From assembly GCA_003104975.1 (NCBI GenBank), contig PQAM01000006.1, positions 62,001-126,000 on the forward strand: a stretch of DNA of 64,000 nucleotides, read 5' to 3'. Every line of letters starts with the position of its first letter. The stretch's first letter is position 1. The translations under genes were made by a program, and so were the position numbers. Source of the DNA: Candidatus Methylomirabilota bacterium. GTDB taxonomy: Bacteria; Methylomirabilota; Methylomirabilia; Methylomirabilales; Methylomirabilaceae. The notes under the pieces were generated by a model, which was not told the origin of the DNA, ran no database searches, and saw only the letters and a list, made by a program, of their open reading frames with translations. Below are positions 1 to 64,000 of this stretch, piece after piece.

Positions 1-95
1 AAGGGGGTCTCGATCTGCCGCTCCTCAACCCCTTCGAGCCCCTCCATATCGTACAATCCGCTTCCACCGATGATACCGATCAGCCCTTGGGTCAT
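1..95 (-). CDS. mtnP: S-methyl-5'-thioadenosine phosphorylase, N-terminal part (cut by window edge)
   Basis: The first 31 codons are visible. They carry the nucleotide-phosphorylase start GIIGGSGLYD followed by MEGLEGVEE, typical of methylthioadenosine phosphorylase of the methionine salvage pathway. The ATG at 95 is preceded by GGAGGGAAG at 96-104, a strong ribosome binding site. The gene lies 38 bp downstream of mtaB on the same strand and is probably co-transcribed with it. Only the extreme N-terminus is seen, so a related purine nucleoside phosphorylase cannot be fully excluded. The rest lies outside the window. Confidence 0.85.
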   Translation of the reverse strand, partial: MTQGLIGIIGGSGLYDMEGLEGVEERQIETP

Positions 96-133
96 CTTCC
101 CTCCAAGAAAACGGGGTGTAGGGGGTAGAAAAG

Positions 134-1501
134 CTACGCCACTTGAGGACGGTTGCGTTTTTCTTCCACCCTACGCCCTACACCTTTTCTTTCGTCCCCG
201 CATATCAACCGACCAAAGGTCTCTCGACCCGCGACGGCGTCGATGGTCAGATCGACCGTGCGGCCGATTGCCCCCTCAGCGTTGTCGAGCCGTACCGTGA
301 TGTAGTTATCGGTCAGCGCCTGAAGCCGCCCTGTCTGCGCATCCCGCCCCTCCAGGACGACGGCCGTCAGCGACTGCCCCACCTGCGTCTGTCGGAACCG
401 TTCCCACTTCGCGTCGCCCAGCGCCCGGAGCGCCGCGCTTCTCGCCGCCCTTTCCCCCTTGGGGACCTGGTCAGGCATGGAGGCCGCAATCGTGCCCCTG
501 CGCGGCGAGTAGGTAAACACGTGCAGATAGGCAATCGGCAGACGGTCGAGCAGGCTGTAGGTGGCCTCAAATTCGGCGTCTCCTTCACCCGGAAAACCGA
601 CAATCACATCGGTCCCGATGGCGATTCCGGGAACCGCCTCCGCAAGCCGGTCCACCAACCGTCGAAACTCGTCGGCGGTATGCGCCCGTCGCATCCACTT
701 GAGGACGTCTTCGTCGCCGCTCTGCACCGGCAGGTGCAGGTGACGGCAGAGGTTGTCAAAGCGATCAAAACAGCCGATCAGTTCCTCCCCCACCTCATGC
801 GGATCAAGAGAGCTCAGACGCAGTCGCGCCGGCGTAGCCGCTTCGAGCATCGCCGCTACCAGTCCGCTGATCGAGCCGTCGATCGGCAGGTCGCGCCCGT
901 AGGTCCCCAGGTGCGTCCCGGTCAGGACCACCTCCGGATAACCGGCCTCGACGAGTGTCCGCACATCGCGCAATGCCGCCTCTATCGTCTGGCTTCGGCT
1001 GGGTCCGCGGGTATCCGGGACGATACAGAAGGTACAGCGATAGCTGCACCCATCCTGAATCTTGAGGAGGGCCCGACTGCGGGTTGCATTCACCGCAGGC
1101 AACAGCGGCGCAAAGCGGTGCGATCGCTGGATATCCGATACGGCGATACGCGGAGGCGCCTGGTCGCACAGCCCCGCGATCAACTCCGGCAGACGCGTCT
1201 TCTCGCCGTTGCCTGTAATCAAGGCCACTCCGGGAATCGCCGCGATCTCTTCGGCGCCCACCTGTGCATAGCAGCCGGTCACGACAACACGCGCCGATGG
1301 GTTACGGCGAACCGCCCGACGGATCATCTGTCGCGAGTCGGCGTCCGCCTCATTCGTCACGCTGCACGTGTTGATGATACACAGATCGGCCGCCTCGTCC
1401 GGGCCGACCGGGGTATACCCGTCGCGTCCCAGCGCCTCCTGGAGCGCCTCGCTCTCGCACTGATTTTGCCGGCATCCCAAGGTCTTAATCGCGACGCGCA
1501 T
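134..1501 (-). CDS. mtaB: tRNA t6A37 methylthiotransferase MtaB
   Basis: 455-residue radical-SAM methylthiotransferase that converts t6A to ms2t6A at position 37 of ANN-decoding tRNAs. The N-terminal UPF0004 domain has the three auxiliary-cluster cysteines at about C10, C46 and C77. The radical-SAM CxxxCxxC is at C152, C156 and C159 (GCSYRCTFC). A TRAM-like region follows near the C-terminus. The length is normal for MtaB; the MTLGCR start region and QDGCSYRCTFC favour MtaB over MiaB or RimO. It overlaps the upstream exonuclease gene by 17 bp, which suggests one transcript, continuing to mtnP. Confidence 0.93.
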   Translation of the reverse strand: MRVAIKTLGCRQNQCESEALQEALGRDGYTPVGPDEAADLCIINTCSVTNEADADSRQMIRRAVRRNPSARVVVTGCYAQVGAEEIAAIPGVALITGNGEKTRLPELIAGLCDQAPPRIAVSDIQRSHRFAPLLPAVNATRSRALLKIQDGCSYRCTFCIVPDTRGPSRSQTIEAALRDVRTLVEAGYPEVVLTGTHLGTYGRDLPIDGSISGLVAAMLEAATPARLRLSSLDPHEVGEELIGCFDRFDNLCRHLHLPVQSGDEDVLKWMRRAHTADEFRRLVDRLAEAVPGIAIGTDVIVGFPGEGDAEFEATYSLLDRLPIAYLHVFTYSPRRGTIAASMPDQVPKGERAARSAALRALGDAKWERFRQTQVGQSLTAVVLEGRDAQTGRLQALTDNYITVRLDNAEGAIGRTVDLTIDAVAGRETFGRLICGDERKGVGRRVEEKRNRPQVA

Positions 1502-1973
1502 CTATACTCTCACGCTCCATCAGCCGCGCTTCGAGAACCGGAAGGTTCAGAACGTCCTCCCTGTTATAGGTCAGCAGCGTCCGCAACGCCTCCTTGTCAT
1601 GACCATCCTCGTAGCGGGACCACAGCCGCATGGCCTCCATGCCGTCAATTCCCTTCAAATCACGCGGAATACCCAGTTGTTCCTCCACCCGTTTCAGCCC
1701 ACCGAACAGGCCATGCCGCCAGCACGTATACATCAGATCGTGGGATTGAAACGTCACTCCCAGGTCGAGGCCCAGTCGGCGACGGATCACCGGAAGATCG
1801 AAGCGGCTGCCGTTATAGGTACAGATCGTCGCCACGCCCTCAAGCGCCCGCCAGACTGTGACATCGCTGATCTGCGGATCGATCAACTGGATCAGACCGC
1901 GGTCGGCAGCATACAAGCCTACCACCGTGATGGCGCCTTCGAACGAGGTTTCGATATCCAGGTAGGCCTTCAT
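1485..1973 (-). CDS. RNase H-fold exonuclease-like protein (YprB-type DEDD domain)
   Basis: 162 residues. The N-terminal YLDIET (D6, E8) and the late YNREDV supply the acidic DEDDy-type exonuclease pattern, with TYNGSRFDLP in between as the second acidic motif. This matches the YprB ribonuclease-H-like family, predicted 3'-5' exonucleases of unknown substrate. It stands alone, without the DEAD helicase often found with YprB. It is the first gene of a probable three-gene unit with mtaB and mtnP, overlapping mtaB by 17 bp. The function is by family only. Confidence 0.8.
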   Translation of the reverse strand: MKAYLDIETSFEGAITVVGLYAADRGLIQLIDPQISDVTVWRALEGVATICTYNGSRFDLPVIRRRLGLDLGVTFQSHDLMYTCWRHGLFGGLKRVEEQLGIPRDLKGIDGMEAMRLWSRYEDGHDKEALRTLLTYNREDVLNLPVLEARLMERESIDARRD

Positions 1974-2157
1974 CGGTACTTGAGCTTACCACAGGTCGTG
2001 AAAATTTCAATTCAAAAGCACCGTACTGATGGGTTTCGGTGGCGCGCCCTTTCAGGCTGTGGTATTGTGAAGCCCGCTATCAGCAGCCGGCTATTAGCCT
2101 AAAAAAAGACATACTCTTGAACTTGCTCTAGCCTGTATCATCGCCACGAGCCCACCA

Positions 2158-2249
2158 TGTCATTGCGAGGCGAAGCCGAAGCAATCTCATAGTTCTTCGG
2201 GACAACGACGGTGAGATTGCCGCGCTCCCGTTGGTCGCTCACAATGACA
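2158..2249. repeat. 92-bp dispersed palindromic repeat (TGTCATTGCGAG type)
   Basis: The element begins TGTCATTGCGAG and ends with CGCTCACAATGACA, its near reverse complement. The arms are roughly 35 bp and include GAAGCAATCTCA opposite TGAGATTGC. This sequence style is a familiar intergenic repeat in many environmental genomes. It fills the space between the divergent exonuclease and ychF genes and reaches into the longest possible ychF reading frame, which argues for the downstream ychF start. The remainder of 1974-2293 shows no other recognisable feature. Confidence 0.8.
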
Positions 2250-2293
2250 GGTTCTGTTGCTGCGGCAGGGCGGTCACGATAAGGAATCAACCC

Positions 2294-3373
2294 ATGCGCA
2301 TTGGAATTATTGGACTACCGGCCTCCGGCAAGAGCACCGTATACCGGCTGCTGACCCACGGCCAGCCAAGCCACCAGATCGGCCAGTTGGGTGAGGCGTC
2401 TATCGCGGTCGTCAAGGTCCCCGATCCCCGCCTCGAGCGCCTGGCGCAGATGTTCCAGCCGAAAAAGGTCACACCGGCCAACTTTGAGATCGTCGACTTC
2501 GCTCCGCTCGCCAAGGAGACGGGCAAGCCCACGAGCCCCGGCACGCAGCTCCTCCCCCAGATGCGGCAGAGCACGGCACTCCTCATGGTGGTTCGCGCTT
2601 TCAAGGATGAGCGAGTTCCCCACATCGAGGGGCGGGTCGATCCGGTCACGGACGCGGCGACACTGTGGGCTGAGTTGGTATTGGCCGATCTGGATGTCGT
2701 GGAAAAACGAATCGCCAAGATCGAAGAGACGCTGCGAAAAGGAAAAAAGACAGAAAACCCTCAGGAACTATCCCTTTTGAAGCGGTGCTATGCGGCGCTG
2801 CAGGAGGAACAGCCGTTGCGGGGAATGTCGCTCACCGCCGAAGAGGAGCGGCTGCTGCGCGGCTTTCAGTTCCTGACGGCTAAGCCGAGTCTTCTGGTGG
2901 TCAATATCGATGAAGAGACCGCCGGTGGATCAGCCGACTCTGGGGCCGTACCGACGCCGGAACGCTCCAGGCCGACCTCGATTGCGATCGCGGCCAAGCT
3001 GGAGTTGGAGCTGGCCGATCTTCCGCCAGAGGACGCGAAGGCCTTCTGCGCCGAACTCGGAATCGAGACCCTCGCGGCGCCCCGACTACGCCAGGCCTGC
3101 TATGACCTGCTGAGTGTCATGACCTTCTTTACGGTGGGAAGCGACGAGGTGAGGGCCTGGACGATTCCCCTCCGCGCGACGGCCCTGCAGGCGGCAGGGG
3201 CGATCCACAGCGATCTTGCGCAGGGCTTCATCAGGGCCGAGGTCGTCGCCTATGACGCGCTCATCCGCTGCGGGTCGCTGGCGGCAGCCCGTCACCAAGG
3301 CCTGCTCCGTCTTGAGGGCAAGGAGTACCTCGTCACCGACGGCGACATCATGACGATCCGCTTCAATGTCTGA
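2294..3373 (+). CDS. ychF: YchF/OLA1-family ATPase-GTPase (divergent form)
   Basis: 360 residues, the usual YchF length. The P-loop GLPASGKST at about residues 7-15 is followed by a nucleotide-specificity NIDEE region. The C-terminal TGS domain includes FFTVGSDEVRAW, GFIRAEVVAYDAL and DGDIM. The P-loop differs from the common GLPNVGKST, so this is probably a divergent YchF subfamily member. YchF acts in ribosome association and stress responses. The ATG at 2294 is chosen because it opens MRIGIIGLP and has an AAGGA at 2281-2285; the earlier in-frame ATG lies inside a repeat. A 3' scrap of a second ychF copy lies at 4509-4564. Confidence 0.9.
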   Translation: MRIGIIGLPASGKSTVYRLLTHGQPSHQIGQLGEASIAVVKVPDPRLERLAQMFQPKKVTPANFEIVDFAPLAKETGKPTSPGTQLLPQMRQSTALLMVVRAFKDERVPHIEGRVDPVTDAATLWAELVLADLDVVEKRIAKIEETLRKGKKTENPQELSLLKRCYAALQEEQPLRGMSLTAEEERLLRGFQFLTAKPSLLVVNIDEETAGGSADSGAVPTPERSRPTSIAIAAKLELELADLPPEDAKAFCAELGIETLAAPRLRQACYDLLSVMTFFTVGSDEVRAWTIPLRATALQAAGAIHSDLAQGFIRAEVVAYDALIRCGSLAAARHQGLLRLEGKEYLVTDGDIMTIRFNV

Positions 3374-3381
3374 TTCTGTAT

Positions 3382-3747
3382 TTATGTCCGCGTCATCAGC
3401 TCGAGAAGATGTCCGTTGGGGTCCCGGAAGTACACACCCCGACCTCCCTGTCGCGAGTTGAGCTGTCCGTTCTCCGGATCCCACGGGTCGCTGCCGTAGG
3501 GGATCCCAGCCGCTTGCACGCGTTGGAGAATCGCATCGAACTCCTCATCGCTGACATGAAACGCATAGTGGTGAGGTTCGAACGAGCGAGCGTTGTCGAA
3601 GTCGAGGGTGAGGGTCTCGCTGATCCGGACAGGCGCAAAATGGCCCTCCAGTCCTTTGTACTTGAGGCCGAAGGTGCGCGCGAAGAACCGCGCCGAAGCC
3701 TCCTTGTCGTGCGCCGGCACGATGGTGTGGTTTAAGATGATAGCCAT
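3382..3747 (-). CDS. VOC-family (glyoxalase/dioxygenase fold) protein
   Basis: 121 residues covering a single vicinal-oxygen-chelate domain. It opens LNHTIVPAHDKEASARFF, has a mid HHYAFHVSD and ends YFRDPNGHLLEL, giving the H/E metal-binding pattern (about H7, H60-62 and the late E). The substrate cannot be predicted. GGAGG lies 8 bp before the ATG. The gene is convergent with ychF, with only 8 bp between their ends, and is followed upstream by a second, unrelated-looking VOC gene. Confidence 0.85.
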   Translation of the reverse strand: MAIILNHTIVPAHDKEASARFFARTFGLKYKGLEGHFAPVRISETLTLDFDNARSFEPHHYAFHVSDEEFDAILQRVQAAGIPYGSDPWDPENGQLNSRQGGRGVYFRDPNGHLLELMTRT

Positions 3748-3829
3748 CGGTCACGCCTCCTGCCAAAAAGCCTCAGACCAGCTACGGCTTCATATCCGAG
3801 TACGCGACTCTCTCCTGTAGAGGTTGCAA

Positions 3830-4279
3830 TCAGCCCCGGGGCTGTTGCTTCCAGAAGGTCTCTGCGCGCCTCGACAGCTCCTCCGGCGATACATCCTCCT
3901 TATGCGTGGCGATCCCCCAATGGTTGCCGCACCGGTCCTTGACGCACGCATGGCGGTCGCCCCAGAACATATCCGTCGGCTCCATCAGCGAGGTGGCGCC
4001 CGCCTGGAGCGCACGCTTGTACGTGACATCCGCGTCGTTCACGTATAGATACGACGTGCCAGGCATCGGCGGACACTCGCCGCTTGCCTCGCCCAGCATC
4101 ATGATCGAATCGCCGATCTTAACCTCGGCATGTCCGATCATGCCGTCCGGACGCACCATACGAAACACCTCAACCGCATCAAAGGCCTGTTTCATGAAGT
4201 CGATCAGTTTGTCTGCTCCCTGAACGTTCAGACACGGGGTGACGGTGTGAAAACCGTCGGGAATAGGTTTGGCTGCCAT
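3830..4279 (-). CDS. VOC-family protein, PhnB-like
   Basis: 149 residues. FHTVTPCLNVQGADKLIDFMKQAF, GHAEVKIGDSIMMLGE and the late FWGDRHACVKDRCGNHWGIATH are typical of PhnB-like glyoxalase-superfamily proteins, many of which lack a known substrate. GAGGAAACAACC before the ATG is a clear ribosome binding site. It is 82 bp upstream of the smaller VOC gene on the same strand. No pathway partner is visible. Confidence 0.85.
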   Translation of the reverse strand: MAAKPIPDGFHTVTPCLNVQGADKLIDFMKQAFDAVEVFRMVRPDGMIGHAEVKIGDSIMMLGEASGECPPMPGTSYLYVNDADVTYKRALQAGATSLMEPTDMFWGDRHACVKDRCGNHWGIATHKEDVSPEELSRRAETFWKQQPRG

Positions 4280-4508
4280 GGTTGTTTCCTCCTATACGAT
4301 ACACACAATCCTCAGAACAACGGGGTCGGGATGTCCCCCGTATAATCGAGATGGAGCTAGAACGGTTCAAATCGTCTATAGCTACCAGGGGTGCCCGAAG
4401 ATGCTGGCGTGGAATACCACCACTTTTAATAATACGCCGTAAGTGTCGAAATGACCATCAGGTGAACGCCTGAAGGGATGGAGGGACATTTTTTGAGAGA
4501 AACGGCGA

Positions 4509-4564
4509 GTCGAGGTCGTGACCTACGAGGCGCTCATCCGCTACGGGTCACTGGCGGCGGCCGG
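4509..4564 (+). pseudogene. ychF 3'-end scrap (TGS-domain fragment)
   Basis: Over 56 bp this matches ychF 3236-3291, with 9 mismatches by hand count, mostly at third codon positions. It can be read VEVVTYEALIRYGSLAAAG, against AEVVAYDALIRCGSLAAAR in the intact protein. The match stops abruptly at both ends. The pattern of synonymous changes shows it derives from a diverged, once-functional ychF copy rather than a recent duplication. The YgjP-like gene on the other strand takes its last codons and stop from this scrap, so the scrap marks the left edge of the R-M block. Confidence 0.8.
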
Positions 4565-4895
4565 CCGTTCCATGGAGCGACCTGGTCTGTGAGATCTTTT
4601 CCAACCGCTCTGCTATGGATTCGTAGTCGCCCAGATGCGCCCGCATCAGGCTCTTCCAGAGCTTGCCGTGGTTCGGGACGGAGAAATGCAGGAGTTCATG
4701 GACGATCACGTAGTCGCCAATCCTGCGGTCCAATGCCAGTAACTCGGTGTTGAAGTTCAGATTTCCCGCCGTAGAGCACGACGCCCACTTATTGCGCATC
4801 GGGCGCAGAGCCAGCGCCCGTGTTTTCACGCCCAACTTGTCGACCCACACCAGCACGCGGGCCTTGAACTCCTCCTTGTCGCGCCAAGCACTCAT
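4548..4895 (-). CDS. YgjP-like (DUF45) zinc metallopeptidase of the R-M island
   Basis: 115 residues. WASCST and IVHELLHFSVPNHGKLW show the HExxH zinc motif with a downstream H, as in DUF45/YgjP metal-dependent proteases, which commonly sit next to type I hsdR genes. The protein is shorter than free-standing YgjP (about 165 residues) and seems to lack the N-terminal part. It overlaps hsdR by 4 bp (ATGA), so translation is coupled. The C-terminal residues (GTAGRRQ) are encoded in the antisense strand of the ychF scrap, so the native C-terminus is probably replaced. Confidence 0.85.
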   Translation of the reverse strand: MSAWRDKEEFKARVLVWVDKLGVKTRALALRPMRNKWASCSTAGNLNFNTELLALDRRIGDYVIVHELLHFSVPNHGKLWKSLMRAHLGDYESIAERLEKISQTRSLHGTAGRRQ

Positions 4896-7834
4896 GGGCG
4901 GAAGCTCTTGTGCAGCAGGATGAAGAGCGCGTCAACGGTCGCCGTCACCTTGGCCATGTCGTCCTCTTCGGCGAAGATGGCGAACGTCACCTGTTTGCGC
5001 ACCTCTCGCAGCTCCGCCTCGCTCCGTTGCCAGTTCGGGAACGTTGCGAACGCCGCGCGCACCTTCTTGCTCACCGACTCAGGGTTCTGAATGCCGTCAT
5101 CGGTCAGCTTGCACAGCACGAAATAGGTCAGCCCATCCAGCCCTCTGGCAGCCTGATCCTTCTTCCGCTGCTCATTCTTCTCGATCTCCTGCAAGAGTTC
5201 GGCGAGGGCGGCAGCAGTGCTGGTCTGCCGATCCTCGAAGCTTTCCTGCACCGCTTTGGCGCGCTCCGAAAGCGCCACGAGGAACGGATCGTCGCTCTGC
5301 TCTTCCGCGGTCCTCGCAATAGCCTTGACCAGGTTGATGATCTTGGTGGCCTGTCCATCCTCCCGGTTCTTAATGGTGTCGATCGCATCGGCATCCAGCA
5401 TGACGTACTTCGACACCCGGTCGCTGACGGCCGCGCCGATGCGACGCTGCACCAGTTCGTTGGTTTTCTTCTGGAAACCGCGGTCCACATACACGCGGCG
5501 CGCGTACGCGTTACGCACCACCTCGTAGATGCCGGACAACGTGGCGTAATGTTCGATGAACGGCCGGAGGAACGCATCTGGCGAGATGATCTCGTAGAGC
5601 ATCTCGATCTCTTTGTATTCCTTAAAGAACTCCTTCCGCCGCTCCTTGTCGCGAAAGTGTTCGATCAGGTTGTCCACATCCTTGTCGTTGAAGTTCTGCG
5701 TCACCAGCGTGAGATACGCCGGCGCCTTCGTCTCCATCTTGGCCTTGAAGAGGTGCTTGAGCAGTCCCAGATCCTTGACGATGGCGTTGATCTCGTCGCT
5801 GTCAAAGGCCAGCGCCTTCTCCAACTTGTCGAAGATGCCCACAAAATCGAGGACGAACCCGTGCGGCTTTACCATCTCTTCCGCTTCGTTCTCATAGGGC
5901 CGATTCACCCGCGCGATGGCCTGGAGCAACGTGTGGTCGCGCATCGGCTTGTCCAGATACATCGCATACAGGATCGGCGCGTCGAAGCCGGTCAGCAGCT
6001 TTTCAGTGACGATGAGAATCTTCGGCCATTCGTCAACCTTCATGAAATCCTTGCGAATCTGCCGCTCCCGCTTCGGATCGAGATGCCACTTCTTCAGGTG
6101 GGGCGGGTCGTTGTGGTTGCCGGTGAAGACGATCTCGGAATAGTTCGGCGGCAACATCGCGTCCAGCGCCTCCTTGTAGAACGCGCAGGCCTCGCGGTCC
6201 ACGGCCACAAGGAACGCCTTGTAACCGAGCGGTTCGATGTTATCGCGAAAGTGATCCGCTACCATCCGCGCCACCTGCTTCACCCGCTCCTTGCCCTTGA
6301 GGAAATTCTTCAGGTTCACCGCCCGTTCGAGAATCCTGTTCAGCTCCTCGATGTCCGCGATCCCTTCGGTCTCGGCCAGTGCCAGGAACTCCTTTTCCAT
6401 GATCGCGTGGGGCACCAGCATGTCGTTCGGCGCAAGTTGGTAATAGAGCGGCAAGGTCGTGCGGTCATCGATGCTCTCAGCGATGGAATACTTATGCAGG
6501 TAGCCCTTGTCGTCCTCGCAGCCGAACGTCTTGAACGTCCCCTTGCCGTAGGCCGTCTTATCCACCGGCGTGCCGGTGAAGCCGATGAAGGTCGCGTTGG
6601 GCAGACCCGCCATCAGGAAGTTGCCCAGGTCGCCGCCCGTCGTCCGGTGTGCCTCGTCAATAAGCACGTAGATGTTCTCCCGCAGGTTCAGGTTCGCGGG
6701 CATATCGCGGAACTTGTGGATCATTGTCACGATGATGCCCCGGTAATCGTCCCGCAGCAGCCGGTTCAACTTTGCGATGCTGTCGGCGTGCGTCACATTG
6801 CCCAGCCCCACCGACGCAAGATTCTTGAGCATCTGATCTTCCAACTCGTTGCGGTCGATCATGAAGAGGATGGTCGGCTTCTCGGCCTCCGGCGCTTTGA
6901 AGAGTATCTCCGCCGCCTTGATCATCGTGTACGTCTTGCCACTGCCCTGCGTGTGCCAGACCAGCCCGCGCGTGCGCTGCGGATCGAGCGTCCGCGCCAC
7001 CACCTTGTCAGTTCCCCCCATCTGATGCTGCATCAGGATGAACTTGTGCAGCTCCTCGTCTTTCTCCACGAACAGGATGAAATCCTTGAGCAGGCGCAGC
7101 ACCTGCGGCACAGCGCAAAAGCTTTTCACCTTGGCTTCGAGATTGCCCGCCTCCGTGTGCTTCCAGTTGAAAATGTTTCGCCGTACCGTGTTCCACGTCA
7201 CCCCGTAGGCGAACCCGATCGCTTCCGTGGCGGTGAAGATCATCTCGGGTACCATCACCTCCGGCGTCTCGTCGTGGTAACGGCGGAGTTGGTCCACCGC
7301 GAGCGCGAGCGCCTCGTCCTTGCTCGCATTCTTGCACTCGATCACCAGCACCGGGATGCCGTTGATGAGGAACACCACGTCCTCCCGCGTCCCGTAGCGG
7401 CCGTTGTGGACGTAAAACTCCTCCGTCACTTCATACGCGTTGCGCCACTGCTCGCGCGGGCGGGCGAGGTCGCCGTAATCGATCAGCGTCAGGTCCAGTT
7501 CCCGGCTCTCCTCGGCGCAGAAGAATTTGCCCTGGTTGCGCAGGTAGCTGAGGAGGTCGCGGTTGCCGGCGATATCCGTATTGAGCCGCTGGAACTCGCC
7601 GATCAGCGCGCCCTCGGCTTCTTTGTATTTCGGATTGAACGCGCGCACCTGAGCGTGGAGCAGATCGCCGAAATACAGCGATGCCGTCCGCGCACGGTCC
7701 TCTGGCGTCGCGCCATCGGGATCAAAACCCCGCCGCGCCTCGGCTTCGGCGCGGGGCACGTAGGTCCAGCCGATCTCCTGCGCATAACCGAGGATACGGG
7801 CCTGAACGGTTTTGTGTTCCGTGGGTGCGGGCAT
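4892..7834 (-). CDS. hsdR: Type I restriction enzyme subunit R
   Basis: 980 residues. The N-terminal PD-(D/E)xK nuclease has D152 in REDVV and E166-x-K168 in VIECKNA. The superfamily 2 motor has Walker A TQGSGKT (K300), a DEAH box at about 393-396, FTGTP, and the late motif VI region QAIARVNRP. Together with HsdM and HsdS it cleaves unmethylated foreign DNA after ATP-driven translocation. All core motifs are intact and the length is normal, so it is probably functional. It is separated from hsdS by the higB-higA module and a tiny ORF, and coupled by 4 bp to the downstream protease. Confidence 0.96.
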   Translation of the reverse strand: MPAPTEHKTVQARILGYAQEIGWTYVPRAEAEARRGFDPDGATPEDRARTASLYFGDLLHAQVRAFNPKYKEAEGALIGEFQRLNTDIAGNRDLLSYLRNQGKFFCAEESRELDLTLIDYGDLARPREQWRNAYEVTEEFYVHNGRYGTREDVVFLINGIPVLVIECKNASKDEALALAVDQLRRYHDETPEVMVPEMIFTATEAIGFAYGVTWNTVRRNIFNWKHTEAGNLEAKVKSFCAVPQVLRLLKDFILFVEKDEELHKFILMQHQMGGTDKVVARTLDPQRTRGLVWHTQGSGKTYTMIKAAEILFKAPEAEKPTILFMIDRNELEDQMLKNLASVGLGNVTHADSIAKLNRLLRDDYRGIIVTMIHKFRDMPANLNLRENIYVLIDEAHRTTGGDLGNFLMAGLPNATFIGFTGTPVDKTAYGKGTFKTFGCEDDKGYLHKYSIAESIDDRTTLPLYYQLAPNDMLVPHAIMEKEFLALAETEGIADIEELNRILERAVNLKNFLKGKERVKQVARMVADHFRDNIEPLGYKAFLVAVDREACAFYKEALDAMLPPNYSEIVFTGNHNDPPHLKKWHLDPKRERQIRKDFMKVDEWPKILIVTEKLLTGFDAPILYAMYLDKPMRDHTLLQAIARVNRPYENEAEEMVKPHGFVLDFVGIFDKLEKALAFDSDEINAIVKDLGLLKHLFKAKMETKAPAYLTLVTQNFNDKDVDNLIEHFRDKERRKEFFKEYKEIEMLYEIISPDAFLRPFIEHYATLSGIYEVVRNAYARRVYVDRGFQKKTNELVQRRIGAAVSDRVSKYVMLDADAIDTIKNREDGQATKIINLVKAIARTAEEQSDDPFLVALSERAKAVQESFEDRQTSTAAALAELLQEIEKNEQRKKDQAARGLDGLTYFVLCKLTDDGIQNPESVSKKVRAAFATFPNWQRSEAELREVRKQVTFAIFAEEDDMAKVTATVDALFILLHKSFRP

Positions 7835-7843
7835 CAGTCCGTC

Positions 7844-7954
7844 TTATCTCGAAAGCTCGCGATCATCCGCGACAATACCCAATGCGCGGGCCTTCGCCTG
7901 CAACGCATCCGCGTATGATGCAGGCCGGTGAAGGTTGTTCCATGTCTGGTTCAT
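7844..7954 (-). CDS. 36-residue ORF coupled to higA
   Basis: Encodes 36 residues beginning MNQTWNNLHRP. Its ATG overlaps the higA stop (ATGA, 7951-7954) and its stop lies 9 bp before hsdR, so it fits the tight spacing of the operon. No family is recognised. It may be a small regulator, a remnant of a longer gene, or simply chance coding in the linker. The evidence is positional only. Confidence 0.4.
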   Translation of the reverse strand: MNQTWNNLHRPASYADALQAKARALGIVADDRELSR

Positions 7955-8313
7955 AGTCGCTTGGTTGCGACGCGTTTGGTGCGATACGATGCGGCGGTTT
8001 CGGCCACGTGCGTCCCGGTCGTGTTCTCTTCCACATCGAATACGACGCGCACGCGGGCGTGCAGGACGCGGGCGATACGGCGCAGGGTGCTCAGGGAGTG
8101 GCCTTCGTAGTCGGGGGACTCCAGCCGGCTGATCTGCTGCTGGGAGGTCTTCAGAAGGCGGGCGAGGTCCTTCTGGGAAAGCCCGGCGCGCTGCCGGAGA
8201 GCGGCGAGTTGCAGTGCCACATCCCAAGCCTCGCCTGCGCGCTTAAAGCGGGCCGCAAACGCCGGATCCCGCATCTGCTCTTCCAGGTAACGGTCGAAAT
8301 TAGTCTTTTTCAT
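7951..8313 (-). CDS. higA: XRE/HigA-type antitoxin
   Basis: 120 residues starting MKKTNFDRYLEEQM. The helix-turn-helix LRQRAGLSQKDLARLLKTSQQQISRLES occupies about residues 38-66, typical of HigA-family antitoxins that neutralise HigB and repress the operon. The ATG at 8313 overlaps the toxin stop by 4 bp (ATGA). The toxin-first order is characteristic of higBA. An in-frame start further upstream would run through the toxin gene and is rejected. Confidence 0.9.
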   Translation of the reverse strand: MKKTNFDRYLEEQMRDPAFAARFKRAGEAWDVALQLAALRQRAGLSQKDLARLLKTSQQQISRLESPDYEGHSLSTLRRIARVLHARVRVVFDVEENTTGTHVAETAASYRTKRVATKRL

Positions 8314-8663
8314 GGTTTCATTCTTTCCTGCCAATCGGCCATCCGTCCCCGCCCAATGGTCAGGTCGCGGACCGGAATGCTCTGGCCCTTGGTGCGAATC
8401 CCATGCACCGCGACGATACGGCGACCCTTCATGAAGAACCACAGCACGCGGGTATTGAGTTTGCCCACATGCCGCAGTTCAAACAGCCCGCCGCCGAGCG
8501 GCTTGGATAGCGGCTCCCGATGGTACCGCCGGTCCCGCAGTTTTGCCAGCCCCGCGATTACCGCCGCAAAGTCCCCCGGGTCGCTGGCCTTGAGATCGTC
8601 AAGGAACTCCTGCACGGGGCGCTTCCCCGCCTGTGTCTCATAAAACTCTACGGTAAAGTCCAT
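8310..8663 (-). CDS. higB: HigB-like toxin (RelE/ParE superfamily, Gp49-like)
   Basis: 117 residues. KRPVQEFLDDL, KPLGGGLFELRH, RVLWFFMKGRRIVAVHGIRTKGQ match phage-derived Gp49-like/HigB toxins, ribosome-dependent mRNA endonucleases. It is immediately followed by the XRE antitoxin with a 4-bp overlap. The pair sits inside the type I R-M operon between hsdS and hsdR, where a toxin could punish loss of the island or respond to R-M failure (inference). Confidence 0.9.
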   Translation of the reverse strand: MDFTVEFYETQAGKRPVQEFLDDLKASDPGDFAAVIAGLAKLRDRRYHREPLSKPLGGGLFELRHVGKLNTRVLWFFMKGRRIVAVHGIRTKGQSIPVRDLTIGRGRMADWQERMKP

Positions 8664-8842
8664 GGCTGTGCAACATTATTATTGATGTATTCGCACGGCA
8701 CGTCGTGCCGCCGTCACCCGCAGCAGACCGTCAATCAGAATCCGCTCGCCGGTCGGGATGGCAATCTCGCCGAACTTTACTCATGGCAGCATGTCTTCCG
8801 GCAGGTGGAGGAGGTGACAATATCGCGTTGTGTGGACATGGA

Positions 8843-10156
8843 TCAGTCCCTGGTGAGTTGCTCCAGCTCAGGCAGGTCGAGGTCGTGGACCCGAAGCTGC
8901 GCCGTCATCAACTGATGCAGCAGGGTGCGGAAGAGGGCGGTGAGGGCTACGTATTTGCTTTGATGGAATACCATCTTCTTGTCCGCGGCGCTCAGGCACT
9001 CAACGATTTCATCTTGCTCGGCCCTGCTGGGCTGTGGAAGCTGTAGCATCTTGAGCTGAACCTCAGGAAGGTGGGCAATGGTTGAACTGGCTCCGGCGAC
9101 TCCGTAGAGGTCTTGATAACGCAGGGCAAACTCCAGCCAGTAGGCGAGGAACTCGTTGCTGGCATTCTCGGATTTTGGGCGGAGGCGGTGAAGTGCTTTC
9201 TGGTAATAGCACTCTTTCACGTCCCCGTGCCAAATGGCGGCACGTCCTGGCTCGCCGCCTTCACAGATGAGTAGATCGCCAGGAACGAGAATAAATTTCC
9301 CGCGCTCACGTTCATTGAAGCCCATCGAAAGCAGGTCGGTGGTGTCGATGGCTCCCCACTGGACATTCTTATTCCTCAGGTAAGGCTTCGGGTCGCCTCC
9401 CTTGCGAGCCTTCTGGGAGAGCATCTTCCCAAGTTGGGTATAAAATAGAGTGGCGAGTGGTCCGACCTCCCAACTCTCCGGTACAAGACCGATTTCCGTT
9501 TCTTTCTGGGGTTCGCCGCGGAGGCCGGCGGTGAAGAGTTGGTGCAGGAGCGCCTTTTTCAGTTCGGCGGTCAGCGCCAGCAGCCGCTCCTGCTGCTCCA
9601 TCGCCCGCTGCACCACCCCCAACACCCCCGCGATCTTCCGCTGCTCAAGAAGCGGAGGAACGGGCAGGGGAAGTTCACAGAGCTTGGACTGCGAAAGGTT
9701 GGGAATCGTGGTAACGTTGCCGCGTCCGAAATAGACGCTGCCAATCTCAAACGCATACCAGAGCCAATAGAGCGCGAACTGGGAATCCGCAGCACCTTTA
9801 TCCCGGAGACGGGCGCGATGGAGATGGTTTTGGTAGTAGCACCGAGGCAGTGTATCGTTCCAGATGGCAGTTCGCCCAATGTCACCGCCCTCGCACACCA
9901 GAAGGTCGCCTGGGTGCAGAGCTAGCCGCTTTTCCTCCGCCTCGGTGAAGTGCATCTCGTCGAGGTCCGACAGGTCTACTGCACCCCAAAAGACATTCTT
10001 GGTGCGAAGGAACGGTCGCTGGTTTTCGCCGATGCGATTCGTCCTGGAGACCTGCTTCCCTTGCTGCACGGCAAAGAGCGAATCGAACCGCTGGACTGGC
10101 CAGTGCGCCGGAAGTTCACCGAGTTCAGTTGAGGTGACCGAATCCATTTCAGACAT
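8843..10156 (-). CDS. hsdS: Type I restriction-modification specificity subunit S
   Basis: 437 residues with two target-recognition domains and two conserved coiled-coil spacers. Each TRD begins with a related motif: FLRTKNVFWGAVDLSDL near residue 50 and YLRNKNVQWGAIDTTDL near residue 260. The spacers contain LLEQRKIAGVLGVVQRAMEQQ and the matching SRAEQDEIVECLSAADKK. The two TRDs look like paralogues, so the target may be a near-symmetric bipartite site (inference). The ATG at 10156 overlaps the DUF1016 gene by 8 bp; longer N-terminal forms would be out of character. The protein gives sequence specificity to HsdM and HsdR. Confidence 0.93.
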   Translation of the reverse strand: MSEMDSVTSTELGELPAHWPVQRFDSLFAVQQGKQVSRTNRIGENQRPFLRTKNVFWGAVDLSDLDEMHFTEAEEKRLALHPGDLLVCEGGDIGRTAIWNDTLPRCYYQNHLHRARLRDKGAADSQFALYWLWYAFEIGSVYFGRGNVTTIPNLSQSKLCELPLPVPPLLEQRKIAGVLGVVQRAMEQQERLLALTAELKKALLHQLFTAGLRGEPQKETEIGLVPESWEVGPLATLFYTQLGKMLSQKARKGGDPKPYLRNKNVQWGAIDTTDLLSMGFNERERGKFILVPGDLLICEGGEPGRAAIWHGDVKECYYQKALHRLRPKSENASNEFLAYWLEFALRYQDLYGVAGASSTIAHLPEVQLKMLQLPQPSRAEQDEIVECLSAADKKMVFHQSKYVALTALFRTLLHQLMTAQLRVHDLDLPELEQLTRD

Positions 10157-11258
10157 GCAAAGCCACCCCATACTGCACCTGCTGTTCCCGCACCACCAGC
10201 GCCCGTTCCCGCTCCAGCTCCTGACGCAGCGCTTCCTCCGTCGGCAGATAGAGCATGTATTTCGAGGCAAAGAGTTGGCGACTCTCGTTGAGCACGGAAT
10301 ACTTCACTACCGTATGGTCTTTCTCCGTGCAGAGGATGATGCCGACAGTGGGGTTGTCGTCCGCGCTCTTCACTGTCTCTTCGAACAGGCGCACGTACAT
10401 GTCCATCTGGCCGATGTCCTGGTGGGTCAGTTCGCCGATTTTCAGATCGATCAGGACGAAGCATTTCAGGATGTAGTTGTAGAACACCAGATCGACGAAG
10501 AAGTCCTTGGTCTCGGTGCTGATGCGCTGCTGCCGGGCGACGAAGGCGAAGCCCTTGCCGAGTTCGAGCATGAAGGCCTGGAGCTTGCCGATGATGGCCT
10601 GTTCGAGTTCAGATTCGCGGAACTCATGCGAACCCGGAATGCCGAGAAACTCAAGGACGTAGGGGTCTTTGATGAAGTCCTGTGGCGTGGGGGCAAGCGC
10701 GCCGGTCTTCTGTTGCATTTCCTCGGTGACCGCCGCCTTGTCTCGGCTTATCAACAGGCGTTCGTAGTAGAGGGAGTTGATCTGCCGTTCCAGCGTGCGG
10801 GTGCTCCAACTCTGTTCGGCAGCCTCCTTCAGGTACCACGCGCGGGCGGCTTCGTTTTCGACCCGTATGAGCAATTTATAGTGGGTCCACGTCAATTCTC
10901 TCCGCAGTGCGGAGAGCATTGGAAAGCACTGGTAATACTGGCGCATATTCCACAGGCTTGGCTCCGAAAAACCCCGCCCAAACTCATTGGACAAACGGAT
11001 AGCAAGATTTTGGATCAGAAATGCCCCGTATTCCGCCCGTTCCTTGCCCTGCTGTTCCTCCTCGACAATCATCCGGCCAATATTCCAATAGGCCTCGACC
11101 ATGGTGAAGTTGACAGCCCGATATGCTTTGGCGCGGGAGGTGCGGAGGACTTCTGCGATGGACTCATAGAATTCGTGATGCAGTGCGTCCCGAATGGGTA
11201 CCCCTGATTTATTGCCAGTCGTTCGCGGGACTATGGCCGGTTTCTTCCTTTTCGTCAT
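10149..11258 (-). CDS. DUF1016 (YhcG-type) PD-(D/E)xK nuclease-domain protein
   Basis: 369 residues. The N-terminal domain contains EAYWNIGRMIVEEEQQGKERAEYG and GFSEPSLWNMRQYY. The C-terminal PD-(D/E)xK-like region has FFVDLVFYN...VLIDLKIGELTHQDIGQMDMYV. This is the DUF1016/YhcG family, nucleases repeatedly found embedded in type I R-M operons, with no settled role. It overlaps hsdM by 4 bp and hsdS by 8 bp, so it is translated in fixed stoichiometry with them. The motif ends in D-L-K rather than the usual E-x-K. Confidence 0.92.
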   Translation of the reverse strand: MTKRKKPAIVPRTTGNKSGVPIRDALHHEFYESIAEVLRTSRAKAYRAVNFTMVEAYWNIGRMIVEEEQQGKERAEYGAFLIQNLAIRLSNEFGRGFSEPSLWNMRQYYQCFPMLSALRRELTWTHYKLLIRVENEAARAWYLKEAAEQSWSTRTLERQINSLYYERLLISRDKAAVTEEMQQKTGALAPTPQDFIKDPYVLEFLGIPGSHEFRESELEQAIIGKLQAFMLELGKGFAFVARQQRISTETKDFFVDLVFYNYILKCFVLIDLKIGELTHQDIGQMDMYVRLFEETVKSADDNPTVGIILCTEKDHTVVKYSVLNESRQLFASKYMLYLPTEEALRQELERERALVVREQQVQYGVALHV

Positions 11259-12835
11259 ACGCCTATCCTTGCAAGTATCGCTTTTAAGGTACGGTCTGTC
11301 TCTTTGGCCTCATCATCCAGCGCATTCAGTTCCTCCACAATCTCCGCAATCGGTCGGTATTCGTCGGCTTCGCCCGTGTGGATGTAGCGGCTGGGCGAGA
11401 TGTTGAAATCGTTCTTGGCAATCTCCTCGCGATCGACGATGCGGGAGTATTTCTCCACTTCCTTCCATGCGGTGAAGGTGTCGGCGATGCGGTGGATGGC
11501 GTCGGCGGGGATGTAGTTCTTCGGATCGCCCTTAGCGAAATCGCGGCTGGCGTTGAGCAGGAAGAGCTTTTCCGTTCGCTCCTTCGGCTTGGCCCGGTTC
11601 AGCACGAGGATGATACCTGGGGCGGTGGTGTTGTAGAAGAGGTTTTCCGGCAGATAGATAACACCCTCGATGAGGTCCTGCTCCACGAACCAGCGGCGCA
11701 CATCTTTTTCCTTGTTGGTGTTGGCATTGCCGGAGCCGCGCGAGGCGGCGCCGGTGTCGAGCACCACGGCGGCGCGACCCTGCGGATTCAGGCTGGCGAG
11801 GATGTGTTGCACCCAGCCCCAGTCGGCCTTGCCGCCGGGGAAGCCCGCGCTCTTGGGGAAGCGGTCGAGTTCGTCGGCGTCGTAGTCCTTTTCTTTGAAC
11901 TCGGTCTGGTTCCACATCGGATTGGCCACGGCGCGATCGAACGTCTGAAGACGATTACCCTGACGGAATTTGGGATTGCGGAAGGTGTCGCCGATCTGAA
12001 TCTCGCCCTCCATGTCGTGGATGATCATGTTCATGTTGGCCATGGCCCAGGTACCCGGCTCCTGTTCCTGGCCGTAGAGCTTGAGCGGCGCATAGCGCCG
12101 ACTCTCACCCCCAGAGGGAGAGGAGAGTTGGTACGCGCGCTTTTTCGCGTCCAGCGCCAGCTCACACTTGATGAGCAGGCCGGCGGAGCCGCAGGTGGGA
12201 TCGTACACGCTCATGCCGGGCTGCGGGTCCATGATGAGCGCCATGATCTCGCCCACCTCGCCGGGGGTGTAGAACTCGCCCGCGCTTTGCCCGCCGCCCT
12301 CCGCGAACTTGCGGATGAGGTATTCATAGCTGCGCCCGATGATGTCGCCCTCAACGTCGGTCAGCCCGAGCTGCTTGGCGCTGATGGACTCGATGAGGTT
12401 GCTCAGCCGGGCGTCGTCAATGTCGCGCTGGCCGTGGGTGGTGGCGTTGAAATCAATGCGGTCGATGATGCCCTTGAGCAGCGGATTGGCGTCGGCGATG
12501 GCCCGGAGGTAGGTGGTGAGCTGCTCGCCGATCTTGTCCGAGAGCGTGCGGATGACAGACCAGACGGCGTCGTCGGGGTTCTTCGGCTCCAGCGGGAGGT
12601 AGAAGCGGACGAGTTTCTTGTCGTGCTTGACGAGCTTGAACGCCTTGGCCCGCGATCCGACTTCCTGGGCGATGCGGTTTAGTTCGTCATCGAAGACATC
12701 GCAGAGGCGTTTGGCAAAGATGAGCGGGAGGATGAACTCTTTGTATTTAGGCGCGTCCTTGGCGCCGCGGATGGAACAGGCGGCGTCCCAGATCCAGGAT
12801 TCGAGCGATTTGTCGTTGCTCTTACCGTTGGCCAT
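11255..12835 (-). CDS. hsdM: Type I N6-adenine DNA methyltransferase subunit M
   Basis: About 526 residues. An HsdM N-terminal helical domain is followed by EFYTPGEVGEIM, SAM-binding YDPTCGSAGLL near 213-223, and the catalytic motif IV as NPMWNQ near 308 (NPPY/F in most family members). The ATG at 12835 is preferred; a TTG two codons upstream is closer to the AAAGGG and cannot be excluded. It is the first gene of the R-M operon and is coupled to DUF1016 by ATGA. An unusual stretch near residues 237-251 is encoded by a palindromic repeat (see that entry). Confidence 0.95.
   Translation of the reverse strand: MANGKSNDKSLESWIWDAACSIRGAKDAPKYKEFILPLIFAKRLCDVFDDELNRIAQEVGSRAKAFKLVKHDKKLVRFYLPLEPKNPDDAVWSVIRTLSDKIGEQLTTYLRAIADANPLLKGIIDRIDFNATTHGQRDIDDARLSNLIESISAKQLGLTDVEGDIIGRSYEYLIRKFAEGGGQSAGEFYTPGEVGEIMALIMDPQPGMSVYDPTCGSAGLLIKCELALDAKKRAYQLSSPSGGESRRYAPLKLYGQEQEPGTWAMANMNMIIHDMEGEIQIGDTFRNPKFRQGNRLQTFDRAVANPMWNQTEFKEKDYDADELDRFPKSAGFPGGKADWGWVQHILASLNPQGRAAVVLDTGAASRGSGNANTNKEKDVRRWFVEQDLIEGVIYLPENLFYNTTAPGIILVLNRAKPKERTEKLFLLNASRDFAKGDPKNYIPADAIHRIADTFTAWKEVEKYSRIVDREEIAKNDFNISPSRYIHTGEADEYRPIAEIVEELNALDDEAKETDRTLKAILARIGV
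12101..12131. repeat. Palindromic repeat inserted in frame within hsdM
   Basis: The bases CTCTCACCCCCAGAGGGAG and the flanking GAGGAGAG form the dispersed CCCTCTCCCTCTGGG / GGGTGAGAG repeat style, normally intergenic. A related copy lies at 52728-52770. Here it is translated as part of hsdM (residues about YQLSSPSGGESR), just before the conserved LKLYGQE block, where HsdM relatives normally have a short linker. The reading frame stays open, so the repeat looks tolerated in a surface loop. Confidence 0.65.
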
Positions 12836-12841
12836 CGTCAA

Positions 12842-13161
12842 CTTACCCTTTGAGTGTTTGATTGCTCTTGCGGATATTACTCAGAGCATACAATCGCTTG
12901 TCTCCTTTTTTCGCAAAGGAAGCACGGAGGGATTTGAACGATCAGAAAATCCCCCTCAATCCCCCTTTTCAAAAGGGGGAGGTTAGACCATTTCATGAAT
13001 ATGGGCAATCGTATAATCTGTTTCGCTGCTTGGCAATGAAAAATAGCATGACACACATTGCACTATTATCAGCCTTTGTCGGCTACGGGGGGGCCTGAGT
13101 CAATCCTGCGTTGATCCGCCAGGCCATACACGCCCTCCGGCCCGATAGGGGATACTTACGC
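12842..13161. other. Intergenic region upstream of hsdM
   Basis: The stretch between hsdM and the der scrap holds no convincing gene. It contains a short hairpin (TCCTTTTTTCGCAAAGGA, about 12903-12920) and the C5T4-A4G5 palindrome described separately. It presumably holds the R-M operon promoter, but I could not single out convincing -35/-10 hexamers. Confidence 0.5.
12950..12982. repeat. Perfect palindrome of the CCCCCTTTT/AAAAGGGGG family
   Basis: A 9-bp perfect inverted repeat, CCCCCTTTT-C-AAAAGGGGG, lies at 12961-12979, preceded by another CCCCCTC block. This is a widespread dispersed intergenic repeat style in bacteria. No T-run follows on either strand, so an intrinsic terminator role is doubtful. 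It lies upstream of hsdM. Confidence 0.65.
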
Positions 13162-13275
13162 CTATTCAGACTTGCCTTTCAGGACCAGACGGATGGGTGT
13201 GCCGACGAAGCCGTAGGCGGCGCGGAGTTGGTTGACCAGATAGCGCCGGTAGGGGGAACCCGGACAGCGCGCGTA
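13162..13275 (-). pseudogene. der 3'-end scrap
   Basis: On the minus strand this reads YRRYLVNQLRAAYGFVGTP then IRLVLKGKSE and stop (stop at 13162-13164). It is clearly the C-terminal KH-like end of a Der GTPase. The intact der in this window has the same block, ending VLKPKESRAGS. Differences are mainly at third codon positions, and the homology dissolves with an indel near 13255-13275. It is therefore a diverged copy carrying its own natural stop, lying on the right edge of the R-M block. Confidence 0.85.
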
Positions 13276-13355
13276 TGGGGTCATACGAGGCGGCCCGACG
13301 TATTGCGAGGCAGGACTATGAATACCACAGCATCGTTGGTCTTAGTCAGGATCGA

Positions 13356-13625
13356 TCATGTAGGCAACATTTCTACGCTTGCTGTCGCGGCAACCGGTTG
13401 ACTTTCCAGGTAGAGCGTGTCGTAGCTCAGATCTAACCCACCGGGCCATTCTACCGATCCAGCAACCACCCGTGCCGCTTGAAATACAGCGCGATTTTGC
13501 AAACGGACGAAGATACCGCGATGCAAATACGGCTTCGCATCGAACATCCGGAGCTCGCCGTTTTCAAACAATATCTCCAGCCGGTAATCGTCCAGCGGAC
13601 GGATGTGCTTAATATAGGGACTCAT
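13356..13625 (-). CDS. DUF2442 protein
   Basis: 89 residues: IKHIRPLDDYRLEILFENGELRMFD, then a PYL block and GLDLSYDTLYLES. This is the DUF2442 family, small beta-rich proteins usually paired with DUF4160. AGGAGG lies 7 bp before the ATG at 13625, which is 9 bp after the DUF4160 stop. The pair behaves like a mobile two-gene module and has been suspected to be toxin-antitoxin-like, without proof. It lies between the der scrap and intact der. Confidence 0.85.
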   Translation of the reverse strand: MSPYIKHIRPLDDYRLEILFENGELRMFDAKPYLHRGIFVRLQNRAVFQAARVVAGSVEWPGGLDLSYDTLYLESQPVAATASVEMLPT

Positions 13626-13634
13626 GGACGCCTC

Positions 13635-13904
13635 CTATTTCAATGGTTCAATCTTGAACACCTCTTCACCGATCACGGCCAATTGCCAGTCAGCCAGCAG
13701 TTCCTCGCGGTGGATCTCGATCCATGCTTGCACCAGTCGAGCCTTTCCAGCCGGCAGCGTTCCAGCCAACACCTCACCATCGTCAATGCTGAATACAGCC
13801 AGATTTCCGGCGTACTCGGCGTGCAAATGGGGTACGTGATGTTGTTTGTTATCAAAGAAATACATGCGAATGACGATGCCGTAGAACATGGCCAGAATTG
13901 GCAC
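13635..13904 (-). CDS. DUF4160 protein
   Basis: 89 residues: MPILAMFYGIVIRMYFFDN, HVPHLHAEYAGNLAVFSIDDG and the late WIEIHREELLADW are diagnostic of DUF4160. The family start MPxxxxFYGIVI fixes the initiation codon as GTG at 13904, supported by AAGGGAG 8 bp upstream. It is the first gene of the two-gene module with DUF2442. The conserved histidines (HHVPHLH) suggest metal or nucleic-acid chemistry, but no activity is established. Confidence 0.85.
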   Translation of the reverse strand: MPILAMFYGIVIRMYFFDNKQHHVPHLHAEYAGNLAVFSIDDGEVLAGTLPAGKARLVQAWIEIHREELLADWQLAVIGEEVFKIEPLK

Positions 13905-14057
13905 GGCATTTCTCCCTTACATGATCACAAGCCGTTGTCGTCCATCTACTGATGGGTACAACGCTTTCAGATGTGAGTAGGCTGGTTGCCCTGTAACGCC
14001 TTAGGCGCTCCACGGAATATCGAGATTGTCCCGCCGTTCCTGGACACTGTCAAGTCT

Positions 14058-15386
14058 TCAGGAACCGGCCCTACTTTCTTTGGGCTTCAGGACCAGGCGG
14101 ATGGGGGCGCCGACAAAGCCGTAGGCGGCGCGAAGTTGGTTGACCAGATACCGCCGGTAGGGGACGCGGACGGCGCGCGGGTCGCTGACGAACAGCAGGA
14201 AGGTTGGGGGCGGCTTGGCGGCCTGCGTGGCGTAGTGAAACCGGACCGGCCGTTTGCCGTGAGCAGGCGGGGGGTACTTGGCAACCGCCTCGCCGATCAG
14301 TTCGTTGAGTTGGGGGGTCGGCACCCGATGGATGCGCGCCTGCGCGACGCTGTTCAGTAAGGGGAACAGTGTGGGTACGTGAAGGCCGGTTAATGCCGAC
14401 ACGCAGGCGATCGGCGCAAAGTCCAGATGGCGCAACTGTTCGCGGACCTCCAGGGTAAACTGTTGCCGGGCATCGGCGCCAGACGGCATCAGGTCCCACT
14501 TGTTTGCCACCAGGATTGCGCCGCAGCCGGTGTCCTGCACATAATCGGCGATCTTGGCATCCTGGTCGGTAATTCCGTCTTTCGCGTCCACCACGATCAG
14601 GGCGACATCGCTCCGCTCAATGGCCTTGAGCGCCCGCACCACGCTGAACCGCTCCAACGGCTGTTGAACCTTGCTGCGAGCTCGGAGTCCCGCCGTGTCG
14701 ATAAGAATATATGGCGTGTCGTTGTACGTGAACGGGGTGTCGATCGCATCTCTTGTGGTGCCGGGCTGCTCGCTCACGATGACGCGCTCCTGCCCCAGCA
14801 GCCGATTGACCAGCGAGGACTTGCCGACATTGGGGCGCCCGACCACCGCCACACGGATGGCCTTCTGCTCAGGCGCCACCTCTGCGGACGGCAGCGCCTC
14901 GACGATCACGTCGCAGAGTTCCGCGACACCCAGGCCGTGCTCGGCAGAGACCGGACAGAGCTGCTCGAATCCGACCCGAAAGAATTCGGCGGCCAACGCC
15001 TCGTGCGACGGCCGATCGACCTTATTCGGCGCCACGATGATGCGGGCCTGCACATCGTGTCGAAGCAGTCGGGCGATCTCTTCATCAAGCGGCGTCAGTC
15101 CCTCCCGGGCGTCGACCACAAAGATGACCAGGGCGGACGCCTGGACCGCCTGCCGGACCTGAGCCAGCACATGGGCCGCCAGGCCGCTTTCCGCGCCCGG
15201 TTCCAACCCCCCGGTATCACTGAGGGTGAATGTGCGGCCCCTCCATGCGACGGTCGCGTAGAGCCGGTCCCTGGTTACACCCGGTTGATCGTGCACGATC
15301 GCTTTTCGCTCGCCGACCAGTCGGTTGAAGAGGGTCGATTTCCCGACATTGGGCCGACCCACAATTGTTACGATAGGCAGAGACAT
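14058..15386 (-). CDS. der: Ribosome-assembly GTPase Der (EngA)
   Basis: 442 residues with the hallmark two tandem GTPase domains: GRPNVGKSTLFNRL at about 10-23 with DTGG and NKVD, and GRPNVGKSSLVNRL near 183 with DTAG and NKWD. A C-terminal KH-like domain ends YRRYLVNQLRAAYGFVG and IRLVLKPK. It is essential for 50S subunit maturation. It starts 3 bp after the upstream acyl-CoA synthetase gene. A diverged scrap of its 3' end lies at 13162-13275. Confidence 0.97.
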   Translation of the reverse strand: MSLPIVTIVGRPNVGKSTLFNRLVGERKAIVHDQPGVTRDRLYATVAWRGRTFTLSDTGGLEPGAESGLAAHVLAQVRQAVQASALVIFVVDAREGLTPLDEEIARLLRHDVQARIIVAPNKVDRPSHEALAAEFFRVGFEQLCPVSAEHGLGVAELCDVIVEALPSAEVAPEQKAIRVAVVGRPNVGKSSLVNRLLGQERVIVSEQPGTTRDAIDTPFTYNDTPYILIDTAGLRARSKVQQPLERFSVVRALKAIERSDVALIVVDAKDGITDQDAKIADYVQDTGCGAILVANKWDLMPSGADARQQFTLEVREQLRHLDFAPIACVSALTGLHVPTLFPLLNSVAQARIHRVPTPQLNELIGEAVAKYPPPAHGKRPVRFHYATQAAKPPPTFLLFVSDPRAVRVPYRRYLVNQLRAAYGFVGAPIRLVLKPKESRAGS

Positions 15387-15389
15387 TGA

Positions 15390-17348
15390 CTATGACTCCA
15401 TTACGTCTTGATGCGGGATAGCCCCGATCGCCTCCGGATTCTGGCACGAGGAGAGGTCGCCCAGATCGGTCGATCCCAGATATCTGGCGCGAATGAGGCG
15501 GCGCATGATCTTGGCGCTCCGAGTCTTTGGAAGGTCTGCGACAAACAGCACCTGTTCCGGGCGGTCGACCTTCCCAAGGTGAGCAACCACCACCTGCTTG
15601 AGTTCCTCGCTGAGCTCCATCGATGGCGCGTCCTGGCGGCCCAGAACGGCGAAGCAGACGATGACCTCTCCTTTGATCGGGTCCGGCACCCCGATGGCGG
15701 CGGCCTCGACCACGGCCGGATGCTCCATCAGCGCGCCCTCGATCTCGGCGGGACCGATCCGCCGTCCCGCAACCTTGATCGTGTCATCGGCCCGACCGTG
15801 GAGGAACCAGTGGCCATCCGCATCGATATAGGCCCAGTCGCCGTGGTTCCAGACGTTAGGCCAGCGCGACCAGTAGGCCTCGATGTATCGGTCGGGGTCC
15901 TTCCAGAATCCGCGGGTCATGGAGGGAGCCGGCCTTGTTGCGACCAGATACCCCACCTCCTCCACCACGGGCTGCCCCGCCTCGTTCCAGACCTCTACCG
16001 CCATGCCGAGCCCCGGCCCCTGAAGCGAGCAGGGTTTCAGATCCTTGATGATAAGCGGCGCCAGGAAGCAACCGATAATGTCTGTGCCACCCGAGATATT
16101 GATGACCGGGCAGCGACGTTGGCCGATCTGTTCAAAGTACCACCACCACGAGTCAGGATCCCACGGCTCACCCGTGGAGCCAAGAATGCGCAGCGACAAG
16201 AGGGCATCGCGCCTGACCCAGTCGACACCCTCCCGCATCAGCATACGGATGACGGTAGGAGAGATACCGAGCATCGTAATTCGATGACGGTCCACGAGCT
16301 GCCACAGGCGGTCCGGTGTCGGGTATTCCGGCGCCCCTTCGTACAGCACCACAGTTCCGCCATGGTGCAGACACCCGATGATCATCCAGGGTCCCATCAT
16401 CCAGCCGATATCGGTCAGCCAGAACAAGCGATCGGTGGTCTTGAGGTCAAAGTGATACCCGATCTCCTTCGCAACCTGGATGAGGGCACCGGCGTGCGAG
16501 TGGACCGTCCCTTTCGGTCGCCCGGTCGTCCCAGAGGTGTACAGGAGCATCGCCGGCTCCATCGAGGCCATCGCCTCCGTCTCGCAGATCGGCGCACCGG
16601 AGTCCAGGAACTCGTCCCAGGCCAGGTCTCGCTCACTCGTCCACGGGATCGCCTCGCCTGAACGGCGATACACCACCAGGCGCTCGACGGACGGCGTCAG
16701 GGCGGCGGCCTCATCCGCCGCCGCTTTCAACTCGACCCGTCGTCCCCGTCTGAGCGCATAGTCGGCCGTAAACAGCAGACGGGCGCCGCCGTCTCGCAGC
16801 CGCTCCGCCACGGCTCGTGGCGCGAAGCCTGAAAAGATCGGAATGGCGACGGCCCCGATCTTCAGACAGGCCAGCAGGATGGTGACGACGTCGGCAAGCA
16901 TCGGCATGTAGATCCCTACCGTCTCCCCCCGCCTGATTCTAAGACCTCGCATGGCTGAGGCGAGACGATTGACGCGCTCCGCCAACATGCGATAGGTCCA
17001 CTGCGTGACCTCCCCGTCCTCGGTCTCGGCGATGAGGGCCAGCCGGTCGGCCGCAATCCCTGCAGCATGGCGGTCGAGGCAGTTGTGGGTAATATTGAGC
17101 GTCCCGCCGACGTACCATTCTGTCCACGGAATCCCCGGTGCGGTGTCCATCACCCGGGTGTAGGGGGTAAACCATTCGATACCGAGGGCGCGCGGCAGTG
17201 CATCCCAAAACCACTCGATCTCGGTGGTGGATCTGTGGATCAGCTCGTCGTACGAGGCGATGCCGTGCTCCCGCATGAACCGGGTGATGTTGGCCTGCGC
17301 AATAATCAGCGGGTCGGGTCTCCAGGCCACCTGGGATGTGCGAGTCAT
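15390..17348 (-). CDS. AMP-forming acyl-CoA (acetyl/acetoacetyl-type) synthetase
   Basis: 652 residues of the ANL adenylating superfamily. It has an ACAS-type N-terminal extension, a P-loop LLYTSGTTGRPKGTVHSH near 270, ISGGTDIIG, GDWAYIDADGHWFLHGR, and the catalytic lysine region LPKTRSAKIMRRLIRARYLG near the end. Length and the WFxGGTLNITHNCLDRHA-like block place it with acetyl-CoA/acetoacetyl-CoA synthetases, but the exact acid is not predictable. It acts in the cytosol, activating a carboxylate with ATP and CoA. The last part of the gene is 3 bp from der. Confidence 0.88.
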   Translation of the reverse strand: MTRTSQVAWRPDPLIIAQANITRFMREHGIASYDELIHRSTTEIEWFWDALPRALGIEWFTPYTRVMDTAPGIPWTEWYVGGTLNITHNCLDRHAAGIAADRLALIAETEDGEVTQWTYRMLAERVNRLASAMRGLRIRRGETVGIYMPMLADVVTILLACLKIGAVAIPIFSGFAPRAVAERLRDGGARLLFTADYALRRGRRVELKAAADEAAALTPSVERLVVYRRSGEAIPWTSERDLAWDEFLDSGAPICETEAMASMEPAMLLYTSGTTGRPKGTVHSHAGALIQVAKEIGYHFDLKTTDRLFWLTDIGWMMGPWMIIGCLHHGGTVVLYEGAPEYPTPDRLWQLVDRHRITMLGISPTVIRMLMREGVDWVRRDALLSLRILGSTGEPWDPDSWWWYFEQIGQRRCPVINISGGTDIIGCFLAPLIIKDLKPCSLQGPGLGMAVEVWNEAGQPVVEEVGYLVATRPAPSMTRGFWKDPDRYIEAYWSRWPNVWNHGDWAYIDADGHWFLHGRADDTIKVAGRRIGPAEIEGALMEHPAVVEAAAIGVPDPIKGEVIVCFAVLGRQDAPSMELSEELKQVVVAHLGKVDRPEQVLFVADLPKTRSAKIMRRLIRARYLGSTDLGDLSSCQNPEAIGAIPHQDVMES

Positions 17349-17411
17349 CAGAGAATTCCTATACCTGTAAATAATCTCGACCCACTATCACAACGCCTGC
17401 TGCTGCGCACG

Positions 17412-17942
17412 TCATTCGCTGAGCACCTTCACACCTCGGCGGACGTAATCGAGCCCCGATACGATGGTGATTGTTGCGGCGAGATAAATGATTGCCGGCA
17501 CATAAGCCTCGACGCCGCCGGCGACGCGCGCGACGAGTGTCGCCAGAACGGTCGAGACCTGCAGACCGGTCGTGAGCTTACCCATCCAGGATACCGACAC
17601 TGTCGTTTTTCCGGTGACGAGGTAGACGACAAGAAACCCGCCGATCAAGATCAGATCGCGGCTGACAACAATAATGAACAGCCATCCGGGGATCTGGTGC
17701 AGATAGACGAGTGTGACGAAGGTGGCAGAAAGCAGCAGCTTATCGGCGAGGGGGTCCAGGATCGTCCCCAACTCTGTTCGTTCGCCCCTCGAACGGGCGA
17801 TAAATCCATCCAGGACATCGGTGACCCCTGCCAGGAGAAAGGTCGCCAGACCAAGCTGCCAATACTTATAGACTAACAGGATCGCGATGATGGGGGTCAT
17901 CAAGATCCTGAGAATGGTGAGGCTATTGGCGAGGTTCAGCAT
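17412..17942 (-). CDS. CDP-alcohol phosphatidyltransferase (PgsA-like, copy 1)
   Basis: 176 residues with several membrane helices. The signature DVLDGFIARSRGERTELG then LDPLADKLLL gives the complete D-G-x2-A-R-x8-G-x3-D-x3-D metal site. It probably makes phosphatidylglycerophosphate from CDP-diacylglycerol, but relatives use other alcohols. A second, different copy lies at 28012-28560, so one of the two may have another head-group acceptor. ATG at 17942 is chosen over a TTG one codon earlier. It sits 30 bp downstream of hflX. Confidence 0.88.
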   Translation of the reverse strand: MLNLANSLTILRILMTPIIAILLVYKYWQLGLATFLLAGVTDVLDGFIARSRGERTELGTILDPLADKLLLSATFVTLVYLHQIPGWLFIIVVSRDLILIGGFLVVYLVTGKTTVSVSWMGKLTTGLQVSTVLATLVARVAGGVEAYVPAIIYLAATITIVSGLDYVRRGVKVLSE

Positions 17943-17972
17943 CAAAGGGCTCCGAACGGGGGAAACGGGTCA

Positions 17973-19148
17973 TCACCCTTGTGCGTGAAGGGCGGGATAG
18001 GAAAGCTGAGCGTATGCCTCGGCCGGTGTGGCGACAGCGGCGAGCGACTCACGGACCCTCTGCAGCAATCGATCAAACCCGTGCCCGGTTACGGCAGAGA
18101 CCGCCACCCGCGGCGCCGGGGTCTTGCCGAGGATCAGCGATCCGGTTGTCCCGCCGGGCAAGAGATCGACCTTGTTGAAGACCTCGACAATCGGCTTCGT
18201 CGAAAGGCCAAGTTCCCTGAGGATCGTATCGACCGCCTCTTTCTGCTCCATCGCCTGGGGATGACTCGCGTCGATCGTGTGCAACAGGAGATCGGCGTCG
18301 TCCAGTTCCTCAAGGGTCGCTTTGAACGCCGCCACTAATTGCTCAGGCAGGCGGCGGATGAACCCGACGGTATCGGAGAGCAGAAAGGTGAAACCATCGG
18401 CCGTGGTCACCCGCCGCAAGATCGGATCCAGGGTCACAAAGAGGGCATCATCTGTCTGCACGCCTGAGTGCGTCAGGGCATTGAAGAGCGTCGACTTCCC
18501 GGCGTTGGTGTAACCGACCAAGGCCACGATCGGGATGGCATGGCGTTTTCGAGGTCGCCTCAACAGCGCCCGATGACGTCGGACCTTGGCCAGATCCTCT
18601 CGAATCTTTCCCATACGCCGGCGGATCGTCCGCCGATCGGTCTCCAACTGGGTCTCGCCGGGTCCGCGCGTCCCGATGCCGCCGCCCAAACGCGACAGTT
18701 GAGTCCTACGCCCGACCAGACGAGGCAGACGATAGTCGAGCTGCGCCAGCTCCACTTGCAGTTTGCCTTCCCGGCTTCTGGCTCGCTGGGCGAAGATGTC
18801 AAGGATCAGTAACGACCGATCTACCGTTTTCCATCCGGTCAGTTCCTCAAGACTTCGCTGCTGAGAGCCCGACAACTCCTCATCGACCACCAGCAGATCA
18901 ACCTTGCCGCCCCACTCCGCCTTGATCTCCTGCGCCTTTCCCTTCCCGATCAGATACCGTGGGTCCGGCGCATCGCGTTCCTGTAAGATGGTCCCGATCA
19001 CCATAGCCCCAGCCGATTCCGCAAGACGCGCGAGTTCCTCCAGCGAATCCTCGGCCTCCCAGCGCGGGCTGCGCCGACAATGAATCCCGACCAACAGCGC
19101 CCGTTCGCTCGGTTTATAGATCTCGACGCTCGCGATCGTTCCCTCCAT
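17973..19148 (-). CDS. hflX: GTPase HflX
   Basis: 391 residues. The HflX-specific N-terminal domain contains DPRYLIGKGKAQEIK, LDIFAQRARSREGKLQVELAQ and GGIGTRGPGETQLE. The G domain has GYTNAGKSTLFNAL, DTVGFIRRLP and NKVD. HflX splits stalled 70S ribosomes under stress. The ATG at 19148 (MEGTIASVEIY) is preferred; a longer in-frame form would extend deep into tyrA. It overlaps the tyrA 3' end by 35 bp, indicating co-transcription with the aromatic genes. Confidence 0.94.
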   Translation of the reverse strand: MEGTIASVEIYKPSERALLVGIHCRRSPRWEAEDSLEELARLAESAGAMVIGTILQERDAPDPRYLIGKGKAQEIKAEWGGKVDLLVVDEELSGSQQRSLEELTGWKTVDRSLLILDIFAQRARSREGKLQVELAQLDYRLPRLVGRRTQLSRLGGGIGTRGPGETQLETDRRTIRRRMGKIREDLAKVRRHRALLRRPRKRHAIPIVALVGYTNAGKSTLFNALTHSGVQTDDALFVTLDPILRRVTTADGFTFLLSDTVGFIRRLPEQLVAAFKATLEELDDADLLLHTIDASHPQAMEQKEAVDTILRELGLSTKPIVEVFNKVDLLPGGTTGSLILGKTPAPRVAVSAVTGHGFDRLLQRVRESLAAVATPAEAYAQLSYPALHAQG

Positions 19149-20055
19149 TGCCGTTTCCGAGGCGCTCCCGACAGGCGCGCGCGCTCGCAAACCGCTGATA
19201 CAGCCCTTCCCCATCTGCGGCGCTGATCATCGCCGCCAGATCGCCCAAGGCGCTCTGGAAGTGAGCGATCATCTTCAGGATCGGCTCACGGTTGGCGAGA
19301 CAGATATCCCGCCACATCACCGGGTGACTCATCGCCACTCGACTAACATCCCTCAATCCGCCTCCCGCCAGTGCTTGCAGGTTCTCGCCCCCCTCCAGAT
19401 CGAGTATAGCACCTATCAACGCATACGCCACGATGTGGGGCAGATGACTGATGGCCGCAAAGATCTCGTCATGGCACTCCGGACGCATCTGCAGCGCCTC
19501 CGAACCCATGGCCCTCCAGAGGGCGCGTACCCGTGCAAGGGCCGCATGATCGGTCGAATGGATCGGGGTCAGTATGCATTTCGCACCGGCGAACAGATCG
19601 GCACACGCCGCGCCCGGCCCCGATGTCTCGCGACCGGCGATGGGATGCCCCGGAACCCCGTGACCCTCCGGTACCAGCCGTTCCATGGCCTCAGCCACGA
19701 CCCCCTTGACGCTCCCCACATCCGTTACCACCGCGCCGGGCGCGAGATGCGGAACGATCTGCTCCAGCACGAGCGTAATCGCGCCGACCGGTACGGCAAG
19801 CAGGACCATATCGGCCCCCTCGACCGCATCGGCGGCATCCGCAAAGGCGGCATCAACGACCCCCAACGCGACGGCGTGCGCGCGATGGTCAGGTACAATA
19901 TCCGCCCCTCGGATCTCTTTCGCGAGTTTCCGAGCGCGACAGGCCAATCCCACACTGGAACCGATCAGGCCCAGGCCCACAATGGCGAGCCGCCCCACGA
20001 GCGGTTGTGACGGTGAAACTGCAGCCTCGACCGGTTCCGGTCTTGAGTCCGTCAT
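19114..20055 (-). CDS. tyrA: Prephenate dehydrogenase
   Basis: 313 residues from the ATG at 20055. The NAD-binding motif AIVGLGLIGSSVGLACR lies near residues 23-39. VTDVGSVKG, GHPIAGRETSG and the helical dimerisation domain with SHLPHIVAYAL follow. It oxidatively decarboxylates prephenate or arogenate toward tyrosine. Stop and start overlap with aroF as TGATG, so translation is coupled; a GTG immediately before is an alternative start. The gene has no fused chorismate mutase, which is supplied by pheA. Confidence 0.94.
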   Translation of the reverse strand: MTDSRPEPVEAAVSPSQPLVGRLAIVGLGLIGSSVGLACRARKLAKEIRGADIVPDHRAHAVALGVVDAAFADAADAVEGADMVLLAVPVGAITLVLEQIVPHLAPGAVVTDVGSVKGVVAEAMERLVPEGHGVPGHPIAGRETSGPGAACADLFAGAKCILTPIHSTDHAALARVRALWRAMGSEALQMRPECHDEIFAAISHLPHIVAYALIGAILDLEGGENLQALAGGGLRDVSRVAMSHPVMWRDICLANREPILKMIAHFQSALGDLAAMISAADGEGLYQRFASARACRERLGNGNGGNDRERRDL

Positions 20056-21068
20056 CACAGCGACCGTCCTACGGCCTGAGCCACTTTATGGAGTTCATTC
20101 ATCAGTGTCTCGAATGTACTGGGCAGAAGCGCTTGGGGGCCATCGGACAGCGCCTCCTCAGGGTGAGGGTGAATCTCCACCATGACGCCGTCGGCGCCGG
20201 CTGCGACGGCCGCTAGGGCCATCGGGGAGACCAGATGCCACTTGCCCGTCCCGTGGCTCGGATCGACCACTACCGGCAGGTGCGAAAGCCGCTTGATGAG
20301 TGGGACAGCCGACAGATCTAGGGTGTTGCGAGTCGCATCCTCAAAGGTCCTGATCCCCCGCTCGCACAGAATAACGTTGTAGTTCCCCTCCGACAGGATG
20401 TACTCGGCAGCCAGCAACAGCTCCTTCACGGTGTTGCTGGAGCCCCGCTTCAAAAGCACCGGCTTTCGACGCGACCCGACCTCCGTCAGGAGCTTGAAGT
20501 TCTGCATGTTCCTCGCGCCGATCTGAATCAGGTCGGCATATTGATAGACCGCATCGGCGTCCCGGGTATCCATCAGTTCGGTAGCAATCGGCAGGCCGGT
20601 TGCCGCCTTTGCCTCTGCGAGAAAACCCAATCCTTCCTCACCCAGTCCCTGAAAGGTGTACGGCGATGTCCGCGGCTTGTAGGCACCGCCCCTGAGGATA
20701 TGCCCTCCGCCGGCCTTGACGTACTGCGCGATCTCAAGGAGACCATCGCGACTCTCGACCGCACACGGACCGGCCATGACGACCACCTGCCGGCCGCCCA
20801 CCAGCACCCCGTCGACATTCACGACGGAACCCCCCGGCTTGAATTCGCGGCTCGCCAGCTTGTAGGGTTTCAGGATCGGCAGAACCTCCTCCACAAAGGG
20901 AAAGGCCTCGAGCGGCCCCTCCTGGAGGACCCGCTCGTCGCCGATCGCCCCGACAATGGTCCGCTCAGTCCCCTTCGAGATATGGGCCGCCAGCCCGAAG
21001 CTTTCGATCTTCTTGACGACCAAGGCAATCTCCGCCTCCGTCGCCTCCGGTTTCAGAATGATGATCAT
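20055..21068 (-). CDS. aroF: DAHP synthase, type I with N-terminal ferredoxin-like domain
   Basis: 337 residues. An N-terminal ACT-like domain ([14 protein letters not shown], about 1-70) precedes the barrel with [34 protein letters not shown] and VVDPSHGTG. This matches the Thermotoga-type 3-deoxy-D-arabino-heptulosonate-7-phosphate synthase, feedback-regulated by Tyr/Phe through the N-terminal domain. The ATG at 21068 overlaps the hisC stop by 4 bp; longer versions read backward into hisC and are unlikely. It commits carbon to the shikimate pathway. Confidence 0.95.
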
Positions 21069-22183
21069 GCTGACTGCTGCTCCTTGCCAAGTACAGTTCT
21101 CAGCGCCTCCACGAACCGCTCGTTCTCCGGTGGTGTCCCGATGGTCACACGGATGTGGGTCTTTAAGATGGCGCCCCCCAAGGGGCGCACGATGACACCC
21201 ATGCGGAGCAGCGCATCCGCCACTGCCTGACCGTCCTGCCTGAGATCGATCAGCAGAAAATTGGCTGCTGACGGCGGACACCCCAGCCCCAGGCGTTGAA
21301 GCTCGTTCGATATGTACGCCTTACCCTGCTCATTCAACGCTCGACTGCTGCTCAGATGGGCCTTGTCATCGAGGGCGGCCAGTGCAGCGCACTGCGCCAG
21401 GGCATTCACGTTAAACGGCGCGCGGATCCGTTCAAGGAGCTCGATCATCGGCGGCGGTGCCATTCCATATCCAACCCGGAGCCCTGCCAGACCATAGATT
21501 TTTGAAAAGGTCCGCAGCACAACTACCGAACGTCCCTGCCGGACAAAGCTGAGGGAATCAGGCACCATCTCTGGTGAGATATACTCGATATACGCCTCGT
21601 CGATGACGACTACGACCTCCTCCGGAATCGCATCCATGAATGCGGTCAGCTCCGTCGGCCTCACCGCCGTCCCGGTCGGATTGTTCGGGTTGCCGATAAA
21701 GACCATCTTGGTCCTGGATGTAACCGCCCTTGCCATTGCCTCCAGGTCGTGGGTCCATGCCTTCAAGGGGATGCGAACCGTCCTGCACCCATGCAGATGC
21801 GACAGCATCCCGTAGATCACGAACGCCGGATCGGCAATGACCACCTCATCGCCGGGCAACAGAAAGCATCGCGCCGTCAGATCAAGCAGTTCATTGCAGC
21901 CGTTGCCCAGGATCACATGGTCCGGGCTCAGCGTGAGACGCTTTGCCAACGCCCGCTTCAGGTAATAACCGCCGCCATCGGGATAGCGGTGGCATTCCGA
22001 CAGCGCCTCGCGCAAGGCGCGCAGTGCCAGCGGCGAGGGACCGAGCGGGTTCTCATTCGACGCAAGCTTGATCGCCCCTGCGATCCCAAGCTCCCGCTCC
22101 ACCTCCGGAATCGGCTTTCCAGGGACGTACGGCATGAGCCCGTGTAGATAGGGAGACGCCAGCTCTTCCAGTGACTTAGCCAT
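21065..22183 (-). CDS. hisC: Histidinol-phosphate / aromatic aminotransferase
   Basis: 372-residue PLP enzyme. ASNENPLGPSP and GNGCNELLD lie in the first 100 residues. GNPNNPTG is at about 164-171 and the PLP lysine is K228 in TFSKIYGLAGLRVGYG. Placement between pheA and aroF suggests it serves phenylalanine/tyrosine transamination as well as, or instead of, histidine synthesis (inference). It is 7 bp downstream of pheA and overlaps aroF by 4 bp. Confidence 0.92.
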   Translation of the reverse strand: MAKSLEELASPYLHGLMPYVPGKPIPEVERELGIAGAIKLASNENPLGPSPLALRALREALSECHRYPDGGGYYLKRALAKRLTLSPDHVILGNGCNELLDLTARCFLLPGDEVVIADPAFVIYGMLSHLHGCRTVRIPLKAWTHDLEAMARAVTSRTKMVFIGNPNNPTGTAVRPTELTAFMDAIPEEVVVVIDEAYIEYISPEMVPDSLSFVRQGRSVVVLRTFSKIYGLAGLRVGYGMAPPPMIELLERIRAPFNVNALAQCAALAALDDKAHLSSSRALNEQGKAYISNELQRLGLGCPPSAANFLLIDLRQDGQAVADALLRMGVIVRPLGGAILKTHIRVTIGTPPENERFVEALRTVLGKEQQSA

Positions 22184-22190
22184 TATCTTC

Positions 22191-23267
22191 TCAGGTTTCG
22201 ATAGAGCTTTCTCTGGGATAGGACCCTAGGACCTTCAGGAAGAGGCACTCCTCCTGCAGGAGGCCAAGCGCCTCCCGCACAGGCTCATCCGCAACGTGTC
22301 CCTCGATATCCAAATAGAAGATATACTCCCATGCCTTGGTCTTCGATGGACGAGACTCAACCTTCGTCAGGTTGATCTGATACTTCGCGAACGGCTCCAG
22401 GATACGATAGAGGGCGCCGACCCTGTCCTTGATCGAGAACATCAGAGAGGTCTTATCATGGTCGGTCGGTGGAGGTACCGTTCGTCCAATGATTAAAAAT
22501 CGTGTGATATTATAAGGGGTATCCTCGATCTTCCTAGAAATCACCTGAAGGTTGTACAGTGTAGCCGCCAGTTCACTCGCGATAGCCGCCGCCGTCCTGT
22601 CCTTTGCCACAAGTTTGGCAGCCGCCGCGGTGCTCGCCGCCTCAAAGAGCGGGACGCGCGGCAGATTCGCCTCTAACCACTTTCGGGACTGGGCGAATGC
22701 GTGGGGGTGCGAGTAGACCTTTGTGACCTTTCTGAGATCGCCCGATTTTGATAAGAGGCTATGAGAGACCCCCAGGAGGATCTCTCCGCAGATCTTAAGA
22801 TCGGAGTCTACAAACATATCCAGGGTGTGGCTGACGACACCTTCGCTGGAGTTCTCGATCGGGACGATCCCATACTCGACGTTCCCCTTCTCCACCTCGG
22901 CAAACACCTCGCCGATCGTGTGAACCGGCACAGAGCGGGCCGAGCCGCCGAACCGCCGCGTGCAGGCCAGATGGGTAAAGGTCCCCTCCGGACCCAGATA
23001 GGCCAGCCTCAGCGGGCCCTGTACGGCGCGGCAGGCCGAGATGATCTCGCGAAAGACCGATCTGATGGCATGAGCGGGAAAGCGACCCCTGTTTTGTCGC
23101 ATCAGACGGGTCACGATCTCTTCCTCGCGCTGGGGAACGTGGACGTTCAGATTGGCCTTGGCCTTTTCCCGGCCGACCTGGACCACCAGCTCGGCCCGGT
23201 CGCCCAGCAGCGACAGGATCTTCGAGTCGATCTGATCGATCTTACGCCGCAACGTTGTGATCTTCAT
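22191..23267 (-). CDS. pheA: Bifunctional chorismate mutase / prephenate dehydratase
   Basis: 358 residues. An AroQ chorismate mutase occupies residues 1-85 (LRRKIDQIDSKILSLLGDRAELV). The prephenate dehydratase domain begins at RLAYLGPEGTFTH and has ENSSEGVV and the catalytic YNITRFLIIG. The C-terminal ACT domain has KVESRPSK, the Phe-binding ESRP. The architecture and length are those of P-proteins. It overlaps rluB by 4 bp (ATGA). Feedback inhibition by phenylalanine is expected from the ACT motif. Confidence 0.96.
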   Translation of the reverse strand: MKITTLRRKIDQIDSKILSLLGDRAELVVQVGREKAKANLNVHVPQREEEIVTRLMRQNRGRFPAHAIRSVFREIISACRAVQGPLRLAYLGPEGTFTHLACTRRFGGSARSVPVHTIGEVFAEVEKGNVEYGIVPIENSSEGVVSHTLDMFVDSDLKICGEILLGVSHSLLSKSGDLRKVTKVYSHPHAFAQSRKWLEANLPRVPLFEAASTAAAAKLVAKDRTAAAIASELAATLYNLQVISRKIEDTPYNITRFLIIGRTVPPPTDHDKTSLMFSIKDRVGALYRILEPFAKYQINLTKVESRPSKTKAWEYIFYLDIEGHVADEPVREALGLLQEECLFLKVLGSYPRESSIET

Positions 23268-24289
23268 CGGGTTCTCCGTTCTTGACGGCGCGCACTCCCT
23301 CCACGCTGAGGCCTGCTCGTAGCGTTTCGGAGGCCTCCACTAGCCGGCGCCCTTCCACCCTGAACGGGGCGTGGCTTACGTATTGCGTTCTGTCCGGTTC
23401 CGGAGCGTACCCGTGGGGCGGCGGAGGGTAAGGCGCCACGCACGTTCGTACCTTTTTGCGGAGGACTGGTGGATGGGACAGTGCCCCGTCTGACCGCGCG
23501 ACGGATACCGGCAAGCTCCACAGGGGTAAGGCGCCGCCAGCATCCCTTCGCCAATTTTCCCAACACTAACGGGCCAATGCGGACCCGCCGAAGTCGCACC
23601 ACCGGGTGTCCGATGCCGTCGCACAGCCGCCGGATCTCATGATACCGTCCCTGGTGGACGACCAGTTTCAGCCATGCGGACCCGGCCCCAGATCGTACCA
23701 TCTCGGCCTCAGTCGCCCACAGCCGCTCGCCGTCCGATATCACCCCCGCCTTCAACCTGACCAGATCGTCGAGCGTTGGGCACCCGCGCACCTTGGCGAG
23801 ATACTCCTTTTCGATCTCGAAGCTGGGGTGCATCAGCCCGTGCGCCAGCGCCCCGTCATTCGTCAGCAGCACAAGTCCTTCGGTGTGATAGTCAAGGCGC
23901 CCGACAGGAAACAGCCGCGGCAGGCCCCGTGCCGGCAGCAGGTCGCCGATGACCGGCCGCTCGCGCGGGTCGGATAACGACGTCAGCACGCCGGCCGGTT
24001 TGTGCAGCATCAGATAAAGATGACCGGGCGCCGGCGTCACCGGTTTGCCGTCGCACGTCACCTTATCGACGCCCGAGGTCACCTTGGTCCCAAGTTGGGC
24101 GGCAATCCGACCATTGACGCGCACCCTCCCCTCCAGGATCAGCGTTTCACAGCTTCGGCGAGACCCAAGCCCGCCTCGCGCCAGATAGCGTTGCAGCCGT
24201 TCCTCACCACCGTCTGTCTGTCCCGTCGGGGTCGTCGGCCTGGATGGCCTACCCGGTCTTTTCGATATCAGCAATCGGCTCGTCGGCAA
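23264..24289 (-). CDS. rluB: 23S rRNA pseudouridine synthase, RluB/RsuA family
   Basis: 341 residues. The S4 domain (RLQRYLARGGLGSRRSCETLI) precedes the catalytic domain with the RluB/RsuA motif VGRLDYHTEGLVLLTND, where D is the nucleophile, and GRYHEIRRL. A basic, disordered tail of about 60 residues (RRAVRRGTVPS onward) extends beyond the usual end. The only available start appears to be TTG at 24289, which overlaps scpB by 41 bp. The scpA-scpB-rluB order is a common bacterial neighbourhood. Confidence 0.93.
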   Translation of the reverse strand: MPTSRLLISKRPGRPSRPTTPTGQTDGGEERLQRYLARGGLGSRRSCETLILEGRVRVNGRIAAQLGTKVTSGVDKVTCDGKPVTPAPGHLYLMLHKPAGVLTSLSDPRERPVIGDLLPARGLPRLFPVGRLDYHTEGLVLLTNDGALAHGLMHPSFEIEKEYLAKVRGCPTLDDLVRLKAGVISDGERLWATEAEMVRSGAGSAWLKLVVHQGRYHEIRRLCDGIGHPVVRLRRVRIGPLVLGKLAKGCWRRLTPVELAGIRRAVRRGTVPSTSPPQKGTNVRGALPSAAPRVRSGTGQNAIRKPRPVQGGRAPASGGLRNATSRPQRGGSARRQERRTR

Positions 24290-24842
24290 CCTCCTTCCCT
24301 GCTGTCGTCGGGGCCAACACCTCGATCTCCTTTAGCGTCGGCAACTCGGACAGGTCCCTGAATCCGAAGTACTCCAGAAAGGCCCGGCTTGTCCCATACA
24401 GGATCGGTCGGCCCACCTCTGGCTTCCGTCCGAGTATACGGACCAGGTCACGCTCCACCAACGTCTTCAAGACGCCGTCGACTGCAACGCCGCGGATCGC
24501 CTCAATCTCCGCCTTGGTAATCGGTTGCTTATAGGCAATGAGCGCAAGTGTCTCCAGCGCGGCCCTGGAGAGTCTGGTTGGTTTGGACCCTCGGAGCCGC
24601 TGGATCCACGGCGCCGCCTCGGATTTGGTGGTCAGGCGATAGCCGCCGGCCACCTCGCTGACGATCATCCCTCGCTCGGATTGCCGACATCTGTCCTGCA
24701 ACTCGGCAAGCAGACCGTGTGCCTCCGCCCTGGAGCAGCCATCAAGCAGTTCCACGATCCGCTCCAGCGAAAGCGGCTCCTCGGCGACAAACAACAACGC
24801 CTCGAGGATACCGAGTCGGCTCAGATCAGGCTGCGTATCCAT
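24249..24842 (-). CDS. scpB: Segregation and condensation protein B
   Basis: 197 residues. LGILEALLFVAEEPLSLERIVELL opens the first winged helix, and LSRAALETLALIAYKQPITKAEIEAIRGV the second, which is diagnostic of ScpB (kleisin-binding subunit of SMC-ScpAB condensin). The ATG at 24842 gives the family-typical N-terminus; an upstream in-frame extension would overlap scpA by more than 100 bp. It overlaps scpA by 17 bp and rluB by 41 bp. Confidence 0.95.
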   Translation of the reverse strand: MDTQPDLSRLGILEALLFVAEEPLSLERIVELLDGCSRAEAHGLLAELQDRCRQSERGMIVSEVAGGYRLTTKSEAAPWIQRLRGSKPTRLSRAALETLALIAYKQPITKAEIEAIRGVAVDGVLKTLVERDLVRILGRKPEVGRPILYGTSRAFLEYFGFRDLSELPTLKEIEVLAPTTAGKEVADEPIADIEKTG

Positions 24843-25563
24843 CGTTTCCCACCGCCGTTTCCACGATTCGATAGATCGTAATCTCACCTGCAGGATCGGC
24901 CTGCCGGGCTCGGACCAGGCCACGACGCAGCATCTCAAGCAGTCCGAGGAAGGTAGCAATCATTTGCAGACGCGTCGTCACTCCCTCGAAGAGGGCCATG
25001 AACGACACCGGACTCTCACGTGCCAGCCGATCCAGTAGCGCCATCATCCGCTCGCCCACGTTGATCATCTCCGGGGTAATTTCCCCCGTCTTTGCCTCCG
25101 GCGCCCGCTGTATCACCGTCATGAATGCGCGCAGCAACGCAGAGAGACTGATGTCCAGTGGGCCGTCGGCCGCCGGAACGGCCGGATCGGCCGGTCTCGT
25201 ATAGAGACGCGACTGACTCGCCTCCAACGCCTCAAACGTCATGGCCGCATCCTTGAATCGCTTATATTCGAGGAGACGTTCCACCAACTCCTGTCGCGGG
25301 TCTTGCGCCGGCGCTCCCTCTTCTTCCGACTCCTCGGCCGGGATCAGCATTTTCGACTTGATATGAATCAACGTCGCCGCCAGCACCAGAAACTCGCCTG
25401 CCACCTCCAGGTCCAGCTCCTTCATCTCCGCCAGGCATCCCAGATACTCCTGCGTAATCTTCGCGATAGGAATGTCGTAGATATCGATCTCGTTAACCTG
25501 AATCAGATAGAGCAAGAGATCCAGCGGACCCTCAAACATCTCCAGGTGAACGCGATAACTCAT
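24826..25563 (-). CDS. scpA: Segregation and condensation protein A (kleisin)
   Basis: 245 residues. MSYRVHLEMFEGPLDLLLYLIQ and the following IDIYDIPIAKITQEYL are the conserved kleisin N-terminal SMC-binding segment. EFLVLAATLIHIKSKMLIP follows, and a C-terminal winged helix ends near residue 235. It bridges SMC heads in chromosome condensation. It sits 3 bp from comEA and overlaps scpB by 17 bp. No smc gene is present in this window. Confidence 0.95.
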   Translation of the reverse strand: MSYRVHLEMFEGPLDLLLYLIQVNEIDIYDIPIAKITQEYLGCLAEMKELDLEVAGEFLVLAATLIHIKSKMLIPAEESEEEGAPAQDPRQELVERLLEYKRFKDAAMTFEALEASQSRLYTRPADPAVPAADGPLDISLSALLRAFMTVIQRAPEAKTGEITPEMINVGERMMALLDRLARESPVSFMALFEGVTTRLQMIATFLGLLEMLRRGLVRARQADPAGEITIYRIVETAVGNDGYAA

Positions 25564-25566
25564 CGC

Positions 25567-25971
25567 TCAACGGACCTCGATCCAGGGTGTGATCTTGTCA
25601 AGGCGCTTCGGACCGATCCCGTCGACCTCCAGCAGTTCGCGGGCATTCGCGAACGGGCCGTAGGCCTTCCGATGGGTGATAATCCGACCGGCCAACGTCG
25701 GACCAATCCCCGGCAGGGTCTGCAGCGCGGCGGAGCCTGCATGGTTGACGTCTACCCGACTGGTCGGTGCGGCCTTCGCGCCGCTGTGATGGGGCCCCGA
25801 CGGGCGCGGTTGCGCCGCAGGCCGATCCTCGGGGAGGCGGAGTGCACTCAGATCGACGGTATGCGAGGCATAAAACGGACGCAGGATGACCGGACCCCAT
25901 ATCACCGCGGCAATCGCGATGCCGAGAAGACCGGCGGCGACCGCCTCGCGCCTGGCGTACATCCCGTTCAC
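25567..25971 (-). CDS. ComEA-like helix-hairpin-helix membrane-anchored protein
   Basis: 134 residues. A single N-terminal membrane anchor (about 14-32, [17 protein letters not shown]) is followed by a Pro-rich linker and a C-terminal (HhH)2 domain: [46 protein letters not shown]. This matches ComEA-type periplasmic DNA-binding proteins used in natural transformation, although many such short proteins are uncharacterised. It overlaps lysC by 4 bp. Competence would fit the scrap-flanked DNA uptake seen around ychF and der, but no other com genes are present here. Confidence 0.85.
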
Positions 25972-27206
25972 ACGCGCTCCTCGACCAGGTTGCGCTCGGC
26001 GAGGCCGAAGGCCTCATGGAGAATCCGGACGGCCAGCTCTCCATACTTGGCGTCGATCACACATGAGACCTTGATCTCGGAGGTACTGATCATCATGATA
26101 TTGATGTTCTCGCGTGAGAGGGTCTCAAACATCCGTGCGGCCACGCCGGAGTGCGTCCGCATCCCGACCCCGACAATCGAGACCTTGGCGATTCGGTCGT
26201 CACCGATCACCTGCTGGGCCCCGATCTCCTTGGCCACCCCGTTTACGAGCGACATCGCCTTCGAGAAGTCCGACTTGGGGACCGTGAACGAGATATCGGT
26301 CGTCCCGTCCTGGCTGATGTTCTGGACGATCATATCGACCACAATGTTGGCCTCCGCCACCTGGCCGAACAGTTTAGCGGCAATCCCGGGCCGATCCGCT
26401 ACGCGCAGTACGGTGATCTTCGCCTCGTTCCTGTCGCAGGCGATCCCCGAGACGACTACCCTCTCCATCTCCGCATCCTCCTGGACGACCAACGTCCCCT
26501 GATTCGTATTGAAACTGGAACGGACGTGAACCGGTACGGCATAATTCTTGGCATACTCCACCGACCGGGCCTGAAGCACCTTGGCCCCCAGACTGGCCAG
26601 TTCGAGCATTTCGTCATAAGAGATCTTTGCGAGCTTCCTGGCCTCCGGGACAATATTCGGATCGGCCGTGTAGACCCCTTCCACGTCGGTATAAATCTCG
26701 CAGAGGTCGGCCTTCAGGGCCGCCGCCATGGCAACCGCCGTCAGGTCAGACCCGCCGCGACCCAGCGTCGTGACGTCCTCCTCCGCCGTGACCCCTTGGA
26801 ATCCGGCGACGATAACGACGGCCCCCTCGCGGAGCGCCTGTTGGGCCCGGTCGACCTCAACGCTGATGATCTTCGCCTTCGTATGAGCGGTATCGGTCTG
26901 AATCCTGACCTGGGCCCCGGTAAAAGAGCGCGCCTTGTAACCCTGCTGCTGTATAGCCAGCGATAGTAACCCGATCGAGATCTGTTCGCCGGTCGCCACG
27001 ATAACATCGAGCTCCCGTTCATTCGGCCGATCGGAGATGTTGGCGGCCAGGCCCAACAGGCGGTCCGTCTCGCCGGCCATGGCCGACACCACCACAACAA
27101 GATCGTTCCCCTGAACCTTCGTCTCCACCACACGGCGGGCCACATTCTTGATCCGCTCGACATCCGCAACAGAACTCCCGCCGTATTTCTGAACGATAAG
27201 AGGCAT
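25968..27206 (-). CDS. lysC: Aspartate kinase
   Basis: 412 residues. The kinase domain begins [15 protein letters not shown] and includes [16 protein letters not shown]. Two C-terminal ACT domains follow ([15 protein letters not shown] and [17 protein letters not shown]), typical of lysine/threonine-regulated monofunctional aspartokinase. It makes aspartyl phosphate for Lys, Thr, Met and diaminopimelate. As the first gene of a run of overlapping genes to hflX, its promoter may drive that whole set. I see no lysine riboswitch in the 137 bp upstream. Confidence 0.96.
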
Positions 27207-27250
27207 ATCTGGCTCCTAGTACTTACGTGCGAAAGTTAGCGCACCTAAGC

Positions 27251-27319
27251 CGTCATATCCGCGAAAGCGGGTATCCAGTACAATCAATGGATTCCCGCTT
27301 GGGGACTGCGGGAATGACG
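27251..27319. repeat. Dispersed palindromic repeat (CGTCATTCCCGC type)
   Basis: Left arm CGTCATATCCGCGAAAGCGG and right arm GACTGCGGGAATGACG are imperfect reverse complements, with an inner GTATCCAG opposite GGATTCCCGC. This is a widespread intergenic repeat style of environmental bacteria. It lies in the lysC-plsY gap, where a stable hairpin could stop or pause transcription between the two clusters. Confidence 0.75.
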
Positions 27320-27343
27320 TACGGGTGTTAATGTAATTAAGGA

Positions 27344-27976
27344 CTAGGAGGCAAGCCGATCGTGCCGCGGCAGATCCGCTCTCTCCGGCTTTTTTCCGAT
27401 CTTTCCCTCTTGCCCCGCCAGTAAGCGCGAGAAGTTGTCCCGGTGTCGGATCAGGATGAATCCGCAGATCATGATCGTCAGCACCACATAGGGCGGGCGG
27501 CCGTCAAACATCCAGACAAGAAAAGGCGCCGTCCCGGTGGCGACAAGCGCCGCAAGCGACGAATAGCGAAAGAGCGCGGCCACCGCCAACCAGACCCCTA
27601 CAATCAGTAACGCGATCTTCGCAAACAGCGCCGCCAGCACCCCCAGGGCGGTCGCGACCCCTTTCCCGCCCCGGAAACCCAGAAAGAGCGGGTAGAGATG
27701 GCCCAGAAACGCCGCCAGCCCGACCGCTGCAACGAGCAACTCCGGCGACCCCAACGATTGACTCAACGCCACCGGCGCCCATCCCTTGATCGCATCCAGC
27801 GCGAGTGTCAACGCACCGGCCCTCGAGCCTACGACCCGGAGGACATTGGTCGCGCCGATGTTACCGCTTCCGGCCTTCCGGACATCGACTCCTGTCATCG
27901 CCCTGGCGATCAACAAACCGAATGGGATGGAACCCGCAAGGTATCCCAACGGGATCAGCCACACGCTTCCGCTCAT
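27344..27976 (-). CDS. plsY: Acyl-phosphate:glycerol-3-phosphate acyltransferase
   Basis: 210-residue integral membrane protein with about five helices. It has the PlsY motifs GSIPFGLLIAR, AGSGNIGATNVLR and FRGGKGVATALG, which form the acyl-phosphate and G3P site. It makes lysophosphatidic acid at the inner membrane. The ATG at 27976 is one codon after a possible GTG, with GGAGG just upstream. It lies 32 bp downstream of pgsA copy 2, so two phospholipid genes are paired. Confidence 0.94.
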   Translation of the reverse strand: MSGSVWLIPLGYLAGSIPFGLLIARAMTGVDVRKAGSGNIGATNVLRVVGSRAGALTLALDAIKGWAPVALSQSLGSPELLVAAVGLAAFLGHLYPLFLGFRGGKGVATALGVLAALFAKIALLIVGVWLAVAALFRYSSLAALVATGTAPFLVWMFDGRPPYVVLTIMICGFILIRHRDNFSRLLAGQEGKIGKKPERADLPRHDRLAS

Positions 27977-28011
27977 CACCCTCCGGACAGCACAATCACC
28001 AGGCTAAGGGG

Positions 28012-28560
28012 CTATCGACTCAGATCGATTACCTTCCAGAACTTCAGGAAATAGTCTATGCCCGATGCGACACTTAATACAATCGCCGCCCACAGGCATA
28101 CAAAGCCCAGTGACGGGGTCCCCAGGAAATTCCACTGCGAGGGCCAATCGAGAATCAGAAAGGTCACCGCCGCCACTTCGGCCAGCATCTTATACTTTCC
28201 GAATTCGCTCGCATGAATAATGATGCCTTGCGAGGCGGCGACCATCCTGAGCCCGCTGATCGCCAACTCACGACCGACAATCAGCACGACCATCCAGGCC
28301 GGCGCGCGACCGATTTCTACCAACGCGATGAGTGCCGTCGAAATGAGCAGCTTATCCGCGATCGGGTCGAGCAATTTCCCCAGCGTTGTGATCTGTCGGG
28401 TGGTACGAGCAATTCGACCGTCCAGCCAATCGGTCAGTACCGCCGCCAGAAAAATGGCCCCCGCCGTATAGTTGGGGACCTTCTCCCCCACAACCAGGAA
28501 CACAATGACAAAGGGAACAAGGAAGATTCTGCCGATCGTGAGCTTATTGGGCAGATTCAT
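28012..28560 (-). CDS. pgsA: CDP-diacylglycerol-glycerol-3-phosphate 3-phosphatidyltransferase (copy 2)
   Basis: 182 residues from ATG 28560 (MNLPNKLTIGRIFLVP). The metal signature DWLDGRIARTTRQITTLG then LDPIADKLLI is complete. The N-terminal NLPNKLTIxRI is the classic PgsA start, so this is the likelier true PgsA of the two copies in the window. It has about five membrane helices. It is next to plsY, consistent with anionic phospholipid synthesis. In-frame ATGs upstream would add 13-25 residues. Confidence 0.92.
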   Translation of the reverse strand: MNLPNKLTIGRIFLVPFVIVFLVVGEKVPNYTAGAIFLAAVLTDWLDGRIARTTRQITTLGKLLDPIADKLLISTALIALVEIGRAPAWMVVLIVGRELAISGLRMVAASQGIIIHASEFGKYKMLAEVAAVTFLILDWPSQWNFLGTPSLGFVCLWAAIVLSVASGIDYFLKFWKVIDLSR

Positions 28561-28813
28561 GTAGACTCGTGATCTCTTCAGATCTCTGCTCAGTTGCATC
28601 GACTTTTCTTGATCGGTCCTGCCGTGGTCGATCACTTTTCTTTTCCCGCGATGCGGATATAAGCGGCGCCATCATCTTCGCCATGGTCGCCACCTGTTCA
28701 TATTCGTCAGTCGTTCCTCCGGTCGGTCACATGCGCCGGCCCCCGCGTCCGATTTCGACAACGGTACCGTACCAAAGGCTGAAGGATACTGTCAAGGTCG
28801 AACCCATGCGCCA

Positions 28814-29581
28814 TCAGCGGCGAAACGTCCAGTCCGCCGAGCCGTAGCGGGCAGCCGCCAGTTCCGCGGCCAACTCGACCTCATGGCGTTCGAGCTCGCC
28901 TTCTACAAATTCGACCCCCATCTCCTCCGCGAACCCAAGCCGGATTGCCGTCTCCACCTCCGGACGGCCGGGCAGCCGCCCCAGTACCTCACGCAGCGAA
29001 CCGATCGTCTTGAGCGCACCTGCTGCTGTGGACCGGTGGTCCGGGCGCAGGCACTGAAGAAGATCGTCGGGGTGAAAATCCAGGAGGACGCTCCCCTGTT
29101 GAAGAAGCGCTGCGGGAAATCGGCGTTGGGCCGAACCGATAATCTTTTTGTTATCTGCCAGCAGCCCATCCGGTGACGTCGCCGAGAAACAAAACGGGGT
29201 CAACGGTCCCCCCGTCTGTCGGTGACGACCGGCCGACCTGACATCGACGCCTACCCTCTCAAGGCCGCGACGGAGGCACCGGTTGATCACGCGATAACTT
29301 TCGGCTACCGAGATCTCAGCCCAAGGCGGACGCAGGGGTACAATCAGACTATACGTCAGATCGTATCGGTGCAGTACTGCGCGACCCCCTGTAGGACGGC
29401 GTACCACGGATACCCCGGCGGCGCGACACGCCCAGAGATCGATATCGCCGCTTCGTTGGGCATAGCCGATGGACAGGGTCGGCGCGTCCCAGGTGTAAAG
29501 GCGCAGCGTCGTACCGTCAGAACACAGCGCCGCCATCGCCTCGTCGATCCCCATGTTCAGAGGTCCGGCGCACGCATCCAT
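28814..29581 (-). CDS. Lipoate/octanoate protein ligase family (LipM-like)
   Basis: About 255 residues. NMGIDEAM at the start, VVRRPTGGRAVLH (the RRxxGGGAVxH-like motif), FCFSATSPDG with a candidate catalytic cysteine, and KKIIGSAQRR with the conserved lysine match the BPL/LplA/LipM fold. The cysteine in that position favours a LipM-type octanoyltransferase for lipoic acid synthesis, but a lipoate ligase is possible. The start is uncertain: 29581 is the only ATG near the family N-terminus, leaving a 133-bp gap after rapZ. It would modify 2-oxoacid dehydrogenase or glycine-cleavage subunits. Confidence 0.8.
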   Translation of the reverse strand: MDACAGPLNMGIDEAMAALCSDGTTLRLYTWDAPTLSIGYAQRSGDIDLWACRAAGVSVVRRPTGGRAVLHRYDLTYSLIVPLRPPWAEISVAESYRVINRCLRRGLERVGVDVRSAGRHRQTGGPLTPFCFSATSPDGLLADNKKIIGSAQRRFPAALLQQGSVLLDFHPDDLLQCLRPDHRSTAAGALKTIGSLREVLGRLPGRPEVETAIRLGFAEEMGVEFVEGELERHEVELAAELAAARYGSADWTFRR

Positions 29582-29714
29582 CCTGAGAAGTCGGCCTATA
29601 GCTCGAAGAGATCGGGTGTAGCGCCTCGCGCTCCGGCCCCGCGCGTGGTGTCCAGAGGGGGCCAATTCTCCGTCTGCGCGACCGTCCGGACCCTGGTTTG
29701 AAAGGTCCGTTCGA

Positions 29715-30581
29715 TTACGATCTGTCGATGTCACGGTGCCGGACGTTGACCGGATAGCCGCCCTCCCGAAAATGGCCGGCAAGCTGTTCCGCAAAAAAAA
29801 CGGAACGATGATGGCCGCCGGTACAGCCGAGCGCGATGGTCAGATAGGCCCGACCCTCCTCTTCGCACAGCGGCGTGACAAAGTCGAGCAGCGTGGTCAG
29901 GCGTTCAAGGTATGGCTTGGTCACAGAGGCCCGTATGAGAAATTCGCCGATCTGAGGATCGCGACCGGTCAGCGGCCGCAGATCATCGATGAAGTGAGGA
30001 CTTGGCAGGAATCGGGTATCAAAGACCAGATCGGCGTCGAACGGCAACCCGTACTTATAGCCGAAAGAGACAAGGGAGATACCAATCTTCGCGGCAGACC
30101 GCTTGACCACGAACGCCTGCACCAGAAATCGCTTCAGGTCATGAATGGTGAGCGCGCTGGTATCGATAATCAGATCCGCTTCCTCGCGCAGCCGCGCCAG
30201 CATCCGGCGCTCGATCTCGATCCCGACCAGCGCCGACCTTCCCGCCGCAAGCGGGTGAGGCCGTCGACTTTCACTGAATCGTCGGGCGAGGACCTCGTTG
30301 CTCGCATCCAGGAAGAGGATCTTTGCGGTATGGCCTTCCGTCCGCAGCGTCTTCAGGATATCGGACAACGGCGTAAGAAACTCGCGCTCCCGAACGTCGA
30401 TGACCAGGGCCACCCGGGCGGTCGTGTGCTCTGTTTGCGTATAGAGCCGAACAAAGGTGGGAATTAATGTCGTCGGCAGATTATCGATGCAGAAAAAACC
30501 GATATCTTCAAGGCACTTGATCGCCTGGCTCTTCCCGGCCCCGGATACCCCGGTAACGATGACAACCTCAGCCGCCTGCAC
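29715..30581 (-). CDS. rapZ: RNase adapter RapZ / nucleotide-binding UPF0042 protein
   Basis: 288 residues from a GTG at 30581, which is preceded by GGGGAAGG at 9 bp and gives the family length. An ATG 50 codons earlier would give an atypical tail. Walker A GVSGAGKSQA lies near residues 11-20. FFCIDNLPTTLIP, FLDASNEVLARRFSESRRPHPL and a C-terminal domain with FGYKYGLPFDADLVFDTRFLP and IALGCTGGHHRSVF follow. In enterobacteria RapZ controls GlmS through sRNA decay; in other phyla the role is less clear. It follows hpf and rpoN, the classic rpoN neighbourhood. Confidence 0.92.
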   Translation of the reverse strand: MQAAEVVIVTGVSGAGKSQAIKCLEDIGFFCIDNLPTTLIPTFVRLYTQTEHTTARVALVIDVREREFLTPLSDILKTLRTEGHTAKILFLDASNEVLARRFSESRRPHPLAAGRSALVGIEIERRMLARLREEADLIIDTSALTIHDLKRFLVQAFVVKRSAAKIGISLVSFGYKYGLPFDADLVFDTRFLPSPHFIDDLRPLTGRDPQIGEFLIRASVTKPYLERLTTLLDFVTPLCEEEGRAYLTIALGCTGGHHRSVFFAEQLAGHFREGGYPVNVRHRDIDRS

Positions 30582-30714
30582 CGCGCTTCGCCTTCCCCTT
30601 ACGCCTCGCCCCGCAACACCGTACGACTCGAGAGGCGTACAACCCCAGGGGTGGAAGGAACCGCTTCCCTCACGCCGTACGTCCGACGCCTGACGATCAC
30701 AGGTATTGGGGGGA

Positions 30715-31257
30715 TCAACCGATGGGTTCAATCAAGCCGTAGTCCCCATCGCGTCTCCGATACAGCACGTTGACCTCGTGGGTCCGAGCATTTCGGAATA
30801 CAAAAAAATTATGGCCCAACAGACTCATCTGTACTGCCGCTTCGTCAGGAGCGAGCGGTTTGACGGCAAAGCGCTTCGTTTTCACGATACGGGGGTCGTC
30901 GTCAGTCAACGATTCGCCCTCGGTCGGCACGGCCGCTTCCGAGGCGTGCGACCGTCCCCGACCTCGGCCGGAGTGCTCGACGATTTTGTCCTTATAGCGA
31001 AGGATCTGGCGCTCCAGCTTGTCCGCCACCAGATCAATGGCCGAGTAGAGATCGGAGCTCGATTCTTCCCCGCGAATCGTGTGCTCCCGCACATGCAGCG
31101 TCACCTCCGCGATCTGTCGATGCTTCTCAACCGACAGGATGACGTGGACCGAGGTAATCTGATTGACGAACTTTTGCAGGCGCGCGATCTTCTCTTCCGC
31201 GTAGCGTCTGAGGGCGTCGGTCATCTCAATGTTGCGGGTCGTAAGGGTCATTTGCAT
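30715..31257 (-). CDS. hpf: Ribosome hibernation promoting factor, long form
   Basis: 180 residues. The N-terminal S30AE/YfiA domain (TTRNIEMTDALRRYAEEKIARL) is joined by a Ser/Gly/Arg linker to a C-terminal dimerisation domain (IVKTKRFAVKPLAPDEAAVQM, GHNFFVFRNA). This is the long HPF type, which forms 100S dimers. GAGGAG 7 bp before the ATG at 31257 fixes the start over one five codons earlier. It sits 42 bp after rpoN. Confidence 0.95.
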   Translation of the reverse strand: MQMTLTTRNIEMTDALRRYAEEKIARLQKFVNQITSVHVILSVEKHRQIAEVTLHVREHTIRGEESSSDLYSAIDLVADKLERQILRYKDKIVEHSGRGRGRSHASEAAVPTEGESLTDDDPRIVKTKRFAVKPLAPDEAAVQMSLLGHNFFVFRNARTHEVNVLYRRRDGDYGLIEPIG

Positions 31258-31299
31258 CAGTAGACTCCTCATCAGAGAATGGATTGCCTCTGTACCGTA

Positions 31300-32724
31300 T
31301 TAGACGTAGCGGCGTTGATTGGATGACGGGATCTTGAGCTGACCTCGATACTTAGCCACGGTCCGACGGGCGATCTCAACCCCGTGCATCCTCGCCAGTA
31401 TCTCCACGATCTTCTGATCGCTCAGCGGCTTGCTCGAGTCTTCCTCCGTCAGATATCGGCGGACCAAGTCTCTCACCCGACGAGACGACACCACCTCGCC
31501 GACGGTCGACGGTACCCCACGATGAAAAAAGTATTTCAAACCGAAGAGACCTTGCGGGGTCTGGACATACTTATTCGACGTCACCCGACTGATGGTCGAT
31601 TCATGCATGGAAATGTCATCGGCCACCTCCCGGAGCGTCAGCGGCTTCAGATGCGAAATCCCGTACTCAAAGAACTCTCTCTGGTATTTGACCAGACTTT
31701 CAGTAACCTTGATCAGCGTCCGTTTTCGTTGTTCGATGCTGCGGATAAACCAGAGCGCGGAGCGCATCTTTTCTTCGACGTACCCCTTGGCCTCACGCGG
31801 CGCAAGCGCCTGCTTGGAGAGGATCTGCCGGTAGTAGCGGCTGACCCGAAGACGCGGCAGACCATCCTCATTCAGCGACACCAGCAATCGCCCATCGATC
31901 TTAAGAATATAGACGTCCGGCGTAATGTATTGGGGCTCTTCACTGCCGTAATTCTTACCCGGTTTGGGCTGCAGCGAGGCAATGAGCGCAACAGCCTCCT
32001 GCACCTCTCCAACCGATACGCCGAGCGCAGCCGCAATCTTTCCAAATCGGTGCCGCTCCACCTCATGGAGATGGCCGCCGACGATCACCTCGGCCAATGC
32101 ACTCCCTTCCGGACGGGCCCTCAGTTGGATCAGTAGGCACTCCTGCAGGTCCCGCGCCCCAACCCCGGTGGGATCGAAACCCTGAATCAGCCGAAGAGCC
32201 GATGCCATCGATTCCAACGAGGCGCTGGCCAACGACGCCAACTCCTCGAGACCGCTTCGCAGGTATCCGTTGTCGTCCAGTTCCCCGATGATCAGCCCGC
32301 CCAGCCTCAGGAGCTCTTGATCCTTGACGGTAAGGTGAAGCTGGAAGAGCAGATGGTCCTCCAGCGAATTCGACCTCGTCAGCAGGCTTCCGCTGTCGAA
32401 CCGATCGACCGCCTCGCGTTGGATCGACGGCCGATAATCCGAGGCATCCTGAAGATAGCTGTCCCAATCGATCTCTACGGTCGGCCCTTCTCCGTTGCGC
32501 TCCGTCGTCCCCTCTTCGATCGCCGACTTGAGTGCGGGCACCTCGCTCAGTTCCTCCGTCTCCTCCATCATCTCTTCCAGGACCGGATTCGCCTCCAACT
32601 CTTGCCGTACCGACTGAAGCAGTTCCATCCGGGACAACTGCAGGAGATTGATCGCCTGTTGCAGCATCGGCGTCATGACCATCTTCTGCATCTGTCGCAG
32701 ACTGAGTTTCGCTTCAAACGCCAT
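31300..32724 (-). CDS. rpoN: RNA polymerase sigma-54 factor
   Basis: 474 residues. The N-terminal activator-interacting region is rich in Gln/Leu (LRQMQKMVMTPMLQQAINLLQLSRMEL). The core-binding domain and the HTH DISMHESTISRVTSNKYVQTPQGLFGLKYFF follow. The C-terminal RpoN box ARRTVAKYRGQLKIPSS reads -24 elements. The ATG at 32724 has GGGGTG upstream. It is nested in lptB-rpoN-hpf-rapZ, a conserved order. No sigma-54 activator is visible in the window. Confidence 0.97.
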   Translation of the reverse strand: MAFEAKLSLRQMQKMVMTPMLQQAINLLQLSRMELLQSVRQELEANPVLEEMMEETEELSEVPALKSAIEEGTTERNGEGPTVEIDWDSYLQDASDYRPSIQREAVDRFDSGSLLTRSNSLEDHLLFQLHLTVKDQELLRLGGLIIGELDDNGYLRSGLEELASLASASLESMASALRLIQGFDPTGVGARDLQECLLIQLRARPEGSALAEVIVGGHLHEVERHRFGKIAAALGVSVGEVQEAVALIASLQPKPGKNYGSEEPQYITPDVYILKIDGRLLVSLNEDGLPRLRVSRYYRQILSKQALAPREAKGYVEEKMRSALWFIRSIEQRKRTLIKVTESLVKYQREFFEYGISHLKPLTLREVADDISMHESTISRVTSNKYVQTPQGLFGLKYFFHRGVPSTVGEVVSSRRVRDLVRRYLTEEDSSKPLSDQKIVEILARMHGVEIARRTVAKYRGQLKIPSSNQRRYV

Positions 32725-32735
32725 CGTCGGCACCC

Positions 32736-33476
32736 CTACAGACTGAACCGTTCGCCCAGATAGATCTCTCTGGCCCGCTCGTCGGAGGCGAGCTCTTGCG
32801 CCGTCCCGGAGACCAGCACCCGACCCTCATAGATCAGATACGCTCGATCGACGATCTGTAGCGTCTCCCGCACGTTGTGGTCGGTGATCAATACACCGAC
32901 GCCCTTGGCCTTCAGCCTGGCAATGATGGTCTGGATATCGGCAATCGCAATCGGATCGATCCCCGCAAACGGCTCGTCCAGCAGCATGAAATCCGGGGAG
33001 GTGACCAGGGCTCTGGTAATCTCCGCCCGGCGACGTTCGCCGCCCGACAACGTGTAGGCCTTGCTCTTGGCGAGATGGGTGAGGTCCAACTCTTGAAGCA
33101 GGCTCTCAAGCCGTTGCCGCCGCTCTTGTTCCGACAGATCCAGGATTTCCAGGATCGCCATGATGTTCTGTTCCACTGTCAGCTTACGAAAGATCGAGGG
33201 CTCTTGCGGGAGAAACCCCAAACCTTTGCGGGCTCGTTTGTACACCGGAAGGTCGGTCACCACTTCCCCGTTCAATATGACCTGACCCTGATCCGGTTTC
33301 AGCAGACCGAGCACCATGTAGAAGGTCGTCGTCTTCCCGGCGCCATTCGGCCCGAGCAACCCGACCACCTCGCCGGCTTCAAGGTTGATGCTGACGCCGG
33401 CCACAACTTGTCGGCCCTTAAACGACTTGACCAGGCTCTCGGTTCGAAGGGTCCGTGGATTCGACGGGCTTACCAC
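32736..33476 (-). CDS. lptB: LPS export ABC transporter ATP-binding protein
   Basis: 246 residues. Walker [25 protein letters not shown]-loop [13 protein letters not shown], signature [15 protein letters not shown] and Walker [14 protein letters not shown] identify LptB, which powers LPS extraction with LptFG. The start is GTG at 33476. It lies between lptA and rpoN, as in many Proteobacteria-like genomes. LptF/G are not in the window. Confidence 0.96.
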
Positions 33477-33488
33477 AGCTCCATCTCG

Positions 33489-34052
33489 TCAGGACCCTCC
33501 CTGCGTCGTTGGCGCTTTGTCGATCTTGTCGGACGCTGCCGGTTCGGATCGCCCTGATCCGTCAGGTTTGGGGTAGAGGATCGCCGTCACGCGCTTCGAG
33601 GGCTCGCCCTCAACGATCGCTCGATCCTCCTTGGAATAGATCGTCATCCTCGTCCCGGTCACCAGATCGTTGTCCTGCCATGCCCGAGGATTCCCGGTCA
33701 GGACGGCTTTATCTTCATCAGGAAACAGTTCTAATTGATCGGCGGTCACCCTCTTCTCTTTAATAGTGGCCCTCACATTGCCGGTTGCGATCCCCTTCTG
33801 GATCCGCTCCATCTTCTCATCGAACAGAAACTCCATCCTGTCGGCCAGGACCACCATACCGCGATCCTTATCGTCGGCCATCACGTTCCCGGAATAGACC
33901 GCCGTATGCAGCTTTCGGTTCACCTCCAGACGATCCGAAGTGATCGTCACCGGGTTCTTCGCCTTCGGCTGCTCCTGGGCCAGTCCCGAACGGATGAATA
34001 CGCCAACGTACGCGAGCACCACGACCCCCACAAACCAACTACGATGGCTCAC
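33489..34052 (-). CDS. lptA: Periplasmic LPS-bridge protein LptA
   Basis: 187 residues. The signal peptide (VVVLAYVGVFIRSGLAQ) ends near residue 25. The OstA/LptA beta-jellyroll follows: ITSDRLEVNRKLHTAVYSGNV, ADRMEFLFDE, RVTADQLELFPDEDKAVLTGNP. A low-complexity tail of about 30 residues ends the protein. It overlaps lptC by 4 bp. It forms the periplasmic bridge that carries LPS to the outer membrane. Confidence 0.92.
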   Translation of the reverse strand: MSHRSWFVGVVVLAYVGVFIRSGLAQEQPKAKNPVTITSDRLEVNRKLHTAVYSGNVMADDKDRGMVVLADRMEFLFDEKMERIQKGIATGNVRATIKEKRVTADQLELFPDEDKAVLTGNPRAWQDNDLVTGTRMTIYSKEDRAIVEGEPSKRVTAILYPKPDGSGRSEPAASDKIDKAPTTQGGS

Positions 34053-34660
34053 CGCGTTCCTCCCTTTCGGGCGCCGGAACGCTCCTTCTGCTCCAGCCCC
34101 CCGCCCTCGGGTCTCACCTGCGACCGAACGCGACTCAAAAACGTCACCCGCTCCAGATCGGTCTCCGCCTCCATACCCACGCCCGAACTCGTCATCCCAC
34201 CTTTCACCAATATGACAGGCGATCGAGTAGATACCCGGTTATCCTTAGACGACCAGTCCAGAGATTCCGTCTGCAGACTGTTGCCCTGCTCAGAGGTCGC
34301 AATCACATTCTTCTCCAAACGAATATCTTTGGTCCGCATATTGACCGTCGCGCTGTCCGACCGAACCGTCAGCGTACCCCGCTCTGAGTAGAGCATCACG
34401 GTGACAGGGTTCGTCCCCTTTTCGACCCTGGCAACGCCCTCCTTATCAAATACCTCCCCGCGATCACCCCACACCTCCCATAATGTTTTCCCGTCCTTCG
34501 TTTCAACGAGGTGAAACTTCGTGATCTTCACATCGGCTGCGGTGCTGGGCTTATCCTGACCGAGGGCGGACGATCCGTTGTCGGCAGCCGAGAGCGCCCA
34601 CAACGCAACGACCGTTATCGCCGTTATCCTTACGATCCACACGCGTACAGCAATTCGCAT
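34049..34660 (-). CDS. lptC: LPS export protein LptC
   Basis: 203 residues. An N-terminal hydrophobic anchor (WIVRITAITVVALWAL) precedes an LptC jellyroll with ITKFHLVETKDGKTLWEVWGDRGEVFD and VRSDSATVNMRTKDIRLEKNV. The ATG at 34660 has AGGA 9 bp upstream; a TTG seven codons earlier is the alternative. First gene of the lptC-lptA-lptB-rpoN-hpf-rapZ run. Its promoter should lie in the roughly 500 bp upstream region. Confidence 0.9.
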   Translation of the reverse strand: MRIAVRVWIVRITAITVVALWALSAADNGSSALGQDKPSTAADVKITKFHLVETKDGKTLWEVWGDRGEVFDKEGVARVEKGTNPVTVMLYSERGTLTVRSDSATVNMRTKDIRLEKNVIATSEQGNSLQTESLDWSSKDNRVSTRSPVILVKGGMTSSGVGMEAETDLERVTFLSRVRSQVRPEGGGLEQKERSGARKGGTR

Positions 34661-34996
34661 TCCTGCTTTCCTATAACACAAAGTGGAGTTGAAGTAAAGA
34701 GACGCGGGATGGGGGAAACCGGAAGACGCAATGATGTGAGCGAGCGTTCAACACTCGCTTGATGCGAATGGCCCGTCACTCATTATGGAGGGTACAATCA
34801 ACGATCGATTGGTGGTCCGGCCTCGCTCCTTCGACCATTGATAAGGGTTTTTTGGCTCTTTTACTCCTTTAAACTTCTCTACGCGCTCATTCTCGCTTGG
34901 TAAGATTCCGTTCCGTCTCACCTCAATATCGAATTCTACTCACCCTCTTACACCGGATCATACTGAGCCGTATGATAATATTATTATAAGATGTCG

Positions 34997-35021
34997 GCTG
35001 GGGGGGATCGCCCCCCCCAGC
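34997..35021. terminator. GC-rich hairpin downstream of the micropeptide ORFs
   Basis: GCTGGGGGGG and CCCCCCCAGC form a 10-bp perfect stem with a loop of about 5 nt. A second stem, ATCATAC/GTATGAT, lies at 34957-34976, with an AT-rich palindrome ATAATATTAT next to it. For minus-strand transcription from the micropeptide genes the hairpin is followed by CGACATCTTATAATAATATT, which is not a clean U tract. It may be a weak terminator or a repeat. The rest of 34661-35163 has no gene I can support. Confidence 0.4.
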
Positions 35022-35163
35022 ATCGGGTGGCATACTTTCCACCGGCTGGGCGACCGACCGGCTGTTTCGCGCTTCTCAATCCCGAGCCGTCGTTATCAGG
35101 CAACCTTCTCTGCGACCTCTACGACCGCTCGGGGCCGATCCGGTCGCCACACCCTACGATTGC

Positions 35164-35217
35164 CTACTTCTTCTTCGTCGCTTTCTTCGGAGCTGCCTTC
35201 TTCTTTGCCGCTGCCAT
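35164..35217 (-). CDS. 17-residue Lys/Ala-rich basic micropeptide
   Basis: Encodes MAAAKKKAAPKKATKKK, with nine lysines in 17 residues, resembling the tail of histone H1-like or ribosomal proteins. It is preceded by AAAGGAGGTGAGGACC, a near-perfect ribosome binding site with a spacing of about 11 bp. The same leader (GGTGAGGACC plus ATGGC) precedes the next ORF 52 bp upstream, so the two are tandem paralogues. Function is unknown: it may bind DNA or RNA, or be a leader peptide sensing lysine. It is too short for standard gene finders. Confidence 0.55.
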   Translation of the reverse strand: MAAAKKKAAPKKATKKK

Positions 35218-35269
35218 TGAGGTCCTCACCTCCTTTCCCTGTTAAGGCCTCTGCTACCGCTGATTGAGG

Positions 35270-35341
35270 CTAGCACCCTCTTCCGCCCTTCTTCGCTGTC
35301 TTTGGTGCCGGCTTCTTCGCCTCCTTTTTCTTCGCGGCCAT
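35270..35341 (-). CDS. 23-residue Lys/Ala-rich basic micropeptide
   Basis: Encodes a 23-residue peptide beginning MAAKKKEAKKPAPKTAKKG, very rich in lysine, alanine and proline, with a C-terminal Cys. The leader AAAGGGGGTGAGGACC is nearly identical to that of the neighbouring 17-residue ORF. Duplication of the whole leader-plus-peptide unit argues that translation is real and selected. It lies 48 bp downstream of the HEPN gene on the same strand. No family assignment is possible beyond its histone-H1-like composition. Confidence 0.55.
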   Translation of the reverse strand: MAAKKKEAKKPAPKTAKKGGRGC

Positions 35342-35389
35342 TCGGGTCCTCACCCCCTTTCCACGCCATCGGCAATCCGGTCGGCATCG

Positions 35390-35839
35390 CTAGAGAAACG
35401 CCAACTGAGGATTTTTATCCCGCGCCAGATCCATAAGCCGATCAATCAATACCTGCGCATCCTTCAACGCCTCTTCCACCTCGTACCGAGGAATCGGGGT
35501 CTGTGGCTCATCCATAAAGTCCTGCCGCTTGCGCCGCATTCGATCGAACCCGTTGACAAGCGTGCGTCCCTCGTCACCCAACAGTTCCCCGATCAGCGTT
35601 ACGAAGGTTCGTGCCTGCTCGCGCCCTTTCACCCGCCACCCCTCCGCCAACGTTACGGCCTTCGCTGCTCTCAGTATGGCCTGATACGCAATGATGTACG
35701 CCCACTCCTTATCGATGCTGAGATTCGCCCGTGCTGTCGCCATATCCTTCGCTGCGCGCGCGAGCAGCGTCGACACCTGACGGAAATCGGGTCGAATTTC
35801 CTCCACCAACCCCCGTTCTCTAAGGTCCTCATAGGCCAT
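35390..35839 (-). CDS. HEPN-domain protein (putative toxin partner)
   Basis: 149 residues, all-helical. FRQVSTLLARAAKDMATARANLSIDKEWAYIIAYQAILRAAKAV is typical of HEPN proteins (SAV_6107-like). HEPN toxins use an Rx4-6H RNase motif, but this protein has no histidine at all; the expected region reads MRRKRQDFMDE. It may therefore be inactive, use a variant RxxR(N/Q) site, or act by binding. The start ATG 35839 overlaps the upstream MNT gene by 11 bp, the usual MNT-HEPN arrangement. Confidence 0.8.
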   Translation of the reverse strand: MAYEDLRERGLVEEIRPDFRQVSTLLARAAKDMATARANLSIDKEWAYIIAYQAILRAAKAVTLAEGWRVKGREQARTFVTLIGELLGDEGRTLVNGFDRMRRKRQDFMDEPQTPIPRYEVEEALKDAQVLIDRLMDLARDKNPQLAFL

Positions 35840-36398
35840 CGTCCGTCCCGATGAGGATCGACCTCCGACCCATGAGCACCTCCACGAGGAACGGGTCGTT
35901 CTCCGCCTTCCGCCGATGATATTCCGTTTCGTCAAACACGAGATAGTGGATCTCCCGGCTCAAGCGGCCCTCCAACACCCTTACGGCATCGTTCAGGTCG
36001 TTCAAATCGACCTGTCCGATCACCATCAATCGTATAGGGCCGAGCCCTTCCTCGCCCTCAAGCTGCTCAGCCCCGTACACCATGGCCCGCTGGATTCCCT
36101 TAATCCTTCTGAGCCCTTCTCGGAGACTGGCATAGATACCAGTCGTCTTGGCAATAATTGCCCGCATCTCACTGTACAGGGGCGACGCCTTGTTGGCCCG
36201 ATAGTACCGAAGATTCCCAACCTTTTCGCTAGCCAGCAAACCGGCCCTTTCCAGGTTGTCCAACTCTCGCTTGATCCCGGAGATGTCTCGCCCAAGGTGT
36301 CGCGCCAATTCCCTGACGTAATAGCGCTTATCCAACCTAGTAAAAAACAGTGTGAGAATACTTACCCGTATTTCTGACGAGAATAACCGGATCAACAA
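35829..36398 (-). CDS. Winged-helix + nucleotidyltransferase-like (MNT) antitoxin/regulator
   Basis: 189 residues. The N-terminal winged helix (VSILTLFFTRLDKRYYVRELARHLGRDISGIKRELDNLERAGLL, about 12-56) is fused to an MNT-type nucleotidyltransferase. The catalytic pattern GSx10DxD is degenerate: it reads VYGAEQLEGEEGLGPIRLMVIG, with GS changed to GA and both aspartates missing. It may act as a DNA-binding regulator instead of an AMPylating antitoxin. The start is TTG at 36398 with GAGGTG upstream. Three 7-bp operator-like half-sites cover its promoter (see entry). Confidence 0.8.
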   Translation of the reverse strand: MLIRLFSSEIRVSILTLFFTRLDKRYYVRELARHLGRDISGIKRELDNLERAGLLASEKVGNLRYYRANKASPLYSEMRAIIAKTTGIYASLREGLRRIKGIQRAMVYGAEQLEGEEGLGPIRLMVIGQVDLNDLNDAVRVLEGRLSREIHYLVFDETEYHRRKAENDPFLVEVLMGRRSILIGTDDGL

Positions 36399-36458
36399 CA
36401 GCCCACCTCACCATTGGCGTTGTTGATATTTTTACAACAACCGTTCTTTTCATGTCAA
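36393..36458 (-). promoter_or_regulatory. Promoter and three-half-site operator of the MNT-HEPN operon
   Basis: On the minus strand TTGACA (36453-36458) is followed after 18 bp by TAAAAA (36429-36434). Centred on that -10, GTTGTTG (36419-36425) and CAACAAC (36435-36441) form a perfect 7-bp inverted repeat with a 9-bp spacer. A third half-site, CAACAAC (36393-36399), lies on the start codon. The region is AT-rich compared with its surroundings. Autorepression by the winged helix of the MNT protein is the obvious inference. Confidence 0.65.
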
Positions 36459-36577
36459 CATAAATCGACAAAAAAAATAAATATTTTTTGCAGCCATAGA
36501 ACGGGTTATGCCGACCCCCCCGATCCTTGCCTTCCGATGGGTGTCCTGACAGCATAGGCGCATGAAACGATAGGCCT

Positions 36578-37132
36578 TCAAATACGGGGCAGTGTAATGT
36601 CATGCTGTGCCTGGTATTTGCCCTTCTTGTCGCCGTAGGAGACGAGACAGGGCTCATCGCTCTCAAAAAAGATCACCTGAGCGATCCCCTCGTTGGCATA
36701 AATTTTGGCCGGTAACGGGGTACTATTGCTGATCTCCAAGGTCGCAAACCCCTCCCACTCCGGTTCGAACGGTGTAACGTTCAGGATGATACCGCAACGC
36801 GCGTAGGAGCTTTTGCCGAGGCAAACGGTCAACACGTTGCGAGGAATCCTGAAATATTCGACGGTCCGGGCGAGGGCAAAGGAGTTAGGCGGCACGATGC
36901 AGACATCGCCTTTGAAGTCGACGAACGAGCGCTCGTCGAAGCATTTCGGATCGACGATGGTCGTGTTGACGTTGGTAAAGATCTTGAACTCGTCGGCGAC
37001 CCGGATATCATATCCATAGGACGATAAACCGTACGAGATGACGCCGCTTCGAACCTGCCGTTCCTCAAAGGGGGCAATCATCTGATGTTCCGTCGCCATC
37101 CGCGTAATCCACTTATCCGATTTAATCGACAT
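36578..37132 (-). CDS. dcd: dCTP deaminase
   Basis: 184 residues. [61 protein letters not shown] and [19 protein letters not shown] (catalytic Glu in NEGIAQV) define Dcd, which supplies dUTP for thymidylate synthesis. The ATG at 37132 matches the family start; longer in-frame versions would read through an upstream small ORF. It is adjacent to nrdJ, making a nucleotide-metabolism pair. Confidence 0.95.
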
Positions 37133-37136
37133 AGGC

Positions 37137-37334
37137 TCATCTCCTCTCGTCATCGCCGGAGGTAAGGACACAGTTGATGGGGCCTCCCTCATCGCTTCCG
37201 CCTCCCCGCACTCGATGATAGTCCATGCACGGCAACGGATAGACACTGCCGCGAAGCGCCGCGCACGACTTCACGTCACATGGGTATGACGTCCCACCTA
37301 TCAGGATCACGCCCCCGCGCTGTATGTTCGTCAT
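37137..37334 (-). CDS. 65-residue Cys-containing hypothetical protein
   Basis: Encodes 65 residues: [20 protein letters not shown], then [20 protein letters not shown], with four cysteines in all. AAAGGAGG lies 6-7 bp before the ATG at 37334, a strong ribosome binding site, and its stop is 4 bp before the dcd start. The location between nrdJ and dcd suggests co-expression with nucleotide genes. I recognise no family; it could be a small metal-binding protein or a chance ORF. Confidence 0.5.
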
Positions 37335-37433
37335 CCGCTCCCTCCTTTCCCACAATAACCCTGCTGTCTCAGCCCTGAGAAAACCGAAACCTATAGCCTA
37401 TACGCTATTCATCGGCTGATGAACGCTTTGTTG

Positions 37434-39875
37434 TTAGCACTCGCTGAAGCCGCAGGAGTAGCACTTCTGGCAGCCCTCTTCGTAGACGAGGGTGGCGAGA
37501 CCGCAGTCGGGGCACATATCGCCCACCTTGAGGGCGGTCACTTCCGCATCGGTACCTTTCCCACGGGCCGCGAGCAGCTCCTGGACCCCAGGTTCGCTGA
37601 GACCAATATGCTCGGCCAGCACCTGCCCAATGGCATCCGGCAGCGACCGGACCCGATCCTTGCCGAAGCCCATCGGGCGCCGGCCGCCGATGCCGGTGAG
37701 TTGGTTGACGATCTGCGTCACCCGCTCTCGGGGCGACATCGGCGACGGGAGCCGGAGGACCAGCGAGATCAAACGGCCGATCGCCTCGGAAACAGCAGAG
37801 GTGTCGCTCCCGGCCTTCCCCACGCTGGCGAACACCTCAAACGGCTCACCCTCGCCGTTCTGGTTCACCGTCACAAAGGCCGTCCCCAGCGGCGTCTCTG
37901 CCCGGTACGTTACGCCCTTCATGGTTCGCGGTCTCGGCTTGACCCTGAGTCTGTCCTCTGAGAAGGATAAGGCGGTAGGTGTGAGGCGTGAGGCGTCCGG
38001 TTCGGCCTCTTCAACTTCGCGCAGTGCAGGCTCTTCGATGCTGCCCGCAGCAGGTTTGGTACCCGTCCCGAGATGCAACACCTGTGTGTCTTTACAGCCG
38101 TCACGAAAGACCGTAATCCCAAGGCAGCCCAGTTCATGCGCCAGCATGTAGGCCCTGGCGATATCCTCCGGGGTGGCCGAATTGGGCAGGTTGATCGTCT
38201 TGGAGACACCGTTATCGGTCTGGTGCTGGAACGCCGCCTGCATCTTCACATGCCATGCGGGCTCGACCTCGTGGGCCGTCCCGAACACCCGCTGCACATC
38301 CTCCGGCACGCCCTCAAGTCCGCGAACAGCCCCCCGTTCGGCCACACGCCGCATCAGTTCTTCGCTATAGAAACCGCGCCGCCTCGCCACCTCCTCGAAG
38401 ATCGGGTTGACAAAGGTCAGATGCCGGTCGCCGACGATGTGTCTGAACGCGACGGCAAAGATCGGCTCGATCCCGGACGAACACCCGACGATAATGCTGA
38501 TGGTCCCCGTCGGGGCGATGGTCGTCACCGTGGAGTTGCGGACGGGCCTCCCGCCTTTGTAGATACTCCGCGACCAGCGCGGGAACGGTCCCCGCGCCTC
38601 CGCCAGCTTCTCGGAGGCATCGTGACCGATGCGTCGGACGAAGCCCATCACCTCCTCACCCAACGTCACCGCCTCATCACTGTCGTAGGGGATGCCGAGC
38701 TCGAGCAACAGGTCGGCCCACCCCATGACGCCAAGACCGATCCGCCGGTTCTTGCGAACCTCCTCGCTGATATCCTGAAGCGGATAGGGGTTCACGTCGA
38801 TCACGTCATCCAGGAACCGGACCGCCGTTCGCACCGCCTGCTCAAGCCCAACCCAATCGATCCGTTCCGTCGTTGCCGCGTCCGCCGGAATCGAGGGAAG
38901 GTAAAATCTGGCCAGATTGATCGACCCCAGATTACAGGCATCATTGGGTCCAAGCGGCTGCTCACCGCAGGGGTTCGTGGCCTCGATCAGCTCGTCCTGG
39001 GGGATGGGATTGGCCGGGCTGGCATTGATTCGATCGATAAAGATCATCCCGGGATCGCCGGTTCGCCACGCCGCCTGAACCATTCGCTGAAAGACCTCTC
39101 TCGCTCGAAGATGACCGGTCACAAGCTTGGTATGAGGATCGACCAGCGCGTACTCCTCATCCTGTGTCAGCGCATTCATAAACGCTTCGGTAGTCGCCAC
39201 CGAAATATTAAAGTTGGTAATCCCACCGTCCAGCTTGCAGTCGATAAATTCGAGGATGTCGGGGTGATCCACCCTGAGAATTCCCATATTGGCGCCCCGC
39301 CTGGTACCCCCCTGTTTGACGGCCTCGGTCGCTGCGTTAAACACCCGGAGGAAGCTGATGGGGCCGCTGGCCTTGCCGCCCGTCGACTTGACCAGGGTAT
39401 CCTTCGGCCTCAGGCGCGAGAAGGCGAACCCCGTCCCGCCGCCCGATTGATGAATGATGGCCGCCCGTTTGACCGCCTCGAAGATCCCCTCCATGGAGTC
39501 CTCGACGGGGAGCACGAAGCAGGCCGAATACTGCAGTCCGTTATCCTTGCCGGCGTTCATCATTGTCGGCGAGTTCGGCAGGAACTTCCCTTCGATCATC
39601 AGATCATAAAACGACTCGGCCACCTGGCGGGCCTCCGCCTCTGTTCGACCCCACTGCGCTTCAGCCTTCGCGATCGCAACCGCCACGCGCCAACACATCT
39701 CCTCTGGCGTCTCGGCCACGCCTGTCGCGTCCTTGACCAGATACCGCTCCCTGAGTACCCGAAGGGCCGATTCACTCCACTGCCCATCCTTCGTCGGTCG
39801 GGATCCGAATCCCGGCGTCGCCTCGCCCCCCTTTGCCATCCCGTGCACAATTGCCTCGCTCGCCTTACCAGGCAT
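37434..39875 (-). CDS. nrdJ: Adenosylcobalamin-dependent ribonucleotide reductase (class II)
   Basis: About 813 residues. [11 protein letters not shown] and [17 protein letters not shown] (first redox Cys), [13 protein letters not shown], the active-site NPCGEQPL and the PTGTISII block identify the class II large subunit. The C-terminal zinc ribbon has CPDCG and [12 protein letters not shown]. It reduces ribonucleotides using B12 and needs no oxygen or NrdB. The ATG at 39875 is chosen for GGAGG 8 bp upstream; longer forms would begin inside the promoter boxes. I see no cobalamin riboswitch. dcd and a small ORF follow downstream. Confidence 0.95.
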
Positions 39876-39999
39876 CGTTGCTCCCTCCATATCGGATAAT
39901 GTCGGCTCCTCGGACCGGCTGCGATCGTCGGCGCCCTGCGTCAGGCGCGTTCCTTCGCCATCTATCCCGAATCGATCCCTCAACATTCGTTTCCGTGGC

Positions 40000-40054
40000 A
40001 CACTACATATTGTATCAGTGGATTCTATTTACTACGATATATTGTGCCTGTCAA
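40000..40054 (-). promoter_or_regulatory. Tandem NrdR-like boxes over a sigma-70 promoter of nrdJ
   Basis: ACACTACATATTGTAT (40000-40015) matches 14 of 16 positions of the NrdR consensus ACACWATATATWGTGT, and CTACGATATATTGTGC (40032-40047) matches 12 of 16. Their centres are 32 bp apart, about three helical turns, the spacing known for NrdR pairs. On the minus strand a perfect TTGACA (40049-40054) places box 2 in the spacer; the -10 is weaker (TAAATA at 40026-40031). The layout implies dATP/ATP-NrdR repression of nrdJ. No nrdR gene is in the window. Confidence 0.75.
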
Positions 40055-40153
40055 GAATAAAATGGATGGGGGTAGAACTTTTCATGTCGCCCGGAGACGG
40101 CAGATGTGGCTGAAGTATGTTCGTACAGCAGCCGCACGATCTACCCCGCGAGA

Positions 40154-41215
40154 CTATGACTTTCCAGAGGATGCACCGGAACTGTGGGGAAGGCCTCTAC
40201 GGCGTATCAGCCATATCAGCGCCAGGCCCATTATTGACATGGCGGCCAGGAGTATCACCCAGAGGTATTGTCGCAGGTAGAGCTTCAGCAGATATAGTAG
40301 ATAGATGTCGTTGTCGGCTTCGCGCCAGGCCCGCTTATATTCTGCAGCGGCTGCGGCGTCGCGACCCTCCGCCTGAAACGCTCGCGCAAGCCCAAACCGA
40401 GCGAAGGTATAATCCGGTTGCAGGCGCAACGCCCGCTCGAACTCCTCAATGGCGGCACAGTGCTCCCCTCGCCGGAACCGCACCCACCCGATCTTTGTCC
40501 GTCCGGCCGGGTCGTCCGGTTTCAGGTTGGATGCCTCGATCAGGCTTTCCAGGGCCTCATCCATCATCCCCTTCCGGTAGTAGACCCACCCCAGATCGTA
40601 CAGATAGGTCGGATTCGTCGGTTCGGCCGATATCGCGTGGCGGTACTCTTCGATCGCCTGATCATACCCGTTCCCTGCCTCCGCATACAGACCGGCCAGG
40701 CCCGCATGGGCGCGCCCATAGGCAGGATCGAACGCAAGGGCGCGGCGGAACGCGCCGGCGGCCTTTTCGCTCTGCTTCAGTGTTGAGGCGATCCACCCGA
40801 GATTGGTCCATGCATCAATATCGGCGGGCTGGATCCGGACCGCTCGTTGAAGTGCGGTAACGGCTTCAGCCCAACGCCCCTGCCTGGCATGCAGCACACC
40901 GAGCAGATTCCAGGAGACGAAGTCGGTCGCGTCCCGTTCGACCCGTGTCTGAAGCTCCGCCATAATCTGATCGGCCGGTCGCCCGGGACCATACGCCTCC
41001 TTCAGTCTCGTATAGGCCACACTACGCCGGGGATCGATCTGAAGCGCGGCTCGGAAGGCCTCCATCGCCTCTGCCATCCGGCCCTCCTGCTGCCGACGAA
41101 GCCCAAGCCGGTACGCCCGGTCCGCCTCATCGGACCGCGCCACCGTTAGCGGAGCCCCCCAGGCGTACCCGCTCAACAACAGGTTCATCACGAGGGCGTA
41201 GATCAGCCGGTGCAT
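40154..41215 (-). CDS. TPR-repeat protein with signal peptide and C-terminal membrane helix
   Basis: About 353 residues from ATG 41215. An N-terminal signal-like segment (MHRLIYALVMNLLLSGYAWG) is followed by some seven tetratricopeptide repeats (for example AYRLGLRRQQEGRMAEAMEAF, AWTNLGWIASTLKQSEKAAGAF, YLYDLGWVYYRKGMMDEALESL). A single C-terminal helix (YLWVILLAAMSIMGLALIWLI) and a short basic tail end the protein. It is probably an envelope scaffold of unknown partner. In-frame ATGs up to 19 codons upstream are alternatives. It is divergent from the 41.3-kb plus-strand cluster. Confidence 0.82.
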   Translation of the reverse strand: MHRLIYALVMNLLLSGYAWGAPLTVARSDEADRAYRLGLRRQQEGRMAEAMEAFRAALQIDPRRSVAYTRLKEAYGPGRPADQIMAELQTRVERDATDFVSWNLLGVLHARQGRWAEAVTALQRAVRIQPADIDAWTNLGWIASTLKQSEKAAGAFRRALAFDPAYGRAHAGLAGLYAEAGNGYDQAIEEYRHAISAEPTNPTYLYDLGWVYYRKGMMDEALESLIEASNLKPDDPAGRTKIGWVRFRRGEHCAAIEEFERALRLQPDYTFARFGLARAFQAEGRDAAAAAEYKRAWREADNDIYLLYLLKLYLRQYLWVILLAAMSIMGLALIWLIRRRGLPHSSGASSGKS

Positions 41216-41305
41216 CGGTCGGCTCACCAGCCCGACTTGTGTACTCATCTGCGCATCCATCCACGACGGCATCAGTTCAGCCGCTGGAACCGCGTTATAA
41301 AAGAC

Positions 41306-41333
41306 TTGCCATTGTACAGAGTGGTGCTAGAAT
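41306..41333 (+). promoter_or_regulatory. Sigma-70 promoter of the 41.3-kb plus-strand cluster
   Basis: TTGCCA (41306-41311), a 16-bp spacer and TAGAAT (41328-41333) each match 5 of 6 consensus positions. The predicted transcript starts near 41340 and leads directly to the AAAGGAGGTG and ATG of the 55-residue membrane protein. It may also serve the following Mrr-like and mscL genes. Confidence 0.65.
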
Positions 41334-41355
41334 CGCGATGCAAAGGAGGTGCTGT

Positions 41356-41523
41356 ATGGAGAATGTGTTGGCCATCGCGACCCAGCCGGACAATATTCCT
41401 ATCATCGGGATGTTGATCCTGACCCTGGTCTGTCTCGGCTCAGCGATGAAGCAGGCATTTCGCCATGACCGCCTGATCAAACAAGGCCGGAAAGATCGTA
41501 TCTTCGAAGAGATGTATCGATAG
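41356..41523 (+). CDS. 55-residue single-pass membrane protein
   Basis: Encodes 55 residues: a short polar N-terminus, one hydrophobic helix (IPIIGMLILTLVCLGSAMK, about 13-31) and a strongly charged C-terminus ending KDRIFEEMYR. AAAGGAGGTG lies 5 bp before the ATG at 41356 and a good promoter precedes it, so expression is well supported. The family is not recognised. It may be a small partner of a membrane complex. Confidence 0.75.
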   Translation: MENVLAIATQPDNIPIIGMLILTLVCLGSAMKQAFRHDRLIKQGRKDRIFEEMYR

Positions 41524-41578
41524 ACGCAGTCCGGCTGTTGCCTGGCTCGTCCCGGTCGTTGCCTGAAAGGCGACACCT

Positions 41579-42079
41579 ATGTTCATTCTGGTGACGGTCG
41601 CCATCCTGCTCGGCTTGGGCCTGATTCTCTTGCTGAATCGGTCTGCCCAGCCGATAGCCGTCGAAAAGGCGTACTACCAGCCCAGAGGCGCCGAGCAGCA
41701 GCAGTTGGAACGTCTCGCACCGGAACAGTTCGAACGCCTCTGTCTTCGTCTTGTGGAACAGATGGGCCTGTCGATCTCGGGCTGCCATCGCAATACACAG
41801 CAAGAGATCGATATCACCGCCGTCAGCTCGCAACCGATTACCGGCGGCAATTACATCGTTCGTTGCGTCCTGATCCCGCCTGAACGACCGATCCACTCCA
41901 CCCAGGTCATTGCGCTCAGCAGCACAGTGCTCGCCGAACGGGCATTAAAGGGTATCTTTATCACCAACGGGTTCTTCTCGGAAGAGGTTCCGAAACTCAC
42001 CGAAGGGCCGACCATTGAGCTCATCAACGGCCAACGCCTTCGACAGATGATGCGGGAACACCGAATCTCTTTGGCCTGA
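41579..42079 (+). CDS. Membrane-anchored restriction-endonuclease-fold (Mrr-like) protein
   Basis: 166 residues. One N-terminal helix (VTVAILLGLGLILLLN) is followed by a soluble domain: QLERLAPEQFERLCLRLVEQMG, QQEIDITAVSSQPITGGNYIVRCVL, KGIFITNGFFSEEVPKL, IELINGQRLRQMM. This is the Mrr-like fold pattern, but the catalytic QxK strand reads VRC, with no lysine, so nuclease activity is doubtful. The C-terminal IELINGQ matches the usual Mrr end. It lies 55 bp after the small membrane protein gene. Confidence 0.7.
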   Translation: MFILVTVAILLGLGLILLLNRSAQPIAVEKAYYQPRGAEQQQLERLAPEQFERLCLRLVEQMGLSISGCHRNTQQEIDITAVSSQPITGGNYIVRCVLIPPERPIHSTQVIALSSTVLAERALKGIFITNGFFSEEVPKLTEGPTIELINGQRLRQMMREHRISLA

Positions 42080-42166
42080 ACCGGCCCGAAGGGATAGTAC
42101 CGATGCCATAAATCATAGCAACCGTGGAAACGTGGCGCAAGCGCTCATTTACGAGGAGGGACGCAG

Positions 42167-42601
42167 ATGCTCAAAGAGTTCAAAGAGTTCGCGATGCGCG
42201 GCAATGTCCTCGACATGGCGATCGGGATCATCATCGGCGCGGCCTTCGGTAAGATCGTGAGTTCTTTTGTGAGCGACATCCTGATGCCCCCCGTCGGCCT
42301 GATAGTCGGCAAGGCCGATTTTTCCAGCCTCTTTATCGATCTCTCAGGCAATGCCCATCCGACACTCGCAGCGGCCAAGGCGGCGGGCGTCGCCACGATC
42401 AATTACGGCGTATTCCTGAATACGATCCTCGATTTCCTCATTGTGGCGTTTGCGATCTTCCTGCTGATCAGGCAGGTGAACCGGATGACGCAACAGCCCG
42501 AAGCGCCGGCGGCGGCACCGACCACAAAGACGTGCCCCCATTGTTTGTCCGCTATCCATCTGGAGGCAACACGCTGCGCCTATTGTACATCCGCGATCTG
42601 A
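42167..42601 (+). CDS. mscL: Large-conductance mechanosensitive channel with zinc ribbon
   Basis: 144 residues. [40 protein letters not shown] is the canonical MscL TM1, with TM2 at [24 protein letters not shown]-terminal zinc ribbon ([22 protein letters not shown], two CxxC pairs) is a common extension outside Proteobacteria. GAGGAGG precedes the ATG. It releases osmolytes upon hypo-osmotic shock and is followed by a MscS-type channel. Confidence 0.95.
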
Positions 42602-42645
42602 GCGGATAAGCGACCGTTGAATCACAATAGATGGGGAGAACTCAG

Positions 42646-43461
42646 ATGCTCAGCACGGGGATGGCGCCGACAGATCTGGTGATCGACCTGATGATCCGAT
42701 ACGGCTTCAAGGTCCTTGGAGCCGTGGTGATCCTGGCGGGCGGTCTGCTCGTAGCCCGATGGAGCGGGAATATTGTCCACGCGTGGGTTGCGCGCCAGCA
42801 GATCGAGCCCCCGGTCAGAGTCCTGATTGTCCGCTTGATCCGGGCAACGGTGGTCCTTCTCACGCTGATTGTGGTGATCGACAACCTCGGGGTCCAGATC
42901 ACACCGTTTCTCGCCGGCATCGGCGTGGCCGGCGTCGGCATCGGGCTGGCGCTGCAGGGTGTCCTGAGCAACGTGGTGGCCGGTCTCACCATCGTCTTCA
43001 CCAAACCGTACCGCGTCGGCGAATATATCGAGCTGGTAGGGGAACAGGGTGAGGTGACGATGATCGACCTCTTTTCGACGACGCTCGTTCATCCGGACCT
43101 TTCCAGGGTTGTCATTCCCAACCGCAAGATTGTCGGGGAGATTCTGCACAACTTTGGGACCATGCGTCAACTGAATCTGAAGGTGGGTGTCGCGTACGGC
43201 ACCAATGTGAATCAGACGCTGGCCATCGTGCGCCAGGTATTGGAAGGCAGCGCATATGTCCTGAAAGAGCCGACCCCGCTTATCGGTATCGCCATGCTTG
43301 ACGAATCGGCCATCATCATCTCGGTCCGCCCATGGGTCAAGGTCGACGATTACGACACCGCCCATGCGGAACTCTATCAGACTATTATGGAGCGATTCGA
43401 GGCGGGTCGGATCGCCAAGCCCATTCCGCAACGGGAAGTCCGTCTCGTATCGGGATCATGA
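42646..43461 (+). CDS. MscS-family mechanosensitive ion channel
   Basis: About 271 residues. Three N-terminal membrane helices end in the pore helix GVQITPFLAGIGVAGVGIGLALQGVLSNVVAGLTIVFTKPYRVGEYI, the MscS signature. The beta domain VIPNRKIVGEI and a C-terminal alpha/beta domain follow. The ATG at 42646 with GGGGAG upstream is preferred; another ATG five codons earlier is possible. It overlaps the DUF748 gene by 4 bp (ATGA). Confidence 0.93.
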   Translation: MLSTGMAPTDLVIDLMIRYGFKVLGAVVILAGGLLVARWSGNIVHAWVARQQIEPPVRVLIVRLIRATVVLLTLIVVIDNLGVQITPFLAGIGVAGVGIGLALQGVLSNVVAGLTIVFTKPYRVGEYIELVGEQGEVTMIDLFSTTLVHPDLSRVVIPNRKIVGEILHNFGTMRQLNLKVGVAYGTNVNQTLAIVRQVLEGSAYVLKEPTPLIGIAMLDESAIIISVRPWVKVDDYDTAHAELYQTIMERFEAGRIAKPIPQREVRLVSGS

Positions 43462-46448
43462 GGGCCACTATGCCAACGTTCTTGACTCGGATGTTCTCCT
43501 TGAAGCGTCTCCGGACACTCCTCATCTGGTTCACCGCACTCTTTGTGACGGTCACGCTGATCGCGTTTTTTGTCCTCCCGCCGCTGGCGCGGTCCTTTCT
43601 GATACGAACCCTCTCTGATGCGCTGCATCGCGAGGTCGCCATTCAACAGATCGCTATCAATCCGTTCACACTTTCACTGACCGTGAAAGGTCTCACGGTC
43701 AAGGACCGTGAGACACCCGACACATTTGCGTCGTTCGACCAGCTCTTTATCAACCTTGAGAGCCTTTCTGCATTTCGCTGGGCACTGATTCTGAAAGAGG
43801 TACGTCTGGATCGGCCCCATATTCGGATCGTTCACCATCAGGACGGCTCCTACAACTTCTCCGATCTTTTGAAAGGCGACGGCGCAGATCGGGGTGGCGG
43901 CGGCGCCCCCAGCCGTTTCTCGGTCAACAATATTCAAATCGTGGACGGCAGCATCGATTTCATCGATCAGCCGAAACGGACCGACCACACCGTCAGAGAG
44001 CTCAACATCGCCCTCCCGTTTATCTCCAATACCCCCCACTACATCGAGACATCTGTGGAACCCAGGATATCGGCAACCATCAACGATAGTCGGTATCTCC
44101 TTGAAGGGAACACCAAACCGTTCGCCTCCTCCCGTCAGACTACGCTCGATATTGACATTACCGATCTCGACATTCCCTACTATCTCGCCTATCTGCCGGT
44201 GAAAACCAACTTCACGATCGGTTCAGGAAAGATGACCGTCAAGGCGCAACTCTCGTTCATTCAAACGCCACAACCGGCCCTGACGGTCGAGGGCCGCGTC
44301 GCCGTCCACGGACTGTCCGTCAGCGACGCGAAGAATCGGCCGCTGCTCACGCTGCCCCTTCTGGACGTTGCACTTGCGCCCACGGAGCCCATCGCCCGGC
44401 GATTCCACGCCGCGTCCGTCATCCTCGACTCACCAGAACTGTTCATTCGACGCGATCCGCCGGGAACGATGAATATTCAGAATCTCTTACCCCAGGATTC
44501 CGGCACGCCCACTGATGCCACGACTCAAGAGGCCTCGAACCCTGCCGTCGTCGATATCGACACGTTTCAACTGAACAAGGGGAGAGTCTCATTTTCGGAC
44601 GCGGCGGTAGGCGCATTCAACGCGAAGAAGGATGCCGACGAACGCTCGCCCGCCGAACCGGTCAGCGTTGTCGCCCAGGACATCACGATGAGGGCCGATA
44701 ACCTCACGACCGGCAGCGAGCGGCAGGGCACGGCCGTTCTCTCTTTAAAACTGAATAAGGGGGGCACTATCACGGTCGAGGGCCCCGTCGGCCTTACCCC
44801 CTTATCCGCGCAATTGGCCCTGAACCTCAAGGCTGTCGATCTCCGTCCGTTTCAACCTTATGTCACCGATCGGATCAAGATCCGTGTGACGCGGGGCACC
44901 GTATCGGCAACAGGCAATCTGTCGATCAACCAACGGGATGAGTCCGGCCTGCAGGCCGCCTATACAGGGAAGCTGTCCATCACGCGGTTCGGATCAGTGG
45001 ATAAGACGTATGCGCAGGATTTTCTCAGTTGGCAGTCGCTCGCGCTTGATGATCTGAAGGCAGGCTATAATCCGATCTACGTTCATATCGGCAAGGTCGC
45101 GTTGACCGATTTCTACACCCGTCTGATTGTATACCCCGACGGCTCGGTCAATCTGGCCCAGATCATGGAACCAGGGGCGCCTGAGACGCAGCCGGCGGCA
45201 CCGACCGCGACCGCGCCACAACCCACGCCTGTCAAGACCTCGGACAAACCCGGCACCGATGTCCAGATTCGGACCATCACCCTTCAAGGCGGACGTATCA
45301 GTTTCTCAGACACGTCGCTCAAACCGGCCTACTCCATGGATCTGGCGGAGATCGGCGGAAGGGTATCCGGACTTTCGTCCGGCGAAGCCACTTTTGCGGA
45401 TGTGGATCTCAGGGGCAAGGTCAACCAGTTTGCGCCCCTTGAGATTGTCGGGAAGATCAACCCGTTGCGCGAGGACCTGTTTGTCGATCTGAAGGCTCGA
45501 TTCCGCGACATGGACCTGAGTCCAATGACCCCCTACTCCGGCAAATATGTCGGCTACACCATCGAGAAGGGTAAGCTTTCCTTTGACCTGAATTATCAGA
45601 TTGCCAAGCGGAAGCTCGAATCCACAAACAATCTGTTCTTGGATCAGTTCACCCTCGGGGAGAAGGTGGAGAGTCCTACCGCCACCAACCTGCCGGTCAG
45701 ATTGGCCATTGCCCTCCTCAAAGACAGAAAAGGTGAGATCCATCTCGACCTCCCGGTAACCGGCAGCCTTGATGACCCGGAATTCCGCGTGTGGAAGGTG
45801 GTGCTTGAGATCCTTGTCAATCTGATCTCGAAGGCAGCGACCGCGCCATTTGCCCTGCTCGGTGCACTGATCGGCGGCGGGGAGGAGTTAGGATATCTCG
45901 AGTATGAGCCGGGGAGTGCTGTCATAACCGATGCGAATGCTGCAAAGATCGAGAAGTTGATCAAGGCGCTGTATGAACGGCCCTCGCTGAGGCTTGAGAT
46001 CGAAGGTCATGTGGATGCGGAGAAAGATCGGGAGGGATTACGGCAGCGTGCGTTCATGCGGAAGCTGAAGGTTCAGAAGTTCAATCAGCTTCTCAAGAAG
46101 GGGGAGCCCTCAATTCCGGCCGATGAGCTGACGATTGAACCCGCCGAGTACGAGTCATACCTGAAGCTCGCGTATAAGGCGGAAACCTTTCCAAAGCCGC
46201 GTAATGTCCTGGGGTTGGCCAAGGATCTGCCGGTTCCAGAAATGGTGAAGTTGATGCTGACCCACATCCAGATTACCGATGACGATCTGCGGCTGCTCGC
46301 GTCTCAACGCGCGATGAAGGTCAAGGATGTCATCCTGCAATCCAAGACGGTCGAGCCGGAACGTCTGTTCATCATCGAGCCCAGGTCGCTCACGTCTGAG
46401 CAACGTGATACGCTCAAGCAAAGCCGCGTCGATTTCACAATTCGCTGA
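43458..46448 (+). CDS. DUF748 / AsmA-like envelope protein
   Basis: About 996 residues. An N-terminal membrane helix (LLIWFTALFVTVTLIAFFVLPPLARSFL) is followed by AsmA-like repeats of beta strands: FTLSLTVKGLTVKDRET, FDQLFINLESLSAFRWALILKEVRLDRP, DGSYNFSDLL. DUF748 blocks near the C-terminus (PYSGKYVGYTIEKGKLSFDLNYQIAKRKL, LGEKVESPTATNLPVRLAIALLKDRKGEIHLDLPVTGSLDDP) and an OmpA-like EIEGHVD stretch end it. AsmA relatives may move phospholipids between membranes. It is coupled to mscS by ATGA. Confidence 0.88.
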   Translation: MRATMPTFLTRMFSLKRLRTLLIWFTALFVTVTLIAFFVLPPLARSFLIRTLSDALHREVAIQQIAINPFTLSLTVKGLTVKDRETPDTFASFDQLFINLESLSAFRWALILKEVRLDRPHIRIVHHQDGSYNFSDLLKGDGADRGGGGAPSRFSVNNIQIVDGSIDFIDQPKRTDHTVRELNIALPFISNTPHYIETSVEPRISATINDSRYLLEGNTKPFASSRQTTLDIDITDLDIPYYLAYLPVKTNFTIGSGKMTVKAQLSFIQTPQPALTVEGRVAVHGLSVSDAKNRPLLTLPLLDVALAPTEPIARRFHAASVILDSPELFIRRDPPGTMNIQNLLPQDSGTPTDATTQEASNPAVVDIDTFQLNKGRVSFSDAAVGAFNAKKDADERSPAEPVSVVAQDITMRADNLTTGSERQGTAVLSLKLNKGGTITVEGPVGLTPLSAQLALNLKAVDLRPFQPYVTDRIKIRVTRGTVSATGNLSINQRDESGLQAAYTGKLSITRFGSVDKTYAQDFLSWQSLALDDLKAGYNPIYVHIGKVALTDFYTRLIVYPDGSVNLAQIMEPGAPETQPAAPTATAPQPTPVKTSDKPGTDVQIRTITLQGGRISFSDTSLKPAYSMDLAEIGGRVSGLSSGEATFADVDLRGKVNQFAPLEIVGKINPLREDLFVDLKARFRDMDLSPMTPYSGKYVGYTIEKGKLSFDLNYQIAKRKLESTNNLFLDQFTLGEKVESPTATNLPVRLAIALLKDRKGEIHLDLPVTGSLDDPEFRVWKVVLEILVNLISKAATAPFALLGALIGGGEELGYLEYEPGSAVITDANAAKIEKLIKALYERPSLRLEIEGHVDAEKDREGLRQRAFMRKLKVQKFNQLLKKGEPSIPADELTIEPAEYESYLKLAYKAETFPKPRNVLGLAKDLPVPEMVKLMLTHIQITDDDLRLLASQRAMKVKDVILQSKTVEPERLFIIEPRSLTSEQRDTLKQSRVDFTIR

Positions 46449-46554
46449 CTCGATTCACATTGACACCGGCTGAAGCGGATGTTAGAAACAGTTTGGCCCT
46501 GCTTGCGCTGCACCGCTATCAGAACCTGGCGAATCGGATGAAGGCGGGTGAGCG

Positions 46555-47259
46555 ATGTTTCTAGACTGGCTGCCAAAGAATATTTCAACTCATGGAGGGG
46601 AGATCGACTCGATCCTCCACCTGATTTACTCTGTCACACTGGTCTGGTTTATCGTCACCGTCGGAGCGCTCCTCGCCTTCGCGCTCCTCTTCCGTCGGCG
46701 TGACGGCCGGCGCGCCGCCTACATCACCGGCGATCGCCTGTCGCAGGCCGCATGGCTGTTGATCCCCACCGCCCTTGTCCTCGCACTTGACCTGTGGATC
46801 GATTTTCGAGGTGGCGATGCCTGGGCACGGATTAAGCTTCACACGCCGCCGAGCGACCTCCAGGTGCAGGTAACCGGAAAGCAGTTCAACTGGGAGATTC
46901 TCTATCCTGGGCCGGACGGCCGTTTCGGGACACCAGACGATCTGCAGATGGACAACGAACTGCACGTTGCCGTCAACAGGGTCGTCGGTATCGTCCTCAA
47001 ATCAAAGGACGTGATCCACAGTCTCTATCTGCCCAATCTCCGCCTGCAACAGAACGTCATCCCGGGGCGCGAGTTGCATGCCTGGTTCCAGGCCACCCAG
47101 CCCGGCGTCTTCGAGATCCCCTGCCTGGAACTGTGCGGATTCGGCCATTCCGGGATGGTCGGACGTCTGATCGTCCATTCGGCCGACGACTACAACCAAT
47201 GGGTGCAGGAACAGTGGCCGTCCACGTCACGCTCGACCACGGCAATCACTCAACCATGA
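46555..47259 (+). CDS. coxB: Cytochrome c oxidase subunit II (CuA)
   Basis: 234 residues. Two N-terminal membrane helices are followed by the cupredoxin domain. The CuA ligands are complete: H in KDVIHSLYLP, then C-x-E-x-C in IPCLELC, H in GFGH and M in SGM. It accepts electrons from cytochrome c, so this is not a quinol oxidase. There is no fused cytochrome c domain. An Asp/Gly-rich loop (PGPDGRFGTPDD) is typical of non-mitochondrial forms. It overlaps coxA by 4 bp. Confidence 0.95.
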   Translation: MFLDWLPKNISTHGGEIDSILHLIYSVTLVWFIVTVGALLAFALLFRRRDGRRAAYITGDRLSQAAWLLIPTALVLALDLWIDFRGGDAWARIKLHTPPSDLQVQVTGKQFNWEILYPGPDGRFGTPDDLQMDNELHVAVNRVVGIVLKSKDVIHSLYLPNLRLQQNVIPGRELHAWFQATQPGVFEIPCLELCGFGHSGMVGRLIVHSADDYNQWVQEQWPSTSRSTTAITQP

Positions 47260-48980
47260 CGACCCCTCCGGCAGTCGGCCCCATTCCCTCCCCTACAGCC
47301 CCTCCCGTCCATGGGGCGCACGGGTTCTGGCAGACCTGCGTCTTCTCAACCGATCACAAAACCATCGCTAAACAGTATCTGTTCCTCGGCCTCTTTATGG
47401 CGCTGGTCGGCGGCTACCTGGTCTATGTGATGCGATGGCAACTCGCCTTCCCCGACACGTCGATCCCGGGATTCGGATTCGTGGGGCCGGAGACCTATAA
47501 CGCCCTGGCCACGAACCATGGAACGATCATGGTCTTCTTTGTGGCGATGCCGATCCTGCTCGGCGCCCTGGGCAACTTCCTGATTCCCCTCATGATCGGC
47601 GCCAGGGATATGGCCTTCCCCCGGCTCAACATGCTCTCCTTCTGGACCCTCTTTGTCGCATCACTCGTCCTGCTGTCGTCCTTTTTCGTTCCAGGAGGCG
47701 CGGCGGCAGCGGGGTGGACCGGCTATGCGCCGCTGAGCGCCAGGGCCGAATATACCGGCGTGAATTGGGGGATCAACCTCTGGCTGCTCGCCCACGCACT
47801 TGAGTTTGCCTCATTCCTGATGGGCGGCGTCAATTTTCTGACGACCGCCATCACCATGCGCGCGCCGGGGATGACCTACCTCCGCCTGCCGCTCCTTGTC
47901 TGGCAGCAGATGACCGCCTCTGTCATCTTTCTGCTCTCCGTCGGACCTTTGATCGCCGCCGCTCTGATGTTGCTGATGGATCGGCTGTTGGACACCGGCT
48001 TTTTTGTGCCCGAACAGGGCGGCGATCCGTTGCTGTGGCAACACCTGTTCTGGTTCTTTGGCCACCCGGAGGTCTACGTCCTCCTGATGCCCGGTCTTGG
48101 GGCGGTGCTCGAAGTCCTTACGGTCTTTTCGCGAAAACCGGTCTTCGGCTACCGGTGGATCATCTACGCGACGATCTCCGTCGGCCTCCTCAGCCTCATC
48201 GTCTGGGCCCACCATATGTTTATCAGCGGCATGGACCCTCGACTGGCGATGCCGTTCAGCATCACCACCATCCTGATCTCCGTCCCGATCGCACTGATCG
48301 TCTTCTCGATGATTCTCACCCTGTGGAAAGGCTCGATCCGGTTTACCATCCCGATGCTCTGGGCCCTGGCGTTTGTCGTCATGTTCATCACCGGCGGACT
48401 CACCGGCATCGTCCTCGGTTCCGCGCCGGCCAACATTCAGGTCCACGGGACCTATTTTGTCGTGGCCCACTTTCACTACGTCCTGCTGAGCGTCGTCATC
48501 TTCGGCAGTTTTACCGGCATCTACTTCTGGTTCCCCAAGATGTTCGGTCGGATAATGAACGCGCCTCTCAGTTATCTGCACTTTCTGCTTACCCTTATTT
48601 TCTTCAACCTCACCTTCTTTCCGATGCATGCCGTCGGACTGGCCGGGATGCCGCGCCGTATCGCAAACCCACTCCAGTACGAGCTTCTACAATCGGTTCA
48701 ACCGCTGAACGTCTACATTACGTTCAGCGCCATCGGGCTGACGCTCGCCCAGTTTCTCTTTCTGATCAACCTTGCCTGGAGCATTATGGCCGGAAAACAG
48801 GCCGATGCGAACCCATGGGAGTCGGCGACCCTCGAGTGGACCCTCCCCTCCCCTCCCCCTCACGGCAACTGGGGCGAGACACTTCCGACCGTCTACCGCG
48901 GTCCTTATGACTATAGCCCGCCGGGCGTTCGCGAGGACTATCTGCCGCAGGATCGCGCGACGACGGCAAGGCCCGGCTAG
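47256..48980 (+). CDS. coxA: Cytochrome c oxidase subunit I
   Basis: 574 residues, 12 or more membrane helices. The heme-copper ligands are present: His in ATNHGTIMVFF (heme a), HPEVY (CuB and the cross-linked Tyr), HHMF (CuB pair), and the two His of VVAHFHYVL (hemes a3 and a). The HPEVY tyrosine places it in A-family aa3-type oxidases. The ATG at 47256 overlaps coxB by 4 bp; a longer reading frame runs through coxB and is rejected. It reduces O2 to water and pumps protons. Confidence 0.97.
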   Translation: MTTPPAVGPIPSPTAPPVHGAHGFWQTCVFSTDHKTIAKQYLFLGLFMALVGGYLVYVMRWQLAFPDTSIPGFGFVGPETYNALATNHGTIMVFFVAMPILLGALGNFLIPLMIGARDMAFPRLNMLSFWTLFVASLVLLSSFFVPGGAAAAGWTGYAPLSARAEYTGVNWGINLWLLAHALEFASFLMGGVNFLTTAITMRAPGMTYLRLPLLVWQQMTASVIFLLSVGPLIAAALMLLMDRLLDTGFFVPEQGGDPLLWQHLFWFFGHPEVYVLLMPGLGAVLEVLTVFSRKPVFGYRWIIYATISVGLLSLIVWAHHMFISGMDPRLAMPFSITTILISVPIALIVFSMILTLWKGSIRFTIPMLWALAFVVMFITGGLTGIVLGSAPANIQVHGTYFVVAHFHYVLLSVVIFGSFTGIYFWFPKMFGRIMNAPLSYLHFLLTLIFFNLTFFPMHAVGLAGMPRRIANPLQYELLQSVQPLNVYITFSAIGLTLAQFLFLINLAWSIMAGKQADANPWESATLEWTLPSPPPHGNWGETLPTVYRGPYDYSPPGVREDYLPQDRATTARPG

Positions 48981-48991
48981 GAGCGACATCG

Positions 48992-49558
48992 ATGCGCATG
49001 GCACTGGCCTCCGACCAGCCCGCTCGTCGCGGCAAGATCGCGGTCTGGTGGTTGATCGCCTCCGAGGTGATGATCTTTGGAGGCGCCGTCGGCAGTTATA
49101 TCCTGGCCAGGGCGGCCGGCCCGGGATGGACTGGAGAGGCCGCACACCTGAGCGCCGTCCTGGCTACGATCAACACCTTTGTCCTGCTGACCAGCAGCAT
49201 GACGATGGCAATGGCCTTTGCGGCCTATCAAACGGCGGATCAGCGCGGGGTACGAAAATTTCTCTTACTCACCATCCTGCTTGGACTCGCATTCCTCGGG
49301 ATCAAGGCCTACGAGTATGTTTCCCATATTGGAGAGGGTCTGGTCCCCTGGAGCGGAGCCTTCTGGTCCTTTTATTACCTGTTGACCGGCCTGCACGCCT
49401 TGCATGTCGTTGCCGGGCTTATTGTCAACGAGATCGTATGGCTGGCAGCCGGCAAGGGGCTGAGCACCGGCTATCGCATCGAGATTGCGGGACTCTACTG
49501 GCACTTTGTCGACATCGTCTGGATCTTTCTCTTCCCACTCCTCTATCTTTCGTACTAA
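48992..49558 (+). CDS. coxC: Cytochrome c oxidase subunit III
   Basis: 188 residues with five membrane helices: WWLIASEVMIFGGAVGSYIL, INTFVLLTSSMTMAMA, FLLLTILLGLAFLGIKAYEY, YYLLTGLHALHVVAGLI and GLYWHFVDIVWIFLFPLLYL. The conserved H-L-H and ExxYWHFVD(I/V)VW motifs are typical of bacterial subunit III. AGGAG precedes the ATG. It stabilises the catalytic core of the oxidase. Confidence 0.95.
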   Translation: MRMALASDQPARRGKIAVWWLIASEVMIFGGAVGSYILARAAGPGWTGEAAHLSAVLATINTFVLLTSSMTMAMAFAAYQTADQRGVRKFLLLTILLGLAFLGIKAYEYVSHIGEGLVPWSGAFWSFYYLLTGLHALHVVAGLIVNEIVWLAAGKGLSTGYRIEIAGLYWHFVDIVWIFLFPLLYLSY

Positions 49559-49609
49559 TATGAGACGTAGATGCGGGCGGCGGGCGGAAGAGTGTACAGG
49601 ACACCTCAG

Positions 49610-49888
49610 ATGACGGCTGAACGGGTCCATCCGAACTATATTACAATCTGGATCTGGCTGATCGTTTTGATGCTGGCCGGGGTGATGGCAACCTTACTGC
49701 CGCTGGACAGCTCAGTCATCGTCGGCCTGATCTTTGTCATTGCGTCCGTCAAGGCCGTCCTGGTCGCATTGAACTACATGCACCTGAAATCTGAGAATTG
49801 GCTGATCTACGCCCTGGCGATCGTGCCGGTATTGTTGGTGGTGGCCATGATATTGGTCCTGTTTCCGGATATCGTCTATCGTCATTGA
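49610..49888 (+). CDS. coxD: Cytochrome c oxidase subunit IV family protein
   Basis: 92 residues from ATG 49610. It has three helices (ITIWIWLIVLMLAGVMATLL, VIVGLIFVIASVKAVLVALNYMHL, IYALAIVPVLLVVAMILVLF) and the family motif KAVLVALNYMHLKSE. An earlier ATG at 49571 would add 13 residues without a clear ribosome binding site. It is the last gene of coxB-coxA-coxC-coxD. No heme-a synthesis or Sco/CtaG assembly genes are nearby. Confidence 0.9.
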   Translation: MTAERVHPNYITIWIWLIVLMLAGVMATLLPLDSSVIVGLIFVIASVKAVLVALNYMHLKSENWLIYALAIVPVLLVVAMILVLFPDIVYRH

Positions 49889-49956
49889 GTCTCTCGTCCG
49901 GCGTAGCATCATGATATCTCTCATTCCCTGTATCGTAAGGAGCATTGGGCAGAACC

Positions 49957-51072
49957 ATGGCTAAAGGCGCGGATGTCGTTATTATAGGAGGCGGGATTAT
50001 CGGCGTAGCCTGCGCCTACGCCCTGACCCGCGCTCACGTGAAACGTGTCGTCCTGGTTGAGCGTGGCAGGCTTGGCCGCGAGGCGTCGCGAGCATCGGCG
50101 GGTATGCTGGTGCCCCAGGGCGAGGCGGAGGGACCCGGACCATTGTTCGACCTCTCCCTTGCCGCACGAAATCGCTATCGGACACTGGCCGATGAGCTTC
50201 GAGACGCGACTGGGGAGGACATCGAGTATTGTCGGTGGGGACTGCTGTACCTTGTCGATCCGGCCGAACATGAGGCCGCCAAAGGGCGAGCCGCGTGGCA
50301 GCGGGCGGCCGGCCTCCGCGTCGAGGAGTTGTCCGGACGTGAAGTACGCGCCCTGGAGCCGATCCTGAGTCCCGAGATCGGCGGCGCGCTCTTCTTTCCC
50401 GACGAGGCGCATGTACGGCCCTGCACCGTCGTCTCGTCGCTGGCGGCCGCAGCACAAGCCGGCGGCGCCGAGATTCTCGAGCAGGTCGAGGCGGTCGATT
50501 TCGTTCTCAGCGACGACCGGGTACGGGGTGTGAACGTCGGCGGGAAGACGATCCTCGCGGACACCGTCGTGGTCAGCGCCGGGGCGTGGTCCGGGCATCT
50601 GCTGGATCGCATCGGCCACCGGCTGCCGACGGAGCCGGTGCGCGGCCAGATCGTTCGCACTCGATTCGATCGCCCGCCGCTTACCCACCTGGTCTGGGGT
50701 CCGTTGGGCTATTTGGTACCACGACTGAACGGCGAGGTCTTAATCGGAACCACCGTGGAGCAGGCAGGATACGCCTCGACCCCCACCCTGGCAGGTGTCG
50801 CGGGGCTGGTTGCGGCCGCCGGGGCAATGGCGCCCACGCTCATGGCCGCGCCCTTCGATCGGGTCTGGGCGGGACTGCGACCCCGGCTGCCCGATGGCCT
50901 GCCGGCCATCGGCCGCTTTGCGGATATCCTGAATCTGTACGTGGCGACCGGCCACTACCGGACGGGGATCCTGCTGGGACCGCTCACGGGGGAACTGCTT
51001 GCCGATCTGATCCTGGGTAAAGAGCCGGCCTTTCCCCTCCAGGCCTTCTCCCCCGATCGCTTTGGCCGGTAA
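49957..51072 (+). CDS. thiO: Glycine oxidase (thiamine biosynthesis, ThiO-like)
   Basis: 371-residue FAD enzyme of the DAO family. VVIIGGGIIGVACAYALTRAHVKRVVLVERG is the dinucleotide-binding start, followed by GREASRASAGMLVPQ, PVRGQIVRTR and the C-terminal ATGHYRTGILLGPLTGELLADLI. ThiO makes dehydroglycine for the thiazole ring of thiamine. The ATG at 49957 is chosen, although AAGGAG is 14 bp away; a TTG four codons earlier lies too close to it. No other thi gene is adjacent and no TPP riboswitch is visible in the 68-bp gap. Confidence 0.9.
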   Translation: MAKGADVVIIGGGIIGVACAYALTRAHVKRVVLVERGRLGREASRASAGMLVPQGEAEGPGPLFDLSLAARNRYRTLADELRDATGEDIEYCRWGLLYLVDPAEHEAAKGRAAWQRAAGLRVEELSGREVRALEPILSPEIGGALFFPDEAHVRPCTVVSSLAAAAQAGGAEILEQVEAVDFVLSDDRVRGVNVGGKTILADTVVVSAGAWSGHLLDRIGHRLPTEPVRGQIVRTRFDRPPLTHLVWGPLGYLVPRLNGEVLIGTTVEQAGYASTPTLAGVAGLVAAAGAMAPTLMAAPFDRVWAGLRPRLPDGLPAIGRFADILNLYVATGHYRTGILLGPLTGELLADLILGKEPAFPLQAFSPDRFGR

Positions 51073-51185
51073 TCGCACCGGCCAACAGTCCTTCAGCTCT
51101 CGCCGGCTCCACACACAGTGATCCGCCTTGGGTCGTTGCCAGAAACGATTTGTCCCGAACCATCCCCTCTTCGCGCGCTCCCCTT

Positions 51186-51334
51186 ATTGATCCTTGCATA
51201 AGTAATGGAAAGCGAACCAGACACCTATCCGTTCAGCCTGAGCTTGTCGAAGGCCGTTCCGTTCATGGTTCGACTGGCTCACCACGAACGGAAATGAGAC
51301 ATCAACTCCGCGCCTTACTTATGCAAGCTTCAAT
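51186..51334. mobile_element. MITE-like nested palindromic element
   Basis: The ends are ATTGATCCTTGCATAAGTAA (51186-51205) and its near-perfect reverse complement at 51315-51334, of which the inner 13 bp are perfect (CTTGCATAAGTAA / TTACTTATGCAAG). Inside lies a second, different palindrome: CCGTTCAGCCTGAGCTTGTC then TTCGACTGGCTC and CACGAACGG, of the CTGAGCTTGTCGAA repeat family. The element has no gene. The intervening part of 51073-51466 shows nothing else. Confidence 0.65.
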
Positions 51335-51427
51335 AGCAACAGCGTTGGAGAAGGAACTGCATCATGGAGCGACCCGGTATCTCAGGAAGAGCGTCTTATG
51401 GGACACCCGGCCGTACAAGACCATCTC

Positions 51428-51456
51428 TTGACGGCGTGTCATAATGCCACTATACT
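51428..51456 (+). promoter_or_regulatory. Promoter of the DUF4143 ATPase, leaderless
   Basis: TTGACG (51428-51433), a 17-bp spacer and TATACT (51451-51456) each match 5 of 6 consensus bases. The start codon ATG at 51467 lies only 10 bp after the -10, so the transcript would have a leader of about 2-5 nt. No ribosome binding site is present, consistent with leaderless translation. Confidence 0.65.
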
Positions 51457-51466
51457 GTGAAACACT

Positions 51467-52690
51467 ATGATATATAGACGCCGCGAGATTACGCAAGCCA
51501 TTAAGGAAGCCCTACAGGATATGCCCGTTGTGGTGGTTACCGGCTTACGACAAACTGGTAAGAGCACCCTTTTGAAGATGGAGTCCGGTCTCAAGGGGCG
51601 GCGATATATCAACTTCGATGATTTTGCATACTTCGCGGCCGCAAGAGAAGACCCTGAAAGGTTTGTACCGAATGACCAACCGGTGACCATTGATGAAGCG
51701 CAGAAGTGTCCCGAGATATTGACGGCGATCAAGAAGGTCGTAGATAGCCGCCGAAGGCCAGGGCAGTTCTTACTGTCCGGTTCTGCAAATTTCGCAATGC
51801 TCAAAGGGATCTCTGAAACACTCGCCGGGAGGGCGATTTATTTCACCCTGCACCCCTTTTCCCGTAGGGAAATTACGGGGGAGATTTCGATAGCCCCTTT
51901 TATCTATGACTTCTTTCATACACAGGAGATTCCGAGCTCTGTCACAGTAACGCCGGTAAGTTCGGAGGATGTTCTTACGGGGGGCATGCCCTCCGTATGT
52001 CTTGGGGAGGTAAGGAACAAGGACCTCTGGTTTAAGGGGTACGAGCAGACATACCTTGAGAGGGACCTCAGAGACTTGAGCCAGATCGGACACATCGTCT
52101 CGTTCAGACATCTGCTACACCTCACCGCATTGCGGTCCGCCCAGCTCTTGAGCATCAGTCAACTCGGGAGAGATGCAAAGCTGAACGTAGCAACGACATC
52201 GAGATACCTGGCTTTATTGGAGGCATCTTTTGTTGTACACCGCATTCCTCCCTATCTCAGAAACCCGGCGTCAAGGCTCATCAGGTCTTCGAAAGTCTAT
52301 ATGTGCGACTCGGGCCTTGCCTGTTATCTGGCAGGGATCAAAGGTCCCGATCGAGATCTTCAAGAGATTCTCAGGGGGCCTATGCTCGAAACATATGTGG
52401 CGCAGAATCTTTCGGCGATCATGGCTACAAAGTGGCCCGAGGCAAGTCTCTGTTTCTGGAGCATTCAGGGAAGGTACGAGGTTGACTTCATTGTCGAGGC
52501 AGGCACACGATGCCTCGCTATCGAGGTCAAGGGGGCAACCCGTTGGGATGACAAGGACCTCTCCGGCCTCAGGGCCTTTATTGCGGCAACACCGCAATGC
52601 GTGGCCGGGATTCTCGCCTATAACGGCGAACAGGCGGTGAGACTCGGTGAGAAATTATGGGCGATCCCGTTGGGGACTATACTTTCGTAG
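51467..52690 (+). CDS. AAA_14/DUF4143 ATPase
   Basis: 407 residues. The N-terminal AAA-like ATPase has Walker A TGLRQTGKSTLLK near residues 26-38, Walker B VTIDEAQKCPE and LLSGSANF. The C-terminal DUF4143 domain (SQLGRDAKLNVATTSRYLALLEASFVVHRIPPYLRNPASRLIRSSKVYMCDSGL, then YEVDFIVEAGTRCLAIEVKG) carries a PD-(D/E)xK-like E-x-K. These ATPases are common in prokaryotes with no firm role and often behave like mobile or addiction-type genes. It stands alone with its own promoter. Confidence 0.9.
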   Translation: MIYRRREITQAIKEALQDMPVVVVTGLRQTGKSTLLKMESGLKGRRYINFDDFAYFAAAREDPERFVPNDQPVTIDEAQKCPEILTAIKKVVDSRRRPGQFLLSGSANFAMLKGISETLAGRAIYFTLHPFSRREITGEISIAPFIYDFFHTQEIPSSVTVTPVSSEDVLTGGMPSVCLGEVRNKDLWFKGYEQTYLERDLRDLSQIGHIVSFRHLLHLTALRSAQLLSISQLGRDAKLNVATTSRYLALLEASFVVHRIPPYLRNPASRLIRSSKVYMCDSGLACYLAGIKGPDRDLQEILRGPMLETYVAQNLSAIMATKWPEASLCFWSIQGRYEVDFIVEAGTRCLAIEVKGATRWDDKDLSGLRAFIAATPQCVAGILAYNGEQAVRLGEKLWAIPLGTILS

Positions 52691-52727
52691 ATCCCCCTAC
52701 TGCCACCGCTTCCCCCCGAATCCACGA

Positions 52728-52770
52728 TCCCCTCTCCTCCAGATATGAGGGAGAGGACTGAGGTGAGGGA
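52728..52770. repeat. Dispersed CCCTCTCC / GGGAGAGG palindromic repeat
   Basis: TCCCCTCTCCTCC and GAGGGAGAGG are facing arms, followed by TGAGGTGAGGG, the standard form of a widespread repeat. It occupies most of the gap between the convergent ATPase and nucleotidyltransferase genes. A related copy is translated within hsdM at 12101-12131. Confidence 0.65.
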
Positions 52771-52789
52771 GTACGTCGGGCTTGTTCCG

Positions 52790-53311
52790 TTACACCAGTT
52801 TGCTAAGCACGTCGGCAGATACCTGATCACGCAGGAATGGATAAGCTTCGAGAAGTCGCGCGATATCGGCGAGATCCTTTTGGCGCTTGCTCGGGCGGCG
52901 TGCAGCGTCTGTGACCGCCCACACTTTTCCCTGGATCACATCTTCTAAGCAGGCGACCGGCAGGCGGTACCCTAACACCTCGCGGATGGCAGTTCGGTCT
53001 ACGAACGCAGCATATCTGGCATCCGTCTGAATCCGGATACGCAGATCGGAACCTGGATCAGACACATTGAGGCTATGCGCAAATCGCTCGACCTGAAACT
53101 CCCGGCATAAGGGCACCTCAACATTCGAGAGCTGCTCCGCCACGATCGCCAGATCAAGATCGAGGCTAACCAGAGGCTCCGCATACGCGTTGACAGCCTG
53201 CCCACCGACCACGCAATATCGGATGTCGTGATCCGTGAGAAGACCGATCACCCGCTCAAGACAATCGGTCCGGTCTATCGTCACTGTTTTCCAAAAGGCG
53301 CTCGCGCGCAT
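52790..53311 (-). CDS. AbiEii-like nucleotidyltransferase
   Basis: 173 residues. RYCVVGGQAVNAYAEPLVSLDLDLAI has the GG-x-A and D-x-D of the nucleotidyltransferase fold used by AbiEii/AbiGii toxins and related aminoglycoside transferases. The late RPSKRQKDLADIARLLE is the family helix. AbiEii modifies tRNA or proteins and normally has an AbiEi antitoxin upstream. None is visible here, so it may be an orphan or have another use. Both ends are clear of other genes. The 133 bp upstream of it show nothing recognisable. Confidence 0.8.
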   Translation of the reverse strand: MRASAFWKTVTIDRTDCLERVIGLLTDHDIRYCVVGGQAVNAYAEPLVSLDLDLAIVAEQLSNVEVPLCREFQVERFAHSLNVSDPGSDLRIRIQTDARYAAFVDRTAIREVLGYRLPVACLEDVIQGKVWAVTDAARRPSKRQKDLADIARLLEAYPFLRDQVSADVLSKLV

Positions 53312-53444
53312 CGTGAGTATCCATTTCTGGGGTTGAAATTAACCTCATCTTAACAGACGGTGGGATTCCAGACAACCAGGCTATTGTGTCTTGCTTGAGC
53401 CGGTCACCTAAGAGGAGTGGCATGAGCACAAACAGCCCACATGC

Positions 53445-56400
53445 TTACTGCAAGCTGATATTGGCCGTCGTCGCAAGGCTGGTCGGTCGCTCAAGAAGAT
53501 CGACCGTTAACACCTGGATCACCGCTGTTCCTGAGCCGCGAGAGGTGGGGGGGCGATATGTCGCCGTAAATCGGCCGTCTGCCGTGGTAAAGAGCTGGAC
53601 ACGGGGATCGGCGGTGCTTGTGGTGCCGTCAATGATCATTCCACCCGCCGTTGTTACGCTATAGATCGGGGCCACCGTCAGCCCCACAGGAGTTCCATCG
53701 GGAACAAGATTGCCCTCTCGATCGTTCACCGTCACCGTGATGGTTGACGTACTCGTGCCATTGGCGGGCAGAGATGCCGGGTTGGCAACCACCGTCGCGC
53801 TATCGATCCCCACGAGGGTCACACTCCCTTGACCGACAAGATTAACAGGCCTGCCGCCGGCGTCCACCGAAGCGATTTGAATGACCGCCGTGCGAGATTG
53901 TCCTCGAGCAAGACCTGTGAGGTCTTGGGGGGTGTAAAAGAGATTTATACTTGCCCCGACGGTTTCGAACAGCAGGAAGCGGCCGTCAGGGCTCGGCCCA
54001 ACGCTGGACCCGCTGATCAGACCCCCCGCTGAGTAGGTGGAAAACGCCGGCTCGGCCGTCACCGCCACCAACGCGCCGTTTGCTACCAACGTTCCATTCC
54101 TGTTGATGTTGCTGACGGTGACGGTGGTCGGCAGCCTCCCATCGGCAAAAAGGATGGGCGGGTTGATCAGAACAGTGGCGCTCGTCGGGAGCGACCCCGT
54201 CCCCGAGGCCATGGGAACGCTGAAATAAGAACTGAAGGCATTCAGCAGCCGATTTGATGCTACGTCCCGAACCTCCTGCGTGACACGCACCGTGTAGCCT
54301 CTCCCTGTAAACAGCGGATTGTCGAAGGTGATCGTCGCCACGGTATCGCCCTCTGAGAAAGCGATACCGCCAGCCAGGCGGAGACCTGTTAAGCTGTCGG
54401 AGACAAAGAAGGTCGACGCATTCACCGTAATAGGACTGACAGGCTCGCTGAACCTCACAGAAACGGCTGCCGTGAACAACACATTCAAGGAGCCACTGGC
54501 GGGATCAACACTTACCACTTTGGGACGGCCAAGATCCCCCGCGGTAGCCGTCCCGAAGGTACTGGTAAACTCTGCCTCCAGCGGATTCCCTGCGGTGTCC
54601 GTGACCGCCGTCATCAGCCGGATCGTAAACGCCGTATTGGGAGCCAGCGGTCCGTCAGGCCTGAAGGTGGCCAGCGTATTCGGTCCTTGCGCTCCATTGC
54701 CCACACTCACCTGCCCGCCGATCGGCACAGCGCCCACCTCCACACGGAAGCTTTCTGCCGTGAGCGAGGCGGGTCTCATCGGCTCGGAGAACTCCACCTG
54801 CATGACGGTATTCAAGGATACGTCCGTCTTCCCTTCGCGGGGACTGATCTGCACAACAGCGGGTGCTGTGCTATCGCTTTCAAGGCCGGTGGTAAAGGAG
54901 GAGTAGAAGCTGTTTGCCAACGGATTCCCTTCTGCGCTACGGATTCCTGTCGTCACCGTAATGGCGTAACCCGCTTTTGGGGCCAGCGGGTTTGTCGGGA
55001 TGAAGGTGACGACTGTATTTGCTCCCTTGGGGCTGTTGCCCATGACAAGCGTGCCCGGAATCGTCTGACAGCAATTTGGAGAGGTCCGTTGGACGTAGAA
55101 ATTGGCGCTGGTCACGCTGGCCGGATCCAGCGGCTGGCTGAACTTAGCCACAACCGGCGCGTTGAGCCCGACCCCAGTCTCACCCGACGCTGGGCTGACG
55201 CCGGCAACGCCCAGGACTGGCTGCGGGGTGCAGAGGCCGTCATTCCGCAAGGACAGGCTTCTTGCCCCCAAGACTCCGGTGATCTCTTCGTCCGTGTTTA
55301 CGGCAGCGGCTTGAATGGTGGCGGTGCGGGTCTCGCCGGAGAGTAACGAGAGCGTCGGAGGTGCATACTGTACGGTTAACGTTCCTCCATATGCGATGTC
55401 ACACAGCAGAAACCGAGGATTGATCGAACTCGCGCTGCATTCCGACCCACTCATCGTCCCGCCGGCGCTGCCGACTGCAAAGACCGGATCGGCGGTAACC
55501 GCAAACCTCGTTCCGACAGGAACCGGATTGCCGTCATTGTCCACGATGGTGACGGTCACGTCGGCAAAACAGCTATTATCAGGCCGTATCCAAGTCGGAT
55601 TCGAGGTAACCGTCGCACTGGCACTGCGGAACAGCGTAACCGATGCCGAGCCGATCAGGCGCACGGGCCGATCCGCTGTATCGAGCGAGACCACCTGCAC
55701 CGTGGCGGTGCGACTGCTGCCGGGCGGCAGGTCGCTCAGGTCGAGGGAGCGGTAGGTGAGCGTCGCTCCGCCGTCGAGCGTGGTCACCACCTGGAAGGCC
55801 GGATCGGCGGCGCTCGGCACCCCACCCGATAGCGTCCCGCCCGCCGAGTCGGCGAAGGTGGTGGAAACGACCGTCACCCCGAGGCGGGTGCCGTTGGGGA
55901 CCAGCGTCCCGTTGCGATTGACGTTGCTGAGCGTGACTTGAGCGCTGCTCTGTCCGTCGGCGAAGAGGCTCGGGGGATTGACCGTCACGCTCGCCCCGGT
56001 CGGCAGGGTGGTGAGGTCGGTCCCAGGCGCTGCCCCTGTCGTAAAGGAGAAGGTCTGCCGCGCGGCGGCGTTGCCGGCTAGGTCGGTCAATGCCGCCCCG
56101 GTGCTCAGCTCTACCTGGTAGGTGTGCTGGGCCCACAGCGGCTCGGCGGGGATCACGCTCGCCTGGCGCCGGTCGGCGGAGACCTGGTAGCTGCCGGCCA
56201 CCACCCGACTCGTGGTCCAGTCGCGCAGCGTGAACGAGGCCAGGTGCACCGTGGCTGGCTCGATCGGCTCGTTAAAGCTCAGCGTAACCGCCGTGTCGGC
56301 CGCGACCCCGGTGGCCCCGCTCATGGGACTGATGGCGGTGACGATCGGGGGAGCCGTATCGGCGGTGGTGCTGGTCGTAAAGAAGCTCTCGACCGGGGCC

Positions 56401-56774
56401 GGGAGGCGATTGCCAGCCGCATCGGTCAGCTCGGGGGTGAGCGTGAGCACGTAGGTGGTGCTGGCCGCGAAGGGGAAGAGGTTGGCTGGGCGCACGCAGA
56501 GGACCCGGTTCATGAGGCTTAAGCGACGCTCCAGCTCGAGCAGCACTCCGCCGCCGGTGACTACCACGCTCTCGGCCGTGACGGTGGTCGGATCGAGCGC
56601 CTCGGAGAACTGCACGCAGGCTTGTCCGTTCGTGGGAAGCTCGGTCCCGCCGTCGGGGGGGCTGATCCCCACCACGGTGGGCGGCGTCAGGTCGAGGCTT
56701 GCCTCGGTGGTAAAGGTCGAGGAGAAGGCGCTGAGCAAGGGGTTGCCGGCCAGGTCCTTGGCGCCGGTGCTCAC
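53445..56774 (-). CDS. Ig-like (Big_5/invasin-like) repeat protein, third part of a frameshifted giant
   Basis: 1109 codons of secreted-type beta-sandwich repeats. Big_5 units include LDLTPPTVVGISPPDGGTELP, IVTAISPMSGATGVAADTAVTLSFNEPI and VVQISPREGKTDVSLNTVMQVEFSEPM, each about 100 residues. They alternate with Big_1-like segments (LFADGQSSAQVTLSNVNRNGTLVPNG and similar). The true in-phase part begins at about 56800; the first codons (MSTGAKDLAGNP) continue the previous frame. It is not an independent gene: homology continues upstream across the G7 tract. No anchoring or secretion motif is seen at the C-terminus, which ends ATTANISLQ. Confidence 0.75.
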   Translation of the reverse strand: MSTGAKDLAGNPLLSAFSSTFTTEASLDLTPPTVVGISPPDGGTELPTNGQACVQFSEALDPTTVTAESVVVTGGGVLLELERRLSLMNRVLCVRPANLFPFAASTTYVLTLTPELTDAAGNRLPAPVESFFTTSTTADTAPPIVTAISPMSGATGVAADTAVTLSFNEPIEPATVHLASFTLRDWTTSRVVAGSYQVSADRRQASVIPAEPLWAQHTYQVELSTGAALTDLAGNAAARQTFSFTTGAAPGTDLTTLPTGASVTVNPPSLFADGQSSAQVTLSNVNRNGTLVPNGTRLGVTVVSTTFADSAGGTLSGGVPSAADPAFQVVTTLDGGATLTYRSLDLSDLPPGSSRTATVQVVSLDTADRPVRLIGSASVTLFRSASATVTSNPTWIRPDNSCFADVTVTIVDNDGNPVPVGTRFAVTADPVFAVGSAGGTMSGSECSASSINPRFLLCDIAYGGTLTVQYAPPTLSLLSGETRTATIQAAAVNTDEEITGVLGARSLSLRNDGLCTPQPVLGVAGVSPASGETGVGLNAPVVAKFSQPLDPASVTSANFYVQRTSPNCCQTIPGTLVMGNSPKGANTVVTFIPTNPLAPKAGYAITVTTGIRSAEGNPLANSFYSSFTTGLESDSTAPAVVQISPREGKTDVSLNTVMQVEFSEPMRPASLTAESFRVEVGAVPIGGQVSVGNGAQGPNTLATFRPDGPLAPNTAFTIRLMTAVTDTAGNPLEAEFTSTFGTATAGDLGRPKVVSVDPASGSLNVLFTAAVSVRFSEPVSPITVNASTFFVSDSLTGLRLAGGIAFSEGDTVATITFDNPLFTGRGYTVRVTQEVRDVASNRLLNAFSSYFSVPMASGTGSLPTSATVLINPPILFADGRLPTTVTVSNINRNGTLVANGALVAVTAEPAFSTYSAGGLISGSSVGPSPDGRFLLFETVGASINLFYTPQDLTGLARGQSRTAVIQIASVDAGGRPVNLVGQGSVTLVGIDSATVVANPASLPANGTSTSTITVTVNDREGNLVPDGTPVGLTVAPIYSVTTAGGMIIDGTTSTADPRVQLFTTADGRFTATYRPPTSRGSGTAVIQVLTVDLLERPTSLATTANISLQ

Positions 56775-57351
56775 CTGGATCCGGTGCGAGCTGTTGGGGA
56801 CCAGGGGGGGCAGCCGGAGTCAGCGTAAGGGTGAGGCCGTCGGCCGAGAGGCTGTAGGCCCCTACCACGGGCTGGTAGCCCGGGCAGAAAACGTTCCAGA
56901 TGCAGGTGTAAAACTGTACCGGGGTGGTGGTGGCGTGCAATGTCGTGGGATCCATCGGCTCGGAGAAGACGATGGTGATCTCGGTGTTGACGGGGACGGC
57001 CGTCTGGTTGGCGACGGGGTTGACGCTCACGACGAAGGGGCGGACGTTGTCGAGGGTACTGCCGGTGGTGAAGGTGCTGGTGAACGATTCGATCAGACCG
57101 TTCCCGCTCAGGTCGCGTACGGTCTGGTCCACATGCACCGTGATCTGCGTCGTCGGCGGGAGCAGCGCATCCGGGTTAAAGGTGGCAATCGTATTGCCTC
57201 CCGACAGAGAAATCGTGCCCGCCAGGTTGGTGTCGGCCGCCGACAGCCTGAAATTCTCGGTGGTGATGGACGCCGGATCGATCGCCTTATTCAAGGTGAC
57301 GGACACGCTGCTGCTGACGTGAACCCCAAAGGCGCCATCAGGCGGGTTCAC
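56272..57351 (-). CDS. Ig-like repeat protein, middle part of the frameshifted giant
   Basis: The authentic part runs from about 57370 to 56805: GAFGVHVSSSVSVTLNKAID, then FVVSVNPVANQTAVPVNTEITIVFSEPMD, two Big_5 domains. After the G7 tract at 56804-56810 the frame reads a low-complexity Arg/Pro/Gly sequence that is antisense-like noise, while the neighbouring frame resumes the Ig repeats. The start shown is a GTG in the middle of a domain, so independent translation is unlikely. Its natural upstream partner is the 57357-59063 frame. Confidence 0.65.
   Translation of the reverse strand: MNPPDGAFGVHVSSSVSVTLNKAIDPASITTENFRLSAADTNLAGTISLSGGNTIATFNPDALLPPTTQITVHVDQTVRDLSGNGLIESFTSTFTTGSTLDNVRPFVVSVNPVANQTAVPVNTEITIVFSEPMDPTTLHATTTPVQFYTCIWNVFCPGYQPVVGAYSLSADGLTLTLTPAAPPGPQQLAPDPGEHRRQGPGRQPLAQRLLLDLYHRGKPRPDAAHRGGDQPPRRRDRASHERTSLRAVLRGARSDHRHGRERGSHRRRSAARAGASLKPHEPGPLRAPSQPLPLRGQHHLRAHAHPRADRCGWQSPPGPGRELLYDQHHRRYGSPDRHRHQSHERGHRGRGRHGGYAEL
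56804..56810. repeat. G7 mononucleotide tract at the second frame break
   Basis: Seven consecutive G on the plus strand (C on the coding strand). With six, the coding frame would run TPAAPLVPNSSHRIQVSTGA and join the C-terminal part. With seven it shifts by +1. Two further G7 tracts, at 53547-53553 and 56655-56661, lie in the same gene but are in phase. Confidence 0.7.
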
Positions 57352-57356
57352 AGCGA

Positions 57357-59063
57357 TCAGCCGTGGGGGGGGAAGAGATCGGCCCCGGCGCCCACAAAGA
57401 AGGTGCTGAGGAAATCCGTCCCCGGTCCTCCGCTTCCGACGATGGGGTTCCCGGCCAAGTCTGTCACCTTGCGTGAGAGGACGATCTCCACGCTCGAGTT
57501 AGCCTGCAAGAGCGCCGCCGGTCTGAAGGTCACGACCCGGTTGTCCTGTCCCACGGTGATGCTCCCGGTCACTGGCTCCCCGTTATTGGAGACCCGCAGC
57601 GTAGTCGAATTGACCGTAACCGGATTGACCGTAACCGGATTGATCGGCTCAGAGAAGGCGAAGACGATAGAACTGTTCCGCGGGACGCCGGTCGCGCCAT
57701 TGGGGGGATTCACATTTACGTTGGGGGAGATGGTGTCCGGCGATCCGGCCGTGGTGAAGGAGCCACTCAGGGGGGCGTCAAGTGGAACCCCTTGGGCACC
57801 TTGAATCGCCTGGGTGAGCGACAGGGTAAAGCAGGTACTGGGTGCAAGCGGGGCCGACGGCGCGAAGATCGCCGCGGCGTTGTTGAAATCGAAGGCAAAG
57901 CTCCCCGCGACCTGCTCGGTGGTCCCGCAGCGCGTCAGAGCGAAAGAGGATGCATTCAACGTTGTCGGGTCGATAGGGATCGAGAACAGCACGCCGACAG
58001 AGACATTGGTCGGGACGCCGGAGAAACCAAGCATGGGGTTGACCGCCGCCACCCGCAGCGGCGGACCGCTCACGTACGTGAAGCCGCCGGGGAGGAGGGC
58101 ATCACCGTTCGGATTGCTCACCCAGACGTCGGCAGGCCCTTCCGTCCCGGGAGGGGTGGTGACCCTGATTGCCGTGGAGTCGATGGTAGAGTACGTCCAC
58201 ACCTCTCTGCCGTCAATCAACACCTTGCCGCCGGCGGCAAAACCGGACCCGCTGATGGTCACGACACTTCCCCCCTCGACAGAGCCTTTGTTCGGCGTGA
58301 CCGACGTAATCACCGGTGGCGGTCCTGTAGGGGTTGTGACCGTGAACGAGAAGGCGTTGGAGACACGGCCGCCGACGGTGACCGTGACCGGCGCAGGACC
58401 AGGGGAGACCGTTGCGGGGACGGCTGCGTTGATACTGAACACTGTGGCGCTGAAGACAGGGGCGCTGACACCGTTAAAGCGGACGTCGTTCTGCGAGGCG
58501 GTCGGGCTGAAGGCCGTCCCGGAGATGGTGATCAGGCGGGTGGGCGGGCCTGAAGACGGATCGATCCCGGTGATCGTCGGAGGGGCGGGCGTGATCGTGA
58601 AGCTCCCCTCGGCCGCGCCGCCCGGCGTGCTGACCGTGAGCCTGGCGGCCCCAATCGGCGACAGGAACGAAACGGCGAGGCACGCATCGATCTGCGTGTC
58701 CGAGACCCGCACGCCGTTGATGTGGACCTCGGGGTTGTCGGTGGTCACCGACGCCCCAAGGAAGTTGGTCCCGGTGATCGCAATGCAGGCCGTATCGCCT
58801 GCCTGGGCACTGTTCGGAACGATGCTCGCGATGGTGGGGGCGCTCAGGCAGTTCGTGCTGCGCTTGATCGACAGGATGTTGCCCACCGCATCGTACTCGT
58901 ACGTCGCACACTCGTTGTTTTCATTGACAACGCGCATCAGACGCCCCAGGTCGTCGTAGAGATAGCTGACCGACGCCACCTGCGCCTGCGCGGAGACCGC
59001 AAGGCCCAGCATCGCCTGGAGTGCCAAAAGGAGCGTAAGCGATTTCAACCGCAGTGTACGCAT
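57357..59063 (-). CDS. IPT/TIG and Ig-like secreted protein, N-terminal part of the frameshifted giant
   Basis: About 568 residues from ATG 59063. A signal peptide (LKSLTLLLALQAMLGLAVSAQA) is followed by two YD-like motifs (VSYLYDDLGRLMRVVNENNE, ATYEYDAVGNILSIKR), three IPT/TIG domains (PTIASIVPNSAQAGD, PTITGIDPSSGPP, PVITSVTPNKGSVEGGSVVTISG) and two Big_5 domains. It ends at a stop only because of the G8 tract; one more base would join it to the next frame. The YD scrap suggests descent from, or fusion with, an RHS protein. It is exported, probably a surface adhesin or matrix protein. Confidence 0.75.
   Translation of the reverse strand: MRTLRLKSLTLLLALQAMLGLAVSAQAQVASVSYLYDDLGRLMRVVNENNECATYEYDAVGNILSIKRSTNCLSAPTIASIVPNSAQAGDTACIAITGTNFLGASVTTDNPEVHINGVRVSDTQIDACLAVSFLSPIGAARLTVSTPGGAAEGSFTITPAPPTITGIDPSSGPPTRLITISGTAFSPTASQNDVRFNGVSAPVFSATVFSINAAVPATVSPGPAPVTVTVGGRVSNAFSFTVTTPTGPPPVITSVTPNKGSVEGGSVVTISGSGFAAGGKVLIDGREVWTYSTIDSTAIRVTTPPGTEGPADVWVSNPNGDALLPGGFTYVSGPPLRVAAVNPMLGFSGVPTNVSVGVLFSIPIDPTTLNASSFALTRCGTTEQVAGSFAFDFNNAAAIFAPSAPLAPSTCFTLSLTQAIQGAQGVPLDAPLSGSFTTAGSPDTISPNVNVNPPNGATGVPRNSSIVFAFSEPINPVTVNPVTVNSTTLRVSNNGEPVTGSITVGQDNRVVTFRPAALLQANSSVEIVLSRKVTDLAGNPIVGSGGPGTDFLSTFFVGAGADLFPPHG
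57365..57372. repeat. G8 mononucleotide tract at the first frame break
   Basis: Eight consecutive G on the plus strand. Read as eight, the coding strand gives FPPHG and stop. With nine (or six) it gives FPPPRLIAVNPPDGAFG, continuing the Ig-like domains without loss. This is the signature of slipped-strand phase variation or of a homopolymer sequencing error. Confidence 0.7.
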
Positions 59064-59124
59064 GTCAATGGATAAAACAGTCTCGTCCAAGCCATATTCA
59101 TGGACCCTTCTTCGGGCATCTTGT

Positions 59125-60468
59125 CTACCTACCGGGTGACCCAGCAGCGTCGCGGAAGTCCTCTGCTGCGAAATAGCGAAGGACCCCGTCCGTGGTCACA
59201 GCGACGAATCCCTGATCGTCGCTACCGCCGATCCACATCGAGCGGGGATCGGCATAGACAAACGAGGAAAACATCTTCCTGAAGTCGAGCGCGGCAACGA
59301 GTCTCGCTCGCTGGACATCGACAACGTTGACTCTAAGGCTTGATCCTGTAATGGCACGGTTACCCATTCCTCGTAAATCAGATGGAACATCGATTTCGGT
59401 TAGTACAAGGTTTACGTGGGTCTCCTGCGCGCCGTCCTCCAATTGGTGAATGCCAAGCTTCCAGAGCCTATCCTTGGGATCCGGTGTAGCCCTATGGACC
59501 ACGGCAACTTTCGCCCCGACTACCAGTGGAGGATCCGCGTTATCTGGAATCCGCCCCCCGAGATTGACCTTCCAGCGGGGCTGACCGGTACGGAGGTCAA
59601 TCCGTAGAAGCTGAGTTCCGTTGGCGATCAGTAAGGAATCCTCTAGAACAGTAGGGGACGAGGCGCCCTCCGGTACAAGCGGGAGGCTCCATGCCAATTG
59701 GCCCGTACTCTCGTGAAACGCGAGCACTTTGCGGTACGCCTTCCAACCCGAACCACTTGGATCTCCCTCGTACCCAAGGATCAACCCGGCTACTTGAGGA
59801 GTGCCTAGTCGCCGTCGCCAGACGTAGCCGGGATACCGAGCCTCGGCCACCTTGGCGCCGTCGCTTGCCCTGAGGACGATTCGATGCCATTCGTTGGCCC
59901 CTGGCCCTGGGATGCTCGCGATCACCGCGTCCCCACGTGGGCCAACCTCGAGGCTCGCCTCATCTCCTACCAGGGTAGGCCCCTTCGCACCGGGAAGATT
60001 CACTCGCCAGACGGTTGTGCCGTCTGCGCGATCCAACCCGAGGACCACGAGTTCCCTTGTCTGCTCGTCATACAGGCCAATCACCAGTCGTTCGCCTACC
60101 TCGACAAACATGTCTCCAAGGGGACCCCCGTTGTATGGCAGTGCCCTCTCCCATACCACGTTGCCCCGATGGCGATCCAGCGCCACGAGCTTCGGAGCAC
60201 CGACGGCAAGATAGCAACGATCCCGGTCAAGCAGCACACCGCGGATCTCTTCCCGGGCTATAGGTGCCCCGGCGAGAAGCCCATAGAAAAAGAGGTGGGC
60301 CTTAGTCGTGTACGCCCACCGTTCTCTTGGCTGATCTGCCACGTCGGCCTCTCCCAATCTCCCACACCCGGTCATCATGCTGAGCCAGAACATCGTAGCT
60401 AGCACCAGCGCGCAGCATAACGGCCCTCGGTCACACTCTCCGTTCTGAACCCGGCGCCATGAGCGCAT
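59125..60468 (-). CDS. PQQ-type beta-propeller lipoprotein
   Basis: 447 residues. The N-terminal signal ends in the lipobox-like SMMTGC, giving a predicted lipidated Cys near residue 35. The body is a PQQ-like/quinoprotein propeller: YLAVGAPKLVALDRHRGNVVWERALP, VLGLDRADGTTVWRVNLPG, LAFHESTGQLAWSLPLVPEG, LLRIDLRTGQPRWKVNLGGR. The ATG begins immediately after the RHS stop codon (TAGATG), so translation is coupled to the RHS gene. It may be a cognate immunity lipoprotein or an assembly factor for the RHS protein (inference). It is followed 61 bp on by the Ig-like giant. Confidence 0.82.
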   Translation of the reverse strand: MRSWRRVQNGECDRGPLCCALVLATMFWLSMMTGCGRLGEADVADQPRERWAYTTKAHLFFYGLLAGAPIAREEIRGVLLDRDRCYLAVGAPKLVALDRHRGNVVWERALPYNGGPLGDMFVEVGERLVIGLYDEQTRELVVLGLDRADGTTVWRVNLPGAKGPTLVGDEASLEVGPRGDAVIASIPGPGANEWHRIVLRASDGAKVAEARYPGYVWRRRLGTPQVAGLILGYEGDPSGSGWKAYRKVLAFHESTGQLAWSLPLVPEGASSPTVLEDSLLIANGTQLLRIDLRTGQPRWKVNLGGRIPDNADPPLVVGAKVAVVHRATPDPKDRLWKLGIHQLEDGAQETHVNLVLTEIDVPSDLRGMGNRAITGSSLRVNVVDVQRARLVAALDFRKMFSSFVYADPRSMWIGGSDDQGFVAVTTDGVLRYFAAEDFRDAAGSPGR

Positions 60469-63400
60469 CTATTTTTGCCGTCCCCTCTGTTGCGCGATGC
60501 GCCTGACGATCTCATTGATCGTCGTTGGGTCCTCCCAGTAGCCCATATGTCCAGCCCAAGTCCGCACCTGTTGCGCGGCGCCCAGCGTGAGCGCCGATGG
60601 CCAGGAGATAGGATCGAGGGGCGACCAGATATTGACCCAGTCTTTTGCAAAACCGGTATCTCCCCCCATCACCGGAGATCCCATCGTGACCAGCAGATCT
60701 ACCGACTGCCCGCCGGCTAATAAGGTTGACACGTTATAATCGACAGCAAGACCAGATCCCCAACTGTGACCAATAATATTGAACGGTTCACCCCTCGCCG
60801 CAGCCTGTGCCGCGTAGTCGGCAATTTTATTCAAGACTGCGGTCTGGGCTTGTACGCTCAAGGGATTGCCGTTCCAGCGAACCTCCTCAACCCGTTCACC
60901 TGCTTCTCGGATCGCGCGTCCGAGTGGGTTCTCCGCATAGGTTCCTGGACGTGGCGCTCCCAAGCGGACTCCATGCACCATCACCGTGAGGAGCCCCAGC
61001 GGATCGCTGGCATTGGTTGGGTTGTTGCGAACGTACGTGTACTCATTGAGTCCGTCGCGGAAGCCCAGGGGATCTTCCGAGATGAAACGAGCCAGCCCAG
61101 GATGGTAGTAGCGGGCACGATAGAAATAGAGCCCGGTGTCGTCGTTTTCTCGGCGAGTGTACTGGAATGGATTTGAGAAGGCTGGGTTAGTCGAGGAGGT
61201 CGTGCCGAAGGGATCATAGGCATATTGCACGGCGGGATTGCTGGTTTGATCCATTACGCTCAGCGTACTGCCGAGGCCATCATAGATGGAGAAGTAGGCG
61301 CCGTCTTGTCGCAGGCTACCGAGCACTTCATCGATGGTGAGGGTGCGCAGATAGGAGATGGGACCGCTGGGACGTACCTCCTGCGTGATGTCGAGGCCAT
61401 CGTACAGATATTGGGTGGCCGAGCCGTTGATCTGCTTGACGACCCGACGCCCGAAGGCGTCGTAGACAAAGCTGGCAGTCGCGTCAGGGCCGGCAAGGCC
61501 AACCAACCGATTGCGCGCGTCCCACGTAAAGGTGGCGAGGCCATTCGGGTCCGTGATAGAGGTCAAGTTGCCATTCGCGTCGTAGGTCATGGTCTTGTCA
61601 CCGAAGCTCTGCTGGCGGTTGGCGGGGTCGTAGGTGCCAGCGGTAATCGAGTCGGGCAGCAGCGTCCGGGCGAACAAGCCGCCGACGCCGATCCGGTTGC
61701 CGGCGGGGTCGTAGGTGTAGGTGAGGTCGCCGAGCAAGCCCGCCGCGTTGCGGTAGATGAGGGCGGTGAGCCGAGACGCAGCGTCGTACTGGTACTCGGT
61801 GCTGACGCCGTTGGGCAGCGTGAGATTCGTGCGCCGACCGAGGGTGTCGTAGTCGATCGACGCCGGGTTCAGCGGCGCCTGCGTGATGGTCCGCAGGCGC
61901 GAGGCGGCGTCATAGGTGTAGCTCACCGGGCTCAGGTCACCCACCTGCATCTGCGTCCGGCGGCCGAGGGCATCGTAGGCGTAGTGGATGGCGCCGAGAT
62001 TCGTGATCTGGGTCGTGAGACGGTCCAGGGTGTCATACTCATGCAGGATCGTCCCGCCGATAGAGTCGCCGGCCTGGAGGAGGCGGCCGGCGGCGTCATA
62101 GGTGAAGCTGGTGCTGCTGCCGTCGGCGAAGGTGGACTTCGTGCGCCGGTTGAGCGCATCGTAGGTGAAGGTGCTGGCTTGGCCCTTGCGGTCGGTGGTG
62201 CTCGTTAGGTTCCCATTGCCGTCGTAGGTGAACGACTCAACGGCCCCAACAGCATCGGTCCGGGAGGCCAGGTGATCCATGTCGTCATAGGTGTGGGTGA
62301 TGGTGTGGTTTTGTGCATCGGTGACGGTCAGGAGATTGCCGTTACCGTCGTAGGTGAAGCGGGTCAGGCCATTGACGGCATCGACAAGCTGCGTGAGCCG
62401 GTTCAGGGTATCGTAGCTGAGGCTGGTGGTCCGGCCGCGCGGATCGGTCTGGGTGAGCAGGCGGGAGACCAGGTCGTAGGTCCGCTGGGTGGTGTAGCCC
62501 AACGGGTCCGTGATGGTGGCGAGGTTGCCTACGAGGTCGTACTCAAAGCGGGTGACGTGCCCCAGCGGATCGGTGGTCGAGATGGGCTGGCCGAATTCGT
62601 TGTAGGCGATGCGGGTGCTGGCACCCGTGGGGTCGGTCAGGCTGGTCAGGTTGCCCAGCCCGTCATAGGCGAAGGTGGTGACGTTGCCCATCGGGTCGGT
62701 CAGGCGCGTGAGCCGACTGAAGGTCGGCTCGTACTCGAAGCTGCGCGTCTGGCCCGCCGGATCGGTGATCGAGCGTACATTGCCAGAGTCATCATAGGTC
62801 ACGCGGGTGGTGCGCCCAACGGGGTCGGTCGTAGCGAGCAGCAGGTTGGTCCCCTCCTCTCGCTCCATTCTCGTGGTCTGGCCCACGGCATCGGTCTGCG
62901 ACGTAAGGTAGCCGGCACCGTTGAAGCGATAGGTGGTGGGGCGCCCGAGCGGATCGATGACGACGGTGGCCCCGACGATCCCGGTGGAGGGCTGGGCGCT
63001 GCACGGCGGCACGGAGATGGGACCGCCGCCGGCCGCTTCTTGCAGGAGCTGGGCGCTTTCTGGGAGGCTGGCTTGATCCGCCGTGATGTAGTAGAACCGG
63101 AACGTGCCGCCATCGGCCTGCTGCTGCTCACAGACGCGGCTATTCACGTCGTAGGTGTTGCGCAGGAAGGTGATCCCTTTGGGATCGGTGATGGCGGTCA
63201 TGCGGCTGCTGCCGTCGTAGGTGTAGCTGGTCACGCCCCCGTCTGGGTTGGTCGCGCTGATCAGTTGGCCGCCCGAATACTCGTAGGTCGCCGCGCGGCC
63301 AAGCGGGTCGGTGATCCTGGTGATCAGGTTCGGGAAACCCTCTCGCATCTGCAGCCTGAACTCGCGCCCGTCCGGGGCGATCACACGGGTTGCATCGCTC

Positions 63401-64000
63401 GCGAACTCACGCTTGATCGTGACCTTGTTCCCATTGTGATCGGCTTGCTCGACGAGAATGCCTGCTGAACTGAATGTGTAGAAGGCGCCGTTCTTAAGGT
63501 GCAGAATGGAGGAACCGTCAACATTAAACACCAGCTTCGCACCCAGGAACAACGGTTGGTCGCCGTTCGTAAAGGTGCCGTCGGGCTGACGGCTGAAGGC
63601 GATGCGGCTATTCCCGGGGAGGATGAGCGTAGCCGCGTCCACGGTGCGCCTGACGAGCCAGTTGTAGCCGAGATATGTGCCGGAGCCGAAAGGTCCCCGG
63701 ACGGTGTCCATCGTGCGGTAGGTCCGCTCGATAACAATTGGAATTCTTGCAGGCAGTACCAGGTCGGTGTTGCGAAGCACGAACGCGCCAGTGGCAAGGT
63801 CGACCGGGTCGCCGCCTTGAGGGCTCTGGCCGATAATGTTAATCGGCGTTCCGTCGGGACTGGGACTGGAGAAGAGGCTCGCCCCGCAGCAGAACTTGGG
63901 GATTCCCACGCCGGAATCGGTGACGATCGTCTTGCCGTCGGCGCTCACCGTACCCGTCCCGGCGATTCTCCAGTCGTTGGGCGCTTCACCGGGATTGCGC
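60469..64000 (-). CDS. RHS/YD-repeat protein with C-terminal alpha/beta-hydrolase domain (5' end outside window)
   Basis: More than 1170 residues are seen, and the frame stays open to the window edge; the in-frame GTG at 63948 is inside a domain, not a natural start. After a DUF6531-like block (GDPVDLATGAFVLRNTDLVLP) come about 25 YD repeats (for example TYDGNGNLLTVTD). The RHS core end is FISEDPLGF...NEYTYVRNNP...SDPLGL. The remaining 173 residues hold VMVHGV, a nucleophile elbow GHSWG (S about 1062), SPLDP (D about 1112) and GHMGYW (H about 1134): a lipase-like serine hydrolase. The DPLGL junction followed by an enzyme is the hallmark of polymorphic toxins. Confidence 0.85.
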   Translation of the reverse strand, partial: RNPGEAPNDWRIAGTGTVSADGKTIVTDSGVGIPKFCCGASLFSSPSPDGTPINIIGQSPQGGDPVDLATGAFVLRNTDLVLPARIPIVIERTYRTMDTVRGPFGSGTYLGYNWLVRRTVDAATLILPGNSRIAFSRQPDGTFTNGDQPLFLGAKLVFNVDGSSILHLKNGAFYTFSSAGILVEQADHNGNKVTIKREFASDATRVIAPDGREFRLQMREGFPNLITRITDPLGRAATYEYSGGQLISATNPDGGVTSYTYDGSSRMTAITDPKGITFLRNTYDVNSRVCEQQQADGGTFRFYYITADQASLPESAQLLQEAAGGGPISVPPCSAQPSTGIVGATVVIDPLGRPTTYRFNGAGYLTSQTDAVGQTTRMEREEGTNLLLATTDPVGRTTRVTYDDSGNVRSITDPAGQTRSFEYEPTFSRLTRLTDPMGNVTTFAYDGLGNLTSLTDPTGASTRIAYNEFGQPISTTDPLGHVTRFEYDLVGNLATITDPLGYTTQRTYDLVSRLLTQTDPRGRTTSLSYDTLNRLTQLVDAVNGLTRFTYDGNGNLLTVTDAQNHTITHTYDDMDHLASRTDAVGAVESFTYDGNGNLTSTTDRKGQASTFTYDALNRRTKSTFADGSSTSFTYDAAGRLLQAGDSIGGTILHEYDTLDRLTTQITNLGAIHYAYDALGRRTQMQVGDLSPVSYTYDAASRLRTITQAPLNPASIDYDTLGRRTNLTLPNGVSTEYQYDAASRLTALIYRNAAGLLGDLTYTYDPAGNRIGVGGLFARTLLPDSITAGTYDPANRQQSFGDKTMTYDANGNLTSITDPNGLATFTWDARNRLVGLAGPDATASFVYDAFGRRVVKQINGSATQYLYDGLDITQEVRPSGPISYLRTLTIDEVLGSLRQDGAYFSIYDGLGSTLSVMDQTSNPAVQYAYDPFGTTSSTNPAFSNPFQYTRRENDDTGLYFYRARYYHPGLARFISEDPLGFRDGLNEYTYVRNNPTNASDPLGLLTVMVHGVRLGAPRPGTYAENPLGRAIREAGERVEEVRWNGNPLSVQAQTAVLNKIADYAAQAAARGEPFNIIGHSWGSGLAVDYNVSTLLAGGQSVDLLVTMGSPVMGGDTGFAKDWVNIWSPLDPISWPSALTLGAAQQVRTWAGHMGYWEDPTTINEIVRRIAQQRGRQK

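Follow-up and report, generated by a model that had tools for sequence, protein, structure and literature searches.

The window, by which we mean the whole 64,000-nucleotide stretch of DNA that was analysed, contains an intact der gene and a short scrap of a second der 3' end, which lies on the same strand, about 0.9 kb downstream of the part of der that it matches (Table 1). Translation of the scrap on the reverse strand gives PYRRYLVNQLRAAYGFVGTPIRLVLKGKSE, followed by a TAG stop codon; an earlier note on this DNA had recognized here the last 30 residues of the Der protein with their natural stop, in the orientation of der and adjoining an island of restriction-modification (R-M) genes, and all of this is borne out. 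A 2-nt insertion located just upstream of the 30 codons disrupts the reading frame. When the two DNA sequences are aligned, 86 of 96 nt are identical between the scrap and intact der, with a 2-nt gap (E = 4e-33), and an ungapped alignment gives 92% over 78 nt. Since a DNA search of the entire genome with the scrap returned the scrap itself and der and no other match, the resemblance is far beyond chance. At about 90% identity the scrap is not a recent, near-identical local duplication of der, as the earlier note had also held, and a divergence of about 10% implies either that the event is old or that the tail came from another species.

The interval between the two der tails is occupied by a pair of small neighbouring genes on one strand, 9 bp apart, the products of which both exceed the Pfam cut-offs for their respective families, DUF4160 and DUF2442. 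Counting from der, the order is the stop codon, 153 bp of spacer, the DUF4160 gene, the DUF2442 gene, about 80 bp and then the scrap, which is the far boundary of a 0.9-kb unit carrying a predicted DUF4160/DUF2442 toxin-antitoxin (TA) pair. The gene pair has a G+C content of 52.5%, compared with 64.3% for der and 63.2% for the scrap. A DUF4160/DUF2442 combination has been described as the TA pair dhiTA in Dickeya (PMC8198452), and in Thermus such a pair is described as affecting plasmid persistence (PMC12724237). The pair in the window shares with these the two Pfam families, the adjacent position and the common strand, and a TA function is predicted for it. The type I R-M genes lie beyond the scrap, with hsdM starting 320 bp past it, and are outside both der tails. 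Within the R-M set, the gene for the YhcG-type PDDEXK nuclease sits between hsdM and hsdS and overlaps hsdM by 4 bp, and a Gp49-like (HigB-type) gene together with an HTH gene is located between hsdS and hsdR.

Table 1. Positions in the window of the der copies, the TA unit, the R-M genes and the ychF fragment.
Feature	Position	Strand	Remarks
ychF fragment	4506..4562	+	residues 314-332, stop not reached; intact ychF at 2294-3373, same orientation
Type I R-M genes (whole set)	4892..12841	-	beyond the scrap, outside the TA unit
HsdR	4892-7834	-	type I R-M set
Gp49/HTH pair	7951-8663	-	type I R-M set
HsdS	8843-10147	-	type I R-M set
YhcG-like PDDEXK nuclease	10149-11258	-	type I R-M set
HsdM	11255-12841	-	type I R-M set
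der 3'-end scrap	13162..13275	-	final 30 codons of Der and TAG stop; 2-nt insertion upstream breaks the frame
DUF2442 gene	13356..13625	-	predicted antitoxin half of the pair; PF10387, E = 7.5e-12
DUF4160 gene	13635..13904	-	predicted toxin half of the DUF4160/DUF2442 pair; PF13711, E = 3.8e-24
Promoter-like TTGACA-17-GACAAT	14025..14053	-	between der stop and DUF4160; consensus match only
Intact der	14058..15386	-	442 aa; its tail (14086-14179) forms the repeat with the scrap

The same region was compared in 15 genomes of the genus, the genome of the window being G000. A full-length der is present in 13 of them (the gene is cut by a contig edge in G003, and G012 gave a weak der match only). 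Extra der tails are found behind der, on the same strand, in three of these 13 genomes, one each in G000 and G004 and two in G013, and the remaining ten have a single-copy tail. The four units defined in this way contain four TA-type pairs: DUF4160/DUF2442 in G000, HicA with a small ORF without a Pfam match in the HicB position in G004, and, in G013, Unstab_antitox/ParE in one unit and DUF4160/DUF2442 in the other. The scraps start no more than about 80 bp from the last TA stop codon and at differing codons of der (~366, 376, 380 and ~403). A class-wide Pfam search for the C-terminal domain of Der, which covered 95 genomes and gave a match in 88, detected a second such domain in the same three genomes and in G057, where it is encoded on another contig. 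We also considered a conserved promoter behind der tails; support for it is weak, as G013 has similar sequence after two of its three der tails, with 31-nt matches at E = 0.018.

The flanks of the G004 unit identify which of its two tails is native. The 74 nt behind the scrap are 79.7% identical to the der flanks of G008 and G014 (E = 6e-15) and also resemble those of G009, G006 and G010 over shorter stretches, and no match to the der flanks of the relatives was found in the sequence behind the intact gene. Because the native flank follows the scrap and not intact der, the scrap of G004 is the displaced native end of der. The sequence downstream of the scrap in the window matched no flank among the congeners and shows a short resemblance to the last tail of G013 only.

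Repeated tails of three further genes, namely pheS, a gene encoding a CBS-domain protein and ychF, also often surround TA pairs. Those of pheS occur in six of the 15 genomes (G004, G005, G009, G010, G012 and G013, with a weak match in G005, E = 9e-4). In G010, pheS is followed by HicA, HicB and a 93-bp pheS tail with stop codon, 95% identical to its counterpart; on contig C152 of this genome the pheS tail runs collinearly, at 90–92% identity over about 4 kb, into the region that lies behind pheS in G006, and the distal tail copy is the native one. A 474-bp piece made up of the end of HicB and the pheS tail is 94.7% identical between G010, where it is situated by the pheS flank, and G009, where it is situated away from pheS. 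G004 contains a 5'-truncated pheS copy that is 99.6% identical to intact pheS over 828 bp. For the CBS-domain gene there are three tails in G006 and three in G013, one of them of merely 10 codons, as well as three extra tails in G014 and one in G008.

The cargo is not of the TA type throughout. The ychF fragment in the window (52 nt, 86.5% identity) follows intact ychF at a distance of 1.1 kb, which holds two glyoxalase-family genes, and G007 also has a ychF fragment behind ychF; in neither case are TA genes enclosed, the intervening genes being glyoxalases and a methyltransferase/oxidoreductase set. At pheS, non-TA cargo is found in G004 (3 kb, with DUF4785), in the second unit of G013 (an alpha/beta hydrolase) and in the unit of G005 (an ORF of 347 aa with no Pfam match). 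By eye, the ~85 nt preceding four of the pheS tail scraps are alike (twice in G013 and once each in G005 and G012; loci L232, L233 and L230), and the cargo before these stretches differs where examined; a shared unit end is possible.

The order of the units changes between related species. At the CBS-domain gene, G013 and G008 have the same ParE unit immediately behind the tail of the gene itself, but in G006 and G014 this unit stands behind a scrap tail. Up to the end of the CBS-domain gene, G008 and G014 show 26 differences in 3600 positions, yet their arrays diverge right at the stop codon; the long second copies of this gene in the two genomes are identical to the last codons and then continue into different flanks. 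The two der scraps of G013 show 3 differences over the terminal 75 nt and 15 over 81 nt upstream (p = 0.005), a mosaic structure that is as expected if tails recombine. Sliding identity along the intact der genes of G000, G004 and G013 revealed no abrupt change and gave no clear sign of a tail more foreign than the remaining sequence.

The frequency of such repeats was estimated from the best 30 matches in the genus for each of DUF4160, BrnT, ParE and HicA (120 loci), a flanking repeat being defined as a direct repeat of at least 45 bp and at least 72% identity that lies around the TA gene within 900 bp. By this definition 19 of the 120 TA loci are flanked (three DUF4160, seven BrnT, four ParE and five HicA), as against 4 of 440 control tiles from G006, of which at least one is a TA locus already counted (Fisher p = 2e-10, this value and the one below being approximate because the tiles overlap, with step 800 and width 3200, and the genomes are few). 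Repeats of gene tails were found in 7 of 220 control tiles. The supposition that all flanking repeats are gene tails was rejected, as those at L088, L099, L109, L114, L117 and L166 are dispersed or intergenic. In a different family of the same class (f7), 7 of 30 HicA loci are flanked versus 2 of 264 tiles (p = 2e-6); the 3' end of a malic-enzyme gene is repeated there around HicBA as a 249-bp scrap with 94% identity and the same stop, and in two cases the repeats are the 5' ends of genes (one for a pyridine-nucleotide-disulphide oxidoreductase, the other for a TPP enzyme). Statistically, then, TA units bounded by tails are common in the genus and present in at least one other family of the class. 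Among 16 ParE loci from other families of the order, one is flanked. A sample of DUF4160 loci from many phyla yielded 8 flanked loci out of 80, versus 6 of 138 pseudo-centres, and a conserved-gene tail was found in none of the seven flanked loci examined; given these proportions, without conserved-gene ends, we do not claim generality beyond the class.

The comparison shows direct copies of gene tails on both sides of TA pairs, with the distal copy being native at der in G004 and at pheS in G010, and with units that are stacked and reordered. The best explanation, and one that we hold to be fairly probable, is that a TA module was inserted behind der with a long target duplication and that recombination between tails subsequently spread and reshuffled the units. 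The DUF4160/DUF2442 module would have entered just behind der in an ancestor, duplicating the last ~100 bp or more of the gene, such that one tail copy would complete the working der and the other, without a function, would persist as the scrap beyond the module. Recombination between the two tails could then cause the unit between them to be lost, moved or stacked, and would spare the host gene because each product ends in a complete tail; the stacked arrays, the changed order of units and the presence of a TA-plus-tail piece away from its gene all support this step. The first duplication might have arisen when the target was copied during insertion, or else a donor fragment might have brought the TA genes and the tail together, and both routes may operate. 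It is from the arrangement in present-day genomes that we infer the birth of the units by long target duplication and their later movement between tails.

The earlier note had proposed a different origin, in which the R-M island came from a donor lineage and brought along a foreign der tail that now marks its right edge. The divergence of the scrap, at 90% identity, and its position next to the R-M genes are in keeping with this proposal, and G013 too has a type I R-M methylase gene past its der tails. However, what lies between the two tails in the window is the TA pair and not the R-M set, and congeners show the der-TA-scrap layout with other TA pairs, G004 having HicA-type genes between its tails. 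The third-position differences that the note had pointed out identify no donor: over 75 nt the scrap is 90.7% identical to the genome's own der, to G013 and to G010, and 89.3% to G006 and to one of the G013 scraps, and no lineage scores better than the genome's own der. Identification of a donor by best match was rejected on account of this three-way tie, the scrap being no nearer to foreign lineages than to its own, and a tree of der tails placed the scrap without resolution. Nor does G013 speak for co-transfer with this particular R-M system, as its hsdM beyond the der tails is 36% identical to the window HsdM, and the R-M island was accordingly discarded as the mobile unit. Taken together, we consider this origin very unlikely, and a gene end that is cut short beside TA or R-M genes does not necessarily point to a foreign donor. 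The G013 methylase gene occupies positions 6432-8066 of locus L036; a defence hot spot may exist behind der.

Donor fragments could have contributed in another way, if they carried a TA pair along with the donor's own der or pheS end and recombined in by homology at the gene and by an illegitimate or single crossover at the other side, in which case the working tail would be the newcomer and the scrap would be native. Such a course of events is compatible with the native flank kept by the der scrap of G004, with the occurrence of the HicB and pheS-tail piece at two places in two species (G010 and G009) and with the mosaic within the G013 der scraps, and yet it appears to us rather unlikely, as the intact der tails of G000, G004 and G013 do not clearly stand out as foreign against the body of the gene, the two pheS copies of G004 are nearly identical, and duplicated gene 5' ends also occur (L253 and L276). 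The use of 5' ends argues as well against an integrase specific for 3' ends. Site-specific integration of this kind, by a recombinase that takes gene 3' ends as attachment sites and with elements that have lost their integrases, would account for the fairly constant boundary of the pheS scraps, most of which begin at codons 331–338, but the starts of the der scraps vary between codons ~366 and ~403, the CBS scraps range from 18 to 128, one pheS scrap is at ~93, and no recombinase family is represented among the scanned proteins from between the tails; we regard it as highly improbable. As for a plain local tandem duplication of the der end, between the copies of which a TA pair came to lie later by chance, it would yield the same layout in a single genome. 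We hold it to be very unlikely in view of the distribution, since extra der domains behind der are confined, among the 95 genomes of the class, to G000, G004 and G013, a TA-type pair is present between the tails in each of the four der units, and gene-tail repeats are rare in control tiles.

The recurring class of loci is best described as a variant of insertion with long target duplication in which the cargo is mostly TA. Insertion with long target duplication has been reported for R-M systems (Nobusato et al. 2000; Furuta et al. 2010; via PMC3874152 and PMC3031569). As far as these accounts describe them, the R-M insertions resemble the present units in that a small selfish gene set is enclosed between long direct copies of the target, variable in length and on the order of 100 bp (here 96 nt at 90% for der, 93 bp and 828 bp for pheS and 249 bp for the malic enzyme), and in that the direct repeats permit amplification or rearrangement. 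The differences are that the cargo here consists mostly of type II TA genes, the R-M genes in the window being outside both tails, that time and again it is a conserved gene whose end has been duplicated, that the units are stacked and reordered, and that the phylum is another one. A parallel for movement by recombination between tails is the 13-kb microcin H47 island of E. coli, which is bounded by imperfect direct repeats and encodes no recombinase; experiments have shown that it excises and integrates through several identical segments shared by the repeats (PMC3191183, PMC5426353); the units described here are TA units of about 1 kb, for which recombination is deduced from sequence. A search of titles and abstract openings, with subscription papers mostly outside its reach, found no description of TA pairs flanked by duplicated gene ends.

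The proposed insertion and tail recombination bear on the question of how TA pairs in chromosomes can relocate when neither a transposase nor an integrase is at hand. They would leave a recurring and readable footprint, that is, TA pairs placed between copies of the end of a neighbouring gene, stacked, and changed in order across related species, and they offer a simple explanation for the mobility and accumulation of TA pairs as well as a way to spot such insertions in any genome. A bolder proposal, which we advance tentatively, is that an integrase-free TA cassette system exists in the class, in which the ends of conserved genes (der, pheS, the CBS-domain gene, the malic-enzyme gene and others) serve as attachment sites, and ordinary recombination between gene ends allows units composed of TA genes and a gene end to leave one place and settle at another, the host gene being rebuilt at each step. 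If so, selfish pairs would shelter behind genes that the cell cannot lose.

Integron arrays consist of small gene units, often TA, that are arranged in tandem and in varying order, each with a repeat resembling a recombination site. The units at der and the other genes differ from them in that the repeated sequence is a housekeeping gene's coding end, stop codon included, and not attC, and no integron integrase or other integrase was detected among the proteins scanned, which came from between the tails and from the R-M region of the window. In one of the seven flanked DUF4160 loci examined above, L350 from a Pseudomonadales MAG, inspection by eye suggests that DUF2442 and HicAB-type TA genes lie between attC-like repeats in an apparent integron array.

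Follow-up and report, generated by a model that had tools for sequence, protein, structure and literature searches.

Tandem lysine- and alanine-rich micropeptide genes of Methylomirabilota share an operon with a HEPN/MNT-type gene pair that lacks its catalytic motifs

With regard to its closest described counterparts, the locus studied here touches two groups of systems. In HEPN/MNT toxin–antitoxin pairs, the MntA antitoxin requires the motif GSX10DXD to adenylylate a tyrosine of the HEPN partner, and these motifs matter for MntA and HepT (PMC7641770), while no antiviral role has been confirmed for PDC-M05, a related pair listed in PADLOC as a candidate defense system (PMC12988326). The second group comprises lysine-rich low-complexity proteins, i.e., Hc2 and the KPAA-repeat C-termini of AlgP and PhaF; for AlgP, its KPAA-repeat peptides have been shown to bind DNA in vitro and its tail to position polyphosphate granules (PMC9239181).

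The operon described here was found in a stretch of 64,000 nucleotides (hereafter the window) from a 3.0-Mb genome, with Candidatus Methylomirabilis and Methylomirabilota MAGs as its closest named relatives. It resembles HEPN/MNT and PDC-M05 in that both genes match and the predicted fold is MntA-like, and differs from them in lacking GSX10DXD and the HEPN acceptor-tyrosine region, in the addition of a consensus promoter and K/A peptides, and in that the HEPN gene is sometimes missing. With Hc2 and the AlgP/PhaF C-termini the peptides share a lysine content of about 60%, A/T/P low-complexity repeats of variable number, polycationic charge and expected disorder. In contrast to these proteins, they are typically 10–31 aa long, stand alone without a folded domain, are encoded by genes in tandem and belong to an apparently dead HEPN/MNT operon.

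Two micropeptide genes and their expression signals

The operon consists of a near-consensus sigma70 promoter, a gene for a winged helix-turn-helix (wHTH) nucleotidyltransferase, a HEPN gene, one to three K/A peptide genes and a terminator, and the window micropeptide genes are its last cistrons (Table 1). A first-pass annotation of the window had proposed tandem, duplicated micropeptide genes that escaped annotation; they proved real and both ORFs fall exactly within positions 35164–35341, whereas their location on the minus strand and the wHTH-nucleotidyltransferase/HEPN context had been missed. The residues K, A, P, T and G make up about 85–100% of both peptides. The leader is indeed duplicated, as GAAAGGGGGTGAGGACCCGA-ATG for peptide 1 and GAAAGGAGGTGAGGACCTCA-ATG for peptide 2; 3–4 bases lie between the leader as quoted earlier and ATGGC. 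Both ribosome binding sites (GAAAGGGGGTGAG, GAAAGGAGGTGAG) pair with nearly the entire 3' end of 16S rRNA, and the duplex energies of -16.9 (peptide 1) and -17.8 kcal/mol (peptide 2) are stronger than the best value for any candidate start of the 45 other window genes (-16.7 kcal/mol, median -8.6), in agreement with the earlier description of these sites as near-perfect. The spacer between the peptide genes is 52 nt long in each of 10 Methylomirabilis species and 50 nt in two deeper ones, with peptides of varying length on either side, and this constant spacing may be relevant to ribosome loading or RNA structure.

Table 1. Positions of operon elements in the window
Feature	Position	Strand	Description
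-35 element	36453..36458	-	TTGACA; perfect in 51/51 peptide-linked loci
Operator-like inverted repeat over -10	36419..36441	.	GTTGTTGTAAAAATATCAACAAC; candidate site for autoregulation by the wHTH protein, binding putative
wHTH + MntA-type nucleotidyltransferase-fold protein	35829..36398	-	189 aa; PADLOC PDC-M05A, E=3.6e-41
HEPN-domain protein	35390..35839	-	149 aa; PADLOC PDC-M05B, E=2.5e-13
RBS of peptide 1	35347..35361	-	GAAAGGGGGTGAGGA; 16S complementarity, comparison across loci
Micropeptide gene 1	35270..35341	-	MAAKKKEAKKPAPKTAKKGGRGC, then stop; 23 aa
Inter-peptide spacer with second RBS	35218..35269	-	alignment of relatives
RBS of peptide 2	35223..35237	-	GAAAGGAGGTGAGGA; 16S complementarity, comparison across loci
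Micropeptide gene 2	35164..35217	-	MAAAKKKAAPKKATKKK, then stop; 17 aa
G+C-rich hairpin ending the unit	34997..35021	-	GCTGGGGGGGGCGATCCCCCCCAGC; kept in genus

A perfect TTGACA is present in the 110 nt preceding the first gene in all 51 testable loci in which wHTH-nucleotidyltransferase and peptides are linked, compared to 4 of 36 unlinked homologues, with mean promoter scores of 10.5 and 8.7 of 12, respectively. The -10 region TGTAAA follows about 17 nt beyond the -35 element and lies within an inverted repeat, which has arms of 7+7 nt in Methylomirabilis, is kept in most species of the genus and is weaker elsewhere. In 48 of the 52 loci, the last peptide is followed by a G+C-rich hairpin, accompanied by a T-run in Nitrospirota and lacking one in Methylomirabilota. 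A scan of the window for consensus promoters and terminators detected neither site because the -10 region and the T-run deviate from the scan rules; both emerged on comparison across loci. Judged from these elements, the operon appears to be a complete transcription unit with very strong expression signals.

Both reading frames are intact in every relative within the genus, as established from locus alignments found by DNA similarity, such that the broken frames which the first-pass annotation had named as evidence against coding were sought and found in none of the relatives. Across the genus, peptide 1 is 13–32 aa long and peptide 2 is 14–23 aa long, and the length steps always correspond to whole codons. 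The synonymous-rich substitution pattern that had been suggested as a check is present as well: in 290 same-length gene pairs, a set chosen by a composition filter that somewhat inflates the synonymous excess, 702 of 827 codons with a single change are synonymous and 125 non-synonymous (85% vs. an expected synonymous fraction of 0.18), and third codon positions account for 828 differences as compared to 222 and 215 at the others. The syntenic genus alignments, found by locus DNA similarity, give the same pattern, and for 31 peptides two or more different coding sequences exist. A strict filter for K/A micro-ORFs preceded by a Shine-Dalgarno (SD) sequence returned 318 hits in the loci and none in 1.42 Mb of Markov-shuffled sequence; only the latter zero counts as a control because the presence of such genes was the reason for retrieving the loci. 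Searches against Rfam gave no match in the window. By this sequence evidence both ORFs are genuine protein genes, and the peptide genes as a whole class are overlooked by gene finders.

The upstream gene pair and its linkage to the peptides

For the first protein of the operon an ArsR-type wHTH plus an MNT domain is predicted (pLDDT 82; matches to SqrR, HlyU and MntA 6m6u/8xeo), and a relative of the window HEPN protein matches Pfam HEPN. As in HEPN/MNT toxin–antitoxin systems (Class II, PF05168), MNT-fold and HEPN genes are neighbors, and they are homologous to these systems by descent, while neither GSX10DXD nor the acceptor tyrosine is intact. The window protein reads GA...GPIR in place of GSX10DXD, and both GS and DXD are retained by 35 of 36 unlinked proteins vs. 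none of 53 aligned linked ones. Likewise, the HEPN motif R(N/H)xxxY with the acceptor tyrosine is present in unlinked and lost in linked proteins. Taken together, the two losses in the linked clade mark the HEPN/MNT pair as apparently dead. As the predicted fold is still that of an ArsR-type wHTH plus MNT protein, the DNA-binding part appears to be retained although the catalytic motif is lost, and the pair is now probably reused as an autoregulator.

Homologues of the wHTH-nucleotidyltransferase were searched in Nitrospirota, Methylomirabilia and Desulfobacterota and the sequence downstream was checked for peptides. Peptides are present in all 52 loci of one clade comprising Methylomirabilota and Nitrospirota and in none of the 36 relatives outside it. 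Sorted by identity to the window protein, peptides accompany 39/39 homologues at 45% or more, 13/16 between 38 and 45% and 0/33 below 38%. Three Nitrospirota loci first taken as exceptions carry forms of 28, 29 and 108 aa, and the three peptide-free loci in the intermediate range all belong to Desulfobacterota. Two of these (L266 and L269) have intact motifs; in the third (L267) the nucleotidyltransferase motif is partly changed (SDIG), the HEPN frame is broken by a stop and peptides are lacking, a state that may represent the onset of decay in a peptide-free locus. HEPN/MNT homologues with intact motifs and no peptides include one from the same order and several in the class.

Phylogenetic analysis placed the peptide-linked proteins in a single clade (support 100/98) that was recovered in 100% of bootstraps. 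In a Nitrospirota subgroup without HEPN, the peptide still follows 42–75 nt behind the wHTH-nucleotidyltransferase. Because linkage, promoter and motif loss share one ancestral branch, a single event followed by persistence is indicated instead of independent repeats. From these alignments and trees we infer that the operon descends from a HEPN/MNT pair of the PDC-M05 type in which adenylylation chemistry was lost a single time, before or during its spread through Methylomirabilota and Nitrospirota.

Two further observations concern the operons of these phyla. Genome counts for PDC-M05 in PADLOC may take in such non-enzymatic copies. Furthermore, the C-terminal Cys of peptide 1 (window positions 35270–35275) is retained across most of the genus, and a Cys at the end of the first peptide is found in several operons of both phyla (…KGGRGC, …KKGKC, …KKKKC; six loci). 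It is the most regular residue other than K, A, P, T and G and may serve the formation of disulfide dimers or attachment.

Similar peptides beyond the genus

Scanning of a sequence collection of 257 Gb yielded at least 118 matching stretches, most of those listed being in-frame micro-ORFs, where we estimate that about 0.3 matches to the pattern would be expected by chance. Methylomirabilota and Rokubacteria almost invariably carry tandem pairs, and the gene is single in Patescibacteria, Phycisphaerae, Brocadiales (beside SMC), Verrucomicrobiota, Desulfobacterota, Omnitrophota and some phage contigs. A similarly strict pattern matched 49 of 81 genomes of the class, with no match for the reversed control, as well as 4/197 genomes of Nitrospirota (6 matches, 4 real), 4/150 of Phycisphaerae and 3/137 of one Patescibacteria class (7 matches, 3 real); these counts are lower bounds because the pattern, with its gap limits, fails to match even the pair in the window, and the figure for Nitrospirota is far too low according to the protein-based search.

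In other phyla, similar peptides adjoin SerRS/SecA, SMC, MutS and other genes without the wHTH-nucleotidyltransferase regulator, which is therefore not required for the peptide. In seven Patescibacteria loci a single K-rich micropeptide gene follows SerRS and, in loci that extend far enough, precedes SecA; several have a terminator of their own. Six viral contigs feature SD sequences and similar Cys-bearing micro-ORFs, the peptides being MACKKGGKKK, MACKKKKGKKKK and MACKSKKPKKK. In Rokubacteria (L038:3294-4343, L083:2889-4001 and relatives), tandem peptides follow a different wHTH protein of 350–370 aa, and thus a DNA-binding regulator is encoded upstream there too. This protein shows a borderline match to AbiEi_2 and its predicted N-terminal part is weakly similar to the nuclease NucS/EndoMS; with the former match borderline and the predicted structure weak (pLDDT 63), we do not claim it as an MNT relative. 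One ORF cluster beside the Rokubacteria peptides was judged spurious, and two further clusters look like antisense ORFs.

Proposed function and alternative readings

Across 224 distinct genes the peptides consist of 59% K, 25% A, 6% T and 3% P and are 9–108 aa long. The low complexity in K, A, P and T and the variable repeat number are those of HC2-type proteins. At the operon position studied here, the product spans 12 aa (MAKKKKAGKKKR) to 108 aa, and the occupation of this slot by 54- and 108-aa forms in two Nitrospirota genomes suggests growth or shrinkage by repeat number. The likeness to histone H1 noted in the first-pass annotation was borne out by the 108-aa form, which scores 46.7 bits against Pfam HC2 (PF07382; cut-off 40), a similarity that stems from composition and may reflect convergence. 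The window peptides and the forms of 28–54 aa remain below this cut-off or do not match; in a family profile search no family cut-off was passed by the forms of 17–31 aa, the 31-aa form from Methylomirabilis having HC2 as its best, sub-threshold match. None of the PDB chains matches the peptides, and in open-licence papers nothing relevant was found on lysine-rich micropeptides or on the sequence itself. The peptides are most likely minimal H1-like polycations and look like the shortest histone-H1-like proteins known.

Our preferred reading, to which we assign a probability of roughly 0.6, is that an operon derived from a dead HEPN/MNT pair is autoregulated by its wHTH protein and produces abundant H1-like polycations that bind nucleic acids. 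As suggested by its domain, the operator and their position, the wHTH protein would repress or tune its own promoter via the inverted repeat over -10. Together with the tandem gene copies, the strong promoter and the very strong ribosome binding sites would then give bulk output of a short, disordered polycation of about 60% lysine, acting like the tail of histone H1 (cf. Hc2 and the AlgP C-terminus) and binding DNA or another polyanion such as RNA or polyphosphate by charge. Selection would act on net charge and not on sequence or length, and the nucleoid would be compacted or organized under a condition sensed by the wHTH, pseudo-nucleotidyltransferase and HEPN proteins. Binding of RNA, polyphosphate or ribosomes would account for the composition equally well as DNA binding does.

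It appears unlikely that the peptides associate with ribosomes instead of DNA, as tiny basic ribosomal proteins or hibernation factors. In size and charge they do resemble bTHX, bL37 and eL41, the signals for high expression would fit, and outside Methylomirabilota, Nitrospirota and Rokubacteria there is usually one gene per genome in a housekeeping-like setting (SerRS–peptide–SecA in Patescibacteria). However, known tiny ribosomal proteins are constant in length and occupy an rRNA pocket with invariant side chains, whereas the peptides vary from 9 to 108 aa, conserve no residue besides K and A, are not universal, being patchy outside Methylomirabilota by the strict pattern, and resemble no PDB chain.

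Given their strict neighborhood with PDC-M05A/B homologues, the peptides might alternatively be the third part of a HEPN/MNT toxin–antitoxin or anti-phage system that is still active, e.g., a co-antitoxin or RNA chaperone. We regard this as distinctly unlikely: the linked clade has lost both the transferase motif and the HEPN tyrosine, the peptide often persists without HEPN, distant HEPN/MNT homologues with intact motifs never occur with peptides, and PDC-M05 itself lacks a confirmed antiviral role (PMC12988326).

The extreme SD strength, the runs of lysine codons and the constant 52-nt spacer could also point to a lysine- or translation-sensing leader or a ribosome decoy, in which translation of AAG runs behind a super-strong SD would matter and not the peptide. 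The lysine-sensing leader considered in the first-pass annotation is not supported because the peptides end the transcript, with the hairpin behind the last of them, and the next gene differs among lineages. Moreover, indels and the 108-aa version preserve protein composition while synonymous codon choice drifts, and a leader or decoy is thus very improbable. An antimicrobial function was considered and dropped. That the sequences are no genes at all, rather purine-rich low-complexity repeats or structural RNA as their low complexity and duplicated leader might suggest, is scarcely credible in view of the conserved frame, start, stop and synonymous pattern, the lack of Rfam matches in the window and zero matches in Markov controls.

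Returning to the H1-like polycations, we tentatively consider it possible, at somewhat less than even odds, that they form a new class of bacterial chromatin, in which encoded polycations of mostly 9–31 residues are produced in bulk under a dead HEPN/MNT pair turned transcription regulator, with its core in Methylomirabilota, common in Nitrospirota and with similar peptides in Patescibacteria, Planctomycetota, Desulfobacterota and phages. Such a class would be invisible to annotation because its members lie below gene-length cut-offs. In any case, whole bacterial groups carry a conserved class of peptide genes whose expression signals are very strong and whose length causes gene callers to overlook them. 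The operon illustrates clearly how a toxin–antitoxin pair that apparently lost its chemistry once became a constant companion upstream of a chromatin-like peptide, and some loci scored as PDC-M05 defense systems are probably not defense systems. Finally, an H1-like tail in the form of a free peptide of 10–30 aa would offer a sharp test of whether net charge alone makes a nucleoid protein.
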